Of a DNA stretch of 64,000 nt, positions 1 through 64,000 are shown piece after piece; within the stretch, counting starts at the first letter, position 1, and each line of letters begins with the position of its first letter. The notes beneath the pieces are model-generated. The model saw nothing but the letters and a program-made list of their open reading frames with translations, searched no databases and was not told the DNA's origin. A program made the translations under genes and the position numbers. Source of the stretch: Rhizobium leguminosarum (GTDB taxonomy: Bacteria > Pseudomonadota > Alphaproteobacteria > Rhizobiales > Rhizobiaceae); the NCBI RefSeq assembly GCF_002953715.1, contig NZ_CP025012.1:2418001-2482000 (forward strand). The letters run 5' to 3'.

Positions 1-848
1 GCGATCGCCATCTGCGCCAGCGTCTGGCCGCGCCTTTCGGCGATCTCGTTGAGCTTGCGGATATTGTCGATGATCGAGGGGCGGATGTAGTCGCGCTTGA
101 GAAAGTGGTTCTGCGCCGCGCGGCTGTCTTCGGGAATGCCACCGAGATATTTCGTCGTCAGCATGCCCTGAGCAAGTGGCGAGAAGACGATCGAGCCCAT
201 GCCGACCTCATCCAGCGTATCGAGCAGCCTGTCGTCCTCGACCCAGCGGTTGAGCATCGAATAGCTCGGCTGGTGAATCAGGCACGGCGTGCCGAGATCC
301 TTGAGGATCTTTGCGGCTTCGCGCGAGCGCTGCGAATTATAGGAGGAAATGCCGACATAAAGCGCCCGGCCGGAACGGACGATATGATCGAGCGCGCCGC
401 AAGTTTCTTCCAGCGGTGTTTCCGGGTCGAAGCGGTGCGAATAGAAGATGTCGACATAATCGAGGCCCATGCGCTTCAGGCTCTGGTCGCAGGACGCGAT
501 CAGGTATTTGCGGCTGCCCCATTCGCCATAGGGTCCAGGCCACATGTCATAGCCGGCCTTGGAGGAGATGATCAGCTCGTCGCGAAGCCCAGCGAATTCG
601 GTGCGCAGGATCTCGCCGAAGGCAGTTTCGGCACTGCCGGGCGGCGGGCCGTAATTGTTGGCCAGGTCGAAATGGGTGATGCCGAGGTCGAAGGCAGTGC
701 GGCACATGTCGATCTTGCGGTCATGCGGCGTGTCGCCGCCGAAATTGTGCCAGAGGCCGAGGGAGACGGCCGGCAGCTTCAGGCCGGAACGGCCCGTGCG
801 GTTATATTTCATTTTCGAATAGCGGTCTGCGGCTGGTTGCCAGCTCAT
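1..848 (-). CDS. Aldo/keto reductase, YghZ/Gpr type (3' end outside window)
   Basis: An NADPH-dependent aldo/keto reductase of the L-glyceraldehyde-3-phosphate reductase (YghZ) type. The ATG at 848 opens a protein starting MSWQPAADRYSKMKY, and the reading frame is still open at base 1, so the C-terminus is missing. The AKR catalytic residues are visible: Asp61 and Tyr66 in DLANNYG, Lys97 in SSKAGYD and His138 in YSHRFDP. It lies about 130 bp downstream of the Gfo/Idh/MocA gene on the same strand and probably forms the tail of the sugar operon, where it would reduce a sugar-derived aldehyde or ketone. A hairpin repeat at 867-906 separates it from the preceding gene. The family is clear; the substrate is inferred only. 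Confidence 0.9.
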   Translation of the reverse strand, partial: MSWQPAADRYSKMKYNRTGRSGLKLPAVSLGLWHNFGGDTPHDRKIDMCRTAFDLGITHFDLANNYGPPPGSAETAFGEILRTEFAGLRDELIISSKAGYDMWPGPYGEWGSRKYLIASCDQSLKRMGLDYVDIFYSHRFDPETPLEETCGALDHIVRSGRALYVGISSYNSQRSREAAKILKDLGTPCLIHQPSYSMLNRWVEDDRLLDTLDEVGMGSIVFSPLAQGMLTTKYLGGIPEDSRAAQNHFLKRDYIRPSIIDNIRKLNEIAERRGQTLAQMAI

Positions 849-866
849 GATCCCAATCCTTAAAAA

Positions 867-906
867 CAATTCCGGGAAAAGCGTGCAGCGGTTTCCCTGG
901 GAATTG
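867..906. repeat. Intergenic palindrome with AGCGG loop
   Basis: An imperfect inverted repeat: CAATTCC at 867-873 pairs with GGAATTG at 900-906, and GGGAAA at 874-879 with TTTCCC at 892-897. The loop AGCGTGCAGCGG closely resembles the loops of the palindromes at 24691-24729 and 29844-29892, while the stems differ. It sits between the dehydrogenase and the aldo/keto reductase genes and could act as a processing or termination hairpin. Confidence 0.6.
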
Positions 907-975
907 CGCGTAACAAACGATCGAAGCAAAAAGGCGCGGGCGCGTCACCCGCGCCGACAATAGAGTGTCGCAGGC

Positions 976-2109
976 CTACTTCAAGAGCGCCTGCGCTTCT
1001 TCGATGCCGAGGGCGGCCGGCTGCGTGCAGGTCGTGGTCAGGTCGATGAAACGGCCCTCCTCGCCCGATTTCAGGATCGAGGTCATGACGTCGACGCCGT
1101 GCAGCGTGCGGTCGAGCGAGCAGCGCGCATCGCGGCCTTCGATCAGCGCCATCACCATGTCGGCAAGGCCGGCGGTGCGGTAATTGGCGCGCGCGCCGTT
1201 CGGGTTTTCCTGGTTGATCTTGCCGAACGGATGCTCCCAAGCCTCAAGCGGCTTGATGTCCTTGTCGCGGCCGCTGGCCTCGACGACGCCGCCGAAGAAG
1301 TTCGGGTCCGGCACGTAGAGCGAGCCATCGGTGCCGTAGAGCTCCATATTGGCATGGCGGTGCGACCACACATCCCAGCTCGCCGTCAGCGTCACCGTGG
1401 CACCGTTGACGAATTCGAGCAGCGCCTGGATCGTCGTCGGCGTCTTGACCGGGATGATCTCGCCATTGCGCGGCTCGCTGGTGATGGTGCGGGTGGGCGA
1501 CGCCATCGAGGTCATGCCGCCGACGCGCTTCACGGGGCCGATCAGGTTGATCAGATTGGCGATGTAATAGGGGCCGAGATCGAGGATCGGGCCGCCGCCC
1601 GGGAGGAAGAAGAAATCCGGGTTCGGATGCCACATCTCCATGCCGGGGCTCATCACGTAGCAGGCGCCCGAGGTCACCCGGCCGATGCCGCCGTCGTCGA
1701 TGAACTTGCGGGCGAGCTGATGGGCGCCGCCGAGGAAAGTGTCGGGCGCGCAACCGACGGCAAGGTTCTTCTGCTTGGCGATGCGGCGAAGCTCCTCGCC
1801 CTCTTCGAGCGAAAGCACCAGCGGCTTTTCCGAATAGACGTGTTTTCCGGCCTCGAGGATCGCCTTCGATACCCGGAAATGCGCATCCGGGATCGTCAGG
1901 TTGACGACGACGTCGATCTCGTCATTGACGAGAAGCTCGTCGATCGTCTGCGCTTTGACGCCATATTCCTTGGCGCGCGCCTCGGCCGCCTGCGCGTTGA
2001 TATCGGCGCAGGCCAGCACCTTCAGCCCCTTGAAGAGCGGTGCCAGTGAGAAGTAAGTGGTGGAGATGTTGCCGCATCCGATGATGCCGACGCCAAGTTC
2101 CCTGGTCAT
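976..2109 (-). CDS. Gfo/Idh/MocA family NAD(P)-dependent oxidoreductase
   Basis: A 377-residue sugar dehydrogenase of the Gfo/Idh/MocA family. It starts with a Rossmann fold (GVGIIGCGNIS, residues 6-16), carries the family EKP motif in YSEKPLVLS near residue 95, and has the usual alpha/beta substrate domain in the C-terminal half. Family members oxidise or reduce sugars or inositols at a hydroxyl group using NAD(P). It follows the sugar isomerase gene by 9 bp and belongs to the same catabolic operon, so it probably acts on the mannoside-derived sugar or its epimer. The exact substrate cannot be read from sequence. Confidence 0.92.
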   Translation of the reverse strand: MTRELGVGIIGCGNISTTYFSLAPLFKGLKVLACADINAQAAEARAKEYGVKAQTIDELLVNDEIDVVVNLTIPDAHFRVSKAILEAGKHVYSEKPLVLSLEEGEELRRIAKQKNLAVGCAPDTFLGGAHQLARKFIDDGGIGRVTSGACYVMSPGMEMWHPNPDFFFLPGGGPILDLGPYYIANLINLIGPVKRVGGMTSMASPTRTITSEPRNGEIIPVKTPTTIQALLEFVNGATVTLTASWDVWSHRHANMELYGTDGSLYVPDPNFFGGVVEASGRDKDIKPLEAWEHPFGKINQENPNGARANYRTAGLADMVMALIEGRDARCSLDRTLHGVDVMTSILKSGEEGRFIDLTTTCTQPAALGIEEAQALLK

Positions 2110-2118
2110 GATGAAGCC

Positions 2119-2880
2119 TCAGTAGGTCTGGAAGGATGCGATCGAGCGGCTGATATTGCGGTCGATGTCATTCGGGTTGTCGTGTTCGACGACGTAGTGC
2201 TTGGCCTTGGTGGCGCGCAACGCTGTCATCAGCCTGGCCCACTCGACCTTGCCGTGGCCGACATCGGCCCAGCCGCTCTCATCCGTCGCCTCGCCAGCCG
2301 GTGCGATGTCCTTGACATGCACAGCGGTGATGCGCGGTCCGAGCTTCTCGATCCAGGCAAAGGGATCGCCGCCGCCGCGGATCACCCAGGCGATATCGGC
2401 TTCCCAGGAAATGTCGGGCGCGCCTTCGAAGATGTGCTCGATCGGCCGCGAGCCGTCCTGCAGCTTGAAGAATTCGAAATCATGATTGTGCCAGCCGAAT
2501 TCGTAGCCGGCAGCCTTGTAGGGCTTGCTGATCTCCTGCAGGCGCTTGCCGAAGGCGGCCCAGCCGGCAGCGTCGGACGGGCGTTCCTCGGCGGCGAGAT
2601 GCGGCGCATAGATCGAATCCATGCCGAGGATCTTGGCAATGTTCAGCGACTTCTCGACCTCCTTCTCCAGGAAATCAGGGCTGAAATGGCCGCTCGCCAT
2701 GACCAGGCCATTCTTGTCGAGCTCAGCGCGAAGGCTCTTCAGCCCGGCATCGTCGAGATCGGCATAGATGCCGCCGAAGCCTTCGACCTCGGCATAGCCT
2801 GATTTGCCGAGCTTTTCGAAGATCGCCGAATAAGGCTGGAAGTTGCGGGCACTGTAGAGCTGGTAGCTGAGTTTCGTCAT
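2119..2880 (-). CDS. Sugar phosphate isomerase/epimerase, AP-endonuclease-2 TIM barrel
   Basis: A 253-residue TIM-barrel protein of the xylose isomerase-like (IolE/IolI, AP endonuclease family 2) superfamily. Metal-ligand motifs are visible in order: GWHNHDFEF, WEADIAW, HVKDI and VEHDN. The frame extends upstream, but ATG at 2880 is preferred because AAGGAG lies six bases before it; a second ATG at 2883 is too close to that site. It lies between the beta-mannosidase and the Gfo/Idh/MocA dehydrogenase, a common pairing in sugar catabolic operons where the two enzymes epimerise or isomerise a sugar. Substrate unknown. Confidence 0.88.
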   Translation of the reverse strand: MTKLSYQLYSARNFQPYSAIFEKLGKSGYAEVEGFGGIYADLDDAGLKSLRAELDKNGLVMASGHFSPDFLEKEVEKSLNIAKILGMDSIYAPHLAAEERPSDAAGWAAFGKRLQEISKPYKAAGYEFGWHNHDFEFFKLQDGSRPIEHIFEGAPDISWEADIAWVIRGGGDPFAWIEKLGPRITAVHVKDIAPAGEATDESGWADVGHGKVEWARLMTALRATKAKHYVVEHDNPNDIDRNISRSIASFQTY

Positions 2881-2917
2881 CATGTTCTCCTTGGGCCTCG
2901 TGCCCATTCTTGCAAGA

Positions 2918-5380
2918 TCAATCCGCCGACTGGCAGGAATACAGGTCGTAGAACCGGAACTCCGGAAGCGCGCCACGATCAAGCGGCCGTGCCGGGGTAA
3001 AGGTGATGCGGCGGCTCTCGCCGGCCGCAAGATCGAAGGCGTTGTCGGAATATTTGCCGTCCGTCTCGGTCTCGATCATCACGAAAAGCGCAAGTCCCCT
3101 AGCGGTGACGTTGATGTCGACGGAGCCATTCTCCTCGACATATTCGTGGGTGACAGCAAGCCCCGCGGGCTCCAGCTCCAGCGCCTTGTAGGTGCCGTTG
3201 AGGTAATGCCCCTCGCCGCCCGTGCCGTTCGACGCGGTGAAGTGCCAGGCAAGCAGCGTTCCCTCGGGAATATCGGAGACGTCGATGCTCGTCGCAGTGA
3301 CGGCCGCATCCGGCGAACAAACGGCCTGCACGTCCTTCAGGTGCCGGCGTTCGCCCTTTACCGTCAGGACCGAGACTGCAAGATCAACGCTGACATCGGC
3401 AAGCGTGTCGTTAACAAGCGAGAAGCGGATCGTCTTTCCGTCATCGGAAGGGATGGCAGCGACCGCGACCGGCTGGAAGAAGCGCTTGACGAGGTAGTGC
3501 ATCGCCTTCCATCGGCCGCCATAATCGAGGCTCGACCAGGAGGCCACCGGCCACGTGTCGTTGAGCTGCCAGTAGATCGTGCCCATGCAATGGGGTTTGA
3601 GCGACCGCCAGTATTCCACCGCCGTCTTGATCGCCAGCCCCTGCTGGATCTGAGAGAGATAGACGAAGTTCGGAAAATCCTTGGGGAAGCGGAAATAACG
3701 GAACATCGTGCCGGCGATGCGCTCATTGCCGCCGGCATTCTTCTGGTGCAGCTCCATGACGGGGGAAGCGACGTTCATGTCCTTCTCCTCGGCATAGGTC
3801 CTGATCACAGGCAGCGAGGTATAGGACTGGAAGCCGAATTCCGAGCAGAAGCGCGGACGCACCGAACGGTAATTGTCGAACGACTTGTTCTCGTGCCAGA
3901 CCGACCAGTAATGCATGTCGCCGGATCCGTCCGCATGCCAGGCATCGCCGAAATCGAGATAGCCGGACGCCGGGCTCGACGGCCACCAGAGCGCGCCGGG
4001 CAGCGCGTTCTTCACCGCCCGCTCGATGGTGCGGTTGAGGCGATCATAGGAGACGAGATAGCGGTCGCGGTCCTTCCTCGATTCCTCGAACCAGGTGAGC
4101 GCCCCGACCAGTTCATTGTCGCCGCACCAGAGCACGATCGAGGCATGCGAGGAGAGCCGGCGCACTTGGTAATCGACCTCGATAGTTACATTGTCGAGGA
4201 AGTCCTCGGTCGAGGGGTAGAGGTTGCAGGCGAACATGAAGTCCTGCCAGACCATGAGGCCCAGTCGGTCGCAGAGATCATAGAAATGATCCTGCTCGTA
4301 GAAGCCGCCGCCCCAGACGCGGATCATGTTCATATTGGCGGCTTTGGCCGATTGCAGCAGATCCTCGGTCTTCTCAGGCGAAGACAGCGAAAACAGCGCG
4401 TCGGCCGGGATCCAGTTGGCGCCGCGGCAGAAGATCTCGCGGCCGTTGACCTTGAAAGCGAAGCGGCTGCCTGACGCATCCGGCGTGGTGATCAGCTCGA
4501 TGGTGCGAAGACCGATCTGCTTGGTCACCTCATCCGTCGGCAATTCGACGGACAGGCTGTAGAGTGCCTGCTCACCGCTGCCGGAGGGCCACCAGAGGCG
4601 TGGATTGTCGATATGGAAGAGGTGGTTGACATGGGTCTCGCCATTGACGCCGACATCCAGGCGTACGCGCTCGCCGTCGAGCTCGAAATAGACCTGGGCA
4701 ATGTCTGGCCCCTTGGAAAACAGCGTCGCCGTCACTTTGAGATCGACCGAGCCGTCATTATTGTGGGTCTGGCGGGTGACCACATGTTCGATGCGCGCGG
4801 TTTCGAGCTTTTTCAGCGCAATCGTCCCGTAAAGGCCGAGCGGCGCAATGGCGATGTTCCAGTCCCAGCCGAAATGGCATTGCGGCTTGCGCAGCATGTT
4901 GCCGTCGGGGATTGGCGAATTGCCGGTGCTGTAGGGAATGTAGAAGGGCTGCTGCTTCTGCCGCGCAGCAGCAATGGCGATGCTGGAGGCAAAGACGATG
5001 CGGATGCTGTTGTCGCCTGATTTCAGCATGCTGGAGACATCAGGCCGGTAGCGGCGGAAGCTGTTGTCGGCTTCGAGCGCCAGGAAGCCGTTGACGTGGA
5101 CGCTGGCGACCGTGTCGAGATAATCGATATCGAGATACCAGTCGCCTTCGACCTCAGGAAGCGTGAAGCTGCGCTCGACCGCCCATTCGCGCTCGGCGAC
5201 CCACTGCACCTTTTCCTCGTTGCGGCCGAAATAGGGATCGGGGATCAGGCTTGCGCGGTGGAGCGCGGTGTGCACGTCGCCTGGCAAGATGATCGCAGTT
5301 CGGATCTCGCCATCGACGGAGGCAAGCTGCCACGAACCGGAAAGGTCGATGTTGAAACCGTTCTTCGGCAAGGATGTCAT
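2918..5380 (-). CDS. Beta-mannosidase, glycoside hydrolase family 2
   Basis: An 820-residue GH2 exo-beta-mannosidase, which removes terminal beta-D-mannose from manno-oligosaccharides. The N-terminal jelly roll contains LDTVASVHVNG, typical of GH2. The likely acid/base Glu is in VLWCGDNEL (usual family form WxGNNE) and the nucleophile Glu in FCSEFGFQS. No signal peptide is visible, so it should act in the cytoplasm on imported oligosaccharides. It lies 123 bp downstream of the ABC ATPase gene and upstream of the isomerase. Its presence defines the likely substrate class of the whole transporter operon. GH2 members can differ in sugar preference, so mannoside specificity is likely but not certain. 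Confidence 0.9.
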   Translation of the reverse strand: MTSLPKNGFNIDLSGSWQLASVDGEIRTAIILPGDVHTALHRASLIPDPYFGRNEEKVQWVAEREWAVERSFTLPEVEGDWYLDIDYLDTVASVHVNGFLALEADNSFRRYRPDVSSMLKSGDNSIRIVFASSIAIAAARQKQQPFYIPYSTGNSPIPDGNMLRKPQCHFGWDWNIAIAPLGLYGTIALKKLETARIEHVVTRQTHNNDGSVDLKVTATLFSKGPDIAQVYFELDGERVRLDVGVNGETHVNHLFHIDNPRLWWPSGSGEQALYSLSVELPTDEVTKQIGLRTIELITTPDASGSRFAFKVNGREIFCRGANWIPADALFSLSSPEKTEDLLQSAKAANMNMIRVWGGGFYEQDHFYDLCDRLGLMVWQDFMFACNLYPSTEDFLDNVTIEVDYQVRRLSSHASIVLWCGDNELVGALTWFEESRKDRDRYLVSYDRLNRTIERAVKNALPGALWWPSSPASGYLDFGDAWHADGSGDMHYWSVWHENKSFDNYRSVRPRFCSEFGFQSYTSLPVIRTYAEEKDMNVASPVMELHQKNAGGNERIAGTMFRYFRFPKDFPNFVYLSQIQQGLAIKTAVEYWRSLKPHCMGTIYWQLNDTWPVASWSSLDYGGRWKAMHYLVKRFFQPVAVAAIPSDDGKTIRFSLVNDTLADVSVDLAVSVLTVKGERRHLKDVQAVCSPDAAVTATSIDVSDIPEGTLLAWHFTASNGTGGEGHYLNGTYKALELEPAGLAVTHEYVEENGSVDINVTARGLALFVMIETETDGKYSDNAFDLAAGESRRITFTPARPLDRGALPEFRFYDLYSCQSAD

Positions 5381-5503
5381 AGTCGTATCCCGATCGGGCC
5401 GCTCCTGGGATCGCCGGACAAGCCGGACCGCGGCCGAATTTGGCTGGCCTGATGGCCGATTGGAGGTCGGGCGGCGCCATTTCGGCCCCGCCCGCAGAGT
5501 TCT

Positions 5504-6595
<1,092 letters not shown>

Positions 6596-6599
6596 GAGA

Positions 6600-7544
6600 T
6601 CAACCCTTCACTGCGCCGGCGGCGATGCCGCGGACGAAAAGCCGTCCCGACACGAAGTAGACGATGAGCGGCACGAGACCCGTCAGGATCGTTGCCGCCA
6701 TGTTGACGTTGTATTCCTTCACGCCCTGGACGGAATTGACGATGTTATTGAGCTGTACGGTCATCGGATAGGTATCCGGCCGGGTGAAGACCACGCCGAA
6801 CAGGAAGTCGTTCCAGATGCCGGTCACCTGCAGGATCATCGCGACCACGAAGATCGGCAGCGACATCGGCAGCATGATCCGCAGGAAGATCTGCCAGAAG
6901 CCCGCCCCGTCGACACGCGCCGCCTTGAACAACTCCTCCGGCAGCGACACGAAATAATTGCGGAAGAGCAGCGTCAGAATCGGCATGCCGAAGATCGAAT
7001 GCACGATCACGAGGCCGGTCAGCGTGCCGTAGATGCCGATTTCGCGCAGGATGATGACGATCGGATAGATCATCACCTGATAGGGAATGAATGCACCGAT
7101 GATGAGGATCGAGAAGAAGAGCTCGGATCCCCTGAAGCGCCAGTTGGCCAGCGCATAACCGTTCACCGAGGCGATCGCGATCGAAATGATGACAGACGGC
7201 ACCGTGATGCGCACCGAATTCCAGAAGCCGCGCGACAGGCCATCGCAGTTGAGGCCGGTACAGGCCTGCGCCCAGGCTTTCACCCAAGGTTCGAAGGTGA
7301 TTTCGACAGGCGGCGAAAAGATGTTGCCGAGCCGGATTTCCGGCATGCCCTTCAGCGAAGTCACCACCATCACATAGAGCGGCAACAGATAGTAGAGAGC
7401 TGCGATGATCAGCGTGCCGTAGAGCATGATGTTGCGCGCCGACACCGCCGGGCGCGGCCTGGGGCCGCTGGGGCCTTCGGCGAGTTTAGGCGCCACGGCG
7501 TCGATGCCGGCGGCGGTGGTGTTGAGAGTTCCTACATCAGCCAC
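6600..7544 (-). CDS. Carbohydrate ABC transporter permease, MalG type
   Basis: A 314-residue inner-membrane permease of the MalG family, with about six predicted hydrophobic segments. The EAA loop that docks on the ATPase is visible as EELFKAARVDGAGFWQIF near residue 210. A hydrophilic N-terminal stretch of about 35 residues precedes the first membrane segment. Its start overlaps the end of the other permease gene by eight bases, showing translational coupling. Together with that subunit it forms the channel for the sugar. Confidence 0.93.
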   Translation of the reverse strand: MADVGTLNTTAAGIDAVAPKLAEGPSGPRPRPAVSARNIMLYGTLIIAALYYLLPLYVMVVTSLKGMPEIRLGNIFSPPVEITFEPWVKAWAQACTGLNCDGLSRGFWNSVRITVPSVIISIAIASVNGYALANWRFRGSELFFSILIIGAFIPYQVMIYPIVIILREIGIYGTLTGLVIVHSIFGMPILTLLFRNYFVSLPEELFKAARVDGAGFWQIFLRIMLPMSLPIFVVAMILQVTGIWNDFLFGVVFTRPDTYPMTVQLNNIVNSVQGVKEYNVNMAATILTGLVPLIVYFVSGRLFVRGIAAGAVKG

Positions 7545-8442
7545 GCTTGCGCCCTCCGCCGAATTCCAGATAGGCCCACGGAACGATGATGATCGCGACT
7601 GTGACGAGCATCATGGTCGAGGCAGCAAAGCCCTGCCCCAGGTTCTGCGCCTGGAACATGTAGTCGTAGACATATTTCGCCGGCACTTCCGAGGAGATGC
7701 CCGGTCCGCCCGATGTCTGCGCGACCACGAGGTCGTAAACCTTGACGATGCCGGAGGCGATGATCACGATCGTCGTGATAAAGACCGGCCGCATCATCGG
7801 GATGACGATGAAGAGATAGGTCCTCCACATCGGAATGCCGTCCACACGTGCCGCTTTCCAGATGTCCTCGTCGATCCCACGCAGGCCGGCAAGCATCAGG
7901 CACATGACGAGACCCGTTCCCTGCCACAGCGCCGCGATCAGAATGCCGTAGATGACGATTTCAGGCGTATAGAGCGGATTGAAGGTGAAACTCGTCCACC
8001 CGATCGAGCGCACCACTGCCTGAATGCCGAAATCGGGATTCAGAACCCATTGCCAGACGAGGCCCGTCACGATGAAGGACAGCGCGAAGGGATAGAGGAA
8101 GATGGTGCGGAAGGTATTTTCGAAACGGATCTTCTGGTCCATCAGCGCGGCGAGCATGAAACCGATGACCAGGCTGAAGATCAGCGAGAGGATGCCGTAG
8201 ACAGCCAGATTCTCGATCGCCGTCACCCAGCGCGGTGCAGCCCAGAGGCGCTGGTACTGATCGAAGCCGACAAAGCTCAACCGCGGAAGGAGCTTGGAAT
8301 TGGTGAAAGAATAAAAGATCGTCCAAAACGTGCCGCCGACAAAGATCACCAGCGCCGTCAGGATCATCGGGATGGACGCAATCTTGGCATTCAGATTGCG
8401 CAGTAACTTATTTGGCCGGCCTGCTCGCGCTTGACCCGTCAT
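7537..8442 (-). CDS. Carbohydrate ABC transporter permease, MalF type
   Basis: A 301-residue inner-membrane permease of the MalF family. Hydrophobic segments alternate through the protein and the EAA loop reads EDIWKAARVDGIPMWRTY near residue 200. It overlaps the MalG-type permease gene by eight bases. It is separated from the binding-protein gene by 184 bp containing a strong hairpin, an arrangement that in many binding-protein operons lets the binding protein be made in excess of the membrane parts. Confidence 0.93.
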   Translation of the reverse strand: MTGQARAGRPNKLLRNLNAKIASIPMILTALVIFVGGTFWTIFYSFTNSKLLPRLSFVGFDQYQRLWAAPRWVTAIENLAVYGILSLIFSLVIGFMLAALMDQKIRFENTFRTIFLYPFALSFIVTGLVWQWVLNPDFGIQAVVRSIGWTSFTFNPLYTPEIVIYGILIAALWQGTGLVMCLMLAGLRGIDEDIWKAARVDGIPMWRTYLFIVIPMMRPVFITTIVIIASGIVKVYDLVVAQTSGGPGISSEVPAKYVYDYMFQAQNLGQGFAASTMMLVTVAIIIVPWAYLEFGGGRKRG

Positions 8443-8580
8443 GAATACTTCTCCTCAAATCGCAACTGCGACCAGTGACAGATCGGCAAGTCGCCGCCTG
8501 TCGTCTCCACCTCCGAAACCTGCTGAAGATGCCGGAGAGACCTCGCCGCCCGCCGAACCATCACCGACCGTCCGGAACGA

Positions 8581-8602
8581 TCCGGCCCCCATGGGAGCCG
8601 GA
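8581..8602. promoter_or_regulatory. Hairpin between binding-protein and permease genes
   Basis: TCCGGC at 8581-8586 pairs with GCCGGA at 8597-8602, with three further pairs inside after one mismatch. There is no T-run, so this looks like an RNA-stabilising or attenuating hairpin within the operon. It would allow more binding protein than permease to be made. The effect on expression is inferred. Confidence 0.45.
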
Positions 8603-8626
8603 CCGCAAGAGCAGCGAATCTGCTGA

Positions 8627-9862
8627 TCAGTCAGCAGAAGCGATGATCCCAGCAAAACGCTTTTGAGCGTCTTCCGGCGTCATCGACGGATTGGCGAAGA
8701 ATTCGGAGAAGAGGTCTTCCTTCTGCTTCTGGCTGTCAGCCGAAAGCAGCTGGTCGGTGCCTTGGATCACGTTGCCCTTGGCCAGAATGTCGAGACCCTT
8801 CTTCATGCAGTCGTTGGCGGCGGCGAGATCGACGTCGCCGCGAACCGGCAGTGATCCCTTCTTCAGGTTGAAAGCAACCTGGGTCTTGGGATCGAGTAGG
8901 GTCTTGGCAAGCACGGCCTGCGCCTTGGATTTTTCTTCGTCCTTCAGCAGCGGGAAGTAGAAGGCGTCGCCGCCAGTCGAGATAATCTCGTTCACGCCGA
9001 GACCCGGCAGGCAGGTATAGTCGGTACCGGCCTTCTGACCGGCGAGCGCGAACTCGCCCTGCGCCCAGTCGCCCATGATCTGGCCGCCGGCCTTGCCTGT
9101 GATGACAAGGTTGGTGGCCTGGTTCCAATCCTGCACATTGCTGCCTTTGGCCATGCGCCGCGCATCGTCGGCCGCCTTGAACACCTTGGCGATTTCAGGA
9201 CCGGCAGCAACTTCCGCATCCTTGTCCTTGAAGACCTTGTTGAAGGTATCCTTGCCGGCGACAGCAACCATCAGCACGTCGAAGGCGCCAGTCGCCTGCC
9301 ATGGCTGACCGCCGACGGCGAGCGGAATGATACCAGCCTTTTCGAGCGCCGGAGCCGCAGCAACGAACTCGTCCCAGTTCTTCGGAACCTCGACGCCGGC
9401 CTTCTTGAAGGCAGCGTTCGAAAGCCACAACCACTGCCAGGAGTGGATGTTGACGGGAGCGCAGTAGATCTTGCCGTCGATGGTGCAGGAATCGAGCAGG
9501 CTCGACGGACGAACGATGTCCTTCCAGTGCTCGGCGGTCGCCACATCGGTCAGGTCGCGCATCAGGCCGGCCTGGACGAGTTCCTCGGCCTGGCGGCCAT
9601 GGTTGAACTGGGTGGCGCCCATCGGATCGCCGCCGGTGATGCGGCTGATCATGATCGGACGGGCAGTGCCGCCGGAACCGGCGATAGCACCGTCGACCCA
9701 GTGGTTGCCAGTGGCGTCGAATGCCTTTGCCAGTTCGGCGACGGCAGCGGATTCGCCGCCCGAAGTCCACCAGTGTGTGACTTCGAGATCGGTGGCATTG
9801 GCGGCGCCGAACGGAAGCGCGACCGAAGCGGCAAGCACGGCCGCCATTATACGGATTTTCAT
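8627..9862 (-). CDS. Carbohydrate ABC transporter periplasmic binding protein
   Basis: A 411-residue extracellular solute-binding protein (family 1, CUT1). It begins with a clear signal peptide (MKIRIMAAVLAASVALPFG, cleavage after ANA), followed by TDLEVTHWWTSGGESAAV, which resembles glucose/mannose-type binding proteins such as GtsA. The start is fixed by GGAGGAG just upstream of ATG 9862. It is the first gene of the operon and would deliver sugar to the two permeases. Given the beta-mannosidase gene downstream, manno-oligosaccharides or mannosides are the best guess for its ligand. Confidence 0.92.
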   Translation of the reverse strand: MKIRIMAAVLAASVALPFGAANATDLEVTHWWTSGGESAAVAELAKAFDATGNHWVDGAIAGSGGTARPIMISRITGGDPMGATQFNHGRQAEELVQAGLMRDLTDVATAEHWKDIVRPSSLLDSCTIDGKIYCAPVNIHSWQWLWLSNAAFKKAGVEVPKNWDEFVAAAPALEKAGIIPLAVGGQPWQATGAFDVLMVAVAGKDTFNKVFKDKDAEVAAGPEIAKVFKAADDARRMAKGSNVQDWNQATNLVITGKAGGQIMGDWAQGEFALAGQKAGTDYTCLPGLGVNEIISTGGDAFYFPLLKDEEKSKAQAVLAKTLLDPKTQVAFNLKKGSLPVRGDVDLAAANDCMKKGLDILAKGNVIQGTDQLLSADSQKQKEDLFSEFFANPSMTPEDAQKRFAGIIASAD

Positions 9863-10316
9863 GAGTTCTCCTCCCTCACTGAAACGTTGCCGGAAAAACT
9901 TAGATCAATCGATTTCTCCACGCAACTGCCCGCAGGCAAATTTTTCCGCGATAACGGGAATTGCTACTTCTGCCTGTTTCCATCAGATGCGCCGCATCCC
10001 CTGAAGCGATATTCAGTCGGCCGTTCTCGCACATGCGCTTTCAATTTATCTACTTGAATATACATAATAATTTTACGCGATAAATTTAGCCGCGCGATTC
10101 AGCCTCTTCGCAATCGCAAAAAAACAGAGCACGAATTGTCGATTCAACCTATGCGTACGATGTTGCAACGCACACAACAAAAAGCACTCGACATTTCTAC
10201 TGTATCGTTACAGATTGCATTCCTCAGGGAGGCGCGATTTTGGCAGGCGGCGGGCTTACGACGCTGGAAAAAGCCTCTATAAGCGACACCAATTCGCGCG
10301 AGGCAGGCCTAAAGGG
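9863..10316. promoter_or_regulatory. Divergent control region between sugar operon and lacI-type gene
   Basis: A 454-bp gene-free stretch between the binding-protein gene and the divergent regulator gene. It is clearly AT-rich from about 10030 to 10200, where the promoters probably lie. A short AACGTT palindrome at 9883-9888, flanked by GA and GC, is the only LacI-operator-like site I noticed, and it is weak. No convincing gene was found in it. Confidence 0.4.
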
Positions 10317-11360
10317 ATGGAAAACAAGGGAAATTTCGGGAACGCGGCATCGACGCCGGCAGCGCGCGAGCGCCCGACGTTGAAGACGATCGCCTTCATG
10401 ACCGGCCTTGGCGTGACGACGGTGTCGCGCGCGCTGAAGGATGCGCCGGATATTGGGGCGGAAACCAAGGAGCGGGTGCGCATGGTCGCCCGCCAGCTCG
10501 GCTACCAGCCGAACAGGGCAGGTGTGCGCCTGCGCACCGGCAAGACCAACGTCATCGCCCTCGTTCTCAGCATCGACGAGGAGATCATGGGCTTCTCGAG
10601 CCAGATGGTCTTCGGCATCTCCGAGGTGCTGTCTGGCACGCCCTATCATATCGTCATCACGCCGCATTCCCACAGCAAGGACCCGATGCTGCCGGTGCGC
10701 TATATCCTCGATACCGGCTCGGCGGACGGCGTCATCATCTCCCGCATCGAGCCGGATGATCCCCGCGTGCGGCTGCTGAGCGAGCGCGGCATGCCCTTCG
10801 CCACGCATGGGCGCACCGATGCGGGTCTCACGCACCCCTTCCACGATTTCGACAACGAGGCCTTCGCGCATCAGGCGGTGGAAAAGCTCGTCAAGCGCGG
10901 CCGGCGCCGCATCGCCCTGCTGCAGCCGCCGAGCAAGCTCACCTACTACGCCCATATCCGCATCGGCTTCCAGACCGGCCTGCATGATTACGGCGCCGAG
11001 GAAGTGCCGCTGCGCGTCAACACCGACGCCCCGCTCGCTGACATCCGCGACATCGTCGAGGTGATGATGCGCTCGGCCAACGCCCCCGACGGCATCGTCT
11101 GTTCGGCCGGTAGCGCGGCGATCGCTGTCAATGCGGGCATCGAAGCCGCCGGCAAGGCGCTCGGCCGCGATCTCGACATGGTCTCCAAGCAATCGGTACC
11201 GATCCTGAACTGGATCCGCCCCGAGATCATCACCGCCCAGGAAGACGTGCGCCAAGCCGGCCGCGAAATGGCCAAAGCCGTCATCGCCCGCATCGACGGC
11301 GTCGAACCGGAACTGCTGCAGAGCGTAAGCCAGCCGACTTGGCCGGAGAGTGGGCGGTAG
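10317..11360 (+). CDS. LacI family transcriptional regulator
   Basis: A LacI/PurR-type repressor of 347 residues from ATG 10317. The N-terminal helix-turn-helix reads [19 protein letters not shown], followed by the hinge helix region [16 protein letters not shown] and a periplasmic-binding-protein-like effector domain (TNVIALVLS onward). An upstream extension of the frame is rich in arginine and lacks family similarity, so the internal ATG is chosen. It is divergent to the sugar operon and most likely represses it until the imported sugar binds. It resembles rhizobial AglR-like regulators, but the effector is unknown. Confidence 0.9.
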
Positions 11361-11361
11361 G

Positions 11362-11402
11362 CGGTCGGTTGAGGGAACCGACCGTCGGACTCAAATCCGA
11401 CG
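11362..11402. terminator. Tandem hairpins between convergent genes
   Basis: Two consecutive hairpins fill the gap between the converging regulator and leuS-type genes. CGGTCGGTT at 11362-11370 pairs with AACCGACCG at 11376-11384, and CGTCGGA at 11383-11389 with TCCGACG at 11396-11402. Neither has a long T-run. They are placed to end transcription from both sides. Confidence 0.55.
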
Positions 11403-11417
11403 ATCAGCTTTGGATCA

Positions 11418-13934
11418 TCACAGGTCTTCGACGACGAAATTCACCAGTCGCCCAGGGACCAGAACTTCCTTGACCACCATTCTGCCGTCGAGCAAGGCCA
11501 TGACAGCGGGTTCCGATCGCGCCGCTGCCAGCAGCGCCCCGCCGAGGTCGGCGGCGGCTTCGAAGCGGTGGCGAACCTTGCCGTTGATCTGCACCACATA
11601 TTCGCGGGTCTCCATGTCGATCATCGCAGGGTCGAAGGTCGGCCAGGAAACCCATGTCAGTGTTTCCCCGTGACCAAGCTTGCTCCATAACTCCTCCGCG
11701 ATGTGGGGCGCAAAGGGGGCGAGCAACAGCACGAATGTCTCCACCACTTCGCGCGGACGCGCGGCTTCCACCGTCAGTGCATTGGCCAGTTCCATCAGCC
11801 GGGAAACCGCGGTGTTGAACCGAATTGCTTCGATATCCGCCGTCACGGTCTTCACCGTCTGGTGGCGCAAGCGCAGAAGCTGCGGGCTCGGGGCCACCTC
11901 CCGCACCGCTGATGAGAGTCCGTCGCTCTCGTCGCAAACAATACGCCAGGCGCGCTCCAGAAACCGGCGCACACCGATCACGCCAGCGGTCTGCCAGGGT
12001 TTTGCCGCATCCAGAGGTCCCATGAACATCTCGTACAACCGCAAGGCGTCGGCCCCGAACTGATCGACGACATCGTCGGGATTGACGACGTTCAACCGCG
12101 ACTTTGACATCTTCTCGACGGCGCGCTGCACTTCGACCGGCCCAGCGAACCATCTGCCCTCCTCTTCGACGACGGAAGACGGCGCGTAATACCGGCCTTC
12201 CGTGTCGCGATAGGAATGAGCAAGGATCATGCCCTGGTTGTACAGACGCTGGAACGGCTCTTCAGTCGAAACGACCCCGATATCGTAAAGAACCTTGTGC
12301 CAGAAGCGGGCATAGAGCAGATGCAGGACCGCATGCTCGGCACCGCCGACGTAGAGATCAACCGGCATCCAATAGCGCTCGGCCTCGCGCCCGACGGGCT
12401 CGCGGGCGTTGCCGGGATCGAGGAATCTGAGAAAATACCAACAGGAGCCCGCCCATTGCGGCATCGTGTTGGTCTCCCGCCGTGCCGGAATGTCGGTGCC
12501 CGGCACGATCGTTTCGACCCAGGACTGCGCACGGGCAAGCGGCGGTTCGCCATCCGGCGTCGGGGCGTAGTCGTCCAGTTCAGGCGGCAGCAGCGGCAGG
12601 CATTCCTCGGGCAGCGGCATCACCGAGCTATCCGCCAGATGCAGCACCGGTATCGGCTCACCCCAGTAGCGCTGGCGGGAAAACAGCCAATCGCGTAGGC
12701 GATAGGTGACTTTAGGCCAGCCTGCGCCGCTCGCCTGCAGCCAAGCAATCATGGCTTTCCTGGCCTCCGGCGCGGCCAGACCATTCAGGAAGTCGGAATT
12801 GACCATCCTCCCCTCGCCCTCAAAAGCCGCGTTTTCGATGTCGTCCGCACTGTCGATCACGCGAATGATCGGCAGGCCGTACGCGCAGGCAAAGGCGTGG
12901 TCCCGCGCGTCATGGGCCGGCACCGCCATCAAGGCGCCGGTGCCGTAGCCCGCCAGGACGTAATCGGCCACCCAGATCGGTAGCCGGGCGCCGGTTGCGG
13001 GATTGACGGCATAGGCGCCGGTGAAGACGCCGGTCTTCTCGCGTCCAGCATCGGTACGCGTCGTTTCCTCCAATGCCTCGGCCTCGGCAATATAGGCGGC
13101 AACCACCTTTCTTGCTTCTGACGTGGCGGTGGTGGCGACAGCGGGATGCTCCGGTGCGAGCACGATATAGCTTGCTCCGAACAGGGTTTCGGGGCGCGTC
13201 GTGAAGACGGTAATGCCCTCCGCGCCATGCTCGAGCGAAAAACGGATTTCGGCCCCTTCAGAACGCCCGATCCAGTTGCGCTGCATGGTTTTCAGGCTTT
13301 CGGGCCAATCCAGGCCATCCAGTCCCTCCAGCAGTCGGTCAGCATAAGCCGTGATGCGCAGCATCCACTGGCGCATCCTGCGGCGGATGACGGGGTCGCC
13401 GGTCTCGACGTAACGCCCGTCCTTGACCTCCTCGTCGGCGAGCACGGCGTTCTGTGCCGGGCACCAGTTGACCGCGACCTCGGCCTGATAGGCGAGGCCT
13501 TTCTCGAACAGCTTCAGGAATATCCACTGCGTCCAGCGCACGTAGGCAGGATCGGTGGTGGCCAACTCGCGGCTCCAGTCATAGGAGAAACCCAACCTCT
13601 GCACCTGTCCGCGAAACGTCTCGATATTGCGCTTCGTCGTGATATCGGGATGCACACCAGTCCGCATGGCGTGACGCTCCGCCGGCAGGCCGAAACTGTC
13701 CCATCCCATCGGATGCAAGACATTGAAGCCGCGCATACGTTTGTAGCGGCACATTATATCCGTGGCAGTGTAGCCAAGGGGATGGCCAACATGCAGGCCC
13801 GCGCCCGAAGGATACGGAAACATGTCGAGCGCGTAGAATTTCGGCCTGGCCGGATCGATTTCCGCGCGAAAAATATAGTGATCGGCCCAATAAGCTTGCC
13901 ACTTCGGTTCGATCGTCCTGGGATCATAAGGCAT
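11418..13934 (-). CDS. leuS: Leucyl-tRNA synthetase, atypical class (probable second copy)
   Basis: An 838-residue leucyl-tRNA synthetase, which charges tRNA-Leu in the cytoplasm. It appears complete: HVGH at 48-51, TTRPET (245-250) and the editing aspartate in HDARD (345) of the CP1 domain, KMSKS at 608-612, and a C-terminus ending VPGRLVNFVVEDL. The zinc-knuckle cysteines of the E. coli type are absent (GRYVETGDPV instead) and the HIGH region reads SGAGLHVGHPLGYTATD, a pattern I associate with other phyla and not with the usual alphaproteobacterial enzyme. That suggests horizontal origin and a second copy. AGGAG lies six bases before ATG 13934. Such extra enzymes can give resistance to LeuRS inhibitors, as AgnB2 does for agrocin 84 on pAgK84. 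That role is inferred here. Confidence 0.93.
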   Translation of the reverse strand: MPYDPRTIEPKWQAYWADHYIFRAEIDPARPKFYALDMFPYPSGAGLHVGHPLGYTATDIMCRYKRMRGFNVLHPMGWDSFGLPAERHAMRTGVHPDITTKRNIETFRGQVQRLGFSYDWSRELATTDPAYVRWTQWIFLKLFEKGLAYQAEVAVNWCPAQNAVLADEEVKDGRYVETGDPVIRRRMRQWMLRITAYADRLLEGLDGLDWPESLKTMQRNWIGRSEGAEIRFSLEHGAEGITVFTTRPETLFGASYIVLAPEHPAVATTATSEARKVVAAYIAEAEALEETTRTDAGREKTGVFTGAYAVNPATGARLPIWVADYVLAGYGTGALMAVPAHDARDHAFACAYGLPIIRVIDSADDIENAAFEGEGRMVNSDFLNGLAAPEARKAMIAWLQASGAGWPKVTYRLRDWLFSRQRYWGEPIPVLHLADSSVMPLPEECLPLLPPELDDYAPTPDGEPPLARAQSWVETIVPGTDIPARRETNTMPQWAGSCWYFLRFLDPGNAREPVGREAERYWMPVDLYVGGAEHAVLHLLYARFWHKVLYDIGVVSTEEPFQRLYNQGMILAHSYRDTEGRYYAPSSVVEEEGRWFAGPVEVQRAVEKMSKSRLNVVNPDDVVDQFGADALRLYEMFMGPLDAAKPWQTAGVIGVRRFLERAWRIVCDESDGLSSAVREVAPSPQLLRLRHQTVKTVTADIEAIRFNTAVSRLMELANALTVEAARPREVVETFVLLLAPFAPHIAEELWSKLGHGETLTWVSWPTFDPAMIDMETREYVVQINGKVRHRFEAAADLGGALLAAARSEPAVMALLDGRMVVKEVLVPGRLVNFVVEDL

Positions 13935-14323
13935 GCATCACTCCTGGCGCCGACCGGCTCTGGCGGCGGCGTGTCCTGAAAAATGGAGGCGTTCTTTGGT
14001 TCAGGAGCAGCTACGGCTGCCGGTGCTCCAGTGACGTCCGGCAGCCGCGGCTAAGTCGAAACGCGTGCGGAGTTGCGACGCAGAACGTCCGCACGACGCT
14101 CCGGACGAAAAAAGCGCGATATGGCTTTGATCTGGTGTTCATGGGCAGTGGCTCAAGGCAAATGAGGAGAAAGCAAACGACGGCGTTAACCCGGCTCCGA
14201 TCAGGAGGCCGTGGTGGTAAGTCGTGCGTCGCGTGCGCGAACGTCTGCTGCTTGAGTTGCCATAATCATGAACCAAGAGTGCCCGATATGATCGCTCCTG
14301 CCAAGAGTGCATTCGCGCGAAAA
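13935..14323 (-). promoter_or_regulatory. Structured leader upstream of the atypical leuS, with a 43-codon ORF
   Basis: A 389-bp stretch without a conventional gene. Read toward leuS it holds a chain of competing helices: 14102-14107/14086-14091, then 14088-14095/14064-14071 (8 bp), then 14038-14047/14014-14023 (10 bp, perfect), then 14024-14029/14004-14009 and 14000-14006/13974-13980. Neighbouring helices share bases or cross, so they cannot all form at once. A 43-codon reading frame runs from ATG 14142 to TAG 14011 through the helices. Its leucine codons are few. This is the layout of an attenuator or ligand-responsive leader, but no typical U-run terminator is seen. Confidence 0.5.
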
Positions 14324-15232
14324 TCAGGATCTGTTCAAACCCCGCGGCGCGCTCTTTACCAGTTGATCGAGCACCGCGGCGATCTTCGGGTTACGCACCT
14401 CGCCGCGCCGGCTAATCGCATAGATGCTCCGGTAGGTGGATGGCGCCAGCGGCTTGACGGTCAGGCTTTCGCCAAAATCTCGAAGCGCCAGTCCAGGCAT
14501 CACCGAAATCGAACATCCGGCTTCGACAAGCGCGAACACGACTTCGAAACTGTCGCTGAAGCCGTTGATGACGGGCTCGAAACCGATGTCGAGGCAAGCC
14601 TGGCGGATGGCCCTGCAATAGGCGCTGGAGGCGACGTCGAGCGCCCAATGTTCATCCCTCAGTTGGGCGAGTTCGGTGACGGGCTCGCTCTCCAGCCTAT
14701 GGCCGGCGGGCAGAAGCACGAAGAGCTGGTCGCGGCAGAGGAACAGCGTGTCGACCGCGCCCTCCAACGTATGCGGATCGAACGATATGTCGTCGGCAAT
14801 GACGATATCGGCCTGCCAGGCCCGGAGCGCTGCCACGCCTTCGGCAGGCCCCATCGTCGTCATGACGATGTCGAGATGCGGATGGTCGATGGCGAGCTGG
14901 CGCATCGCGGCGGGGATGAAGGAGGAAGCCGCGGAGGGTTGGGCGGCGATCCTGAGGTCGCCGGCGACGATATTCTGCAGCTCGGCAATATCGGTCTTGG
15001 CTTCCTCGACGACGGCGAATATCCGGTCGGCATGCAGGACGAGCCGCCGGCCTGCCGGTGTCAGCATCACCCCTCGCCCGCGCCGCTCGACGAGCGGGAT
15101 TCCAACTTCGTCCTCCAGTTGGGCGATCTGCTGGGAAACGGCCGATGAGGAAATGCCGAGCGCGTCGGCGACCGCCGCCATCGTCTCGCGGCGCGAGAGC
15201 TCGCGAAGCGTGCGCAATCGGAAGAAATCCAA
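14324..15232 (-). CDS. LysR family transcriptional regulator
   Basis: A 302-residue LysR-type regulator. The winged helix-turn-helix covers about residues 5-62 (AAVADALGISSSAVSQQIAQ) and the remainder is the periplasmic-binding-like effector domain starting near GDLRIAAQPS. It lies upstream of the atypical leuS gene on the same strand, 389 bp away, and faces away from the C39-like protease gene across a 175-bp gap. LysR regulators often control a divergent neighbour, so the protease-ddl-NTPase operon is a candidate target. The effector is unknown. Confidence 0.9.
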   Translation of the reverse strand: MDFFRLRTLRELSRRETMAAVADALGISSSAVSQQIAQLEDEVGIPLVERRGRGVMLTPAGRRLVLHADRIFAVVEEAKTDIAELQNIVAGDLRIAAQPSAASSFIPAAMRQLAIDHPHLDIVMTTMGPAEGVAALRAWQADIVIADDISFDPHTLEGAVDTLFLCRDQLFVLLPAGHRLESEPVTELAQLRDEHWALDVASSAYCRAIRQACLDIGFEPVINGFSDSFEVVFALVEAGCSISVMPGLALRDFGESLTVKPLAPSTYRSIYAISRRGEVRNPKIAAVLDQLVKSAPRGLNRS

Positions 15233-15407
15233 GCCCGTTTCTCCGGTTGATCAATCGGCCATAATTTCTAACCTATATGCTTATTTTAATTAAGTAGACC
15301 TGAAGAAAACTGCACCTTAGCCTCGGATTCGCAAGCGGGGGCACCGGTTCGAAAAAAGCCAAGATTGCCGGCCATCTCATGAGGCGAACCACGGGGATAT
15401 CCACAGG

Positions 15408-16022
15408 ATGCAACAGAGCGGCGTGCCTTATTTCAGCCAATGGGAAACACCCGGCATGACACTGCCGGTGCTTGCCGAGGGATCGCAGGCTCTGCTCAGC
15501 GATCCGCTCTGGCGCCATTCGGGAGCCGCGACGATCGAGGAATATGCGCGCTGGGCGGTCAATGTCTGCGGCATGGCCTGCCTGAAGATGATTCTTGCCG
15601 CGCGCGGCGAGATCCACCCCACCCTCGAGCTTGCCCACGCCTGCACCGCCTATGGCGGTTATGTCGTCAACGAGATCGACGCCTCGATCAAAGGGCTGAT
15701 CTACGCACCCTTCGTTCGCTTCGCCGCCGACCGATTCGCGCTTCGCGCCGAGACGATGACCGGCGTCGAGACATCGGCCATTCCCGACCTTCTGTCGAGG
15801 CGGCGGTTCTTCATCGCCTCGGTGCATTCGGGCATCCGCTGGCCTGAGCGCGAGCCGCCGTCGAAGGGCGGACACCTGGTGCTGGTGACGGCAGCCAGCG
15901 ATGAGACGATCCGTTTCCACAACCCGTCCGGCCACGACGCGGCGAGCCAGGCCGATGTGACGCTGCCGCTTGCCGTCTTCGACCGCTTCTTCGCCAATCG
16001 CGGCATATCGGTCGACGCCTGA
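15408..16022 (+). CDS. C39-like cysteine peptidase family protein
   Basis: A 204-residue protein with a papain-like C39-type fold. The candidate catalytic residues are Cys54 in NVCGMACLKM, the His in KGGHLVLVT and the Asn of HNPSG. No signal peptide or transporter domain is present, so this is not a bacteriocin exporter. It begins a compact run with a D-Ala-D-Ala ligase gene (33 bp downstream) and an NTPase gene. The natural substrate of stand-alone C39-like proteins is generally not known. A role in peptide or cell-wall metabolism is suggested by the neighbour only. Confidence 0.75.
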   Translation: MQQSGVPYFSQWETPGMTLPVLAEGSQALLSDPLWRHSGAATIEEYARWAVNVCGMACLKMILAARGEIHPTLELAHACTAYGGYVVNEIDASIKGLIYAPFVRFAADRFALRAETMTGVETSAIPDLLSRRRFFIASVHSGIRWPEREPPSKGGHLVLVTAASDETIRFHNPSGHDAASQADVTLPLAVFDRFFANRGISVDA

Positions 16023-16055
16023 CCTTTTCAACACCAGATCGCTTCGGAGGCTTTC

Positions 16056-17132
16056 ATGACCCCTTCCCCACACAGGCTGCGCATTGCCGTGCTCTTCGGC
16101 GGCCGCTCGGCCGAGCATGAAGTTTCCGTGCTCTCGGCAACCAATGTCATGGGCGCGCTCAAGCCCGAAAAATACGATGCCGTCCCCATCTTCATCACCC
16201 GCGCGGGACAATGGCTGCTGAGCAGTTTCGAAGACGGCATATTGGCGACGCCTTCATCAGGCACGGAAATCTGCCTTGTGCCGGGCGGACGGGGCCGGAT
16301 GCTGGCAATACCGGCCCATGGTGCGCCGCATGAGTTGGCAAGGATCGACATCCTGTTTCCCGTGCTGCACGGCCCCCATGGCGAAGACGGCTCAGTGCAA
16401 GGCGTGGCGGAGGTGGCTCGCGTGCCGCTTGCCGGCTGCGGCATCCTCGGCTCCGCCGCAGCGCTCGACAAGGACATCGCCAAGCGCCTGCTGAGGGCGG
16501 CGGGCCTGCCGGTAGCACGTGCGGTGACGATCCATCAGGGTGCTGCCCCTTCGCTCTCAGCCCTCGAAGGTGAACTCGGCCTGCCGCTCTTCATCAAGCC
16601 GGCGCGGCAGGGATCGTCGGTCGGCGTCGCCAAGGTCCATGCCAGCCAGGAATTCGCGCCCGCCCTTACTGAGGCCTTCCGCCACGATCGCACGCTGCTC
16701 GCCGAAGAATTCGTGCGTGGCCGCGAGATCGAATTCAGTGTGCTGGAGGATGCGGCAGGAGAACTCTTCGTCTCTCGGCCGGGCGAGATCGTGCCGGCGG
16801 AAAGCCACGGCTTCTACAGTTACGATGCCAAATATATCGACGAGAAAGGTGCGGCGCTGAAAGTGCCGGCCGAACTGCCGCAGGAGCTCGAGGCCACCAT
16901 GCGCGACGTGGCCGCAAAAGCCTTCCGGGCCGTCGGTTGTGACGGCATGGCCCGCATCGACTTCTTCCTGACTGATGACATGCAGTTCCTCGTCAATGAA
17001 ATCAACACCATCCCCGGCTTCACCGATATCAGCATGTATTCCAAGGCGATGGCGGCAAGCGGCGTCGGTTACGCCGAAATCATCGACAGGCTCGTCGATC
17101 ACGGTCTGGCGCGCGCCGGCCGGGCCGCCTAG
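16056..17132 (+). CDS. ddl: D-alanine--D-alanine ligase, DdlA type
   Basis: A 358-residue ATP-grasp ligase joining two D-alanines for peptidoglycan. Visible features are the N-terminal GGRSAEHEVSVLSA, the binding region PVLHGPHGEDGSVQG, the ATP-grasp motif FIKPARQGSSVGVAKV, the omega loop SHGFYSYDAKYID with the tyrosine typical of true D-Ala-D-Ala ligases, and the metal site NEINTIPGFT. Its length and N-terminal region match the longer DdlA type and not the ddlB of the division cluster that rhizobia usually carry elsewhere, so it is probably a second copy. GGAGG lies just before the ATG. D-cycloserine targets this family. Confidence 0.93.
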   Translation: MTPSPHRLRIAVLFGGRSAEHEVSVLSATNVMGALKPEKYDAVPIFITRAGQWLLSSFEDGILATPSSGTEICLVPGGRGRMLAIPAHGAPHELARIDILFPVLHGPHGEDGSVQGVAEVARVPLAGCGILGSAAALDKDIAKRLLRAAGLPVARAVTIHQGAAPSLSALEGELGLPLFIKPARQGSSVGVAKVHASQEFAPALTEAFRHDRTLLAEEFVRGREIEFSVLEDAAGELFVSRPGEIVPAESHGFYSYDAKYIDEKGAALKVPAELPQELEATMRDVAAKAFRAVGCDGMARIDFFLTDDMQFLVNEINTIPGFTDISMYSKAMAASGVGYAEIIDRLVDHGLARAGRAA

Positions 17133-17146
17133 GCGGGAGCTTGAAC

Positions 17147-17692
17147 ATGAACAGGTCGGTCTTGATTTCGGGTTGTTCCGGCGGCGGAAAATCGACGCTG
17201 CTTCAGGAACTTGCCGCCCGCGGTCATGCCATCGTCGAAGAGCCCGGCCGGAGGATCGTCAGCCAAGAGCTCAAGGGCGACGGCGCGGCCCTGCCCTGGG
17301 TCGACATGGCGGCCTTCGCTCGTCGCGCGATCGAGATGGCGATCGCCGACCACGCAGCGGCGCGTGAGCAATCCGGCTGGACGTTTTTCGACCGTGGGCT
17401 GATCGATGCGGTGGCAGCGCTCCAACACCTCACCGGAGAAACCATCCTGGAAAAATTGAGCGTCGCCCACCGCTATCACCGGAGGGTTTTTCTGACCCCG
17501 CCATGGCCAGAAATCTACACGACCGACCCCGAGCGGCGCCATGGCTTCGACGAGGCGGTCGCAGAATATGACCGGTTGGCCGCGATCTATCCGACGCTCG
17601 GCTACGACGTCGTCACGCTGCCGAAAATTGCAGTCGCAGACCGGGCGGATTTCATCCTCGACTGCCTCTCTCGCGAAACGAGGCAGCAGTAG
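17147..17692 (+). CDS. P-loop NTPase, AAA_28/NadR-like
   Basis: A 181-residue nucleotide-binding protein. The P-loop is ISGCSGGGKSTLL near the N-terminus, and TFFDRGLIDAVAAL fits the Walker B/LID region of the AAA_28 (NadR, Ttd14-like) kinase group. ATG 17147 is chosen over a TTG six bases upstream because GGGAG sits seven bases before it. It starts 14 bp after ddl and is probably co-transcribed. Members of this group are often predicted kinases of small molecules, but no substrate can be assigned. Confidence 0.82.
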   Translation: MNRSVLISGCSGGGKSTLLQELAARGHAIVEEPGRRIVSQELKGDGAALPWVDMAAFARRAIEMAIADHAAAREQSGWTFFDRGLIDAVAALQHLTGETILEKLSVAHRYHRRVFLTPPWPEIYTTDPERRHGFDEAVAEYDRLAAIYPTLGYDVVTLPKIAVADRADFILDCLSRETRQQ

Positions 17693-17737
17693 ACGAGATC
17701 ATCAGGGTCGTGCCTGTCGGCCGCCGTCTCCAAGGGC

Positions 17738-18355
17738 TCAGCGCCTGCGAAAGACGCACCACTGGAACGACTGCCGGCCACCAGCGGGTGTTGCGTGCTC
17801 CTCGCGCCAGTCGCGCTGAAGCGCGAAGGTGGACGAAAATTCGGTCGCAAGCGCCACCGCGTCGTAACGCTGGACCGGCAGGCCGCTGCACCGTTCCGGC
17901 CCGTCCGGCGCAAAGGTCGCGATGATCAAGACGCTGCCCGGCGCCGTGCCGGTTTCGAGCGCGCGTCGATAGGCCAGCCGCTGCTCGGGCTCGATGAGGA
18001 AGTGAAAGACGGCGCGGTCGTGCCACACATCGTAATGGCGGTCGGGTTGCCATGCCGTGACGTCGGCAACCATCCAGGCGATCCGGCCGGCTTCATCCCG
18101 CAGCCGCGCCTTTGCGACGTCAAGCGCCGGCGCGGCGATGTCGAGGATGGTGAGGTCGGACCACCCGCGCTCAACAAGACGGTCGACAAGGTTTGATGCG
18201 CCGCCGCCCACATCGATCAGCGAGGCCGTGACCGGCAGTTGCAGCTCGTCAAGCGCCCGCAAGGAAGGCCCGGGCGTCGGCTGATACCAGCTGACGCTGT
18301 CGGCAGATTTCATGCGGTAGACCTCGTCCCAGTGTTCCCGTTTCCCGCTTGTCAT
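17738..18355 (-). CDS. Class I SAM-dependent methyltransferase
   Basis: A 205-residue methyltransferase. The SAM-binding motif I is ASLIDVGGGASNLVD near residue 48, with the acidic motif II at LTILDIAAPAL. The N-terminus (REHWDEVYRMKSADSVSWYQ) is typical of a widespread group of small methyltransferases related to thiopurine or metalloid methyltransferases. It converges with the NTPase gene, with 45 bp between them. The methyl acceptor is not known. Confidence 0.85.
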   Translation of the reverse strand: MTSGKREHWDEVYRMKSADSVSWYQPTPGPSLRALDELQLPVTASLIDVGGGASNLVDRLVERGWSDLTILDIAAPALDVAKARLRDEAGRIAWMVADVTAWQPDRHYDVWHDRAVFHFLIEPEQRLAYRRALETGTAPGSVLIIATFAPDGPERCSGLPVQRYDAVALATEFSSTFALQRDWREEHATPAGGRQSFQWCVFRRR

Positions 18356-18455
18356 CCGATATCCCCATCTCTTGCGGAGCCCGATACCCTAACTGGTCAA
18401 CATGTAGGGACTGAGACGTCTGCAACCAGTCGCAGTGCGCCTCAATATTCTCGGT

Positions 18456-18947
18456 TCAGGAAGCGAAGTGACGGTAGACCAGATCCTTAGGATCACTTCG
18501 GGGTGCTGCGGGATCGAGGCGCGCACCCAGCCGTTCCGCAACGGCAACGGAAGCAGCATTGCCAGGAGCGATATAGCTGACAAGCGATGGCAGCTTGAGC
18601 GTCGCAAAGGCCCAGTCGCGCAGCGCCAGGGCCGCTTCGGTGGCATAGCCCTTGCCCTCATATTCCTCGTAGACAAACCAGCCGAGCTCCTTCTCAGCAA
18701 AGAGCGGTCCGTGATTGATCCCCACCTGGCCAACGCATTCGCCGGTTTCGCCAAGCTCCATCGTCAGCGCGCCGTGCCCGAAAAGCTGCCAGAGAGCGAC
18801 GTCGTGACAGAACATCCCCCACGCCGCGCGCAGATCGAACGGGCCGCCCATTCCGACCGATCGCGGCGACGCCATCAACTGCGCATAGGCGGCGAAATCG
18901 TCGATATCTGGCATGCGGAGCGTAAGACGCTTGGTTCGGATAGTCAT
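18456..18947 (-). CDS. GNAT family N-acetyltransferase, RimJ/RimL-like
   Basis: A GNAT acetyltransferase of 163 residues from ATG 18947 (MTIRTKRLTLRMPDIDDF). An earlier start at 18965 is possible. The opening is the usual RimJ/RimL beginning, and the acetyl-CoA binding segment is YEEYEGKGYATEAALALRDW. The likely reaction is transfer of acetyl from acetyl-CoA to a protein N-terminus or small amine. Neighbours give no clue to the acceptor. Confidence 0.87.
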   Translation of the reverse strand: MTIRTKRLTLRMPDIDDFAAYAQLMASPRSVGMGGPFDLRAAWGMFCHDVALWQLFGHGALTMELGETGECVGQVGINHGPLFAEKELGWFVYEEYEGKGYATEAALALRDWAFATLKLPSLVSYIAPGNAASVAVAERLGARLDPAAPRSDPKDLVYRHFAS

Positions 18948-19021
18948 CGCGCCCGTTTCGGACATGCTGTCGCCTTCTCTGTCAGCTTGGGTTTGGAGTT
19001 TCGACCGTTGAAGGGAATATC

Positions 19022-19525
19022 CTAGCTTTCAAATGCCGGGGCGAATTGCAACGTCCCGCTTGGCGGGGATCCGCGAAAAACAATCCGCTGCACGAGCCGC
19101 GTATCGAGGTCGAGGTACTTTAGTTGCCCGTTATTGCTGAAACCGACACGGCTATAGATGTCAGGATTGCCGATCAACGCGCATCCGCTGGCACCCATCC
19201 CCTTCAGCAGTTCGAGACCCCTAACGATCAGCGCTTTGCCGATCCCCTGCCGCTGTCTCTCCGGCTTCACCGATATCGGCCCCAGCCCGAACCAGCCATC
19301 ATGCGCGCCGTCGATCGTCACCGGCGAAAACGCGACATGCCCCAGGATCTCGCCGTCCTGCTCAGCGATCAGCGATATCGTTAGATCGCCGTTTTCGCGA
19401 AGTCTTCGGACAATCTCCGCTTCCGTCCCGTCGCTGTAAGGCATCGGCTTGAAGGCGGTCCAGGTCAGATCATGGATCGCGTCGATATCCCCCGGCGTTT
19501 CGTCTCGGATAAGCATCTCTATCAA
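19022..19525 (-). CDS. GNAT family N-acetyltransferase, YhbS-like
   Basis: A 167-residue GNAT acetyltransferase of the YhbS type. The acetyl-CoA loop is SVKPERQRQGIGKALIVRG and the C-terminal part contains GNPDIYSRVGF, which is characteristic of this subgroup. It lies four bases downstream of the amidase gene on the same strand, so the two are likely co-transcribed. The substrate is unknown. Confidence 0.88.
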   Translation of the reverse strand: MIEMLIRDETPGDIDAIHDLTWTAFKPMPYSDGTEAEIVRRLRENGDLTISLIAEQDGEILGHVAFSPVTIDGAHDGWFGLGPISVKPERQRQGIGKALIVRGLELLKGMGASGCALIGNPDIYSRVGFSNNGQLKYLDLDTRLVQRIVFRGSPPSGTLQFAPAFES

Positions 19526-19529
19526 TTCC

Positions 19530-20288
19530 TCAAGCGCGATAGCTCAAAGGTTCTATGCAAGGAAAGTCGAAGACCAGCAAGCCGGGCTCCTCCAGCGGCA
19601 GTTGCGCCACGACCTGCCCTTCCGGGTTCAGCACCGCCGTCGGCCCCCAGGCGACGCGCCCGTCGCGCTCGCCTGTCACGTCAGACGAGATCAGCCACAG
19701 GCCGGTTTCGCGGCATCTTTCGCCGCGAACCGCGTTGTGCCGCTCCTTGAATATTTCCGCCTTGTCCTTTGGCATCATGTTGTTGGAGAGGCATAGGATC
19801 AGGGATGCGCCGGCCGCGGCGATCGTTCCGGCTGCTTCAGGAAAGTTCGTGTCGTAGCAGATGTTTATCCCGAAGTGCAGGTCTCCGACCGCAAAGAGCG
19901 GGCTTTCCTTTCCCGCCTCGAAAGCCCGTTCGCCGCGCAGCAGGTGGGCTTTCCGGTAGCGGCCAACGAGAACACCGCGCTCGATGACAACAGCGGTGTT
20001 GAACAATCGCCCGTCATCGACCTCAATGAGCCCCATGACCAGCACCGGTCCCGACTTCGGCAGCCGGTCCAGGACCGCGGCGAACTCGGCGGATGTGAAA
20101 TCGAGAGCAACGCGGCGCGCCGATGGTTCATCGACCAAGTAGCCCTGCAAAAAACCCTCGGGAAAGACCAGCAAGGCCGCACCATCAGCCTCAGCAAGCG
20201 CTGCGACCTTAACGGCATAATCCAACGCTGCCCGGACATTCTCCCGAAATTCCGGCGTTTGCGCGGCGGCTATCCGAGTGCTCTTCAC
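19530..20288 (-). CDS. Carbon-nitrogen hydrolase, nitrilase superfamily
   Basis: A 252-residue amidase of the nitrilase superfamily, cytoplasmic. The catalytic triad is readable: Glu in LVFPEGFLQG, Lys in YRKAHLLRGE and Cys in NICYDTNFPEA. The length fits single-domain omega-amidase or carbamoylase-like enzymes. It precedes the YhbS-type acetyltransferase gene by four bases. Which amide or nitrile it hydrolyses cannot be said. Confidence 0.9.
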   Translation of the reverse strand: MKSTRIAAAQTPEFRENVRAALDYAVKVAALAEADGAALLVFPEGFLQGYLVDEPSARRVALDFTSAEFAAVLDRLPKSGPVLVMGLIEVDDGRLFNTAVVIERGVLVGRYRKAHLLRGERAFEAGKESPLFAVGDLHFGINICYDTNFPEAAGTIAAAGASLILCLSNNMMPKDKAEIFKERHNAVRGERCRETGLWLISSDVTGERDGRVAWGPTAVLNPEGQVVAQLPLEEPGLLVFDFPCIEPLSYRA

Positions 20289-20390
20289 CTTGATCTCCGC
20301 GTTTGGACGACTTGCAGCCTACCCGGTTAGGCTTGTGCAGGCAGCGCCAAGACAGCGGATTGCCGACGGTAGCATGAGGCAGCGACCACG

Positions 20391-20419
20391 AAAAAGCCCG
20401 GCGCGGCGGCCGGGCTTTT
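20391..20419 (-). terminator. Rho-independent terminator of gnd
   Basis: A perfect 11-bp stem: AAAAGCCCGGC at 20392-20402 pairs with GCCGGGCTTTT at 20409-20419. Read from gnd it ends in a run of five T at 20391-20395. It is the clearest intrinsic terminator in the window and lies about 20 bp past the gnd stop. Confidence 0.9.
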
Positions 20420-20441
20420 CCTCGATCTCTTCTCAGCAACC

Positions 20442-21872
20442 TCAGAAGGTCGACGCACCGCTGCCCCAGGGGCCGTGGTGGAAATCCTTGCCGTCCAGGC
20501 GGTCGAAACCGTGGGCGCCGAAGAAGTCGCGCTGCGCCTGGATTAGGTTTGCCGTTCCCCTGCCCTGGCGATAGGCGTCGAAATAGGTCAGCGCCGAGGT
20601 CAGCGCCGGAACCGGCAGGCCGGCGGCAATCGCGGCACCGACGACGCGGCGTAGCGCCGGGATCGATTCCTTGACCATGTCGGAGAAGGCAGGCGTGACG
20701 ATCAGGTTCGCAGCATCAGGTGCCTTGGTGAAGGCCGAGGTGATCTCGTCGAGGAACTGCGAACGGATGATGCAGCCGGCGCGCCAGATCCTGGCAATCG
20801 TCGGCATCGGCAGCGACCAGTTGAACTCGCGCGATGCTTCCGCCATCACCGCAAAGCCCTGCGCATAGGCGCCGATCTTGGCGGCAAACAGCGCCAGTTC
20901 GAGATCCTTGTTGAGCTCGGGGCCGTAAGCGATCGGGAAGGACACAGCCTGCGTGCCGAAGATCTTTTCGGCGGCTTCGCGCTGCGACTTCATCGAAGAG
21001 AGGCTGCGGGCGGCGACCGCGGCTTCGATCGCCGTTGCCGGAATGCCCATGTTCTGCGCCTCGATCGCCGACCACTTGCCGGTGCCCTTCTGGCCCGCCT
21101 TGTCGAGGATCATGTCGACCATCGGCCCGCCGGAAACCGGATCGGTGGCCGCAAGCACCTTCTCGGAGATTTCGATCAGGTAGGAATTCAGCCGGCCCTT
21201 GTTCCATTCGCCGAAGATGCCGGAGATTTCGGAGGCGCTCTTGCCGAGGCCGTCGCGCAGGATGCCGTAGATTTCGGCGATCATCTGCATGTCGGCATAT
21301 TCGATGCCGTTATGGATGGTCTTGACGAAATGGCCGGCACCGTCATTGCCGAGCCAGGCGACGCAGGGCTCGTCATTGTAGCGGGCGGCAATCGATGTCA
21401 GCACCTTTTCGACGCGCTTCCAGGATTCTTCGGTGCCGCCGACCATGATCGACGGGCCATGGCGCGCACCTTCTTCGCCGCCGGAAACACCCATGCCGAT
21501 GAAGGTCAGATCGGTATTCTTCAGCCGGTCGAAGCGGGCGACGGTGTCGCGGAAATTGGCGTTGCCGGCATCGATCATGATGTCGCCCTTGGAGAGATGC
21601 GGGCGCAGCAGCTCCATCTGCTGGTCGACGGGCTCGCCCGCCTTGATCATGATGATGATCGGACGCGGCGGCCGGATCGCATCGACGAACTCTTCGATCG
21701 TCTTGCAGGGAACAATCTGCTTCTTCAGATCGCCGGCGCTTTCGTAGAATTCGTCGGTTTTCTCCGGCGTGCGGTTGAACACCGCGATTTTATTGCCTTT
21801 CTCCGCGATGTTGAGCGCCAGGTTGGAGCCCATGACCGCAAGGCCGATCAGTCCGATTTCTGCCTTTTCCAC
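20442..21872 (-). CDS. gnd: 6-phosphogluconate dehydrogenase, decarboxylating
   Basis: A 476-residue enzyme that converts 6-phosphogluconate to ribulose 5-phosphate with CO2 and NADPH release in the pentose phosphate pathway. The NADP fold is GLIGLAVMGSNLALN, with the 6PGDH signature in LGNDGAGHFVKTIHNGIEY (Lys and Asn catalytic) and the C-terminal ANLIQAQRDFFGAHGF. The frame runs further upstream, but GTG 21872 is chosen because GGAGG lies six bases before it and the protein then has the normal family start and length. It is monocistronic with its own terminator. Confidence 0.95.
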   Translation of the reverse strand: MEKAEIGLIGLAVMGSNLALNIAEKGNKIAVFNRTPEKTDEFYESAGDLKKQIVPCKTIEEFVDAIRPPRPIIIMIKAGEPVDQQMELLRPHLSKGDIMIDAGNANFRDTVARFDRLKNTDLTFIGMGVSGGEEGARHGPSIMVGGTEESWKRVEKVLTSIAARYNDEPCVAWLGNDGAGHFVKTIHNGIEYADMQMIAEIYGILRDGLGKSASEISGIFGEWNKGRLNSYLIEISEKVLAATDPVSGGPMVDMILDKAGQKGTGKWSAIEAQNMGIPATAIEAAVAARSLSSMKSQREAAEKIFGTQAVSFPIAYGPELNKDLELALFAAKIGAYAQGFAVMAEASREFNWSLPMPTIARIWRAGCIIRSQFLDEITSAFTKAPDAANLIVTPAFSDMVKESIPALRRVVGAAIAAGLPVPALTSALTYFDAYRQGRGTANLIQAQRDFFGAHGFDRLDGKDFHHGPWGSGASTF

Positions 21873-22104
21873 GACAAACCTCCGATGTGTCATTTGGACC
21901 GGTGTTGTGGCACTGTCTCGCTCAAACGGCAAGTCTCGCAAGGGTCTAATCGGTTCGCAAAAGCCAATGAAATGAAGCTTGCAATATCGCCGCTTGTCCG
22001 ACAACCCGCCGGCTGGCGCCCAGTCCGGAAGCCCTGAGTTTTTCGTGCGCCCTGCCCGCAATGCCCTATCTCATGTTATCATCAGGGCATCGGGAGATAT
22101 CGCA

Positions 22105-22896
22105 TTGGCATCGGGAAGACGAAAAGATACGGCTCTCCTGGCGGCCCGCGCCGGCCACTACTGCGAGTCTATGCCGCCGCCGGCGCTGCGACGCCATTTC
22201 AGCCGCCTCTGGTCGCATGCGCTGCATGACGGACCGTCGGCAATGGTGGCGATCGTGCCGGACGGCTATTGCGACCTGCTCTGGATCGACGGTCGGCTGG
22301 TCGTCGCCGGCCCTGACCGGACAGCGGCCTTTCCCGTCATCCGGCCGGGCGCGACTGTCATCGGCGCACGTTTTGCGCCCGGCGCCGCAGCACCCTGGCT
22401 GAAGACGCCGCTCTGGGCACTGGTCGGCTGCTCGGTGCCCCTCGCTGACATCGGCCGGAAGGACACCGCCGAATTCGAAGCGCGGCTTGCGGATTGTCCC
22501 GACCCCCCGGCCGCCACGGCGCTGTTTAGCCGCCTGCTCGAAGAGACCGCGCGCAATGAGGAGGAGCCAGCCCGCGACGCCGCCATGATCTTCGCCGCCG
22601 CCGACAATGCTCGCCCGGTTTCCGGCCTGCTCGACCACCTCGGCATGAGTGGAAGGCAGCTGCGCCGCCGCTGCCACCACCATTTCGGCTACGGCGCAAA
22701 GACGCTGGAACGGATTCGCCGGTTCCAGCGTTTCTTCGACCTCTGCCGCAGGTCGGGCGCGATGCCGCTCGCCCGCCTTGCGCTCGAATCGGGCTTTGCC
22801 GACCAGCCCCACATGACGCGCGAGGTCGGCGAGCTCTCGACGCTGACACCTGCCGTCATTCTCGACCAGCTCAGCATACGGCAAAGAGCCGATTGA
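22105..22896 (+). CDS. AraC family transcriptional regulator
   Basis: A regulator with an N-terminal DUF6597-like sensor region (PPPALRRHFSRLWSH, DLLWIDGRLVVAGPD) and a C-terminal AraC helix-turn-helix (SGLLDHLGMSGRQLRRRCHH, then ALESGFADQPHMTREV). The start is uncertain. TTG 22105 has GGGAG eight bases upstream and gives 263 residues; an ATG at 22171 would also keep the domain. It lies just upstream of the SRPBCC and VOC genes and may control them. Inducer unknown. Confidence 0.8.
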   Translation: MASGRRKDTALLAARAGHYCESMPPPALRRHFSRLWSHALHDGPSAMVAIVPDGYCDLLWIDGRLVVAGPDRTAAFPVIRPGATVIGARFAPGAAAPWLKTPLWALVGCSVPLADIGRKDTAEFEARLADCPDPPAATALFSRLLEETARNEEEPARDAAMIFAAADNARPVSGLLDHLGMSGRQLRRRCHHHFGYGAKTLERIRRFQRFFDLCRRSGAMPLARLALESGFADQPHMTREVGELSTLTPAVILDQLSIRQRAD

Positions 22897-22966
22897 CCGT
22901 TTTGTTCAAGACGCCGCTGGCCGGTCTGTTATTCTGACGAAACCAAATGCCAGGGACCTGCAAGCC

Positions 22967-23365
22967 ATGTCGACAATGCCCGCGAAAATCCTACATTTGT
23001 CGATAGAGCGCGACTGGCGCGACGTCTATGACTTCGCCGGCAAGCCGGAGAACATGCCGCTCTGGGCCTCCGGCCTTGCGACCGGCTTAGAGCCTCACGG
23101 CGCCGACTGGATCGCCCACGGCGCTCTCGGCAGCGTCAAGGTGAGCTTCGTTCCTGCCAATGAATTCGGCGTGATCGACCATACGGTGACGATCGAATCC
23201 GGCCTAAGGGTTTATAATGCCCTGCGCATCGTGCCGAACGGCGATGGGTGCGAAGTCATGTTCACGCTGCTGCGTCTGCCCGGCATGACCGACACACAGT
23301 TTTCCGCCGATGCCGCCCATGTCGAGAAGGATCTCGCCATGCTGAAAGCCCTGATGGAGAGATAG
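22967..23365 (+). CDS. SRPBCC family protein
   Basis: A 132-residue protein of the SRPBCC (START/Bet v1/polyketide cyclase) superfamily, judged by its opening ILHLSIERDWRDVYDFAGKPENMPLW-like pattern and the alternation of short strands ending in a C-terminal helix (VEKDLAMLKALMER). These proteins bind hydrophobic ligands in a deep pocket. Its stop codon abuts the ATG of the VOC gene, so the two are co-translated. Function unknown. Confidence 0.8.
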   Translation: MSTMPAKILHLSIERDWRDVYDFAGKPENMPLWASGLATGLEPHGADWIAHGALGSVKVSFVPANEFGVIDHTVTIESGLRVYNALRIVPNGDGCEVMFTLLRLPGMTDTQFSADAAHVEKDLAMLKALMER

Positions 23366-23728
23366 ATGGCCGAGAAGACAGAAAACCACGACCGCCGCAT
23401 CGACTATGTCGAATTCAACGTTGCTGACATCGCCGCCGCCAAAGCCTTTTACGGCTCGGCCTTCGGCTGGCGCTTCACCGATTACGGCCCCAATTATTGC
23501 GAATTCGACGACGGCCGGCTGAAGGGCGGCTTTACCGATTTCGGACCGGTGCGGCCGGGCGGCGGCCCGCTGGTCGTCGTCTATGCCAGTGATCTGGAAG
23601 AAGTGCTGACCTCAGTCGAAAGAGCCGGCGGCACGATCTGCCGGCCGATCACCGATTTTCCCGGCGGCCGTCGCTTCCACTTCCTCGACCGCGATGGTTA
23701 CGAGCTCGCCGTCTGGGCCGCTGCTTAG
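23366..23728 (+). CDS. VOC family (glyoxalase/bleomycin resistance-like) protein
   Basis: A 120-residue vicinal-oxygen-chelate fold protein. The two beta-alpha-beta-beta-beta modules are recognisable from IDYVEFNVADIAAAKAFYG near the start and the C-terminal FHFLDRDGYELAVW. It starts at the base after the stop of the SRPBCC gene. VOC proteins include lyases, dioxygenases and drug-binding proteins, so the specific activity is open. Confidence 0.88.
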   Translation: MAEKTENHDRRIDYVEFNVADIAAAKAFYGSAFGWRFTDYGPNYCEFDDGRLKGGFTDFGPVRPGGGPLVVVYASDLEEVLTSVERAGGTICRPITDFPGGRRFHFLDRDGYELAVWAAA

Positions 23729-23740
23729 CCAGACTACCCA

Positions 23741-23766
23741 AGGCAGCCGAGTTGGTCAGGCTGCCT
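23741..23766. terminator. Hairpin between convergent genes
   Basis: AGGCAGCC at 23741-23748 pairs with GGCTGCCT at 23759-23766, between the converging VOC and PAS genes. Further copies of GGCTGCC and GGCAGCC follow to about 23793, so alternative pairings exist. There is no T-run, so a terminator role is likely but not certain. Confidence 0.5.
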
Positions 23767-23783
23767 AAGGCTGCCGACCGGGA

Positions 23784-24500
23784 TCAGGCAGCCTGCGACA
23801 GCCGATCGAGATCTTCCATGACGAGCAGGGCGCCGATCACCGTACCGCCCGCATCGCGCAGCGGCGACATGCGACAGCGCACCTGCCGCGATTCGCCGCT
23901 GCCCGCCGAGCGCTCATAGGAATAGTCGATCTGTTCGCCGGCAAAACAGGCGTCGAGCTTATGCTTGGCGCATTCGGCAAACCGCTCCTCGCCGATGAAT
24001 TCGGAAAGGTGGCGGCCGATGAGCTCCATCGGCTTCCTGTTGAGATGGGCGCTGTTGGCTGGATTGGAATAGAGGTAGCGATAGTCCCTTGTCAGCACCG
24101 CCACGCGATCCGGCAGGCTTTCCAGGATTACCGCGTTGAGGAACTGGCCATTGTCGGTATCAGGCACATAGGCCGGCGGCGGCTCGATGCGCACATCCTG
24201 CAGCGAAGGCACGCGCCAGTCCGGCCCATGCGCCCCGAAATAGCGGTCGAGCAAGTAGGAAAGCACCGACGTGTGCTCCGTGACGCTGGCGCTGTCGTCG
24301 GCATCCTGGCTGATCAGATGGCTCACAAACTGCAGTTGCATGTAAACTTCGAGCAGATTGACTGCCCGGCAGGCGAGGATTGCCTCGACCAGCGGCTCGA
24401 CATGGCGGTCGAGCGCCGTGACGCGCTGGTCGTCGCCCAGGCGTATGGCTTCCTCGATTTGCACGCAACGCAAGGAAAAAGCTCGAAAAAGCTCCAGCAA
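23784..24500 (-). CDS. PAS domain sensor protein without visible output domain
   Basis: A 238-residue protein. The first 100 residues are helical with no recognised domain; a PAS fold covers roughly residues 125-235 (LPDRVAVLTRDYRYLYSNPANS ... VIGALLVMEDLDRLSQ). No histidine kinase, GGDEF or HTH output follows, so it may act through protein contacts. It stands alone between convergent VOC and a spacer before the lipid A cluster. The ligand is unknown. Confidence 0.75.
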   Translation of the reverse strand: MLELFRAFSLRCVQIEEAIRLGDDQRVTALDRHVEPLVEAILACRAVNLLEVYMQLQFVSHLISQDADDSASVTEHTSVLSYLLDRYFGAHGPDWRVPSLQDVRIEPPPAYVPDTDNGQFLNAVILESLPDRVAVLTRDYRYLYSNPANSAHLNRKPMELIGRHLSEFIGEERFAECAKHKLDACFAGEQIDYSYERSAGSGESRQVRCRMSPLRDAGGTVIGALLVMEDLDRLSQAA

Positions 24501-24690
24501 GACGCCTCCACTCCCATTGTCCCAAGAGACGAGTCCGAAACCTCACATGGCTGCATTTCCTAAAAAATGCGCCTTCCGGTAGACATTATTCGCGTCTTGG
24601 TGGTGACGGATAACATGAAGTGCCCTCAGTTTCAATCCGAGAGCACCTGCCGCTTTTCACCGCTGATAAATGAGGGTGGACGTTTTTGGA

Positions 24691-24729
24691 GCATGATGCC
24701 GAAAGTGTGAGCGGTTTTCGGCATCATGC
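24691..24729. repeat. Palindromic repeat with AGCGG loop
   Basis: GCATGATGCCGAAA at 24691-24704 pairs with TTTTCGGCATCATGC at 24715-24729, an almost perfect stem of about 14 bp. The loop GTGTGAGCGG resembles those at 867-906 and 29844-29892. It lies 20 bp past the stop of the lipid A acyltransferase gene and may also serve as its transcription end. It seems to belong to the rhizobial intergenic palindrome families. Confidence 0.7.
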
Positions 24730-24749
24730 CGGCCTGAAATCATCCTGTT

Positions 24750-25685
24750 CTAAGGCGCGAGCGTCTGCTTGATCTGCCAGCGGTCGTGATACCAGAGCCA
24801 CTGTTCCGGATATTCCCGCACCCATCTTTCCACCTTGTCGTTGAGCAACTGGGCGGCGGCCGGCAGGTCGAGATTGCCCTTGGCGTCGCGCGGCATGTCC
24901 AGCCGCGGCTCGATTTCCAGCCGGTAGCGATTTCCCGGCAGCCGGATGCAGCGCGCCGGATAGACTTCACAGTCGAACTGGCGCACCAGCTTCGGCAGCA
25001 GCGGATTGGTCTTCACGTCGCGGCCGAAGAAGGTGCCCTTCAGCCCCTTGCGGAATTTCTGGTCGACCAGCACGCCCACGCCCTGACCTGCTTCCAGCTG
25101 ACGGGCGAGCGCGAAGGAGGAGCCGGCATGCGAGGGCACCAGCTTGCCCATGCGCGCGCTCCTGAAGTCGAACACTTTCTTGGCGACATAAGGATTATTC
25201 GGCGGCCGAAAGAGCACGGTTACCGTGAGCCCGAAGGCTGCGCCCGCCACCGGCAGAAGCTCGAAATTGGCGGTATGGCCGGTAAAGACGATGAAGGGGC
25301 GCGGATTGTCGCGCAGGTCGAGGAAGATCGGGACGCCCGACACCTCCACCCTGCCCGGCTCCGACTTTTCGGGATCATAGTCGAACAGCTGGTCGAGGAA
25401 GACGTATTCGGCCGCAAGCCGGCCCATATTGCCCCAGCTGGCGAGCGCGATCTCCTCGATCTCGGCTTCGCTCTTCTCAGGGAAGGCGTTGCGCAGATTG
25501 GTCAGCATCAGTCTGTGGCGGCTGGTCAGCCGGCCGAGGCGGCGCATCATCCTGTCGGCGAAGCGGATCGCGCCATCGGCCGGAAACAGCTTCAGGAAAT
25601 TCAGGAAGCCGAACATCACCTGCGCCACCAGCCACTGCTGGAAGTGCCTGAGCGCCAGAACGATCCGGGTGATGAAGAGCTTCAC
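24750..25685 (-). CDS. lpxXL: Lipid A very-long-chain acyltransferase LpxXL
   Basis: A 311-residue member of the LpxL/HtrB lysophospholipid acyltransferase family, membrane-bound through its hydrophobic N-terminus. The catalytic H-x4-acid motif is FTGHTANFELL near residue 127. By its position after adh, fabF1, fabF2, fabZ and acpXL it is LpxXL, which moves the 27-hydroxyoctacosanoyl chain from AcpXL to lipid A. Its ATG lies four bases past the stop of the adh gene. The assignment rests on the conserved rhizobial gene order together with the family motif. Confidence 0.9.
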   Translation of the reverse strand: MKLFITRIVLALRHFQQWLVAQVMFGFLNFLKLFPADGAIRFADRMMRRLGRLTSRHRLMLTNLRNAFPEKSEAEIEEIALASWGNMGRLAAEYVFLDQLFDYDPEKSEPGRVEVSGVPIFLDLRDNPRPFIVFTGHTANFELLPVAGAAFGLTVTVLFRPPNNPYVAKKVFDFRSARMGKLVPSHAGSSFALARQLEAGQGVGVLVDQKFRKGLKGTFFGRDVKTNPLLPKLVRQFDCEVYPARCIRLPGNRYRLEIEPRLDMPRDAKGNLDLPAAAQLLNDKVERWVREYPEQWLWYHDRWQIKQTLAP

Positions 25686-25689
25686 GCGG

Positions 25690-26718
25690 TCAATCCATCT
25701 TCAGGATGATCTTGCCGAAGATCTGGCGCGATTCCATCCGCTCCAGCGCCCGGTCGATATCACTGAAGCTGACCTCGGTATCGATGACGGGATGGACGAG
25801 CCCGCGGCCCATCTTCTGCATCGCATTCGCCATGTTCTCCATGCGGCAGCCGAAGGAGCCGAAGAGCTTCAGCTGCTGCTGGAACAGCATCATCAGGTTC
25901 ATCTCTGTGGAAACACCCGAGGTCGAGCCGCAGGTGACGAGCCGCCCGCCGCGCTTCATGCAGAGCATCGAGCCTGCCCAGGTGTCCTTGCCGACATGTT
26001 CGAAGACGACGTCGACACCCTTCTTCTTGGTGAGCTTGCGCACTACGCCCTCGAAACGGTCGGTGCGGTAGTTGATGACGTGATCGGCGCCGAGCGCCTT
26101 GGCCCTCTCGATCTTGTCGTCCGAACCAACCGTGGTGATGACGGTGCAGCCAATCTTCTTGGCAAGCTGGATCGCCGCCGTGCCGATGCCAGAGCCGCCG
26201 GCATGGACGAGGATCGTCTCGCCCGGCTCAAGCTTGGCATTGTCGAACAGCATGTGCTCGACCGTGCCGAAAGTGACCGGAGCAAGCGCCGCGCCGATCG
26301 CGTCGACGCCGGGAGGAGCCGGCACCAGCAGGCGCGCCGGCAGGTTGACCTTCTCCTGCGCAAAGCCGTCGAGATGGAAGCCGTGCACGCCCGAGACATG
26401 TTCGCAGAGATTGTCGCGGCCTTCACGGCAGGGACGGCAGAGGCCGCAGGTGCGCGCGCCGTAGATGGAGACGAGCTGGCCTGGCAGCACGCTGGCAACG
26501 CCCGGGCCGATCGATTCCACGACGCCGGAGGCTTCCGCACCGATGACCAGCGGCATCTTGCGCTTGGCGAATGCCATGCCGCGCCAGCCCCAGACGTCGA
26601 TATGGTTGAGCGCCACCGCCTTGACGCGCAGCGTCACCTCGCCAGCGGCTGGAGCATCCGGTTCCGGCAGATCGGTGATCTCAAGCTTGCGGTCGTCGAT
26701 CAGTTGCAAAGCGCGCAT
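25690..26718 (-). CDS. Zinc-binding alcohol dehydrogenase of the very-long-chain fatty acid cluster
   Basis: A 342-residue medium-chain dehydrogenase/reductase. The structural zinc cysteines are in CGLCRPCREGRDNLCEH and the NAD(P) fold is ILVHAGGSGIGTAAIQLA near residue 170. It lies between fabF1 and lpxXL and corresponds to the adh2XL gene of the described rhizobial acpXL cluster. In this context it may act as an enoyl reductase in chain elongation or in making the omega-1 hydroxyl, but that is inference. Confidence 0.9.
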   Translation of the reverse strand: MRALQLIDDRKLEITDLPEPDAPAAGEVTLRVKAVALNHIDVWGWRGMAFAKRKMPLVIGAEASGVVESIGPGVASVLPGQLVSIYGARTCGLCRPCREGRDNLCEHVSGVHGFHLDGFAQEKVNLPARLLVPAPPGVDAIGAALAPVTFGTVEHMLFDNAKLEPGETILVHAGGSGIGTAAIQLAKKIGCTVITTVGSDDKIERAKALGADHVINYRTDRFEGVVRKLTKKKGVDVVFEHVGKDTWAGSMLCMKRGGRLVTCGSTSGVSTEMNLMMLFQQQLKLFGSFGCRMENMANAMQKMGRGLVHPVIDTEVSFSDIDRALERMESRQIFGKIILKMD

Positions 26719-26774
26719 GGCAAAATCCCTCGCCTGAAGGCGTCATCTCGTCTCAAAAATTTGTCGGGAACCGC

Positions 26775-28061
26775 TTAAGCCGGTTCGAGCGCCATGACAA
26801 GGCTGGCATTCTGCCCGCCGAAGCCGAAGGAGTTGGAAAGCACGGCTGAAACCTGGGCCTCCCGCTTCTTGTTCGGCACGACATCGAGAACGATCGACGG
26901 ATCGGGATTGTTGTAGTTGATGGTCGGCGGCAGCGTTCCGGTCAACATCGTCTGCAGCGAGAACACCGCCTCGACGGCACCCGCCGCCGTCAGCGTATGG
27001 CCGATCATCGACTTGTTCGACGAAACCGGAATGCCGACGAGCTTCTCACCGAAGACGGCCGACATCGAACCATATTCCATCTTGTCGTTCTCAGGCGTCG
27101 AGGTGCCGTGGGCATTGATATAGCCGATATCGCCCTCGCTCATGCCGGCATCGGCGAGCGCTGCGCGGATCGTCGCAATCGCCGGGCCGCCATCAGGCGA
27201 CGACCGGGTGCGGTGGAAGCTGTCGGCCTTGTCGCCGGCGCCCTTCATGATGCCGAGCACCTTGGCGCCGCGGGCGACTGCTGATTCCAGCGATTCCAGG
27301 ACCAGTGTCGCCGCACCCTCGGCGATGACGAAACCGTCGCGATCCTTGCTGAACGGCTTGGAGGCCTTGGTCGGCGGATCGTTCTGCGTCGAAAGGGCTG
27401 ACAGCAGCGAGAAGCGGATCAGCGCTTCGGCACTCAGCGAGCCGTCGGTCGCAACCGTCAGCGCGCGATCCGTGCGGCCCTGGCGGATCGCCTCGATGCC
27501 GAGCTGGATCGCGGTGACGCCGGAGGCGCAGGCCGTCGACAGCGTAACCGGAAGGCCGCGCGTGCCGAACCGGTCGGCAAGCCGCTCGGAAATCGCGCCG
27601 AACAGCGCTGCCTCATGGAAGGCCGGGTCGGGGCGCTGGCGCAGCGCCGTCAGGAAGCGCTCATAGGCATCACCCGGATGGTCGGAGGCTGGCGAACGGT
27701 CGGCAAGCTCGAAACGCGCGCTCCATTCCGGTTCGATCGGCGGGGCGGCGAGGAATAGCGGGCCGTTGAAATCGCCGGACAGGCCGGCATTGGCAAGCGC
27801 CTCGATCGTCGTTTCGCGGGCGAAAGCATAGGAGCGCTCGACGGCGTTCGGCACCGGAATGCCGATGAAATCGACGGTGCCGGCGATCCGGGTCGACAGG
27901 CCCTCGGTCGGGAAGCGGTTGATCTCGTGGATGCCCGACGTTCCGGAGGTAAGGGCTGCCCAGTTGTCGCTGAGGCCCTGGCCGAGCGAAGTGATGATGC
28001 CCATGCCGGTAACAGCCACGATCGGACGGCCGAGATGATCTCTATAAGCGGAAGCTGTCAT
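26775..28061 (-). CDS. Beta-ketoacyl-ACP synthase II, catalytic (FabF1XL)
   Basis: A ketosynthase of 428 residues that elongates the chain on AcpXL. All catalytic residues are visible: Cys in LSTACASGV, His in NAHGTSTPEND and His in IGHTLTAAGA, with the terminal NSFGFGGQNAS loop. ATG 28061 has GGAG eight bases upstream; a GTG three codons earlier is less likely. It begins 12 bp past the stop of the second synthase gene, fabF2. The pair is a hallmark of the rhizobial very-long-chain fatty acid cluster, and this one is the active member. Confidence 0.92.
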   Translation of the reverse strand: MTASAYRDHLGRPIVAVTGMGIITSLGQGLSDNWAALTSGTSGIHEINRFPTEGLSTRIAGTVDFIGIPVPNAVERSYAFARETTIEALANAGLSGDFNGPLFLAAPPIEPEWSARFELADRSPASDHPGDAYERFLTALRQRPDPAFHEAALFGAISERLADRFGTRGLPVTLSTACASGVTAIQLGIEAIRQGRTDRALTVATDGSLSAEALIRFSLLSALSTQNDPPTKASKPFSKDRDGFVIAEGAATLVLESLESAVARGAKVLGIMKGAGDKADSFHRTRSSPDGGPAIATIRAALADAGMSEGDIGYINAHGTSTPENDKMEYGSMSAVFGEKLVGIPVSSNKSMIGHTLTAAGAVEAVFSLQTMLTGTLPPTINYNNPDPSIVLDVVPNKKREAQVSAVLSNSFGFGGQNASLVMALEPA

Positions 28062-28073
28062 ATCTCTCACTCC

Positions 28074-29279
28074 TCACGCATCTGCGGAAAGAACGGCAAC
28101 GCCCTCGCCGCGCTGGTGTCCGACCGTGGTCACGACGGCGGCGGTGGCGCCTGCCCGCATCGGCGCCTCATGGGCAGCATCGAAGGGCGGAACCTTGGCC
28201 TTGCCGTCGACGGCAAGGGCTGCGAGCGCAAGACCCAGCGTGAACTGCGTCTCGATCGTATGGCCGGTGACACCGCCGAAGCCGCGGATCGCAACGTCCG
28301 GCAATTGATGCTCCAGCACCGCCCGCTCGCGAGCGGCAAGATCGTGCATGCCGGTCGATCCGGAAAAGATCGCCGTGCTTTCGGCGGCAAGCCCGGCGGC
28401 CGGTGCCAAAAGCCGCTCCAGCCGGACTTCGAGATTGCCGGAATTGCGGTTGCCGCGGTCACCCTCGACCGCGTCGATGACCGCATAGATATGGGCGCCG
28501 CGGGCTTCGGCATGCTTGCGCGATTCCAGTACCAGGAAGGCGCCTGCCGAACCGGTGATCATGCCGCCGCCGTCGCTCGGCCTGCGCGACCAGAGCGGCA
28601 CCCAGTCGCCGCGCGCATGAGCGCCGATCGCTTCGGTGAGCAGGATCATATCAGGCCGTTCGGCCGCGAAGGCGCCTCCAACAAGCGCATGCGAGGATTC
28701 GCCTGATTTGATGCGGTAGAAGGCGGTCTCGACGGCGGATATGCCGGCCGCTTCCTCTCCCATGAAGGTGCGCGACGAGCCGGTGACCTTGTGCACGATC
28801 GAGATATTGCCGGCGAGCAGGTTGGAAAGCTGGGCGAGAAACAGTGTGGGCCTGAGCTCCGTCGTCAGCTTCTCGTTGAGCAACAGCTCGCGGTCATTGC
28901 GCTTCAGCGCTTCGTCGACGATCAGTGTGTCGACATTGATGTCGCGCTCGCCGCCGCCGGCCGCCACGATCATGTCCATCGTGCCGCAGGCTTCGATATC
29001 ATCCTTGAAACCGGCATCATCGAGCGCAAGGCCGGCGGCGAAGACGCCGATGCGCTGCCAGTTCTCCATCTGGCGCTGATCACCGCGCTTGGCGATCTGC
29101 TGCGACCAGTCAATCTCGGGCAGCGGGTGCACCGGATAGGGCTTGAACTTCTCGGTCTCGACGATCGCTTTCGGCGCACTGGCGGCCGAAAGCAGCGCGA
29201 TATGCGCATCCTTGCCGACGCCCTGACAGGTGACGATGCCGATGCCCGAGATGACGACGTCGTTTGCAACCTTGCTCAT
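28074..29279 (-). CDS. Ketosynthase-like protein lacking catalytic residues (FabF2XL)
   Basis: A 401-residue homologue of beta-ketoacyl-ACP synthases. The expected TACA(S/T) nucleophile region reads HKVTGSSRTFMGEE with no cysteine, the HGT histidine motif is replaced by SGSTGMHDL, and the C-terminal GFGG loop is missing; only GHTIET, matching the second histidine motif, remains. It is therefore unlikely to condense alone. This pattern resembles chain-length-factor subunits (KS-beta) of type II polyketide synthases and suggests a heterodimer with FabF1XL that sets the C28 chain length. It overlaps the dehydratase gene by four bases (ATGA). Confidence 0.88.
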   Translation of the reverse strand: MSKVANDVVISGIGIVTCQGVGKDAHIALLSAASAPKAIVETEKFKPYPVHPLPEIDWSQQIAKRGDQRQMENWQRIGVFAAGLALDDAGFKDDIEACGTMDMIVAAGGGERDINVDTLIVDEALKRNDRELLLNEKLTTELRPTLFLAQLSNLLAGNISIVHKVTGSSRTFMGEEAAGISAVETAFYRIKSGESSHALVGGAFAAERPDMILLTEAIGAHARGDWVPLWSRRPSDGGGMITGSAGAFLVLESRKHAEARGAHIYAVIDAVEGDRGNRNSGNLEVRLERLLAPAAGLAAESTAIFSGSTGMHDLAARERAVLEHQLPDVAIRGFGGVTGHTIETQFTLGLALAALAVDGKAKVPPFDAAHEAPMRAGATAAVVTTVGHQRGEGVAVLSADA

Positions 29280-29758
29280 CCAATCACTCCCTGCGCCGCG
29301 ATCGCTTCGAGAAGCCCGATCTCGCCGGCACGTTTCTTCACGATATCGCCGAGCGGCACCTCGGAAAACGGCATGGTGCGCAATTTCAGCTGCGCATCGC
29401 AGACCTTCTTACCGCCGCTGGTGATTTTAGCCTTGGTGACCGCGAAACCCGAACCGTCATGCTCAAGCACCGCCTCGATGTCGAGCACGGCTTCCGGTTC
29501 GACGAAGGTGCGCATCTTGGCGCCGTCGACTGTCATCAGAAAGGGCATGGCGGCAAAATTGGTGACGGCAAGCACCAGCATGCCGGAGGCCTGCGCCATG
29601 GTCTCGATCAGGAGCACGCCGGGAACGAGCGGCATGCCGGGAAAATGACCCTCGAAGACAGGGCTCTTCGCCGGCACGACGGATCGCGCCTTAAGCGTGC
29701 CCTTCTTCAGGTCCACCGCTTCGACGCGGTCAATCATCTGGAAATATTCCAGCAGCAT
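29276..29758 (-). CDS. 3-hydroxyacyl-ACP dehydratase, FabZ-like
   Basis: A 160-residue hot-dog fold dehydratase that removes water from 3-hydroxyacyl-AcpXL during very-long-chain fatty acid synthesis. The active-site stretch is EGHFPGMPLVPGVLLIETMA, with His38 and Glu52 in the FabZ positions. It follows acpXL at about 200 bp and overlaps the start of the degenerate ketosynthase gene. It corresponds to the fabZXL gene of the rhizobial cluster. Confidence 0.92.
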   Translation of the reverse strand: MLLEYFQMIDRVEAVDLKKGTLKARSVVPAKSPVFEGHFPGMPLVPGVLLIETMAQASGMLVLAVTNFAAMPFLMTVDGAKMRTFVEPEAVLDIEAVLEHDGSGFAVTKAKITSGGKKVCDAQLKLRTMPFSEVPLGDIVKKRAGEIGLLEAIAAQGVIG

Positions 29759-29802
29759 TCGGATCCTCCGGCCCGACAGGCCAGATCCGCCCGCCGGTGA
29801 CG

Positions 29803-29892
29803 CCTAAAGCGCGTCTGGTTCGCACTTTAGGTCTTTGTTTTTATGCATGCCATTGTCCCAAAAAACCGCTGCGCACTTTTGGGCGGCATGCA
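29803..29892. repeat. RIME1-like element with two palindromes
   Basis: Two palindromes in tandem. The first pairs CCTAAAG at 29803-29809 with CTTTAGG at 29825-29831. The second pairs TGCATGCC at 29844-29851 with GGCATGCA at 29885-29892, with an inner CCCAAAA/TTTTGGG stem. The loop is ACCGCTGCGCAC, the reverse complement of the AGCGG loops elsewhere in the window. The two-palindrome layout of about 100 bp resembles the RIME1 elements described in rhizobia. It lies between acpXL and the fabZ-like gene, inside the cluster. Confidence 0.65.
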
Positions 29893-29964
29893 CTAGTTAG
29901 GAACGAAACCGCCCGGCCGCCATATTCAGGGCGGCAGGGCGTTCAAAAAAGACTGTTATATCGC

Positions 29965-30243
29965 TCAGGCCTTGGCTGCTTTGAGCTCGTCTATCTTGGC
30001 GCAGAGGTTCTTCAGCACGAAGTATTCTTCGGTGGAAACCTTGCCTTCGTTGACTTCCTGCGTCCACTTTTCGAGCGGGATCTTGATGCCGAATTCCTTG
30101 TCGATCGCAAAGACGATGTCGAGGAAATCGAGGCTGTCGATACCGAGGTCGTCGATCGTATGGCTCTCCGGCGTGATCGTCGCGCGGTCGATCTCACTGG
30201 TTTCTGCAATAATGTCGGCAACTTTATCGAATGTAGCGGTCAC
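29965..30243 (-). CDS. acpXL: Acyl carrier protein AcpXL
   Basis: A 92-residue specialised acyl carrier protein on which the 27-hydroxyoctacosanoic acid chain of lipid A is built. The phosphopantetheine site is [15 protein letters not shown] with Ser37. It is longer than the housekeeping ACP (about 78 residues), as expected for AcpXL. The start is GTG 30243, with GAGG upstream; the in-frame extension beyond it has no ACP similarity. It is the first gene of the cluster and is divergent to fnrN, with 432 bp between them. Confidence 0.95.
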
Positions 30244-30515
30244 GCGCTGTACCTCATGAAATGACGATTTAAACCCCCTCATAGGCAAATCCATTTCAAA
30301 AGCCAATGCTTTCGTCCCGGCGTTGCGGCAATTTGCCGGCTGGGTGTTGCCTAAACAGCAATGGAATGCCGGCCTTTGCCCTCACCCAAGGCGCGAGGCG
30401 ACGCCGCTGCAGAAAACCCGTCTCGCCGGCGAGGGCGAAGAAGCCGTCCGAATCAAACCCGCGGACGGCCTCGTCTCGACGCCGCACTTCCAATAACAGC
30501 CAGGGCGCGCAAACT

Positions 30516-30529
30516 TTGATCTAGATCAA
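30516..30529. promoter_or_regulatory. Anaerobox 1 (FNR/FixK site) upstream of fnrN
   Basis: A perfect FNR-type site, TTGAT-CTAG-ATCAA, centred about 153 bp before the fnrN ATG. It is the distal of two sites. In R. leguminosarum fnrN two such sites are known to mediate autoregulation, with the distal one activating. Confidence 0.93.
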
Positions 30530-30547
30530 ATCGCGATCCGGCCAAAA

Positions 30548-30561
30548 TTGATAATCATCAA
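30548..30561. promoter_or_regulatory. Anaerobox 2 (FNR/FixK site) upstream of fnrN
   Basis: A second perfect site, TTGAT-AATC-ATCAA, 32 bp centre to centre from the first. This proximal site is placed to repress fnrN when FnrN is abundant, as described for R. leguminosarum. The rest of the 432-bp gap between acpXL and fnrN shows no gene. Confidence 0.93.
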
Positions 30562-30675
30562 GCCGCGCTGGAAGAAATCGGGATAGCCGAACCCGCAATC
30601 GCGGCGTAATCGTCTAGGGTATGCCCGGCATGCGCAGCTACGCCCGGCACACGCGGATTTCGAAGGGATCAGGAA

Positions 30676-31398
30676 ATGGACGTCGCACATAGTGGGGTTC
30701 TCGAGGTTGGCATCCCCGTCGCCTGCCGTTCCTGCCAGGCGCGGCACGGCGTCGTGTGCGGCGTACTGTCGAGCGGTCAGTTGAAGGACCTCGGCCGCCA
30801 CTCGCTGCGCCGCAAGGTCGATGCTGGCTGCGAGATCATCGCACAAGGGTCGGAAAGCTCTTACTATTCGAACATCATGCGCGGGGTGGTGAAGCTCTGC
30901 AAGGTGATGCCGGACGGGCGCCAGCAGATCGTCGGTCTGCAATTCGCTCCCGATTTCGTCGGCAGGCCCTTCGTGCGCGAAAGCACGCTGTCGGCCGAGG
31001 CTGCGACCGATGCCGAAATCTGCGTCTTCCCCCGCAACCTGCTCGACCGCATGATATCGGAGACGCCAGAACTGCAGCGCAGCCTGCACGATCAGGCGCT
31101 GAAGGAGCTGGATGCCGCGCGCGAATGGATGCTGACGCTCGGCCGGCGCACCGCCGAGGAGAAGGTCGCAAGCTTACTCCACCTCATCGCCACCCATGCC
31201 GAACCGCAAACCGCCACAAGCACCGCCTTCGACCTGCCGCTATCCCGCGCCGAGATCGCCGATTTCCTCGGTCTGACGATCGAAACCGTCAGCCGCCAGA
31301 TGACCAGGCTGCGCAAGAGCGGCGTCATTCGCATCGAGAACTTCCGGCATATCATCGTCCCCGACATGGATGAGCTGGAGCGGATGATCAGCGCGTAA
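30676..31398 (+). CDS. fnrN: Oxygen-responsive regulator FnrN (Crp/Fnr family)
   Basis: A 240-residue Fnr-type activator. The N-terminal cysteines of the oxygen-labile iron-sulfur cluster are Cys17, Cys20 and Cys28 in CRSCQARHGVVC, with a fourth at about 117 (AEICVFP). A cNMP-binding-like barrel follows, then the helix-turn-helix SRAEIADFLGLTIETVSRQM. It would switch on microaerobic genes such as fixNOQP from anaeroboxes when oxygen falls. Two anaeroboxes in its own promoter show autoregulation. Confidence 0.93.
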   Translation: MDVAHSGVLEVGIPVACRSCQARHGVVCGVLSSGQLKDLGRHSLRRKVDAGCEIIAQGSESSYYSNIMRGVVKLCKVMPDGRQQIVGLQFAPDFVGRPFVRESTLSAEAATDAEICVFPRNLLDRMISETPELQRSLHDQALKELDAAREWMLTLGRRTAEEKVASLLHLIATHAEPQTATSTAFDLPLSRAEIADFLGLTIETVSRQMTRLRKSGVIRIENFRHIIVPDMDELERMISA

Positions 31399-31443
31399 AC
31401 GGGGATCAGTTGTCGAATTCGGGCTCAGGGCGCTGATCCGAGA

Positions 31444-31872
31444 TTAGCGCGTAATGACCACGCGGGTATTGGCAAGGCCAGCCTGCCGCGCCAGCGAGAA
31501 AAACTGGGCGGCATTGTCGGGATGCAGGCGAACACAGCCATGCGAGGCCGGCCGACCCAGGCGCTTCAGGTCGAAGGTGGCGTGAACGGCATAACCGCCG
31601 TTGAAGAACACGGCGTACGGCATCGGCGCATTGTCGTATTTCCTGGAGCGGTGATCGCGCGACAGCCACTTGGCGCTCCACGAACCGGTCGGCGTGACAT
31701 AGCCGTTACGCGCGGTAGAAACCTTCCAGCGATACTTGACGAAGCCGTTCTCGGAAACGGTCATCATCTGTTTGCCGATGCTGATATTGGCGACCAACGT
31801 TGCTGCCTGACTGGCAACGGGAGAAAACTGCAGCAATAAACTTGCGGCCGCAGCCGCCAAAATCGCCTTCAT
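31444..31872 (-). CDS. Periplasmic L,D-transpeptidase (YkuD)
   Basis: A 142-residue exported L,D-transpeptidase that forms 3-3 crosslinks in peptidoglycan or links proteins to it. A signal peptide covers MKAILAAAAASLLLQFSPVA, and the catalytic motif is PASHGCVRLH near residue 115, preceded by the His of YAVHATFD. ATG 31872 is preferred over 31875 because of GAGGGG spacing. It converges with fnrN, 45 bp apart. The AT-rich 31922-31980 region upstream probably carries its promoter. Confidence 0.9.
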   Translation of the reverse strand: MKAILAAAAASLLLQFSPVASQAATLVANISIGKQMMTVSENGFVKYRWKVSTARNGYVTPTGSWSAKWLSRDHRSRKYDNAPMPYAVFFNGGYAVHATFDLKRLGRPASHGCVRLHPDNAAQFFSLARQAGLANTRVVITR

Positions 31873-32021
31873 CATAACCCCTCTTCGAACTCGCGCAGCT
31901 TAATTGCGCCCTCACGAAAGAGAGACTACGGCAATACTTATTATATTGCTTTAATCCGAATGGTAATCACAATTTTAACGAGCCAAAGCGGGAGCTGGCG
32001 CCGGAAGATAGCGGCACCTGC

Positions 32022-32222
32022 TCACTGGAGCTTGCGCGCCGCCGAAGGCTTCTTGAGCCCTTGATAGGCCTTGTTCATTTTCTCGCGGATCGAGGCCATC
32101 GTGCCGAGATTATGCCCGCAGGCCGCACAGGTGATGATGTCGGTCTCCCGGATCTCGGGCCGCTCGAACTTCATCTTGGTGCTCTTGCATTTCGGGCACG
32201 GTAATTCAACCTGAACTGTCAT
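32022..32222 (-). CDS. Small zinc-ribbon protein
   Basis: A 66-residue protein starting MTVQVELPCPKC. Two CxxC pairs (CPKC and CAAC) with the spacing of a zinc ribbon frame a short core, followed by a basic C-terminal tail (NKAYQGLKKPSAARKL). ATG 32222 is the natural start; the frame extends upstream without similarity. It lies between the transpeptidase and cobD genes. It may bind nucleic acid, but there is no direct evidence of function. Confidence 0.8.
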   Translation of the reverse strand: MTVQVELPCPKCKSTKMKFERPEIRETDIITCAACGHNLGTMASIREKMNKAYQGLKKPSAARKLQ

Positions 32223-32311
32223 CGCTCTGCTTCCGGTCTGATGGAGATATGCGGCGGTCGGAATAAACGTTTGAGCCTGGCCTGTCCACTGGGGGCATAC
32301 ACCGCACATCC

Positions 32312-33292
32312 CTACAGAAGACACAAAAACAGCCCGAACGTAACTCCGGCGAGCACCATGCAGCTGGCGTAGAACACCGATACGCCATCCTCGATGTCGC
32401 CTGAGGTCGCCACGTCGCGGCCGGTGTCGTTGATCATCGGTTCACGCACGATGACGCCGCCATAGATGCGCGGCCCGGCGAGCTGGACGTTCAGCGCACC
32501 CGCCATGGCCGCCTCCGGCCGGCCGGAATTCGGCGAGCGGTGCAAGGCCCCGTCGCGCATCGCCACGCGGATCGCCTCACGGCCGGCGCTTGTTCCCCGC
32601 CGGATCCAGGCGCCGGCGGCAATCAACAGGATGGAGAGGCGCGCGGCCGGCCAGTTGGCGACATCGTCGAGCCGGGCGGCCGCCCAGCCGAAGTCGATGT
32701 ATTTTTCCGACTTGTGGCCGATCATCGAATCCGCCGTGTTCAGCATCTTGTAGGCGAAGAGCCCCGGCAGGCCGAAGACGGCAAACCAGAGCGCCGGCGC
32801 CACGACGCCGTCGGAGAAATTCTCGGCAAGGCTTTCGATCGCTGCGCGGCAGACGGCCGGCTCGTCCAGCGTCTCGGGATCGCGTCCGACGATGCGGGAA
32901 ACGGCAGCTCGCCCGCCGGCAAGCCCCTCGTCGCGCAGCGCAGTGGCGACGGCCGCGACGTGATCAGCAAGGCTCTTCTGCGCCAGGAAGATCGCCACCA
33001 GCCCGGTCTCCAGCAAGATGCCGACAAGGCCGAACAGCGCGAAGAACCGGTCGAACACGAAGCCTGCGGCCACCGCCAAAAGAAGCAGCGCCAGGATGGC
33101 GGCGATACCGTTCATTCGGCGTTGCGAGCCCGTGAGGCTTGACGGGTTGAGCTGCCGGTCGGCATAGGAGATCGCCGCACCGAACATGACGACGGGATGC
33201 GGCATCCGCGACCACAGCCATTGCGGATCGCCGGCGATCCGGTCGAGCAGCAGCGCCAGAAGCAGTACGAGAAGGTTTTCGTCGATCGTCAT
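32312..33292 (-). CDS. cobD: Adenosylcobinamide-phosphate synthase CobD (CbiB)
   Basis: A 326-residue polytopic inner-membrane protein that, with aminopropanol phosphate, converts adenosylcobyric acid to adenosylcobinamide phosphate. CbiB signatures are seen in LLLDRIAGDPQWLWSRMPHP near the N-terminus, the conserved ESLAENFSDGVVAPALW region and KMLNTADSMIGHK. It overlaps cobC by four bases (ATGA). It is the last gene of the cob run. Confidence 0.95.
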   Translation of the reverse strand: MTIDENLLVLLLALLLDRIAGDPQWLWSRMPHPVVMFGAAISYADRQLNPSSLTGSQRRMNGIAAILALLLLAVAAGFVFDRFFALFGLVGILLETGLVAIFLAQKSLADHVAAVATALRDEGLAGGRAAVSRIVGRDPETLDEPAVCRAAIESLAENFSDGVVAPALWFAVFGLPGLFAYKMLNTADSMIGHKSEKYIDFGWAAARLDDVANWPAARLSILLIAAGAWIRRGTSAGREAIRVAMRDGALHRSPNSGRPEAAMAGALNVQLAGPRIYGGVIVREPMINDTGRDVATSGDIEDGVSVFYASCMVLAGVTFGLFLCLL

Positions 33293-34374
33293 CGTTCAAA
33301 TCTCTGAAGGGCTTCGCCAAGCCGCCTGTCTGCCGCCGGATCGGGCGGCAACCCGAAACGCAGCCACTCCGGCGCATAGTCGAACTTGCGGACGAGAATA
33401 TGATGGCGGCAGAGATGTGTGTAAATTTCGCAGGCTCTCGCATCGGCGACAAGGGTGAAGAGTGCCGTCCCTCCTGAAATCTGCAACTCGGCGCCCGTCA
33501 GCACCCCATGCAGGCCGGCGCAGCGTTCATTGATGCGGCCGCGAATCGGAGAAACGTCCGAGCGCAGCAGCGAATCTGCAATCGAAAGGGCCGGGCCGGA
33601 GACTGCCCAGGGGCCGAGCCAGTCTTCGAAACGCGCGAGAATATCGCTGCGCGCGATCGCAAAACCGAGCCGCAGGCCGGCAAGCCCGAAGAACTTGCCG
33701 AAGGAGCGGAAGATAATGAGGTTGGAAAGTTGCGGCGCACGGGATGCGAGGCTGAGCGCCGGATCGGTATCGCCAAAGGCTTCGTCGACGACGAGAAAAC
33801 CGTCCGCTGCCTTCATCCTGTCGTGCAGGGCAATCAGCGTTTCGGCCGGCCATATCAACCCATCAGGATTGTTCGGATTGACGACGACAGCCAGCCGATG
33901 TCCGGCTCCGATCGCGGCAATATCGTCGACCGCATCGACGGCAAAACCGGCCGAGGCGAAGGCGCGCGCATACTCGCCATAGGTCGGCGTTACCACGGCA
34001 ACCCTGTTGTCCGTCACGGCGATCCGCTCGTCCGTCACGGCAACCCTGTTGTCCCTCACGGCAACCCTGTTGTCCGTGACGCCAACCAGCCTACCCGCTT
34101 CGACGAGGCGCGGCAGAAGCTGGATCACCGATTGTGTGCCCGGCACCGGCAGCGGCAGGATCTCACCGCTGCCATAGTAGTCGCGCGCTGCACGCCTTGC
34201 CTCATCAAAAAGATGTCGGTCCGGCAGGCGATGCCAGGCCCTTGCCGGAATGCCAGGCAGGGCGACGGGGCACGGATTGATGCCCGTGGAAAGATCAAGC
34301 CAATCTTCCGGGCTACCGCCGAAGGCAGCGGCAGCCGCGGTGATGCCGCCGCCGTGGACAATCGGTGCGCTCAT
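33289..34374 (-). CDS. cobC: Threonine-phosphate decarboxylase-like CobC, with in-frame repeat
   Basis: A 361-residue fold-type I PLP enzyme of the CobC (Salmonella CobD) family, which supplies aminopropanol phosphate for the nucleotide loop. The PLP lysine is in SFGKFFGLAGLRLG and the N-terminus has LDLSTGINPCP. Between EAGRL and the normal VVTPTYGEYARAF stretch the protein carries four copies of a seven-residue unit (TDNRVAV type) encoded by a 21-bp tandem repeat at 33994-34077. The rest of the fold is complete. It overlaps cobB and cobD by ATGA junctions, so it is translated as part of the operon. Confidence 0.93.
   Translation of the reverse strand: MSAPIVHGGGITAAAAAFGGSPEDWLDLSTGINPCPVALPGIPARAWHRLPDRHLFDEARRAARDYYGSGEILPLPVPGTQSVIQLLPRLVEAGRLVGVTDNRVAVRDNRVAVTDERIAVTDNRVAVVTPTYGEYARAFASAGFAVDAVDDIAAIGAGHRLAVVVNPNNPDGLIWPAETLIALHDRMKAADGFLVVDEAFGDTDPALSLASRAPQLSNLIIFRSFGKFFGLAGLRLGFAIARSDILARFEDWLGPWAVSGPALSIADSLLRSDVSPIRGRINERCAGLHGVLTGAELQISGGTALFTLVADARACEIYTHLCRHHILVRKFDYAPEWLRFGLPPDPAADRRLGEALQRFER
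33994..34077. repeat. 4 x 21-bp in-frame tandem repeat inside cobC
   Basis: Units begin at 33994, 34015, 34036 and 34057 with the pattern CACGGCAACCCTGTTGTCC plus two bases; the second unit differs at several bases and the third at one. A partial fifth copy (GACGCCAACC) begins at 34078. Since 21 is a multiple of three, copy number can change without shifting the frame. The units encode TDNRVAV-type heptapeptides. Confidence 0.95.
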
Positions 34375-35678
34375 GCGGCGGCTCCGGCAAGATCGATCAG
34401 ATGCATGTAGGAGCCTGCCACCTGGTCGCGCCTGAGACCGGCGGCACCCAGATCGGTTCCGAGCGCATCCTGCACCTGAAAAAGCCGCTTGCCCTCGCCC
34501 TCGGAGACGACGCTGGAATAGTGGAATTCATGAGCCGTCATCATCCGCGCAAAGAAGGCGCCGTCGAGGGGCACAACACGGCGATAGCCGAGATGACGCT
34601 TTCGCTCGGCATAGGTGGTGACGACGGGCAGCAGGCCGAGCATTTCGTGGCGATGCCCCTTCGCATCGATCAGGCCCTCGCCAAGCACCATGTAGCCGCC
34701 GCATTCGCCATAGATCCGAATGTCGCGCGCCGCCGCATCGAGCATGCCGGCGCGGAAATTCTGCGCCTCTGCCAGCCGCCCGGCATGCAGCTCGGGATAA
34801 CCACCGGGCAGATAGATCGCATCGGCATCACCAGCCGGCGCCTCGTCGGCGAGCGGCGAGAAAAAGGAAATCGCAGCACCCCGGCGGCGCCAGCCGAGCA
34901 GCATATGCTCGTAGGAAAAGGCAAAGGCGACATCGCGCGCCACGGCGATGCGGGCACCCAACGGCGGCAACCGGTCGATATTGGCGGCCGACGGCCGGTT
35001 GAGCCCCTGCCTGGCGATGCGCAGCAGGAATTCAAAATTACATTCCTCGGAGACGGCATCCGCCGCATGGTCGATGAAGTTGTCGAGGGTTGCGTGTTCG
35101 CCGGCCTGGACGAGGCCGAGATGGCGCTCCGGCAGGGAAAGCGCCTTGTCGCTGCCGATGACGGCGATGACAGGCATGCGGATAGCTTCGAGCGCCTGCC
35201 GCAGCATCGCCTCGTGCCGGTCGCTGCCGACCTTGTTGAGGATGACGCCGGCGACGCGCACATCGGCACGGAAACCAGCAAAACCAGTAACCAGCGCCGC
35301 CACCGATTGCGACATGCGCGAGGCATCGACAACCAACACCACGGAAAGCCCAAGCTGGGCCGCCAGATCGGCCGCCGTCCCCCTTCCGTCAGCCGCCCCG
35401 TCGAAAAGCCCCATCATCGCCTCGATGACGAGGATGCGGTCGCCGGAACGGTGAAGGGCCGCATTGGCCGAGATCAGCTCCGGGCGCATCGCCCAGGGAT
35501 CGAAATTCAGACAGAGCGTGCCGCTCGCTGCCGCATGGAAGGCGGGATCGATATAGTCAGGGCCGGCCTTGCCGGGCGCGACCGCGATGCCGCGCCGGCG
35601 AAGCGCTCGGAGCAGCCCGAGCGTCACCGTCGTCTTGCCGGCGCCGGAGGAAGGGGCTGCGATCAGGAGGCCGCTCAT
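34371..35678 (-). CDS. cobB: Hydrogenobyrinic acid a,c-diamide synthase CobB
   Basis: A 435-residue ATP-dependent amidotransferase that amidates the a and c side chains of hydrogenobyrinic acid using glutamine. The N-terminal dethiobiotin-synthetase-like domain has the P-loop APSSGAGKTTVTLGLL (about 8-23), and the C-terminal glutamine amidotransferase-like domain has the nucleophile in YGECGGYMVLGEG. It overlaps cobA and cobC by four bases each. Confidence 0.95.
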   Translation of the reverse strand: MSGLLIAAPSSGAGKTTVTLGLLRALRRRGIAVAPGKAGPDYIDPAFHAAASGTLCLNFDPWAMRPELISANAALHRSGDRILVIEAMMGLFDGAADGRGTAADLAAQLGLSVVLVVDASRMSQSVAALVTGFAGFRADVRVAGVILNKVGSDRHEAMLRQALEAIRMPVIAVIGSDKALSLPERHLGLVQAGEHATLDNFIDHAADAVSEECNFEFLLRIARQGLNRPSAANIDRLPPLGARIAVARDVAFAFSYEHMLLGWRRRGAAISFFSPLADEAPAGDADAIYLPGGYPELHAGRLAEAQNFRAGMLDAAARDIRIYGECGGYMVLGEGLIDAKGHRHEMLGLLPVVTTYAERKRHLGYRRVVPLDGAFFARMMTAHEFHYSSVVSEGEGKRLFQVQDALGTDLGAAGLRRDQVAGSYMHLIDLAGAAA

Positions 35679-36514
35679 GCCCGCACCTTGCCGGACCGGC
35701 GGAATGGATCGGGTTGCAGGCGCCGCCCCGCGAGCGCACCGAGCCAGTCGAGCGAGGCTCGGAGCCGGACCACCTCACCGACGACGACCACCGCCGGCGG
35801 CTCCAGCCCGGAGACAGCGACGGCATCGGTCGCCTCCCCGAGCGTCGTTTCCAGCACCTGTTGCCGGCCAGTGGCCGCATTGCAGACGAAGGCGACGGGT
35901 TCCGACGGCAGCCGGCCTGCGGCGATGAGATTGGCGCTGATCTCGGCGATATGCTTCATCGCCATGTACATGACGATGACGGGCGAGCCCCGGCCGATCG
36001 CCTCCCAGTTGATCCTGTCGGGCACGATGCCGGACGAATCATGGCCGGTGAGGAAGGTCACGGCATGGTTGATGTCGCGATGCGTCACCGGAATGCCGGC
36101 ATAGGCGAGCCCGCCGATGCCGGCGGTGATGCCGGGCACGATGCGGAAGGGGATGTTGTGCTCAACCAGCGTCAACGCCTCCTCGCCGCCGCGGCCGAAA
36201 ACGAAGGGATCGCCGCCCTTCAGCCGCAGTACTCGCTTGCCGGCGCGCGCCAGCTCCACCAGTCGCAGCGAGATGTCGCGCTGCTTCGCCGAAGGCTTGC
36301 CGCCGCGTTTGCCGGCATATTCCACCAGCGTTTCCGGCCGCGCCAGCGCCAGGCATTCCTCGTTGACCAGCGCGTCGTGAACGATGACGTCGGCCTCGGA
36401 AAGTCCCTTGGCGGCGAGCAGCGTCAGCAAGCCGGGATCACCGGGGCCAGCCCCAACGAGCCAGACACTGCCCGGCTCCAGAACCGGAAGATGTGAGAAT
36501 GCGGCATCGATCAT
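35675..36514 (-). CDS. cobA: Uroporphyrinogen-III C-methyltransferase CobA
   Basis: A 279-residue SUMT that methylates uroporphyrinogen III at C2 and C7 to precorrin-2, drawing precursor from heme into cobalamin. SAM-dependent tetrapyrrole methylase motifs are LVGAGPGDPGLLTLLA, LRLKGGDPFVFGRGGEE and the GITAGIGGLAYAGIPVTHR region. There is no siroheme synthase CysG extension. It overlaps cobB by ATGA. A 189-bp gap separates it from the upstream nucleoside hydrolase gene. Confidence 0.95.
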   Translation of the reverse strand: MIDAAFSHLPVLEPGSVWLVGAGPGDPGLLTLLAAKGLSEADVIVHDALVNEECLALARPETLVEYAGKRGGKPSAKQRDISLRLVELARAGKRVLRLKGGDPFVFGRGGEEALTLVEHNIPFRIVPGITAGIGGLAYAGIPVTHRDINHAVTFLTGHDSSGIVPDRINWEAIGRGSPVIVMYMAMKHIAEISANLIAAGRLPSEPVAFVCNAATGRQQVLETTLGEATDAVAVSGLEPPAVVVVGEVVRLRASLDWLGALAGRRLQPDPFRRSGKVRA

Positions 36515-36648
36515 CCTGCTGATCTAGGCCCCGCAAAGGGCAAGGTCAACGCCGCGCCCATCACCTCACTTGAAGTTGCTGAGATGACCATGACTCACTT
36601 TGTGAAGTGTCGGATTTAAATCCTCGGAGAACCCGCACAACGCGATGA

Positions 36649-36664
36649 ATATATTGCAATATAT
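36649..36664. promoter_or_regulatory. Perfect 16-bp AT palindrome upstream of cobA
   Basis: ATATATTGCAATATAT is a perfect 16-bp palindrome, 135 bp before the cobA start, in the gap after the nucleoside hydrolase gene. It looks like a dimeric regulator site or part of a promoter giving cobA its own start. No regulator can be named. Confidence 0.4.
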
Positions 36665-36669
36665 CCCGA

Positions 36670-36693
36670 GGGCCGGCCGCGATGCTGCCGGCC
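36670..36693 (-). terminator. Hairpin after the nucleoside hydrolase gene
   Basis: GGGCCGGC at 36670-36677 can pair with GCCGGCCT from 36686 (one G-T pair at the end), 11 bp past the stop of the nucleoside hydrolase gene. No T-run follows on the minus strand, so it may reduce but not abolish readthrough into cobA. Confidence 0.45.
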
Positions 36694-36703
36694 TTCAAGC
36701 TTG

Positions 36704-37657
36704 TCAGGCTGCAAGCAGCGTATTGCGGATGAGATCCAGGACCCTTTCCGACTCGATGCCTGTGCAGACGATCTGGCTCGGCAAGCCATCCCAAGCGCCA
36801 TCAGGCGGAAAACGCCGCCCATCTGGCCTGACGATCGTCTGGCCATCGGCGATGCCGCCGCAGACGACACGTACCGCACCCGATATTGACGAGAACAGCT
36901 CCGGCACCACGACATAGACGCAGGCGCAGCTGTCATGCACCATCATGCCGTCTTCAACCGCGTGCTTGTAGAAATCGATGTAGGACTGCGAGAGTGCGTC
37001 GAGCTGCTTGACCGCCTTGTCGCCCTTAGCCGCCATATCGCCGAGATAGCTGCGGCTCATCGTGGTGATCGCGGTGACGTCGAGGCCGATGACGGCCACC
37101 TTCCAGGGCGCGGTCATGACGATGTCGGCAGCCTCAGGATCACCGTGGATATTGGCCTCGGCCACCGGCGAGACATTGCCCGGCACATAGAAATTGCCGC
37201 CCATGATGACGACGTCCTTGGCCAGCGTCGCAATCTCGGGATCTTCCTTCAGCGCCAGCGCCAGATTGGTCATTCGGCCAACGGCGACGAGTCGCACTTC
37301 GCCCGGATGAGCGCGCACCGTGTCGATGATAAAGCGATGCGCCGGGCGCGGATCGAGCGGCAGGTCGATCGTCTCGGGCACGTCGATATCGCCGAGGCCG
37401 TTCTCGCCATGCACCATCGCCGGCCACGGCCGCTCCGCGCGCGCGGAATCGATGGTGACGCTGGCGCCTTTGGAAACGGGTGCCGGAATATTCCATTCGC
37501 GCTTGAGGAAAAGCGCATTGCGCGTCGTCGTCTCGACCGAGGCATTACCGAAGACCGTGGTGATGCCGAGAAGCTCGATTTCGGGATGACGATGCAGGAA
37601 GAGAAGCGCCATGGCGTCGTCGACGCCAGGGTCGGTGTCATAGATGACCTTGTGCAT
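36704..37657 (-). CDS. Inosine/uridine-preferring nucleoside hydrolase
   Basis: A 317-residue nucleoside hydrolase that cleaves ribonucleosides to base and ribose. The calcium-binding DTDPGVDDAMALL motif lies at residues 8-20, and the family VVIMGGNFYVPGN and the late GLDVT region are present. It sits between cobE and cobA on the same strand, interrupting the otherwise tightly packed cob genes. A role in purine salvage is the simple reading. Any link to the lower-ligand base of cobalamin is speculation. Confidence 0.92.
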   Translation of the reverse strand: MHKVIYDTDPGVDDAMALLFLHRHPEIELLGITTVFGNASVETTTRNALFLKREWNIPAPVSKGASVTIDSARAERPWPAMVHGENGLGDIDVPETIDLPLDPRPAHRFIIDTVRAHPGEVRLVAVGRMTNLALALKEDPEIATLAKDVVIMGGNFYVPGNVSPVAEANIHGDPEAADIVMTAPWKVAVIGLDVTAITTMSRSYLGDMAAKGDKAVKQLDALSQSYIDFYKHAVEDGMMVHDSCACVYVVVPELFSSISGAVRVVCGGIADGQTIVRPDGRRFPPDGAWDGLPSQIVCTGIESERVLDLIRNTLLAA

Positions 37658-37729
37658 GAATGTTCCTTTATATGCTGTCTTCGCGATGGCGCCGCACCGC
37701 GCTACGAAATGCCGCCACCATAACGCCCG

Positions 37730-38149
37730 TCAGCCATTCTGCAACAGGATGCGGGCGACTGCCGCCGTCGCATGCGCAGATTTGATCTTGGCGACGGCAA
37801 GCTCGGCCGAGGCGCCGGCAGCCGCTAGCGCTGCCGCCTCGGCAACGCCATGGCAGCCGACGCGGGCAAAGACGATCTCCGATGGGTTCTTCAGCCGCGG
37901 CGTCTCCTCCTCTAGCCGCGCGGCAGCAAAAAACACCGCCGGCACGGAGAAATGAGCGGCGACCGCAAGCACCGCTGGCTCGCTCTTGCGGCTGTCGATC
38001 GAAGCGATGGCGGCAAGCGCCTCCGCACCTGCGCCCGCCTCCCGCAACGCCCATTCAGCGAGCGCCAGCACCTCGTGCACCGGCGCGCCGCGCTCGCAGC
38101 CGAGCCCGAGCACCAGAGGCCGAAGGCCGTCGAATTTCACGTCACTCAT
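37730..38149 (-). CDS. cobE: Cobalamin biosynthesis protein CobE (CbiG C-terminal type)
   Basis: A 139-residue protein matching CobE, the stand-alone form of the CbiG C-terminal domain. The motifs are LGLGCERGAP near the N-terminus and ASIDSRKSEPAVLAVA. ATG 38149 gives the normal start; upstream frame lacks similarity. CobE is required in the aerobic pathway but its exact step is not settled. It is separated from cobA by the nucleoside hydrolase gene and from cobO by two more non-cob genes. Confidence 0.9.
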   Translation of the reverse strand: MSDVKFDGLRPLVLGLGCERGAPVHEVLALAEWALREAGAGAEALAAIASIDSRKSEPAVLAVAAHFSVPAVFFAAARLEEETPRLKNPSEIVFARVGCHGVAEAAALAAAGASAELAVAKIKSAHATAAVARILLQNG

Positions 38150-38211
38150 GATCTGGTCCCTAACACGCATCGGACCCAAGACACAGACCTGCGGCATCTT
38201 TGGCTCGGCGT

Positions 38212-38868
38212 TTACTTGCCGAACTTGATCTCGTCGATCGCAGTCAGCGTCGTCTTGGCCGAAACGCCGGGCGCATTGGCGAAATGCCAGGCGACATATT
38301 GCTCGGCATAGGGATTGGTGGAGGACATGCCGTCAACCGGCAGGACGACGTTCATGCCCTTCAGCGCCGCATAGGCGGCCGTATTCAGCACCGCGCCTTC
38401 CGAGGCCGTGCCCGTGACGATGACTGTTTTGATGCCCTTGTCCTTCAGGATCTTTTCGAGATCGGTGTTGATGAACTTGTTGGCGCCGGATTGCACGACC
38501 CGATCGCCCTCCTTCGGCGCCAGCACCGTGGCGATATCACCCGAGGTCGCGCCGCCGGTGATGCTGTAGACGAGGGGAACGCCGCTCGCGCGCGCCTCTT
38601 TCATCAGCTCTTCGACCTTCGGCAGCGAAGCGATGCAGCGCTGCTTGGTCTTGGTGTTGCACGGCCCTTTCTCCGGGTTCTGCGCGCCATTGAAATCGAG
38701 AAGCAGAAGTGCGGTATCCGACGTCTTCAGATCGACCGGTTTCAGAACAGGAGCAGCCGGCGCCTTCACCGTGCTCCAGTCATCGATGATCGTCGCCTCG
38801 GCGCCGGATGAGACGAAAACGGCAATCAAAAGAGAGCCGGCGAATGCGGCCGCAGCCTTGGTTTTCAT
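38212..38868 (-). CDS. Secreted isochorismatase-like protein lacking the catalytic cysteine
   Basis: A 218-residue protein with a signal peptide (MKTKAAAAFAGSLLIAVFV, then SSGAEA) and an isochorismatase-like fold. The catalytic Asp is in LLLLDFNGAQ and the following lysine region (GANKF) is present, but the position of the nucleophilic cysteine, usually in a GxxTxxCV stretch, reads VTGTASEGAVLNTA. The only cysteines are in GPCNTKTKQRC, far from that site. It is therefore probably not a standard cysteine hydrolase. GGAG precedes the ATG at 38868. It is embedded among cob genes. Confidence 0.85.
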   Translation of the reverse strand: MKTKAAAAFAGSLLIAVFVSSGAEATIIDDWSTVKAPAAPVLKPVDLKTSDTALLLLDFNGAQNPEKGPCNTKTKQRCIASLPKVEELMKEARASGVPLVYSITGGATSGDIATVLAPKEGDRVVQSGANKFINTDLEKILKDKGIKTVIVTGTASEGAVLNTAAYAALKGMNVVLPVDGMSSTNPYAEQYVAWHFANAPGVSAKTTLTAIDEIKFGK

Positions 38869-38974
38869 GATGGTATTCTCCGGAGCAAGGGATCGCGGCA
38901 AATGTCCGAATAAGCCATCCGCCTGTCAAATCACCAAGCCGCGACCGGTATTTGATCCATGTTCGATGCCCTAG

Positions 38975-39598
38975 TCAGGCATCTGCCAGACGATTCGGGA
39001 TGAGTTCCGACTGCATCCAGTGCGTTTCGCTCTGAACGTGATTGTCCCGCACATACTTGCCCATCCGCACCGGCATGTCTGCTTCCGGGAACGCGTCGGC
39101 GATCCGAGCCACAAACCCCTCCTGCCTGGTCTTATCAAGCAAGGCCGCAATATCCTCGAATAGACCGGCTCTGTATGGCCCTCGATAGAGAGTCGACACC
39201 GGAACGATGCCCAGTTCTTCGAACCGGGCCAGAGTCAGATCCCAGGATTGGACTTCACCGTCGATAATCCATGCAAAGCCGAGGAAATAAGACGGCAGAT
39301 CAACATAACCGATCGCGTGCCGGGCATAGAGGTTCTCGCCGACGATGCGTTCGCCGTCTGCCAGCTGCGAGCTTATCCCGGCAGCAAAAGCCTTAAGCCA
39401 ATCGCGCGACGAATGATAACGGCTATCGGGGCTACGGGCGTGCGACCCACCCCGATGAATGGTCGTGTTCTCACCATCCATTTTCTCGGTAATAAGAAGA
39501 TCTCCGACCATCAGGCCGTCAAGCATCGTCATGACCTTGTCGTCACTTGTCGCTCCGGGCGACATCGGAAGGTGATAGGTACGACCGTATTTCTTCAT
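38975..39598 (-). CDS. RNA ligase family protein (Rnl2-like)
   Basis: A 207-residue nucleotidyltransferase of the RNA ligase superfamily, starting MKKYGRTYHLPMSPG. Motif I with the adenylated lysine is TEKMDGENTT (about residues 36-45), followed by a motif III-like FLGFAWII, motif IV EGFVAR and motif V MGKYVRDN. It lacks a long C-terminal domain. Such proteins join or repair RNA ends. It lies 60 bp downstream of cobO on the same strand, inside the cobalamin cluster, which has no obvious need for RNA ligation. The start is uncertain because no strong ribosome site is seen. Confidence 0.85.
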   Translation of the reverse strand: MKKYGRTYHLPMSPGATSDDKVMTMLDGLMVGDLLITEKMDGENTTIHRGGSHARSPDSRYHSSRDWLKAFAAGISSQLADGERIVGENLYARHAIGYVDLPSYFLGFAWIIDGEVQSWDLTLARFEELGIVPVSTLYRGPYRAGLFEDIAALLDKTRQEGFVARIADAFPEADMPVRMGKYVRDNHVQSETHWMQSELIPNRLADA

Positions 39599-39658
39599 GG
39601 TGACGAAGGCATAACCGTTCGCAAGCACACAACACAAGGGTAGCTTTGGGCCATAACC

Positions 39659-40309
39659 TCAGAACTCCACGCCCGGCTGACCCTTGATGCCGGAGCGGAA
39701 GGGGTGTTTGACGAGTTCCATCTCGGTCACCAGATCGGCAATCTCGATCAGTTCTTCCTTGGCGTTGCGGCCGGTCAGCACGACATGCGTCATGGCGGGC
39801 TTCTCGCTCTTCAGGAAGGCGACGACATCGTTGATGTCGAGATAGTCGTAGCGCAGCGCGATGTTGATCTCGTCCAGCAGCACCATGGAGTTGCTTTCGT
39901 CGCGGATCAGCTCCTTGGCCTTTTCCCAGGCGGCCGAGGCGGCGGCAACATCGCGGGCGCGGTCCTGCGTTTCCCAGGTGAAGCCTTCGCCCATCGTGTG
40001 GAACTGGCAGAGGTCGGAGAAATGCTTCTCGATCAGGTCGCGTTCGCCGGTCCACATCGCGCCCTTGATGAACTGCACGACGGCCGACGGCTTGCCGTGG
40101 GCGATATGACGGAAGATCATGCCGAAGGCGGCCGAGGACTTGCCCTTGCCCTTGCCGGTGTGAACGATGATCAGGCCCTTGCCGTCGGTCTTGGTCGCCA
40201 TGATCTTATCGCGCGCGGCCTTCTTCTTCGCCATCTTCTCGGCGTGGCGCGCATCATCCTTGCCAGCTCCGCCGTCTGCGATCTCGCTATCAGGGGTCTC
40301 GTCGCTCAT
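39659..40309 (-). CDS. cobO: Cob(I)yrinic acid a,c-diamide adenosyltransferase CobO
   Basis: A 216-residue corrinoid adenosyltransferase of the CobA/CobO type, which transfers the adenosyl group of ATP to cob(I)alamin precursors. The P-loop is IVHTGKGKGKSSAAFGM near residue 50, and VLLDEINIALRYDY is conserved in the family. The N-terminal 40 residues are basic and lysine-rich. It overlaps cobN by four bases (ATGA). Confidence 0.95.
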   Translation of the reverse strand: MSDETPDSEIADGGAGKDDARHAEKMAKKKAARDKIMATKTDGKGLIIVHTGKGKGKSSAAFGMIFRHIAHGKPSAVVQFIKGAMWTGERDLIEKHFSDLCQFHTMGEGFTWETQDRARDVAAASAAWEKAKELIRDESNSMVLLDEINIALRYDYLDINDVVAFLKSEKPAMTHVVLTGRNAKEELIEIADLVTEMELVKHPFRSGIKGQPGVEF

Positions 40310-43300
40310 TGGGTTACCTCAATCTGTTGAGTAGAAGCCAGGTCGAACCGGGCCGAATTGCTGCGCGGCGTCCAGAGGCTGCGGTCGATCGCCTCCAGCA
40401 GCCGCTCCTTCATCTCGTCGAATGCCGCAGGGTTCTTTTCGATCATGAAATCGCGCACGCCGGGATCGGCAACGAAAGCTTGGTACACCGCCTCGAAATG
40501 ATGCTCGCCGACCGCACCCGTCGTCGCCGAAAAGGCGAAGAGATAATCGACGGTGGCGGCGATCTCTGCCGCCCCCTTGTAGCCGTGGCGCATGACGCCC
40601 GATATCCATTTCGGATTGACGACACGCCCGCGCACGACGCGGCCGATCTCCTCTTCCAGCGAGCGGATCACCGGCTTTTCCGGCCTTGAATGGTCGTTGT
40701 GATAGATCGAGGGACGCGCACCGGAGAGCTGTTCGGACGCCGCCGCCATGCCGCCCTCAAACTGGTAATAGTCATCGCTGTCGAGCAGGTCGTGCTCGCG
40801 ATTGTCCTGGTTCTGAATGACCGCCTGCACCGAGCGCAGCCGCTCCTCGAACAGACCGCGTTCGGCCTTGCCCTCCTCGCCGGCGCCATAGGCATAGCTG
40901 CCCCAGACGAGATAGGCCTCGGCGAGATCGGCGCGCCGTTCCCAACCCTTCTCGTCGATCAGCGCCTGCAATCCGGCGCCATAGGCACCAGGCTTCGAAC
41001 CGAAGACCCGGTAGCCCGCCCGGCGCGCCGCCGTCTTTCCGTCAAGACCTGCAGCCGCAAGCCGCGCCGCCTCGCTGCGCATCCGCTCGGCAATGGGATT
41101 ATCGCCAGCATCCTCCTCCAGCGCGCCGACGGCGCGGATCGCCTTGTCGAACAGCGCGATCTGCTCGGGAAAAGCATCGCGAAAGAAGCCGGAGATCCTG
41201 AGCGTCACGTCGACCCGCGGCCGTCGCAACATCGCCGGCGCAATGATCTCGTAGCCGGTGACGCGGCGTGAACTCATGTCCCAGAGCGGCTTGACGCCGA
41301 TCAGCGCCAGCGCCTGGGCGATATCGTCACCGCCGGTGCGCATGTTCGACGTGCCCCACGCCGTCAGCCCGAAGGAAACCGGCCATTCGCCATGATCCTG
41401 CACATAGCGGCGCACCAGCAGCTCAGCCGATTTGCAGCCGAGTTCGTAGGCAGCGGGCGTCGGCACTGCGCGGCTGTCGACCGAATAGAAATTCCGCCCC
41501 GTCGGCAAGACGTCAGGCCGCCCGCGCGTCGGCGCGCCCGAGGGACCGGGCGCGACGAAGCGGCCGTCGAGCCCGTTGAGTAGACCGTGAATTTCGGCGG
41601 GGCCACAGGCGAGGATGGAGGGCTTGAGGCGGGTTTCGATTTCGGAGAGTACAGCCTGCGTAGCCTTCCAGTTCGCCGGGCACTCCATTTCGCCGGAAAC
41701 GAACTTTGCTGCCAGCAGTTCGATACGCTCGACAGCGTCGCCGTTGGTTCGCCATGGGGCGTCGAGAATATCTGTGAGGATATCAGGACGCGGGCCGGTC
41801 CAAACGGCTGCCATGTCGGTGTCGAGGGGATCGAAAGAAGACCCCTCCCCAGCCCCTCCCCACAGGTGGGAGGGGCCTACCGCTGCGCTTGCGGCAACCT
41901 CTGCGACCAAAACTGATGTTGAGACGGTGCGCCCAGCAACTCCCTCCCCCTTGTGGGGAGGGGTTGGGGAGGGGTTTCCGAACGCATCCACCGCGATCGC
42001 CCGCTGCAAGCTCGCATCCCCACCCTCACCAAGCCCGCGCGGCACCCGCGCCAGCGCCACCGTCAGATCGGTCAGCAGCCGCCCCTCCGGCGACACACCA
42101 AACACATGCAGCCCGTCGCGGATCTGCATTTCCTTGAGGTCGCAGAGATAGGCGTCGAGCTTCTTCAGCGCTTCGCCCTCGCTTTCCCCCTTGGCAATGC
42201 CGGCATCCCTGTCGAGGCCGATATCGGTAACGAGCTCGAGGATCTGCCGGCTGAGCAGACGAATGCGGCGGGGATCGCCGCCCGACGCCTCGTAATATTC
42301 GTCGACCAGCGCCTCCAGATCCTTCAGTGGCCCATAGCTTTCGGCGCGCGTCAAAGGCGGCGTCAGGTGATCGATGATGACGGCAGCACTGCGGCGTTTC
42401 GCCTGTGTGCCCTCGCCCGGATCGTTGACGATGAAGGGATAGAGATGCGGCAGCGGCCCGAGGATCGCCTCGGGATAACAGCTTTCAGACAGCGCCAGCG
42501 CCTTGCCCGGCAGCCATTCGAGATTGCCGTGTTTGCCCATATGGATGACGGCATGAGCGCCGAATTTCTCGCGCAGGAAAGCATAGAAGGCGAGATAACC
42601 GTGCGGCGGCACGAGATCCGGCGAATGATAGCTCTCTTTCGGATCGATATTGTAGCCGCGCGCCGGCTGGATGCCGACCAGCACATCGCCGAAACGGGCA
42701 AAAGGCAGGGCGAAGACGCCCTCGCGAACATACGGATCATCTACGGGATCGCCCCAGCGGGCTCTCACCTCATCCTGAATCTTGTTAGGAAGAGATTCCA
42801 GGAAGCTGTTGTACAGACTCAGGGAAAGCGTCTCGCGGATGATCTTTCCATCGGAACCGGAATTGGTCGGCCCTTGCATCAGGTGCCGGATCAGCGCATC
42901 GCCGTCGGCGGGAATCTCGGCGACCGGATACCCGGCCACCCGCATAGCCTTCAGCACCTCGACGGTGCCGGCCGGCGTATCCAAACCGACGCCGTTGCCG
43001 AGCCGGCCGTCCCGGTTCGGGTAGTTCGCCATGACGAGCGCGATGCGCCGGTCGCCGGCGGAAGTCTTCCGCAGCCGCGCCCAATTGGCGGCAAGCTCCG
43101 CCGTATAGCGCACCCGGCCGGCATCGGCCTGGCTGGCGACGATATTCGTCTCGACCAGCGCATCGTAGCGCGCCGCCGTCTTGAAGGAGATCGCCCGAGC
43201 CAGCACCCGGCCATCGACTTCAGGCAGTGCCACGTTCATGCCGAGATCGCGCGCCGACAAGCCCTGCGAGGAAGCTGCCCATGCCTCCCTCGACGAGGCC

Positions 43301-44220
43301 GACAGGATCGCCTGCAGCACAATCGCCTCATTCGCCTCCAGCACTGTCGGCTGCCGGTCTGCACCCGGTGCCGAGACCGCAAAGCCCGTCGTGTTGATGA
43401 CGACGTCGGGTTTCAACGCCGAAAATACGCTTTCAAGAATGCCGGTCGAAATCGGATCTTTAAGACTATAGGCAAAGACCGGCAGCGGGCGGAGGTCGAG
43501 TGCGGCCAGCGCTTCGACAAGCGCTTCGATCGGCCCGGTCTCGCCGCTCTGCACCAGGGCGCGGTAGAAGCTGATGGCGACTGTCGGGCGGGCAAATCCC
43601 TCGTCCGCTACCATCCCCGCACCCGAAGACATCTCTGCAGCAACCCGCCGCCACTCCTCGACCCCGATCAGTCCCCGCCCCGGCCACCAGATACCAGCCT
43701 TCATCAAAGGCACCGCCGGCGCCGGTTTCTCGGCGCCTGAGAGCATCGCCCCAGCATAATCGAGAAACGCCCGCGCATTGGCATCGCCGCCCTCGATCAG
43801 ATAGGCCCAGAGCGCGTTGAGATCGCCGAGCCCGATATTCGAAAACGGCACCAGCCCCGCATCCGGCCTGGCATCGCCCGGCAGCACCGCGATCAGCGAA
43901 CCGGCGCGGGCCGCTGCCGCATGCAGCGCCTCCAGCGCATAGTGGAAATAGCTGGCGCCGCCGAGTGCACGCACGATGATCAGCTTGGCATGCCGTGCCG
44001 TGCGCTCGACATAGGTATCGACCGACATCGGATGCTTGAGGCTCATCAGGCTGGCGAGCCGAACCGACGGCGCCGCCCCGAGATCGCGATGGGCCGCCGC
44101 GATCGCGGCAAGCTCGGTGTCGGCCGCCGACAGGAACAGGATGTCGCCCGGCGTCTGCCCAAGGTCGATTGCCTCCTCGCCGTCGCTGATCGTTCCCTGC
44201 TGGGCCAGAAGCAGATGCAT
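40306..44220 (-). CDS. cobN: Cobaltochelatase subunit CobN, with in-frame repeat insertion
   Basis: A 1304-residue large subunit of the ATP-dependent aerobic cobaltochelatase, which inserts cobalt into hydrogenobyrinic acid a,c-diamide with CobS and CobT (not in this window). Family motifs include HMGKHGNLEWLPGKALAL and GTSNMRTGGDDIAQALALIG. A stretch beginning GNPSPTPPHKGEG and ending SHLWGGAGEGSS is encoded by a 135-bp palindromic element at 41841-41975 and has no counterpart in the conserved fold. Reading frame is kept through it. It starts four bases after the stop of cobW and overlaps cobO. Confidence 0.95.
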   Translation of the reverse strand: MHLLLAQQGTISDGEEAIDLGQTPGDILFLSAADTELAAIAAAHRDLGAAPSVRLASLMSLKHPMSVDTYVERTARHAKLIIVRALGGASYFHYALEALHAAAARAGSLIAVLPGDARPDAGLVPFSNIGLGDLNALWAYLIEGGDANARAFLDYAGAMLSGAEKPAPAVPLMKAGIWWPGRGLIGVEEWRRVAAEMSSGAGMVADEGFARPTVAISFYRALVQSGETGPIEALVEALAALDLRPLPVFAYSLKDPISTGILESVFSALKPDVVINTTGFAVSAPGADRQPTVLEANEAIVLQAILSASSREAWAASSQGLSARDLGMNVALPEVDGRVLARAISFKTAARYDALVETNIVASQADAGRVRYTAELAANWARLRKTSAGDRRIALVMANYPNRDGRLGNGVGLDTPAGTVEVLKAMRVAGYPVAEIPADGDALIRHLMQGPTNSGSDGKIIRETLSLSLYNSFLESLPNKIQDEVRARWGDPVDDPYVREGVFALPFARFGDVLVGIQPARGYNIDPKESYHSPDLVPPHGYLAFYAFLREKFGAHAVIHMGKHGNLEWLPGKALALSESCYPEAILGPLPHLYPFIVNDPGEGTQAKRRSAAVIIDHLTPPLTRAESYGPLKDLEALVDEYYEASGGDPRRIRLLSRQILELVTDIGLDRDAGIAKGESEGEALKKLDAYLCDLKEMQIRDGLHVFGVSPEGRLLTDLTVALARVPRGLGEGGDASLQRAIAVDAFGNPSPTPPHKGEGVAGRTVSTSVLVAEVAASAAVGPSHLWGGAGEGSSFDPLDTDMAAVWTGPRPDILTDILDAPWRTNGDAVERIELLAAKFVSGEMECPANWKATQAVLSEIETRLKPSILACGPAEIHGLLNGLDGRFVAPGPSGAPTRGRPDVLPTGRNFYSVDSRAVPTPAAYELGCKSAELLVRRYVQDHGEWPVSFGLTAWGTSNMRTGGDDIAQALALIGVKPLWDMSSRRVTGYEIIAPAMLRRPRVDVTLRISGFFRDAFPEQIALFDKAIRAVGALEEDAGDNPIAERMRSEAARLAAAGLDGKTAARRAGYRVFGSKPGAYGAGLQALIDEKGWERRADLAEAYLVWGSYAYGAGEEGKAERGLFEERLRSVQAVIQNQDNREHDLLDSDDYYQFEGGMAAASEQLSGARPSIYHNDHSRPEKPVIRSLEEEIGRVVRGRVVNPKWISGVMRHGYKGAAEIAATVDYLFAFSATTGAVGEHHFEAVYQAFVADPGVRDFMIEKNPAAFDEMKERLLEAIDRSLWTPRSNSARFDLASTQQIEVTQ
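41841..41975. repeat. 135-bp palindromic element inserted in frame in cobN
   Basis: The ends at 41841-41864 and 41952-41975 form a 24-bp inverted repeat with one mismatch, rich in CCCCTCCCC blocks. Inside, each end has a second hairpin (CCCCTCCC with GGGAGGGG type). The length of 135 bp equals 45 codons, and no stop codon occurs in the cobN frame. The SPTPPHKGEG-type peptide is one I recognise from repeats in rhizobial genomes. Mobile by its palindromic form, though no transposase is present. Confidence 0.9.
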
Positions 44221-44224
44221 CGGT

Positions 44225-45274
44225 CTATGCCAGCGCTTCGATCGCCGCCCTCACAGCGCCCTGGTCCATTTCGTGCAGGCCAATGACGACGAGGCGTGTG
44301 CCGCGCTTTTCTCCGGCTACCCAGGCGCGGTCGAAATAATGGTCAACGCGGCTGCCGACGGCCTGGAGCTGCAGGCGCATCGGCTTGCCTGAAACATCGA
44401 CGAAACCCTTGAGACGCAGCACGTCATGGGCTGATATGATGTCCTTCAGCGCATCGACGAAGCCGGCGGGATCGGCAATAGGGCCGAGATCGACGACGAA
44501 GCTGTCGAATTCATCATGGTCGTGCGGCGCACCGTCTTCATGCTCCAGCTCGTGATGCGACTTGCGATTGGCGACATCGTCCTCCGTGCCGACGCCGAGG
44601 CCGAGCAGAATGCCAGCCGACACCTCGCCATTCCGCGCCTCGATCATCACAGGCTTGCGCACCGTGCGGGAGGCGACCTCGCCTCGCACCCTGATAAGGC
44701 CCGCCGCATCGATCAGGTCTGTCTTGTTGAGCACGATGAGGTCGGCGCAGGTCAGCTGATCCTCGAACAGCTCCTCGATCGGGCTTTCGTGATCGAGCGA
44801 TTCATCCTCGGCGCGGCGCGCATCGACCGCATCATGGTCGTCGGCGAAGCGGCCGGCGGCAACGGCAGCACTATCGACCACCGTGATGACGCCGTCGACG
44901 GTCACCTGGGTACGAATGTCGGGCCAGTTGAAGGCGGCGACCAGCGGCTGCGGCAAAGCAAGGCCCGAGGTCTCGATGACGATATGGTCGGGCCGCTGTT
45001 CGCGCTCGAGCAGCTTCGTCATCGTCGGAATGAAATCGTCCGCAACGGTGCAGCAGATGCAGCCGTTGGTCAGCTCGATGATGTCGTCCTCGGTGCAATT
45101 CTCCGCACCGCAGCCCTTCAGCACGTCGCCGTCGACGCCGAGATCGCCGAATTCGTTGATAATAAGCGCAATCTTCTTGCCGCCGGCATTGGTCAGCAGG
45201 TTGCGGATCATCGTCGTTTTGCCGGCACCGAGGAAGCCGGTGATGACGGTTGCGGGAATCTTCTGCTGGTTCAT
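44225..45274 (-). CDS. cobW: Cobalamin biosynthesis GTPase CobW
   Basis: A 349-residue G3E GTPase that delivers metal, probably cobalt, in cobalamin synthesis. The P-loop is TGFLGAGKTTMIRN near residue 12, the metal-binding CxCC motif is NGCICCTVADD, and a His/Asp/Glu-rich stretch (HHELEHEDGAPHDHDEFD) lies near residue 235. The C-terminal CobW domain is complete. It starts four bases after the cobP stop and ends four bases before cobN. Confidence 0.95.
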   Translation of the reverse strand: MNQQKIPATVITGFLGAGKTTMIRNLLTNAGGKKIALIINEFGDLGVDGDVLKGCGAENCTEDDIIELTNGCICCTVADDFIPTMTKLLEREQRPDHIVIETSGLALPQPLVAAFNWPDIRTQVTVDGVITVVDSAAVAAGRFADDHDAVDARRAEDESLDHESPIEELFEDQLTCADLIVLNKTDLIDAAGLIRVRGEVASRTVRKPVMIEARNGEVSAGILLGLGVGTEDDVANRKSHHELEHEDGAPHDHDEFDSFVVDLGPIADPAGFVDALKDIISAHDVLRLKGFVDVSGKPMRLQLQAVGSRVDHYFDRAWVAGEKRGTRLVVIGLHEMDQGAVRAAIEALA

Positions 45275-45278
45275 GGAC

Positions 45279-45803
45279 TTAACCCTTCATTTTCAGCGGC
45301 AGGCCTGCCGCGATGAAATAAACTTCGGCGGCCCTCGCCGCGATCGATTGATGCAGCCGGCCGGCATGATCGCGAAAATCCCGCGCCATGCGATTGTCCG
45401 GCACGATGCCGAGACCGACCTCGTTGGAAACGAAAACGAGCCGCGCCTTCGCGGCGGGCAGGAAATCGGCAAGGGCTGCAAACTCCGCCGCCATCTCACG
45501 CTTCTCGATCATCAGATTGGTGACCCAGAGCGTCAGGCAATCGATCAGCACGATGCGCCCCTCGCCGTCGATGGCGGTAAGCTTGCCGACGAGGTCGAGC
45601 GGCTCTTCATGCGTCGTCCAGGACGGACCGCGATCGGCCTTGTGTTGCGTGATGCGCGCCTGCATCTCCTCGTCCCAGGCACGGCCGGTGGCAAGGTAGT
45701 GGCGATCGAGGCCACTTGCCGTCACGAGGTCTTCGGCGAAGCGGGATTTGCCGGAGCGTGCGCCGCCGAGGATGAAGACGGTGTTGGATGGGGACGCCGT
45801 CAT
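45279..45803 (-). CDS. cobP: Adenosylcobinamide kinase/guanylyltransferase CobP (CobU)
   Basis: A 174-residue bifunctional enzyme that phosphorylates adenosylcobinamide and transfers GMP to give adenosyl-GDP-cobinamide. The P-loop is [17 protein letters not shown] near the N-terminus and the guanylylation region contains [11 protein letters not shown]-like [21 protein letters not shown] 45803 is chosen; the upstream frame reaches into a palindromic repeat. It is the first gene of the cob operon, about 360 bp after the cobalamin riboswitch. Confidence 0.93.
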
Positions 45804-45845
45804 GCGCAGGCGGCCTCCAGAGGAACCGCGGCGTACCACCACGCT

Positions 45846-46002
45846 CCCTCATTGCTGTGCTTGTCACAGGAATCCAGCCACGGCGCGTCCGCGCCGTGAA
45901 TGACTCTGTGCTGCCATGAGATGATTCTTCCGTGCCCAAGGACTTGGGCACACTGGATTCCTGTGACATCCCTCGGGTCGAGCCCGAGCGCAGGAATGAG
46001 GG
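45846..46002. repeat. 157-bp nested inverted-repeat element between riboswitch and cobP
   Basis: Outer arms CCCTCATT (45846-45853) and AATGAGGG (45995-46002) frame a perfect 16-bp pair: TGTCACAGGAATCCAG at 45862-45877 with CTGGATTCCTGTGACA at 45953-45968. Smaller hairpins lie within: CACGGCGCG/CGCGCCGTG, GTGCCCAAG/CTTGGGCAC and CTCGGG/CCCGAG. It has no gene. It looks like an intergenic mosaic or MITE-like element lying 43 bp upstream of the cobP start. Confidence 0.85.
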
Positions 46003-46164
46003 AGGAGTGGAAAGTGCGTCCCAAACGCGTCGCAGCAAAAGGCACCGAAAAGGCACCACTTGATCGCGCCGCACCAGGCCGCGCTGAATTCAATCGTTCA
46101 GCCAAGACAACCTCCGTGCTGGCAACGGGCATAGCGCCCAGGTGTGGGCCTCTCGCCCGGCACG

Positions 46165-46530
46165 CATGGCAGGTCTCCTGGCTCGCGGTTATCGGCCGCG
46201 ATCGGGGCAGACCGGAAACCGGTCGCCCTGATCGTGCCAGCGGATCATCCTCGCCTTCCCGGCTGCATCAGTGAAAAGGTGGACGATTCGTAGACTTGAG
46301 AGGCGTCCGACCCCGGTTGATCACCATGCATATCCAGTGGCTTTTCCGACATATCGCCTGTCCCGCCCGCCCGCACGATTGCAGGCTCCGAGCCGGAAGG
46401 GCTTGATGCCGGATGGAAGACCCTGACCGCTCTACAGTCGCGGGGTCGGCTGTGATGAAGGCGCCCGGCTTGGGTCCGCCCCGTCACATTCCCTTTTCAT
46501 CCGGAAGGGCGCAACACCGATCCGGAACCA
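46165..46530 (-). promoter_or_regulatory. Cobalamin riboswitch, unusually long
   Basis: On the minus strand the conserved 3' B12 box GCCAGGAGACCTGCC lies at 46169-46183, and the core with CCGCGACTGT lies near 46435-46444, preceded by GGGAATGTGAC and GGTGTTGCGCCC at the 5' side. AAGCCACTGG and CCGGGAAGGCG flank the peripheral arm. The distance from core to B12 box is roughly 250 bases, much longer than usual, because of an expanded arm. Binding of adenosylcobalamin would shut off the downstream cobP-W-N-O genes. Confidence 0.88.
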
Positions 46531-46576
46531 TCCGTTATATCAGGATGGTCAGTCGACCATCCGTTATCGGGATGGT
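46527..46576. promoter_or_regulatory. Tandem dyads at the cob promoter
   Basis: Two similar dyads: ACCATCC (46527-46533) with GGATGGT (46543-46549), and ACCATCC (46556-46562) with GGATGGT (46570-46576). Both loops begin GTTAT, and the centres are 28 bp apart. They lie at the 5' edge of the riboswitch, where the promoter is expected, and are candidates for a regulator site. The 230 bp from here to the ClC gene are AT-richer around 46660-46720 and hold no gene. Confidence 0.5.
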
Positions 46577-46807
46577 TAGGCAAGCTCAGGGATGAAGTCA
46601 ACCGGGCTTGGCGGCCGCTCGATCACCGGCTACGAGGCGTTGCCACTCAAACACGACTTACCCTACCTAAAATATCGTCATTTATCAGAGACTTACGTCA
46701 TAAAAAATTTATCCCAGCCGCCGGCTTTTCGCCGCAATTGCGTCGCAAGCGGACTGCGCGACCATCTCTGCCCTTGACCGGGCCTCTCCCCGCCTAGTTG
46801 TCTAGCC

Positions 46808-48598
46808 ATGCTTATGAAATTGGATCGGCGCCGTTTTCGTGCGCTGCGTGTTTTCTTCGATCCGGGACGCCTGCGGGCGCTGACCCGCCGTAGCGAGGTC
46901 GGCCTGTCGCTGGCGGGCGCCGTCGTCGGCATCATCTCGGGTCTCGCCGTCACCGGCATGAGTTACGTCTCCAACGAGCTGCATCAGCTGGTCTTCGGCA
47001 TCGCCGACAGCGAGCGGCTGAGCTCGTCCGAGATCGAGAACAAGATGCTGCTGCTCGCTGCCCCCGTCATCGGCGGCGCCCTGCTCGGCCTGTTGCTGCT
47101 GGTGCTGGCGAAACGGCGCAAGAAGCCGATGGTCGACCCGATCGAGGCCAATGCGCTGCATGGCGGCCGCCTGTCCTTGACCGACAGCATCATCGTTGCC
47201 GTGCAGAACCTGATCTCCAACGGTTTCGGCGCCTCGGTCGGCCTGGAGGCCGGCTATACCCAGCTTGCCGCCGGGCTCGCCTCGAAATTCGGCCTGAAGC
47301 TGCAGCTTCGCCGCTCGGACCTGCGCACCCTCGTTGGCTGCGGCGCGGCGGGCGCCATCGCCGCCGCCTTCAACGCGCCGCTGACTGGCGCTTTCTATGC
47401 TTTCGAGCTGATCATCGGCACCTATACGATCGTGTCGCTGACGCCTGTCGTCGTCTCTGCCCTTGTCTCCACCCTGATCGCAAGGCTGCTTGCCGGCAGC
47501 GATTTCACCATCGATATCGGCAGCTTCGGCTCGGTCGTGCCGGCCGATTATATCCCGGCACTGCTGCTCGGTGCTTTCTGCGCCGGTGTCGGCATCCTGA
47601 TCATGCAGGGCGTCGCCTTTGTCGAAGAGCTGGCGCGCAAGAGCTCGATCGCCCCCCCCTTCCGCCCGGCCCTCGGCGGCATCATCGTCGGGCTGTTGGC
47701 GATGATCTCGCCGCAGGTGCTCTCGGCCGGCCACGGCGCGCTGCATCTCAATCTTTCCCGTGAGGTGGCAATCCCGACGCTGATCGGCCTCTTCCTCTTG
47801 AAATCCTTCGCCTCGGCGATCTCGATCGGCTCCGGCTTCAGGGGTGGGCTGTTCTTCGCCTCGCTGTTCATGGGCGCCCTGCTCGGCAAGCTCTTCGCCT
47901 ATTGCGGCCCCTATTTCGCCGATGCGACGCTGACGCCCGTCATCTATGCCGTGGTCGGCATGAGTTCGCTCGCCGTCGCCGTCATCGGCGGGCCGCTGAC
48001 CATGACGTTCCTGGCGCTCGAAATCACCGGCGATTTCCCGATCACGGCGCTGGTGCTCGCCGCCGTCATCACCTCCTCGCTCGTCGTGCGTTCGACCTTC
48101 GGTTACTCCTTCGCCACCTGGCGCTTTCATCTTCGCGGCGAAAGCATCCGCAGCGCCCATGACGTCGGATGGATCCGCAACCTGACGGTCGACAAGCTGA
48201 TGCGCGCCGACGTCAAGACGGCAAGGGCGGGCATCTCTCTGGAGGAATTCAAGCAGGCCTTCCCGATCGGCTCGACCCAGCGCGTCATCCTCGTCGAGGA
48301 GAGCGACAAATATGCGGGCCTTGTGCTGGTGCCGGAGATCTACGCCAATCCGACCGACGCCCAGGACGAGGGCAAGGCGCTTGCCGATTTCATCCGCTAC
48401 CGCAACGATTTCCTGCAGCCGCAGATGAATGCCAGGCAGGCGGCGGCGATCTTCGACAAGAGCGAAAGCGAAGCGCTCGCCGTCGTCAACAACCTGATCG
48501 AACGCAAGGTGATCGGCCAGCTCAGCGAAAGCTATACGCTGCGCCGCTACAGCGAAGAACTCGACCGCCGCCGCCGCGAGGTCTCAGGCGAGATCTGA
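46808..48598 (+). CDS. ClC family chloride/proton antiporter with C-terminal CBS region
   Basis: A 596-residue ClC transporter with about 12 hydrophobic segments to residue 440 and a cytoplasmic CBS-containing tail (about 455-590). The gating glutamate is Glu147 in SVGLEAGYT and the proton-path glutamate is Glu200 in FYAFELIIG, so it should be an antiporter and not a channel. The chloride-binding segment GSGFRGGLFFASLFMGA is present. No strong ribosome site is seen before ATG 46808; ATG 46814 is an alternative. It is divergent to the cob operon. Confidence 0.9.
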   Translation: MLMKLDRRRFRALRVFFDPGRLRALTRRSEVGLSLAGAVVGIISGLAVTGMSYVSNELHQLVFGIADSERLSSSEIENKMLLLAAPVIGGALLGLLLLVLAKRRKKPMVDPIEANALHGGRLSLTDSIIVAVQNLISNGFGASVGLEAGYTQLAAGLASKFGLKLQLRRSDLRTLVGCGAAGAIAAAFNAPLTGAFYAFELIIGTYTIVSLTPVVVSALVSTLIARLLAGSDFTIDIGSFGSVVPADYIPALLLGAFCAGVGILIMQGVAFVEELARKSSIAPPFRPALGGIIVGLLAMISPQVLSAGHGALHLNLSREVAIPTLIGLFLLKSFASAISIGSGFRGGLFFASLFMGALLGKLFAYCGPYFADATLTPVIYAVVGMSSLAVAVIGGPLTMTFLALEITGDFPITALVLAAVITSSLVVRSTFGYSFATWRFHLRGESIRSAHDVGWIRNLTVDKLMRADVKTARAGISLEEFKQAFPIGSTQRVILVEESDKYAGLVLVPEIYANPTDAQDEGKALADFIRYRNDFLQPQMNARQAAAIFDKSESEALAVVNNLIERKVIGQLSESYTLRRYSEELDRRRREVSGEI

Positions 48599-48626
48599 TC
48601 CGTCGTCGCGCCATCGGATCGACGCT

Positions 48627-49808
48627 TCAGGATACGGCGTCGGCGAGCTTGAACACGTTTACCGCTTTCGAAACCCCGCGCAACTCGAAGGATCCCAGAC
48701 ATTCGTTGGCGACGGCGCAGGTGACGGCGAAGCTTTCCGACATCAGAAGGTGATGTCCGAGCGTGCTGCAGAGTTTTTCGAGGCGCGAAGCCTCGTTGAC
48801 GGCGCTGCCGATCACCGTGAAATCAAGCCTGCCGCGTGCGCCGATATTTCCGTAGAAGACCTCGCCGAGATGCAGCACGACATCGACGCCGATGTCAGGA
48901 CCTCCATCATTCCTCCGCTGACCGTTCAGCACCTTGTTGGCTTCCAGAATATTCTTTGCGGAAGCCAGTGCGGCCATGCAGGCCTTTTGCGGATCTTCAG
49001 CATCGGTCGGAAAGATCGCCAGCACGCTATCACCCATGAACTTGAGGATCTCGCCCGAATTTTCCTCGACATGCCAGCCGATCAGCTCGAAATGTTCATT
49101 CAGAAACCCGGCGATTTCGCCCGGCTGATAAACCTCGGTCAGCGCCGTGAAGTTTCTCAGGTCCGCAAGCAGGATCGCAGCATTGATCGCCCCTCCCTTT
49201 CCCCTCTGAATATCGCCTGCAAGGATGCGTGCACTTGTCTTGGCGCCTGTATAGACGGCGAGGATATCCGATGCGGTTTTCGTTGCCGCGATACGGTAAC
49301 AAGCCAGCCCCAGCGCCGGGAAGAGCTTCGCGACGATCGCCAGTTGATCATCAGAAAATCCGCCCGGCCTGTCGCTTGTGAGAGACAGACTGACTCCGCG
49401 TAGCGCAGCCTCCTTCGGGAACTCCAGCAGGCTGACCAGGTGATCCGTGCCGCCGCTATGCGCGAATTCCGCAAGCTGCGGGTAGTCATCGACACCCTCA
49501 CCCTTGGCGATGTTCCAGCGACCTGACGTTTCGCCACGGCCCAAAAGAAAATAGATCGGGGTCTTTTCGAAATTCAGCACTCCTGCAGTGCCATATTCGG
49601 CATTCTCGATCGTGGTCGCACCGCCGCGCACGAAATTGGCCGAGACGCCGCCATACATGGGATGAATAGACGGCATTGAAATGCTTCCCCGCCAGATCGG
49701 AAAGCCATCCGCGATCAGCCGATCGCACAATCCGGCTATCAGCACGGCTATATGCTCGGCCGTGATTCCATGTTCTATAAGCCACTGAATATGATTGTTA
49801 ATTTTCAA
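48627..49808 (-). CDS. Class III adenylate/guanylate cyclase
   Basis: A 393-residue cyclase making cAMP (or cGMP). The C-terminal catalytic domain (about 205-390) has both metal aspartates, Asp216 in LLADLRNFTALTE and Asp260 in KFMGDSVLAIF, and the nucleotide-binding segment LDFTVIGSAVNEASRLE. The N-terminal 200 residues form a soluble region without membrane segments, possibly GAF-like. Rhizobia carry many such cyclases with different sensory parts. It converges with the ClC gene. Confidence 0.92.
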   Translation of the reverse strand: MKINNHIQWLIEHGITAEHIAVLIAGLCDRLIADGFPIWRGSISMPSIHPMYGGVSANFVRGGATTIENAEYGTAGVLNFEKTPIYFLLGRGETSGRWNIAKGEGVDDYPQLAEFAHSGGTDHLVSLLEFPKEAALRGVSLSLTSDRPGGFSDDQLAIVAKLFPALGLACYRIAATKTASDILAVYTGAKTSARILAGDIQRGKGGAINAAILLADLRNFTALTEVYQPGEIAGFLNEHFELIGWHVEENSGEILKFMGDSVLAIFPTDAEDPQKACMAALASAKNILEANKVLNGQRRNDGGPDIGVDVVLHLGEVFYGNIGARGRLDFTVIGSAVNEASRLEKLCSTLGHHLLMSESFAVTCAVANECLGSFELRGVSKAVNVFKLADAVS

Positions 49809-50027
49809 ACCTCCACATGAGCCGCCACAATCTTAAGATGGCAAATCGGGCAAATGGGCGGCAATCCGAACCGGGTCGCCACGACATCCAGTGATAGCCC
49901 GACCAAACCGATGTTTCTAGCCATCGAGCTCAGCCACCACAACCGTAGGGCAGATGGCAGAGAGATTGATACCGGTATCGACGCACTGCGAGGTTTTACG
50001 CCCGATGCGGACGCCCGCCGTGAGACA

Positions 50028-50249
50028 CTAGCGGAACCTGCTCCAGTCTGCATCCTGGGAGGCGACGAAGGGTATTTCGCCCCTCGACACGGCAATGTCT
50101 TTCAGCATGTGATCTGGCAAGGCGCCAAGCTGATTTGCCGCCGATCGCCTGCGCCGCCGGACGACAAGGGCGCGCAGCGGAGAGGTAAGCAGCGCCATCA
50201 CTTTGCGCAGTCGCACCTCGACCGCGCCGGACAAGAGCTTCTCGTTCAT
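50028..50249 (-). CDS. DUF1127 small protein
   Basis: A 73-residue basic protein with the DUF1127 signature LGALPDHMLKDIAVSRGEI after an arginine-rich stretch (RALVVRRRRRS). ATG 50249 follows GGGGAT at good spacing; an in-frame ATG eight codons upstream is possible. DUF1127 proteins in alphaproteobacteria take part in RNA and phosphate or stress-related control. The gap 49809-50027 downstream shows no further gene. Confidence 0.85.
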   Translation of the reverse strand: MNEKLLSGAVEVRLRKVMALLTSPLRALVVRRRRRSAANQLGALPDHMLKDIAVSRGEIPFVASQDADWSRFR

Positions 50250-50338
50250 TGTGATCCCCATGAATTTGCGCATGCCGATGGCAAGATCGCAACCCGGAGA
50301 ACCGGCCGGTGACTCGTTCGCCGGCCGGTTCCGACATC

Positions 50339-50611
50339 CTAGCGCGCCGAATGAGGGCCGATGAGCGTCGTGATCTCCGTCACCCGGTCCGCCGGAAAGC
50401 CACCCTTTTCCGCGTGCCGATAGACCGCTTCCGCGCTCTCGGCCTCATGAACGCAGTACATCTTGTCCCCGGTCACATAGCTGGTGATCCAGGTATAGGG
50501 TTCGCCGAGGGACGCCACGACGGCGTTGGATTTCGCCGAGATCTCGCGCAGGGTTTCCTTGTCCATGTCCCCGAGACCTGGAATGTTTCGTTCGACAACG
50601 AATTGCGGCAT
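50339..50611 (-). CDS. DUF4242 family small protein
   Basis: A 90-residue protein of the DUF4242 (SCO4226 nickel-binding-like) family, recognised from MPQFVVERNIPGLGDMDKE, the central YTWITSYVTGDKMYCVHEAE and the C-terminal TEITTLIGP. It lies 42 bp downstream of the exported unknown protein on the same strand and the two are likely co-transcribed. Metal binding is known in only one family member, so function here is open. Confidence 0.82.
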   Translation of the reverse strand: MPQFVVERNIPGLGDMDKETLREISAKSNAVVASLGEPYTWITSYVTGDKMYCVHEAESAEAVYRHAEKGGFPADRVTEITTLIGPHSAR

Positions 50612-50653
50612 TGTTTTATCCTTTCATGATGTTTTGAGTGAGCTGGCGCTTCA

Positions 50654-51139
50654 TCAACCGTGCGCATGCCGGCAACTGACGTCAGGGTTCATGTCGGCGA
50701 ACGGTCCCTTCGGATTGTTCTTCCATGCCCAGACGTGCAGCTCGTAGAAAGCTGGAAGGCCGTAGCGGTTCGGGGCGTTCGTGAAACTGAACAGCTGGCC
50801 GCCGAGATTGGCGGGACCTTTCGTGGTGATGTATTCGACAGCGACGAGTTTCATCTTGCCGTGTTCGTCAGGCTCGTACATCACGGCCTCCGGCCTGGTG
50901 AGATCAATGGCCTCATCCTTGATGAGGTCGGCACTGACATAGTGGATACCCATCGCACCTCCATCTACGCCGCTGGTGCATGGGATCGGCGAATAGCCTT
51001 CCTTGACGGCCTGGTTGACGTCCCGGAAGCGCGCATTGGCCTCCCGGACCTGTTCCGGCAGGCCGCCGCCGCCGAGCGCTGCAGCCGGAAGAGCTGCCAT
51101 AATGAGAAGCGCCGCGATCGGCGCTTTTGTCGCTTTCAT
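50654..51139 (-). CDS. Exported protein of unknown function
   Basis: A 161-residue protein with a clear signal peptide (MKATKAPIAALLIMAALPAA). The mature part contains DGGAMGIHYVSADLIKDEAI, then a strand-rich middle and a C-terminal HVWAWKNNPKGPFADMNP, with two cysteines (SPIPCTSG and DVSCRHAH) that could pair in the periplasm. I do not recognise a named family. It lies divergent to the LuxR-type gene across 186 bp and upstream of the DUF4242 gene. Confidence 0.75.
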   Translation of the reverse strand: MKATKAPIAALLIMAALPAAALGGGGLPEQVREANARFRDVNQAVKEGYSPIPCTSGVDGGAMGIHYVSADLIKDEAIDLTRPEAVMYEPDEHGKMKLVAVEYITTKGPANLGGQLFSFTNAPNRYGLPAFYELHVWAWKNNPKGPFADMNPDVSCRHAHG

Positions 51140-51325
51140 GAAGATTGCCCTCCAATTTCTGGTTGTCCAAGCCGATTGGATTCCGGCCGGCAGTGCGTTG
51201 TAAAAAATCCGCGCGATGAAACATCTCCCGCATGGGGGATGAAATCTTCCGCAAATCCCGGAAATGAAGGCGCCATGGCCGGCGACAATTGACCGGGCTG
51301 GCCGGGCTGATGCAGGATTGTGATC

Positions 51326-52459
51326 ATGGAACAGCAGCTGTCGGAAATTATTGGCGCTATTTATGATTGCGTGGCCCGGGAGGATGCCTGGCCAAACGCT
51401 CTTCGTCTGATCAATGGTCAGGTGAATGGTTTTCTAACCACGCTTGCCGTCTTCGACACCACCACGCGGTCCGCACGGCTGGCCCAGATCGCCTGCGACG
51501 ACGGAGAGGCCATCCGCACCCTCGTCGCGCATGCGAAGGACGTCCCGTTCTTCCACCTTCTCCACCGAATGGAGATCGATCAGCCGGATACGCTGGAGCG
51601 GATGTTTTCCCTCTATGGACCCGATGGCGAAGCCGTCTGGAAGAGTGGTGCGCTCTACCAGAACTTTCATGCCAGGTATGGGGTTCTAAACTCGATCGAC
51701 ATGGCCGTGCTGAAGCGCCCGACCCGTGTCGGGACGATCAACATTTCGGTGCAATACGAACCGAGCGAACGACGTGGCTTCGACATCGTCGGGCTGCTCG
51801 GTCCGCATATCCGCCGTGCCGTGACGATCCACGACATGTTCGAGATGGAGCGCGCCGAAGCCGCCGTCCTCAGGGAGGTCATCGACGCCCTCGATCATGC
51901 GGTCTTCATCGTTGCAGAAGACATGACAATCCTCTTCGCCAATGAAGCCGCCGAAGCACGGCTGCGCGAGCAGCACGTGGTCCACTCGCTTTCAGGCCGT
52001 CTGGCCGCTCGCTACAGTTATGCAGGCGCCGCCCTTTCCAACGCCGTGGCGCTTGGCGCGCGCGACGAAATCAGTCTCGCAGCCGCTGGGATCGATGTTC
52101 CTCTTGCCTCGGCGGAGCGCCCCGCCGTCGCTCACGTTCTGCCGTTGCAGCGGCGCTCCGAAAGGGGACGCTTTGAAAGCCGGGCGGCGGCGGCGATCTT
52201 TCTCGCCGCGGCGGGAACGGTGATCCAGTCGGCCGTCGATGCCGTTGCTGCCCTTTTTGCTCTCACGCCTGCCGAACGGCGCGTGGTCGGCTACGTGTCC
52301 GAAGGCATGACGCGATCCGAGATCGCAAATGCACAGGGCGTTGCCGACGGCACCGTGAAATCGCAACTGGCCGCCATCTACGACAAGACGGGAGCGGAAG
52401 ACCAGCGCAGCCTGCAGCAGCTCGTACGCGAACTCAGCCCACCTGTCAGGCGCACCTAA
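51326..52459 (+). CDS. LuxR-type helix-turn-helix regulator with PAS-like region
   Basis: A 377-residue regulator. The C-terminal LuxR/GerE HTH is LTPAERRVVGYVSEGMTRSEIANAQ followed by GTVKSQLAAIYDKTGA. The central part (LDHAVFIVAEDMTILFANEAAEARL) looks like a PAS fold. No autoinducer-binding domain is seen. ATG 51326 is preferred over a GTG six bases upstream because of AGGA spacing. It is divergent to the exported-protein gene and may control it. Confidence 0.85.
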   Translation: MEQQLSEIIGAIYDCVAREDAWPNALRLINGQVNGFLTTLAVFDTTTRSARLAQIACDDGEAIRTLVAHAKDVPFFHLLHRMEIDQPDTLERMFSLYGPDGEAVWKSGALYQNFHARYGVLNSIDMAVLKRPTRVGTINISVQYEPSERRGFDIVGLLGPHIRRAVTIHDMFEMERAEAAVLREVIDALDHAVFIVAEDMTILFANEAAEARLREQHVVHSLSGRLAARYSYAGAALSNAVALGARDEISLAAAGIDVPLASAERPAVAHVLPLQRRSERGRFESRAAAAIFLAAAGTVIQSAVDAVAALFALTPAERRVVGYVSEGMTRSEIANAQGVADGTVKSQLAAIYDKTGAEDQRSLQQLVRELSPPVRRT

Positions 52460-52540
52460 GAAGTCGACATCAACCTTCGGCCGACTGACAGCAGATGCGA
52501 AAAGGCACGCCGGCGCGACAGCAGATGCGGGCATCTCCGC

Positions 52541-53311
52541 TCACATCCTGATCGTCATTCCGCCGTCGACCGTCAGCACATGGCCGTTGACGAAGGAAGC
52601 GGCGCCGCTTGCCAGAAACAGCGCCGCGCCAGCGATCTCGTCTGGCCGTCCCCAGCGCTGGACCGGGATGCGCTGGCGCACGAAGGGCATCAATTCCTCA
52701 TTCTGAGCCATCACCGCATTCGTCTCGGTGGCGAACCAGCCGGGCGCAATCGCGTTGCTGGTGATGCCGTACGGGCCGAACTCGACCGCCATGCCGCGCA
52801 TCAGGCCGGTCAGGCCCTGCTTGGCTGCTGGATAGACGCAGTCGCCAGGCATGACGACATGGCCGCTGATCGAGGTCACCGCGATCAGCCGGCCGTGATT
52901 GCGTCGCTTCATCAACACGGCAGCGTCGCGCGAAAGCGTGATCGCCGCCGCCAGATCGGTGCGCAGCAGCTCTATGATCGCATCATCGTCGAATTCAGCC
53001 AGCGGCCGCCGGTCGCGGGCACCGACATTGTTGATCAAAATATCGAGACGACCATGGATCTTGTCGATATCGGCCACCGCAGCACGCTGTGCCTCGCGAT
53101 CGGCGATATCGAATGCGGCGGCCTCCGCCGTGCCGCCCGCGGCACGGATGGCCCTGACGGCGCCTTCCAGCGTCGCCGCCGTGCGTCCGTTGACGATGAC
53201 ATGCGCGCCGGCTTCTGCGAGGGCGCGCGCCATCTCGAAGCCCAGACCACGGCCGCCGCCGGTCACCAGCGCTACCTGCCCTGCCAGTGAAAATCTATCC
53301 AATACGCTCAT
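52541..53311 (-). CDS. Short-chain dehydrogenase/reductase
   Basis: A 256-residue SDR oxidoreductase. The cofactor motif is VTGGGRGLGFEMA (TGxxxGxG), with NNVGAR, the catalytic Ser in TSISGHV and Tyr-x3-Lys in YPAAKQGL. It resembles gluconate 5-dehydrogenase and 3-oxoacyl reductase-like SDRs. ATG 53311 is the natural start; the upstream frame is not family-like. Neighbours do not reveal the substrate. Confidence 0.9.
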   Translation of the reverse strand: MSVLDRFSLAGQVALVTGGGRGLGFEMARALAEAGAHVIVNGRTAATLEGAVRAIRAAGGTAEAAAFDIADREAQRAAVADIDKIHGRLDILINNVGARDRRPLAEFDDDAIIELLRTDLAAAITLSRDAAVLMKRRNHGRLIAVTSISGHVVMPGDCVYPAAKQGLTGLMRGMAVEFGPYGITSNAIAPGWFATETNAVMAQNEELMPFVRQRIPVQRWGRPDEIAGAALFLASGAASFVNGHVLTVDGGMTIRM

Positions 53312-53433
53312 AGTTTTCGTCACTCTCAACCGGGTCAGTCGCGACAATTAATGGACTCAGTCAACTAATTTGGCAATAGCCGAACGACGGCACCGAATGA
53401 TGGAGAGGCAGCCCCGTCCGGTACACATCGGGC

Positions 53434-54888
53434 CTAACCGAGCAGCCCGGCCAGCCAGCGTGGATCGAGATGACGTTCCAATTCCCGGGCGACGTCGTCG
53501 AGCGCCTGCTCGACGCTCTCGCGGTAATTCCTCCGCTCGCCTGATAGCCCGAAGCTTTGAAGCAGCCGGGCGCGGTAGGCGTCGCTGCCGAAGAGCCCGT
53601 GCAGATAGGTGCCCATGATCCGGCCGTCGGCCGACAGCGCCCCGTCGGGCGCGCCATCGATGATCGCCGAAGGCCTGATGCAATCCGGACCGCGGGTGAT
53701 GCCGAGATGGATCTGGTAGCCGGCAAGCGGCGCGTCAAATTCCGCGGAGCGAGCCTGGCTGTTGCGCACGGTCTTTTCCGGCGCCATCTCGGTCTCGATG
53801 TCGAGCAGCCCAAGCCCCGGCGTCTCGAGCGTCCCGCCCTCGATGCCGAGCGGATCATGTACCGCGCGGCCGAGCATCTGATAGCCGCCGCAAATGCCGA
53901 TCACCCGGCCGCCGCGCCTGACATGCGCCTGGAGGTCGCGGTCCCAGCCCTCAGCCCTGAAGTCGGCGAGATCCGATATCGTCGATTTCGAGCCGGGAAG
54001 CACAACGAGGCTCGCATCGGCAGGGATCCGCTCGCCTGATCGCACGAAGACCAGTTCGACATCCGGCTCGGTCTTCAGCGGATCGAGATCGTCGAAATTG
54101 GCGATGCGCGGCAGCACCGGCACGGCGATCTTCAGCGCGCCCGTCCCGCCCCTCGCCAACCGTTCGAGCACGGCCGAATCTTCGGCCGGCAGGCGCGCAG
54201 CACCCCTCAGCCAGGGCACGACGCCGAAACACGGCCAGCCGGTAAAGCCTTCGATGGCGCGGATGCCGTCGTCAAACAGCGAGACGTCGCCGCGGAACTT
54301 GTTGATGATATAGCCCGCAATCATCGCCCGGTCGCCATCATCGAGGATCGCATGCGTGCCGACCAGCGAGGCGATGACACCGCCGCGGTCAATATCGCCG
54401 ACAAGCACGACGGGCACGCCGGCCCGCGTCGCAAAGCCCATATTGGCGATATCGCCGGGCCTGAGATTGATCTCGGCCGGCGATCCCGCACCTTCGACGA
54501 TAACGAGGTCGGCACCCGCAGCCACTTTTTCGAAACTTTCGAGCACGGCGCCGAGCAACTCAGGCTTCAGCCGCTGATAGTCGCGTCCCTTCGCCTGTCC
54601 GAACACCCTGCCCTGGACGATGATCTGGCTGCCATTGTCCGATTGCGGCTTGAGCAGCACAGGGTTCATGTGGACCGAGGATGGCGTGCGCGCAGCCAGC
54701 GACTGCAGCCACTGCGCCCGGCCGATCTCGCCGCCGTCATCGGCGACCGCCGCATTGTTCGACATATTCTGTGGCTTGAACGGCCGGACCGTCAGCCCGC
54801 GATTGGCCGCCAGCCGGCAGAGCCCTGCGACCAGAACCGTCTTGCCGACATCGGAGCCGGTTCCCTGCAGCATGATCGCTCTTGCCAT
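53434..54888 (-). CDS. cobQ: Cobyric acid synthase CobQ
   Basis: A 484-residue glutamine-dependent amidotransferase that amidates the b, d, e and g side chains of adenosylcobyrinic acid a,c-diamide. The N-terminal P-loop-like IMLQGTGSDVGKTVLVAGL and the GATase nucleophile GICGGYQMLGRAV (Cys), with the GTYLHGLFG region near the end, are all present. It lies about 8 kb from the rest of the cob genes and no second B12 box was found upstream of it. An ATG four codons earlier is possible. Confidence 0.95.
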   Translation of the reverse strand: MARAIMLQGTGSDVGKTVLVAGLCRLAANRGLTVRPFKPQNMSNNAAVADDGGEIGRAQWLQSLAARTPSSVHMNPVLLKPQSDNGSQIIVQGRVFGQAKGRDYQRLKPELLGAVLESFEKVAAGADLVIVEGAGSPAEINLRPGDIANMGFATRAGVPVVLVGDIDRGGVIASLVGTHAILDDGDRAMIAGYIINKFRGDVSLFDDGIRAIEGFTGWPCFGVVPWLRGAARLPAEDSAVLERLARGGTGALKIAVPVLPRIANFDDLDPLKTEPDVELVFVRSGERIPADASLVVLPGSKSTISDLADFRAEGWDRDLQAHVRRGGRVIGICGGYQMLGRAVHDPLGIEGGTLETPGLGLLDIETEMAPEKTVRNSQARSAEFDAPLAGYQIHLGITRGPDCIRPSAIIDGAPDGALSADGRIMGTYLHGLFGSDAYRARLLQSFGLSGERRNYRESVEQALDDVARELERHLDPRWLAGLLG

Positions 54889-54943
54889 GGTGGCCCGCAT
54901 TCGCCTCTCGTTCAGGCGAGGCCTACAATGGGCGGTAATCCCA

Positions 54944-54975
54944 GGTCAAGACTTGGCCTCGGTCAAGACTTGGCC
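54944..54975. repeat. Tandem 15-bp repeat upstream of cobQ
   Basis: GGTCAAGACTTGGCC occurs at 54944-54958 and again, identical, at 54961-54975, with two bases between. It lies about 60 bp before the cobQ start and within the 669-bp gap to the binding-protein gene. It could be a repeated regulator site for cobQ. No such regulator is known to me. Confidence 0.6.
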
Positions 54976-54996
54976 CCAGTCACGTTCCCACACAAA

Positions 54997-55110
54997 CGCG
55001 AAAACCGCGCATGGCCTTGGCTCTGCGCGGTTTGCCGATAAACTCAGGCGTCTTCGCCCTTACACGGCGAAGCTCGCTTTCTCCGGTACGCACTACCTGA
55101 ACCAGAGAAG
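54997..55110 (-). ncRNA. Possible small RNA with terminator hairpin
   Basis: Within the gap upstream of cobQ, a 10-bp perfect stem (AAACCGCGCA at 55002-55011 with TGCGCGGTTT at 55024-55033) is followed on the minus strand by TTTTCGCGTTT. A second stem, CTTCGCC (55052-55058) with GGCGAAG (55066-55072), and a weaker one at about 55081-55107 lie upstream of it. This is the shape of a small RNA ending in an intrinsic terminator. No promoter was recognised and the call is tentative. Confidence 0.3.
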
Positions 55111-55450
55111 CGGCGGTCATTGCTGCCACGCCCCAACTGATAACGGCACATTCTTACCGGAGAGTTATTGAAGGCTTACGCAAATGTTAATTTCGATCTT
55201 TTTTGACATTCTCGTCGAAATTTCTGCCGAAGATCCGCCGCCGGTCGCCAAGAGCGTGCTTTTCGCCCAAGGGCGCCAATTTCGGGATGCCGACATAAAT
55301 TCTTCGAATTCAATAATTTAGTCACGCAACCATAAGCAGAAGATGGTTGATTTCTGCGAGCGAACGCGTAGGCTCCGTCATAACGCGCCATTGTCGAACA
55401 TGGCCTGCGACGAGTTGCCGGAGCCGCAAGGACGGACGGTGCCATGAACC

Positions 55451-55488
55451 GGAAAGCCTGTTGCTGTATCGCCCGGCAGGCGTTTTCC
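55451..55488. promoter_or_regulatory. Hairpin upstream of the betaine-type binding protein gene
   Basis: GGAAA-GCCTG at 55451-55460 pairs with CAGGC-g-TTTTCC at 55477-55488 with one bulge, about 70 bp before the start of the binding-protein gene. It may be a 5' leader hairpin. The surrounding 55111-55557 stretch has no gene and is AT-richer at 55170-55330. Confidence 0.35.
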
Positions 55489-55557
55489 CCTCGGGTGCCA
55501 GAGATATTTGTCGGTTGATTTCAGAGCCTGCGCGTCCGCCTAAGAAGAATTCGGGGA

Positions 55558-56559
55558 ATGACGATGAAGACGTTTCTGATTCCGGCCGTCTTTGCCGCGG
55601 CTCTTTCTACCGTTGCGCCGGCTGAAGCAGCCGAATGCGGCAGCGTTTCGATCGCCGAAATGAAGTGGGCCTCGGCAGGCATTGCGGCGAGCTTCGACAA
55701 GATCATCCTGGAAAAGGGATACGGCTGTTCCGTCACCATCGTCGATGGCGACACCCTGCCGACCTTTGCCTCGATGAACGAGAAAGGCGCCCCTGACATC
55801 GCCTCGGAATACTGGATCAATTCGGTTAGGGCCCTGCTCGATCAGGCCGTCAATAGCGGCCGGTTGGTGCAGGGAGCCGAGATCCTTGCCGACGGCGCCG
55901 TCGAAGGCTGGTGGATCCCGAAATTCATCGCCGACGCCCACCCCGACATCCGCTCGGTCGAGGACGCGCTGAAACATCCCGAACTCTTTCCAGCCGAGGA
56001 CGACCTGTCGAAGGGCGCAGTTTACAACTGTCCCGCCGACTGGAGCTGCCAGATATCAACCACCAACCTGTTCAAGGCGCTTGCCGCCGACAAGAAGAGC
56101 TTCGAGCTTGTCGAGACCGGCAGCCCCGAACGGCTCGATGCCTCGATTGCCCGCGCCTTCGACAACAAGATCGGCTGGCTCGGTTATTACTGGGCGCCGA
56201 CTGCCATCCTCGGCAAATACGACATGACGCGCCTGAGCTTCGGCGTCGGCCACAACAAGAATGAATGGGACCGCTGTACCGCGGTTGCCGGCTGTGTCAG
56301 GCCCGAGCTCAATTCCTACCCGGTCTCGCGCGCCTTCACACTGATGACCAGGTCCTTCGCCAGCCGCGCCGGACCTGTCACGACCTATCTCAAGACCCGC
56401 AAATGGGACAATGCGACGATCAACCAGGTGCTCGCCTGGCAGGACGAAAACCGCGCAAGCAACGAGGATGCCGCGATCTATTTCCTTCGCAACTACGAGA
56501 GCCTGTGGACGAAATGGGTGCCGGTCGATGTAGCCGAGAAGGTTAAGGCGAGCTTATAA
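55558..56559 (+). CDS. Glycine betaine/proline-type ABC binding protein (OpuAC/ProX)
   Basis: A 333-residue periplasmic binding protein for a quaternary amine such as glycine betaine. A signal peptide covers the first 25 residues (LIPAVFAAALSTVAPAEAA). Aromatic residues that could form the cation box are seen in ASEYWINS, VEGWWIPK and GWLGYYWAPT. No permease or ATPase gene adjoins it, so it is an orphan component that may serve a transporter coded elsewhere. ATG 55564 is an equally possible start. Confidence 0.88.
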   Translation: MTMKTFLIPAVFAAALSTVAPAEAAECGSVSIAEMKWASAGIAASFDKIILEKGYGCSVTIVDGDTLPTFASMNEKGAPDIASEYWINSVRALLDQAVNSGRLVQGAEILADGAVEGWWIPKFIADAHPDIRSVEDALKHPELFPAEDDLSKGAVYNCPADWSCQISTTNLFKALAADKKSFELVETGSPERLDASIARAFDNKIGWLGYYWAPTAILGKYDMTRLSFGVGHNKNEWDRCTAVAGCVRPELNSYPVSRAFTLMTRSFASRAGPVTTYLKTRKWDNATINQVLAWQDENRASNEDAAIYFLRNYESLWTKWVPVDVAEKVKASL

Positions 56560-56579
56560 CGGCCAAAACACGATCAAGC

Positions 56580-56942
56580 ATGGACGATTCGATGACAGGC
56601 AATGTTCCCTTTCCCGACCGCGATACCGTTGCGGAAAAGCTCGCTGGGCTGTCGGAGACCGACAAGTCATACCTGGCGCTGCTCATGGAAAACGCCGCCC
56701 AGGACGACAACCTACTCGACGGCCTGCGCCGCCATCTCGATCTCGCCGCCGGATCGCGTTTCCTGAACTCGCTGAAGCTCGAAAATCTGGGAATCTGGCT
56801 CGGAAGTCATACGCCGGACCGGCTGCAGATCCGGCTGATGGAAACCGCCCGCTCTAGCCAACATCCCGCCTACCAAGCCTTCCGGACCGGTCTCGACCGA
56901 TCCGGCGGGCTGGAAAAGCTTTATCCCCCGGTCATCCGTTAG
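56580..56942 (+). CDS. Conserved hypothetical protein
   Basis: A 120-residue, soluble, mainly helical protein starting MDDSMTGNVPFPDRD. I do not recognise a family. It follows the binding-protein gene by 20 bp on the same strand and may be co-transcribed with it. Coding potential is supported by position, spacing and normal codon use. Confidence 0.6.
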   Translation: MDDSMTGNVPFPDRDTVAEKLAGLSETDKSYLALLMENAAQDDNLLDGLRRHLDLAAGSRFLNSLKLENLGIWLGSHTPDRLQIRLMETARSSQHPAYQAFRTGLDRSGGLEKLYPPVIR

Positions 56943-57021
56943 GATGATCCGGACGCGGCCGATAGTTGATCCCCGGGGTCAGCACCTGATCCGGCGACTC
57001 TAGCAGCGATCTGAACGGTCG

Positions 57022-57177
57022 TTACTTCTTCGCGGCGCGGTCGACTGAGCGGCCGGCGTCCTGCGTGGCGTTCACGGTATTTGCCGTATCTTTTCCGATG
57101 CCGCGGATCGTATTGCCGCAGGAGGAAAGGGCAAGAAGAACCATAAAAGCTGCGGCAATTTTGGCCGTTGTCGTCAT
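57022..57177 (-). CDS. Entericidin-type small lipoprotein
   Basis: A 51-residue lipoprotein of the entericidin EcnA/EcnB family. The lipobox is LALSSC with the lipidated Cys20, after a hydrophobic signal (TAKIAAAFMVLLALSS), followed by GNTIRGIGKDTANTVNATQD, the typical family core. AAGGA lies about nine bases before ATG 57177. In other bacteria the pair forms a toxin/antidote-like stress system; here only one member is seen. It is small enough to be overlooked in automatic calling. Confidence 0.88.
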   Translation of the reverse strand: MTTTAKIAAAFMVLLALSSCGNTIRGIGKDTANTVNATQDAGRSVDRAAKK

Positions 57178-57345
57178 CTCGGATATCCTTGTTTGAAATC
57201 AACCCCGAACGGCGACAATTGCCGTCCCGCGCCAATAACGCACGACAAACCAAAAGGTTCACTGGCCATAAATATACCCGCTAGAGACACGCGTCCGATA
57301 GGACGCGCTATCACTTTCGATCGGCGCATAATCTGTCCGATACAG

Positions 57346-58245
57346 CTAGGCAGCGACCGCCTTTGCTCTCTCGGCAAAGGCGCCGCGAATGCTGTCAGCC
57401 ACCGTCTCGATCGGCCCCGACACCTGCGAGGCGGTCAGCAGGCGGATGTCGAAGGCGCCGAGTTCCGGCAGCCCTTCCTGGGGCCCGAGGATCGCCATGT
57501 CTTCGTTGACATAGGACAGCGGCAGCGGCGCGATGGCGAGATCGGAAAGCACGGCGGCGCGCTGCGCCATCGTGTGGCCGCTGAGATAAGCGACGCGATA
57601 ATGCCGCTTGTTGCGTTCGAGCTGGGAGAGCGCCTCCTGGCGCCAGATGCAGCCGTCTTCCCAGATCGAGATCGGCAGCGGATCGCGGCGATGCGCCGAA
57701 CCGCACTTGGCGCCGGCCCAGACCAGCCGCTCGCGGAACACCACCTCTCCGCCCGTCGGGAACGGCCGTGTCGCACAGTTGATCAACGCGAGGTCGAGCC
57801 GCTGCTCCTCCATGCGCTTCTTCAAACCCTGGCTCATGTCGATCGTCACATCGACCATGATGCCGGGATAGCTCTCGGCGAAACTCTTCAGGATGCTCGG
57901 CAGCAGCCGTTCGCCGATATCCTCCGGCGCGCCGAGGCGCACGACGCCGCTGAGCTCCGGCATGATGAATCGCGACACCGCCTCGTTCGACAGAGCCAGC
58001 ATGTTGCGGGCATAGGACAGCAACATCTCACCGTGGCGCGTCAGCGATACCGAGCGGGCGTCGCGCAGAAACAGCGTTGCCCCCAGTTGTTCCTCAAGCT
58101 TCTTGATCTGCATCGACACCGCCGATGGCGTGCGGAAGACCGCCTCTGCGGCGGTCGAAAAATTGCCTGTCTCTGCGATCGCCACGAAGGTACGCAGCAC
58201 CTCGTTGTCAAGCAGCGGAATGGGACGGCGAAATGGAATGCTCAT
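57346..58245 (-). CDS. LysR family transcriptional regulator
   Basis: A 299-residue LysR regulator starting MSIPFRRPIPLLDNEVLRTF. The winged HTH is NFSTAAEAVFRTPSAVSMQI, and the effector domain begins near GVVRLGAPED. A frame extension of 14 codons upstream is not family-like. It is divergent to a small unknown gene at 58361 and could regulate it or itself. Confidence 0.9.
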   Translation of the reverse strand: MSIPFRRPIPLLDNEVLRTFVAIAETGNFSTAAEAVFRTPSAVSMQIKKLEEQLGATLFLRDARSVSLTRHGEMLLSYARNMLALSNEAVSRFIMPELSGVVRLGAPEDIGERLLPSILKSFAESYPGIMVDVTIDMSQGLKKRMEEQRLDLALINCATRPFPTGGEVVFRERLVWAGAKCGSAHRRDPLPISIWEDGCIWRQEALSQLERNKRHYRVAYLSGHTMAQRAAVLSDLAIAPLPLSYVNEDMAILGPQEGLPELGAFDIRLLTASQVSGPIETVADSIRGAFAERAKAVAA

Positions 58246-58360
58246 CGTCACATCTTTCAATTTTTCTGATTTATAACCCCATATCATTTTGTTTGATTGA
58301 ATGTCAATTGAACCCGATATTTCGCGTGTCGGCAGCTAAATGCAGCCAAGGAGGCCCGAC

Positions 58361-58549
58361 ATGTCTCAAACAACCATCTGGAATATCGTACAGGCCCTTT
58401 CCGCATTCAAGGCGCAAAGGCGCAGGGATGCCAACCACGAGCATGCGCTCCGGGAGTTAAGGCGCTTTCCGCCACATCTGCTGGCAGATTGCCAGCGCGA
58501 GCTAGAGTTGGCCGTCCCGGAGCGCCGCGCGTGCGATGGGACGCGGTAG
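58361..58549 (+). CDS. Small hypothetical protein
   Basis: A 62-residue basic, helical protein starting MSQTTIWNIVQALSAFKAQR. AAGGAGG precedes ATG 58361 at good spacing, which is the main support for it being real. It has some resemblance in size and charge to DUF1127-type small proteins but lacks their motif. It is divergent to the LysR gene at 57346. Confidence 0.55.
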   Translation: MSQTTIWNIVQALSAFKAQRRRDANHEHALRELRRFPPHLLADCQRELELAVPERRACDGTR

Positions 58550-58661
58550 AGACGCTTGATCGCTTTGAATCCGGTCATAATCTGGGCAGATCGATGCCGG
58601 TCAACTCACAACGTCGCCGCTCGACCTGCGCTGCAGCGGATGATCGACGGTCGAACGCCGA

Positions 58662-59270
58662 TCACATCCCGCCCAGCAATTTGAAGGCAATGATCCACAT
58701 CGTGAAAGCGACGAGCGTTTCCAGCATGCGCCAGGATGAAGGTTTGGAGAAAATCGGCCGCAACCGCTTTGCGCCATATCCGAGCGAAAAGAAGAACAGG
58801 AAGGAACCCGTCACCGCCCCTGCCGCAAAAGAAGTCTGCTCTCCCGGATATCGAGTCGATATCGTGCCGAGCAGCACGACCGTGTCGAGATAGACGTGCG
58901 GATTGAGCCAGGTGAGTGCGAGGCAGGTCGCGAGTGTCTGCCGAAAGCTTGACGACTTTGCTTCCCCGGCCGTCAGAGCAGCGGAGGATCGCAAGGCGGA
59001 ATAGAGGCTTCTTGCTCCGTACCAGACCAGAAATGCGGCTCCGCCGTAGCGCATGACCGGATCGAGCCAGGGCATGAACCTGGCGATTTGCTGGAGACTG
59101 GTCACGCCAAGCACGATCAGCGCAGCATCCGATACAGCGCATGCGAGGCAGACGGCAAAGACATGTTCGTTGCGCAAGCCCTGGCGGAGGATAAAGGCGT
59201 TCTGCGCGCCGATGGCGACAATCAGGCTAAGGCCCATCATCAGGCCGGTTCCATAGATCGAAAAATTCAT
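58662..59270 (-). CDS. LysE/ArgO family amino acid exporter
   Basis: A 202-residue inner-membrane exporter of basic amino acids, with about six hydrophobic segments. The opening MNFSIYGTGLMMGLSLIVAIGAQNAFILRQG and the TWLNPHVYLDTVVLLG stretch are the family hallmarks. ATG 59270 gives the normal start. It is divergent to the ArgP-like regulator with 99 bp between, the classic arrangement in which the regulator activates the exporter when lysine or arginine accumulates. Confidence 0.92.
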   Translation of the reverse strand: MNFSIYGTGLMMGLSLIVAIGAQNAFILRQGLRNEHVFAVCLACAVSDAALIVLGVTSLQQIARFMPWLDPVMRYGGAAFLVWYGARSLYSALRSSAALTAGEAKSSSFRQTLATCLALTWLNPHVYLDTVVLLGTISTRYPGEQTSFAAGAVTGSFLFFFSLGYGAKRLRPIFSKPSSWRMLETLVAFTMWIIAFKLLGGM

Positions 59271-59369
59271 CGCTTCGGCCAACGCCCTCATTTCGGTGAG
59301 GTTGCGCTATCGTGATTGGAAGAATTAGGCTAATTAATCCAGCTTACTCCAATTGAGTAAAACTAATCC

Positions 59370-60263
59370 ATGCTCGACTATCCCGCTCTGCGCGCCGTCG
59401 CAACCATTGTCCAGACAGGCAGCTTCGAAAGAGCTGCGACCGTCCTGAATGTGACGCCTTCGGCCATCTCGCAACGTGTGAAGCAGCTCGAGGAGCGTCT
59501 TGGCCTCGTCCTCATCGTCAGAGGCACGCCGTGCACGGCGACGGAAAAGGGAGAATGGCTCTGCCGCCATATGGAAAATGTCGGCATGCTCGAAGCCGAA
59601 CTCTTCGGGCAACTGCCGGCTCTCGTCCATCCTGACGAACCACGGCAAAGGGTCACGCTTCAAATCGCGACGAACGCCGACAGTCTCGGCACATGGTTCG
59701 TCGAAGCCATGTCGAATTTCGCCAGGAGCTCTTCCTATCTGCTGAACGTCGCTGTCGACGACCAGGACCATACTGCCGAATGGCTGCAGCGCGGGCGGGT
59801 GATCGCCGCCGTCACCAGCCTGGAAAAGCCGGTCCGCGGATGCCGGCGTTTTGCCCTCGGCATTCTGCGTTACCACGCAACGGCAACCCCCGACTTCGTC
59901 GCACGCCACTTTCCGCATGGCGTGACATCTGAGGCAATCCGCAACGCTCCGGCGCTGACCTTCAATCAGAAGGACCGGCTGCAAAGCAGCTGGGTACGAC
60001 GGATGTTCGGCCGCGATCTCGACTATCCCACCCACTGGCTGCCGTCGCCGCAGAGTTTCGTCGAGGCGAGCCTCTCCGGCATGGGATGGGGGATGAACCC
60101 GACCCAGCTGACCCGCGAGCATCTCGCGTCCGGACGGCTGGTCGAGCTGGTGCCCGACACACCGCTCGATGTCCCGCTCTACTGGCAGATAAACCGCCTC
60201 GCCGCCGATCGCCTGGCGGATCTGACGCGCGACGTCATCACGGTGGCCAAGCGCCGTCTTTGA
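59370..60263 (+). CDS. LysR regulator, ArgP/LysG type
   Basis: A 297-residue LysR regulator of the ArgP/IciA/LysG subgroup. The HTH is SFERAATVLNVTPSAISQRVK, and the sequence LPSPQSFVEASLSGMGWGMNP is typical of ArgP. It shares a short divergent promoter region with the LysE/ArgO exporter and should activate it when bound to lysine or arginine. The AT-rich 59320-59369 stretch is the likely control site. Confidence 0.93.
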   Translation: MLDYPALRAVATIVQTGSFERAATVLNVTPSAISQRVKQLEERLGLVLIVRGTPCTATEKGEWLCRHMENVGMLEAELFGQLPALVHPDEPRQRVTLQIATNADSLGTWFVEAMSNFARSSSYLLNVAVDDQDHTAEWLQRGRVIAAVTSLEKPVRGCRRFALGILRYHATATPDFVARHFPHGVTSEAIRNAPALTFNQKDRLQSSWVRRMFGRDLDYPTHWLPSPQSFVEASLSGMGWGMNPTQLTREHLASGRLVELVPDTPLDVPLYWQINRLAADRLADLTRDVITVAKRRL

Positions 60264-60302
60264 CGCGTCACTCAAGAATGCAGCAGAACCGGGTCGCTTT
60301 TA

Positions 60303-60656
60303 TCAGACGTAAGCCGTGCGGCTGCCGAACTCGCTGGTCTCGTCAAAATTCGTCGTGCCGATACGCTCGCTTTCGCCGGAAAGTTCTTTCGGAGCGTCAC
60401 CGGCAGGCTTCGATGCAGCAGACGCCTGAGTTTGGCTGCTCTCGCTCGCTTCGAGCTTGGCGATCTTCGCCTCCAGCGTATCGATGGATTTTTCGATCGT
60501 GGCCTTCTCTTGCTCGTCCTGCGTTTCCGACAGGGCTGCCTTCTTTTCGGCAAGCTGCGCCTCAAGAGAGGCAAGCTGATCCGACGAACTGGAAGACGAG
60601 GTTGTAGCGGCTGAACTCAAAATGGTGGATGCAGAACTGGAAATTGCGCTGACCAT
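60303..60656 (-). CDS. Small coiled-coil protein, unknown function
   Basis: A protein of 117 residues starting MVSAISSSASTILSS. It has a serine-rich N-terminus, then a charged heptad-type helix (SLEAQLAEKKAALSETQDEQ ... IEKSIDTLEAKIAKLEAS), and a polar tail. No signal peptide or known domain. It converges with the ArgP-like gene. A second ATG two codons upstream is possible. Confidence 0.65.
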   Translation of the reverse strand: MVSAISSSASTILSSAATTSSSSSSDQLASLEAQLAEKKAALSETQDEQEKATIEKSIDTLEAKIAKLEASESSQTQASAASKPAGDAPKELSGESERIGTTNFDETSEFGSRTAYV

Positions 60657-60772
60657 GAGCATGACTTTCGATGGTGGAATGTCATCGTTCTAGCCACGGA
60701 TGGTAAAGGTTCGATAAATAAAGTACCGGATGGTACCAAAATAATGAGGAAGGCTACGCGAATAGCGCTCTC

Positions 60773-61255
60773 CTATGCGATGGCGATGATTTCCAGTTCC
60801 TGGCCGCCCGTCTCCACTACATCGCCGACAGCCTTGCCCATCAGCAACCGCGCCACCGGGGAAACGTAGGAAATTGATCCGGCCTTAGGATCGGCTTCGT
60901 CCTCTCCGACGACACGATAGGTCTGCACACGCCCGTCGTCACGGCGAAAAGTCACCGTGCCACCGAAGGCGACGGTGTCGGTTGACGTAGGGTAAGGAAC
61001 GAGCTGGGCGGTGCGAAGTCTCACGGCTAAGTAACGAAGATCACGCAAAGGATTGGCTGTCTGCCGCCGCCGTTCGTTCACGTCGTCGATGGTGCTCGCG
61101 CCATCATAGGCCTCGCGAGCCTCTTTAAACTGCAGCTCGAGAGCCTTCAATCCCGCTTCCGTGACAAGGTTCGGATGCGCCGAAATCGGACGATCGGGCA
61201 GCAGGGTTTCCGAAGCGGTTTCGAAACTCTCTTCCTTGGTAAAAGCGACGGCCAA
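60773..61255 (-). CDS. GreA/GreB family transcription elongation factor
   Basis: A 160-residue Gre-type factor. The N-terminal coiled coil (LVTEAGLKALELQFKEAREA) is followed by the FKBP-like C-terminal domain (YRVVGEDEADPKAGSISYVS, PVARLLMGKAVGDVV), as in GreA. TTG 61255 is chosen because GGAG lies seven bases before it and the family start (VAFTKEES) follows; the frame continues upstream without similarity. It probably binds RNA polymerase and acts on paused complexes, or is a Gre paralogue with a stress role. Confidence 0.88.
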   Translation of the reverse strand: MAVAFTKEESFETASETLLPDRPISAHPNLVTEAGLKALELQFKEAREAYDGASTIDDVNERRRQTANPLRDLRYLAVRLRTAQLVPYPTSTDTVAFGGTVTFRRDDGRVQTYRVVGEDEADPKAGSISYVSPVARLLMGKAVGDVVETGGQELEIIAIA

Positions 61256-61465
61256 TCTCGGACTCCGTTTTAGCGCGATGCGCTCTTCTAGCTGATGGGC
61301 AATTGCCTCGAAACGATTGTCGGAACCATACACCGACCGCGGACGAACCGCCAATCTTGCTTCATAAGCAGCCGTCACCGGCGGCAGGGGCAACCGCTTT
61401 CAAGGTCACCGCCCCGTAGTTAAGAGGCGGGAATGTCCTGCAAGGCATGGCGGTGCTCGGCACCC

Positions 61466-61651
61466 CTACTTCGAAACGTGCTGGGGTTTGCCCTTCCTCT
61501 TGGTCGAGGCGAACTCCTCGAGCTGCTTTTCGCTCATGGATTCGACCATTTGTTTCGAGGCGCCTTTGAGTTCGCTCTTGGGCGTCTCGCCGCGCTTGGC
61601 CGAAAGTGCGGCGCCTGCCGCCTTCTGCTGGGCCTTGGACTTGGCTGGCAT
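61466..61651 (-). CDS. DUF3008 family small protein
   Basis: A 61-residue lysine-rich protein starting MPAKSKAQQKAAGAALSAK, with the family core ELKGASKQMVESMSEKQLEE and a basic tail. It matches the DUF3008 group of small soluble proteins often listed among stress-induced proteins in rhizobia. It lies between the Gre-type gene and the DUF2171 gene on the same strand. Confidence 0.8.
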   Translation of the reverse strand: MPAKSKAQQKAAGAALSAKRGETPKSELKGASKQMVESMSEKQLEEFASTKRKGKPQHVSK

Positions 61652-61759
61652 ATCGATCTCCTATCGCTTGAACGGGGCGGTGGCCGGCGTCAAAGCCACC
61701 ATGCTCTAACCATCCTGTTCTAAGGAGGCTGCGGCCCGCAAGCCGCAGCCAACCGGCTG

Positions 61760-61993
61760 TCAGTTGATGGTGGCCCATTGCATCCGGACATCCCTGGCGC
61801 TCTTCGACAGATGGACGTGAGCATCCACGTGATCGACCCAATCGATCGGGATCAAGTGGTGCTTGCCGTCTTCCGAGTCGAGCTTCGTCAGCTTGATGCG
61901 CGTGGGGCCGTCGAGATGATCGACTGTGCCGACATGGGTGCCGTCGGCAGCCCGCACTTCCATATGTTCACGGATCTGCTCTGCGGAAATCAT
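61760..61993 (-). CDS. DUF2171 family protein
   Basis: A 77-residue protein of the DUF2171 (PRC-barrel-like) group. The pattern HMEVRAADGTHVGTVDHLDG near the start followed by HHLIPIDWVDHVDAHVHLS is characteristic. GAGGAAACG directly precedes ATG 61993. These proteins are often found with general stress genes; function is not established. Confidence 0.82.
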   Translation of the reverse strand: MISAEQIREHMEVRAADGTHVGTVDHLDGPTRIKLTKLDSEDGKHHLIPIDWVDHVDAHVHLSKSARDVRMQWATIN

Positions 61994-62074
61994 CGTTTCC
62001 TCCTTTGCATCATTGTCAGGTACGAAGCGGCAACGAGGTGGAGCAGACTTGGTTCCCAACACGCGCGACCGTGT

Positions 62075-63031
62075 TCAATCAGCAGTCACGTCCCAGTTGT
62101 CACCCGGGTTGAAGGTCCTGACCCCGGCAGCTATTTTTTCGGTCTCCCGGCCGAGATCGGCCTGGTAGACCGTGCCGTTCGCATTCACGACGAAGGTGTG
62201 CACGCCGGTTTCGCCATATCGGATCGGCCAGGCGATAAGGGCAAATCCTGCGATCATGTTGCCGTTGATCACATAATCGAACTCTCCGCCCGCGATGTTC
62301 GGTCCCTGGCTGTCGATGATCCTGTAGCGATAGCCGTAATAGCCCTCGCCGGCCTTGGCCTTATCAAGCGCCGCATTATCTTCGAGGGCGTTGCCCGCCG
62401 GGCTATCACCCTCGCCCAGATCAGGCGACCAATAGAGACCGTCCGTTTTGCCGTCGCTGCTGATCAGTTTCTGGGCATATTCCAGAACGCCGTCACCGTC
62501 GTGGTCGGCGGAAGAATATTCCTTTTGGGCGTCGACATAGGCCTGCATCGTGTCGATGGTCTGCAATTCGTTCTCGCCGACGCGACGATCGATGATCTCC
62601 TCGAATCCGGCATAGGTGTCGAAGCCCCATTTGCCATCATCGCCCTTCACGATCGGAAATGGCAGAGGCCATAATTTGTCGCCGATCTCGATGATCTTGC
62701 GGTCATCGACATCCCTAACGACGGTCTTCTTCTTCGTGCCGTCCCGGATCTGTGCGTAGGTGTCCATCACCCCTTCGCCTGCCTTCGCTTTGGCTGCATC
62801 AATACCCAGCAGCGCCGCAAACTTATCGAAGTCGTCGGCCGCCAGGGCCGCCTTGAAGGCGTCAACGGCTTGTTCCGGCGTCTCGAATACGGGCGGATCG
62901 CTCTGCGAAGCGAAGCCCGAGATGACGGTCGCATCGGATGGCTCTGCTGCAGATGCAGGAACCGGATTGGTGGCGAGAGCCGCAAAAGCGAACACCGAAC
63001 CCAGAAGCATGTTTCTGACTGACTTGGTCAT
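62075..63031 (-). CDS. DUF2950 family exported protein
   Basis: A 318-residue protein with a signal peptide (SVRNMLLGSVFAFAALATN, then PVPASAAEP) and a DUF2950 domain covering nearly all of the mature part (YSSADHDGDGVLEYAQKLI, GYYGYRYRIIDSQG, PIRYGETGVHTF). ATG 63031 is chosen; the longer frame upstream is an overlap with the DUF3300 gene. It starts 20 bp after the DUF3300 stop. The two families are commonly neighbours, which suggests a shared envelope function not yet known. Confidence 0.88.
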   Translation of the reverse strand: MTKSVRNMLLGSVFAFAALATNPVPASAAEPSDATVISGFASQSDPPVFETPEQAVDAFKAALAADDFDKFAALLGIDAAKAKAGEGVMDTYAQIRDGTKKKTVVRDVDDRKIIEIGDKLWPLPFPIVKGDDGKWGFDTYAGFEEIIDRRVGENELQTIDTMQAYVDAQKEYSSADHDGDGVLEYAQKLISSDGKTDGLYWSPDLGEGDSPAGNALEDNAALDKAKAGEGYYGYRYRIIDSQGPNIAGGEFDYVINGNMIAGFALIAWPIRYGETGVHTFVVNANGTVYQADLGRETEKIAAGVRTFNPGDNWDVTAD

Positions 63032-63051
63032 GACTTTCCTCCTTCTTCCGG

Positions 63052-64000
63052 TTATCGACGACGGCCGCCACCACCACCGCCGCGGCGGATTTCTCCCCGA
63101 CCGCCGCCGCGATTGCCGCCGGCCATGGCCTGTCTGCCACGGTTGGACTGCATCTGGGCGCGCCTGCCACTGTCGACCTGACCGAGCGCCGACGGCTTTC
63201 TGGGCCGGCTGTCGACCCGGGCAGCAGGTTTCGGCTTTGCGACCGGGCGTTTGGCGTTGGGCGCTGGTCTGGCGTTTTCGGCAGCCCTGTTCGGCGTCCT
63301 TGCGTCGGGCCTGCGGTTCTGTGCTGCCTGCGCTCCCTTCCCGCCCCCGGGAGCCGCTCCTATATTGCCCGCCTTGTTGCGAGCAGCATTTACCCTGTCC
63401 GCATCGATCTTGCTCTTGCGGACATCGTTGACGCTGACTTTGCCTGGCTGGTCGCGGATCGTGTTCGCACGGTCGTTGCCTCTTGTGCCGACCCTGTTGC
63501 TGGCGTTCGCCTCGATGCTGGTCCGGAAGGAGCTGCGGTCGATCTTGTTGAACTGCGCGCCGTCGAAACCGATCTTGCTGCGGTCGACATTCTTCCAGTC
63601 GACGTCGTTGATATTCACTTTGCCGTTGATGTTGTTGAAGCACTTGTTGCAGTCGATATCGACGTCGCCGTTCCAGCGCCCGCCCCATACACCCCAGCGG
63701 TTCCAGTCGACGGCGGCGGCCCACACAGCTCCCGTCACCACGCCCGCGAAAAAGGTGGCTGTGGGATAGTAGTAGTTCGGATAGGGCTCGGAATAGTAGC
63801 CGACAGGCTCGGCCACATAGTTCGGTTCATACAGCATCTCCGGCGCGTATTGCGGAACGTAGATCTTCTCAGGACTGGCGGAGACGATCACGACGTTGTC
63901 GTTCTCCTGGCTGACTTTGATCTTGTCATCGGTCTTGATGATGCCGTCGGCGACCGCTTTGTCGCGCAGTTGCTGTATAGCGATCAGAACGTCCTTTTGC
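63052..64000 (-). CDS. DUF3300 family protein, Arg/Gly-rich C-terminus (5' end outside window)
   Basis: A DUF3300 protein cut by the right edge; 315 codons are visible, open at 64000. Family features are IVSASPEKIYVPQYAPEMLY and the WNRWGVWGGRWNGDVDIDCN stretch with aromatic repeats. The last 130 residues are rich in Arg, Gly, Asn and Pro and end GRGEIRRGGGGGGRRR, a low-complexity basic tail. The N-terminus should carry a signal peptide outside the window. It is paired with the DUF2950 gene. Confidence 0.85.
   Translation of the reverse strand, partial: QKDVLIAIQQLRDKAVADGIIKTDDKIKVSQENDNVVIVSASPEKIYVPQYAPEMLYEPNYVAEPVGYYSEPYPNYYYPTATFFAGVVTGAVWAAAVDWNRWGVWGGRWNGDVDIDCNKCFNNINGKVNINDVDWKNVDRSKIGFDGAQFNKIDRSSFRTSIEANASNRVGTRGNDRANTIRDQPGKVSVNDVRKSKIDADRVNAARNKAGNIGAAPGGGKGAQAAQNRRPDARTPNRAAENARPAPNAKRPVAKPKPAARVDSRPRKPSALGQVDSGRRAQMQSNRGRQAMAGGNRGGGRGEIRRGGGGGGRRR

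Follow-up and report, generated by a model that had tools for sequence, protein, structure and literature searches.

How does a palindromic repeat come to be translated within the gene of a cobaltochelatase subunit, and is it the encoded peptide or the nucleic acid that is preserved once it is there? This question is raised by cobN of Rhizobium leguminosarum, which lies in the window, i.e., the whole stretch of 64,000 nucleotides analysed here (contig NZ_CP025012.1, positions 2,418,001 to 2,482,000). In-frame palindromes were previously described in Rickettsia, in Wolbachia and as scattered REPs; for cobN or ribD of rhizobia, no earlier report was found among the open-licence papers listed.

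Within the open reading frame of cobN, which is identified by TIGR02257 over the whole protein (1699.8 bits vs. a cut-off of 822.05) and also matched by PF02514, the palindrome has exactly the boundaries given in the original prediction, and its arm family is named F1 here (Table 1). The arms are 91% complementary and, counted by eye, contain a single mismatch over their outer 24 nt, as had been predicted; the frame of cobN passes from NPSPTPPHKGEG to GPSHLWGGAGEG and stays open, so that the proposed addition of 45 codons free of in-frame stops is borne out. The RNA fold of 41835–41980 reaches −94.5 kcal/mol compared to a mean of −65.2 for shuffled sequences (z −6.66), with predicted pairing extending a few bases beyond the element on both sides. 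A chance palindrome is ruled out by these shuffles, of which 0 of 200 equal the fold, together with the copies that exist elsewhere in the genome. A known RNA family was rejected as well, since over the element no Rfam covariance model reaches its gathering score and the micro-RNA matches lie far below it. The cobalamin riboswitch found upstream of cobN in the window is also present upstream of cobN in L087, L090, and L091.

Table 1. Positions of the palindromic element, its host gene and related features (window coordinates unless stated otherwise).
Feature	Position	Strand	Remark
cobN, cobaltochelatase subunit CobN, 1304 codons	40306..44220	−	insert host
CobN site B linker, SLQRAIA to FDPLD	41821..42012	−	insert included
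F1 palindromic element, 135 bp	41841..41975	−	translated in frame, CobN site B
Arm 5' in cobN, 34 nt	41942..41975	−	read as NPSPTPPHKGEG
Inter-arm spacer, 67 nt	41875..41941	−	neutral-like evolution in relatives
Arm 3' in cobN, 34 nt	41841..41874	−	read as GPSHLWGGAGEG
CobN site A linker	43573..43662	−	empty in window genome, filled in many relatives
Cobalamin riboswitch, upstream of cobN, same strand	46151..46547	−	RF00174, 49.8 bits, gathering 31.5
F1 copies, both arms	567303, 911596, 3921494, 4003556 (own contig, C1)
F1 copies, one arm	1129445, 4391777 (own contig, C1)
ribD hosts of F2	L152, L154, L155, L157, L162, L183, L185, L188, L189, L190

If the element is an addition, related CobN proteins should show a clean gap, which is what the original prediction had proposed to look for and what was observed. 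CobN was matched in 95 of 100 genomes, the window's own included, and in 35 of the 40 order-level genomes. In at least 20 of these 35 order-level CobN, the query parts that end at residue ~745 and begin at ~793 lie only 3–12 nt apart in the target, while 87 nt separate them in G091, and the remaining order-level matches do not resolve site B among the matches listed. Three order-level CobN that were read directly (L210, L211, and L212) have short linkers at both sites; of the four other loci in that reading, one is from within the genus and three lack an ORF bearing the motif used. On the tree, the closest sequence, CobN of R. leguminosarum USDA 2370 (L034, 95% identity), has an empty site B. 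Thus, the insert is absent from at least 20 order-level CobN in which the site is readable, and neither of the two findings named as adverse in the original prediction, presence of the segment in distant alphaproteobacteria or lack of further arm copies in the genome, was made. By eye, a single block with short G runs at its borders distinguishes alleles with an occupied site B from those with an empty one; with these borders, the block fits the deletion of a palindrome between short repeats and equally well an insertion.

The window CobN aligns to 9uk9, a solved CobN of the compact type with 1263 residues, up to residue 746 and resumes at residue 790, the two pieces joining at chain residue 741. 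In an AlphaFold2 model of residues 1–1200 built from 28 rows, which is poor overall (mean pLDDT 56), residues 749–794 and 202–208 are low-confidence coil stretches between helices or strands; searched with Foldseek, this model retrieves CobN, ChlH, and HmuS chains as top matches. Sites A and B are therefore likely tolerant linkers, and the term flexible linker draws mainly on the alignment, since the structure model is poor.

The second expectation concerned copies of the arms elsewhere in the genome. The window's own contig contains six further places with arms, of which four have the pair and the other two a single arm (Table 1), plus two weaker matches with 3 mismatches in one arm motif, a motif that reads nearly alike when reversed. 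These six places are overlapped by 15 ORFs of at least 100 amino acids, and of the 11 that were scanned with Pfam, five had a matched domain-bearing frame or none at all. In the domain-bearing ORFs L003 (DUF779), L005 (DNA ligase), L007 (transporter permease), and L009 (ABC transporter) the element precedes the domain, and no F1 copy at the six places falls within a matched protein domain as far as these 11 of 15 overlapping ORFs are concerned. The proposal that an intergenic repeat had become coding sequence is in line with this location of the other copies outside any matched domain. Plasmids carry the elements as well: in PLSDB, F1 was found at 222 places in 86 records and F2, a larger arm family introduced below, at 1145 places in 182 records. 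At the best place per record (best 40 of 86 records for F1, best 50 of 182 for F2) the annotated feature is "none" wherever annotation exists, with one exception, an ABC transporter ATP-binding gene at the element in two Shinella records. A peptide search with F2 likewise returned "none" in 29 of 29 annotated rows, with 9 further rows unannotated; calling the plasmid copies intergenic is approximate, since the PLSDB gene table is incomplete. Within the genus, copies of the inner arm (≤3 mismatches) occur in 53 of 60 genomes.

The alignment of CobN proteins revealed that the element of the window is one of several kinds of insert. We aligned 110 CobN rows, 80 from named loci, which lean to near relatives because they are the best 80 of 587 candidates, and 30 from other genomes. 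Compared to compact references, stretches with at least 8 extra codons are found at site A near residue 192 (60/110 rows), at site B near residue 745 (89/110), and in C-terminal tails (12/110), so that interior inserts of this size are confined to the two sites in these rows. Besides F1, the inserts comprise F2, read as PPSVLPDISPTRGEIG ... ISPLVGEMSGRTEGG with arms mostly of 43–63 nt and a CCGGACATCTCCCCCACAAGGGGGGAGAT core, its variant F2b, which is found mainly in the R. tropici group, F3, read as SPAGRRCPTGQMRG ... SSDPSGHLLPAGEKG, the smaller sets F5 and F6, and mosaics. Two of the latter, at site B of L096 and L101, combine a left arm like that of F1 with a right arm like that of F2. After removal of 13 duplicates and of 6 incomplete, broken or N-containing rows (L094, L102, L122, L138, L141, and L142), 91 distinct rows remained; before the tree was made, four of the labels received a manual correction, and sites holding remnants were grouped with the empty ones. 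Of these rows, 57 have an empty or residual site A, while 19 carry F2 there, 8 F3, 3 F5, and 4 F6 or a mosaic; the corresponding numbers for site B are 27 empty or residual, 21 F1, 21 F2, 16 F2b, and 6 F3, F6 or mosaic.

Mapped onto a quick maximum-likelihood tree, from which the site columns had been removed and in which 33 of 88 inner branches are starred and 30 of 88 forks open, these states require at least 26 family changes at site A and at least 32 at site B, with mosaics counted as states of their own and gains and losses unpolarised. Presence and absence alone require at least 19 changes at A and at least 16 at B. Exchange of cobN alleles between strains may inflate these counts. The F1 insert is common to many CobN of Rhizobium, and the capture of such elements is neither a single nor a recent event. 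Partial remnants that keep the frame were observed in L048, L131, L081, L083, and L107; in L048 the F1 arms are left with most of the spacer gone, and in L131 the F2 arms are almost fused. In 2 of the 110 copies (L102 and L138) the cobN frame is broken at site A, where the length of an arm differs by a single base, possibly a slippage hot spot or a sequencing error. In the cobN of G016 (L207:753-3140, plus strand), an in-frame F1 insert is present and the frame is apparently lost within tens of codons thereafter.

Spacers were compared on their own, 32 from F2 inserts in cobN and 8 from ribD, and spacers of one type were seen at site A or at site B, depending on the genome. The A and B spacers of L038, L039, and L040 are 80–83% identical, compared to a mean of about 0.57 and a maximum of 0.64 for shuffled sequences, while those of L063, L089, L090, L100, L135, and L143 are no closer than the shuffled maximum. 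A cobN site B spacer (L055) and a ribD spacer (L190) share 87% identity. Because related F2 spacers recur at site A, at site B, and in ribD, whole elements appear to be copied. Of the 60 genomes of the genus, at least 10 have an in-frame F2 in RibD (Table 1; three confirmed as RibD by TIGR00326), near residue 262 within the reductase domain, or further on if the reading of the ORF begins at an earlier stop. Moreover, FtsY carries an in-frame F2 (L166:445-2100, minus strand; TIGR00064), in which the element is N-terminal and precedes the region covered by the FtsY model. Among the matches listed, the in-gene copies with a recognised family are those in cobN, ribD, and ftsY. Further host genes, sought as long ORFs over F1, F2 or F3 copies, were rejected, many of the scanned ORFs matching no family: L174, L176, L180, and L193 have no NCBIfam family, L194, L195, L196, L199, L201, L202, L205, and L206 have no Pfam family, and in L197 and L203 the element falls outside the domain. 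Judged by eye, L171, L175, L177, L178, L179, L181, L182, L184, L186, L187, L191, L192, L198, L200, and L204 were not counted as hosts either.

The comparison of arms and spacers addresses what is preserved. For F1, the 13 of 21 site B rows of equal length were used, in which 4-fold degenerate sites differ in 58 of 666 comparisons in the left arm, in 0 of 625 in the right arm, and in 163 of 420 in the spacer; the values are 42 of 303 for the short left flank (12 codons), 56 of 211 for the right one, and 0.197–0.531 for cobN windows outside site A. Those to the left of the insert give 0.283, 0.197, and 0.457 and those to the right 0.311 and 0.49, at most a mild one-sided dip in divergence left of the insert. 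Counted by columns, 4 of 11 are variable in the F1 arms vs. 315 of 397 in the backbone (P 0.003). In F2b at site B, 12 inserts have a length of exactly 188 nt each, and 6 of 78 columns vary in the stems, 10 of 15 in the loops of the small hairpins, and 74 of 95 in the spacer. At third codon positions, 2 of 24 are variable in the stem, 27 of 32 in the spacer, and 811 of 985 in the backbone (stem vs. backbone, P 1.6e-14), and at first and second positions of the spacer 23 of 31 and 24 of 32. This set leaves out 4 of the 16 F2b rows, those without anchors; pairwise third-position values that include all 16 rows are 0.031 for the stem, 0.409 for the spacer, and 0.357 for the backbone. F2 at both sites displays the same contrast between stem and spacer and F3 lacks it (arm 0.110, spacer 0.097, backbone 0.362), in a comparison that defined the arms of each row by their complementarity, a procedure biased towards conserved arms; fixed columns were used for F1 and F2b. 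For F2, which has several spacer types as well as arms defined in this way, age and effect size are less certain.

The DNA of the stems is thus conserved, rather than the GNPSPTPPHKGEG peptide as such. Since silent stem sites are frozen while the spacer drifts, the constraint would act on the DNA or RNA hairpin and not on the peptide. Judged by their spacers, which have diverged like the silent sites of cobN, the F1 and F2b inserts at site B appear to date back roughly as far as the divergence of the host gene, and the peptide read from the spacer is free of constraint. Covariation within cobN lends no support, because the stems hardly vary (one double change in F2b, a score reached by 94 of 500 shuffles). 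For copies of the small outer hairpin of F2b, 48 of the 51 rows with two mismatches show paired double changes; these rows are related copies from G029, G036, and G056, some of them in cobN.

Taken together, we consider it probable that a dispersed, mostly intergenic palindromic repeat of the Rhizobiaceae joined cobN by in-frame insertion and that its stems are kept for the hairpin. Two inverted hairpin-forming arms with a variable spacer would have entered a tolerant linker, site B, in frame. Whole copies would arrive by the action of some enzyme, a search for which identified no donor, or by recombination, and the survivors would be only those arrivals in flexible linkers that are in frame and free of stops, which would be the reason why the elements pile up at two points. 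Loss would occur by deletion between short repeats at the base of the hairpin, and the stems would be kept because the DNA or RNA hairpin matters, with the peptide as a tolerated by-product. As divergence is somewhat low just left of the F1 insert, F1 may in part have spread more recently than the backbone diverged.

The frozen stems could be due either to selection on the hairpin or to gene conversion. Under the latter, the cobN stems would be overwritten repeatedly from other copies and appear frozen without selection on the hairpin, an alternative that deserves attention though we regard it as doubtful. Potential donors abound, given the inner-arm copies spread through the genus, the mosaic inserts of L096 and L101 would fit such events, and in L043 the core of the right arm resembles copies elsewhere while the spacer is of the cobN type. 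However, 17 of the 21 F1 right arms at site B were readable, and their core is CACCTG in 13, a single-base derivative of it in 2, and CCCTTG in 2, whereas CCCTTG is found in 15 of the 17 readable left arms; with different cores, the arms show no convergence. In arm contexts elsewhere than cobN, the core is CCCTTG in 14 of 21 and CACCTG in only 2 of 21. Moreover, in G004, G010, G013, G035, and G047 the outer right stem of F2b (≤2 mismatches) matches the cobN copy alone, so that no donor is visible in these five genomes, a result that bears on the outer F2b stem only, since copies of the inner stem are present there.

It would be rather unlikely, in our assessment, that the elements are purely selfish passengers which insert and are lost repeatedly, with selection acting just against breaks of the frame and stems that seem frozen because the inserts are young. 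The high turnover of families on the tree, the copying of whole elements, the dispersed copies and the smaller repeat nested in them (see below) are all expected of such passengers, as are the equally low divergence of arms and spacer in F3 and the low divergence immediately left of the F1 insert. The spacers of the main F1 set and of F2b nevertheless look homologous across rows and have diverged like silent sites of cobN, which makes these inserts old unless spacers mutate much faster. Selection for the peptide, by which the insert would give CobN a useful loop, could be read from the one peptide motif shared by the arms across F1 rows and from the identical length of 13 of the 21 F1 inserts at site B; it is highly improbable, because different families with different peptides share one point and many relatives have no insert, and it was rejected on the codon positions of the F2b spacer, which vary alike (23/31, 24/32, and 27/32). 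A further idea, which we hold to be unlikely, is that the hairpins are interchangeable nucleic-acid parts selected at interdomain linkers, for instance as mRNA structures that slow the ribosome during folding of upstream CobN; if true, it would explain why F1, F2, F2b, and F3 swap at the same points despite unrelated peptides.

The proposed in-frame insertion of a dispersed repeat, with stems that would be kept for the hairpin, can be compared with known systems. The elements of Rickettsia (RPE) and Wolbachia (WPE) are described as short palindromic repeats found between genes and in frame within conserved protein genes (PMC2229807). The element of the window shares with the RPE a palindrome of about 100–150 bp and a location both in frame in a conserved gene and between genes, and it differs in belonging to the Rhizobiaceae, in the several arm families at two points of one gene (91 CobN), in nesting, and in its frozen stems. 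The resemblance noted in the original prediction thus holds: compared by description, the element appears to work in the way that RPE do within coding sequences. REPs of the GTAG and CGTC super-families are reported to be hairpin repeats that are mostly extragenic and in part intragenic, with different REPs near one recB site in two Xanthomonas species (PMC3733652). Unlike these, the window element has neither tetranucleotide at its ends, which read ACCCCTC and GAGGGGT, and has longer arms forming an inverted pair around a spacer. REPINs are described as pairs of inverted hairpin units that flank a variable spacer, are copied genome-wide and are mobilised by RAYT (PMC3116915); the window element shares with them the dispersed inverted hairpin pair and the variable spacer, its forward and reverse copies being nearly equal in number (58 and 48 in G015). 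The Y1 transposase (PF01797) is present in 11 of 60 genomes of the genus and absent from the other 49, among them that of the window and the copy-rich G015; a RAYT-driven REPIN origin is ruled out by its lack in the window genome. RIME, Sm-repeats, and AB/C palindromes are described as intergenic palindromic repeats of the Rhizobiaceae (PMC2573895), and F1 and F2 may belong to them, a likeness by description in which the window element differs by lying within a gene as well.

CobN represents a natural replicate experiment with many arrivals at two points in 91 distinct sequences, in which empty, filled, partly deleted, mosaic, and nested states are observed. Its inserts separate tolerance by the protein from preservation of the DNA, and stems frozen in a coding region offer a direct route to asking whether dispersed hairpin repeats of bacteria have a function of their own.

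The nested state is due to a repeat of about 40 nt that forms two small hairpins with the core GGGTCTCGACCCGTCCTTCGGAC. It was found in F3 at site A (L043, L048, and L141), in F2 at site A (L129 and L140), in F1 at site B (L043 and L131), and in F2 in ribD (L183), i.e., inside three families, and by eye it is read as PGSSHGSRPVLRTP, SGVEPPVSTRPSDP or YRGRAAGLDPSFGPP, which correspond to all three frames. Its core (≤2 mismatches) is present in 34 of 60 genomes of the genus with a maximum of 30 copies per genome, while the reversed core, used as control, gave 0 in every genome; the window genome (G000, contig C1) contains it at 22 places, six of them without mismatch. Finally, L174, L175, L180, L181, L184, and L192, which carry F2, and L194, L195, and L200, which carry F1, seem by eye to have identical flanks, with a context of ORF text like VDVPVGIGE...AVVVEA, and judged from these sequences families may be switched outside the recognised genes too.
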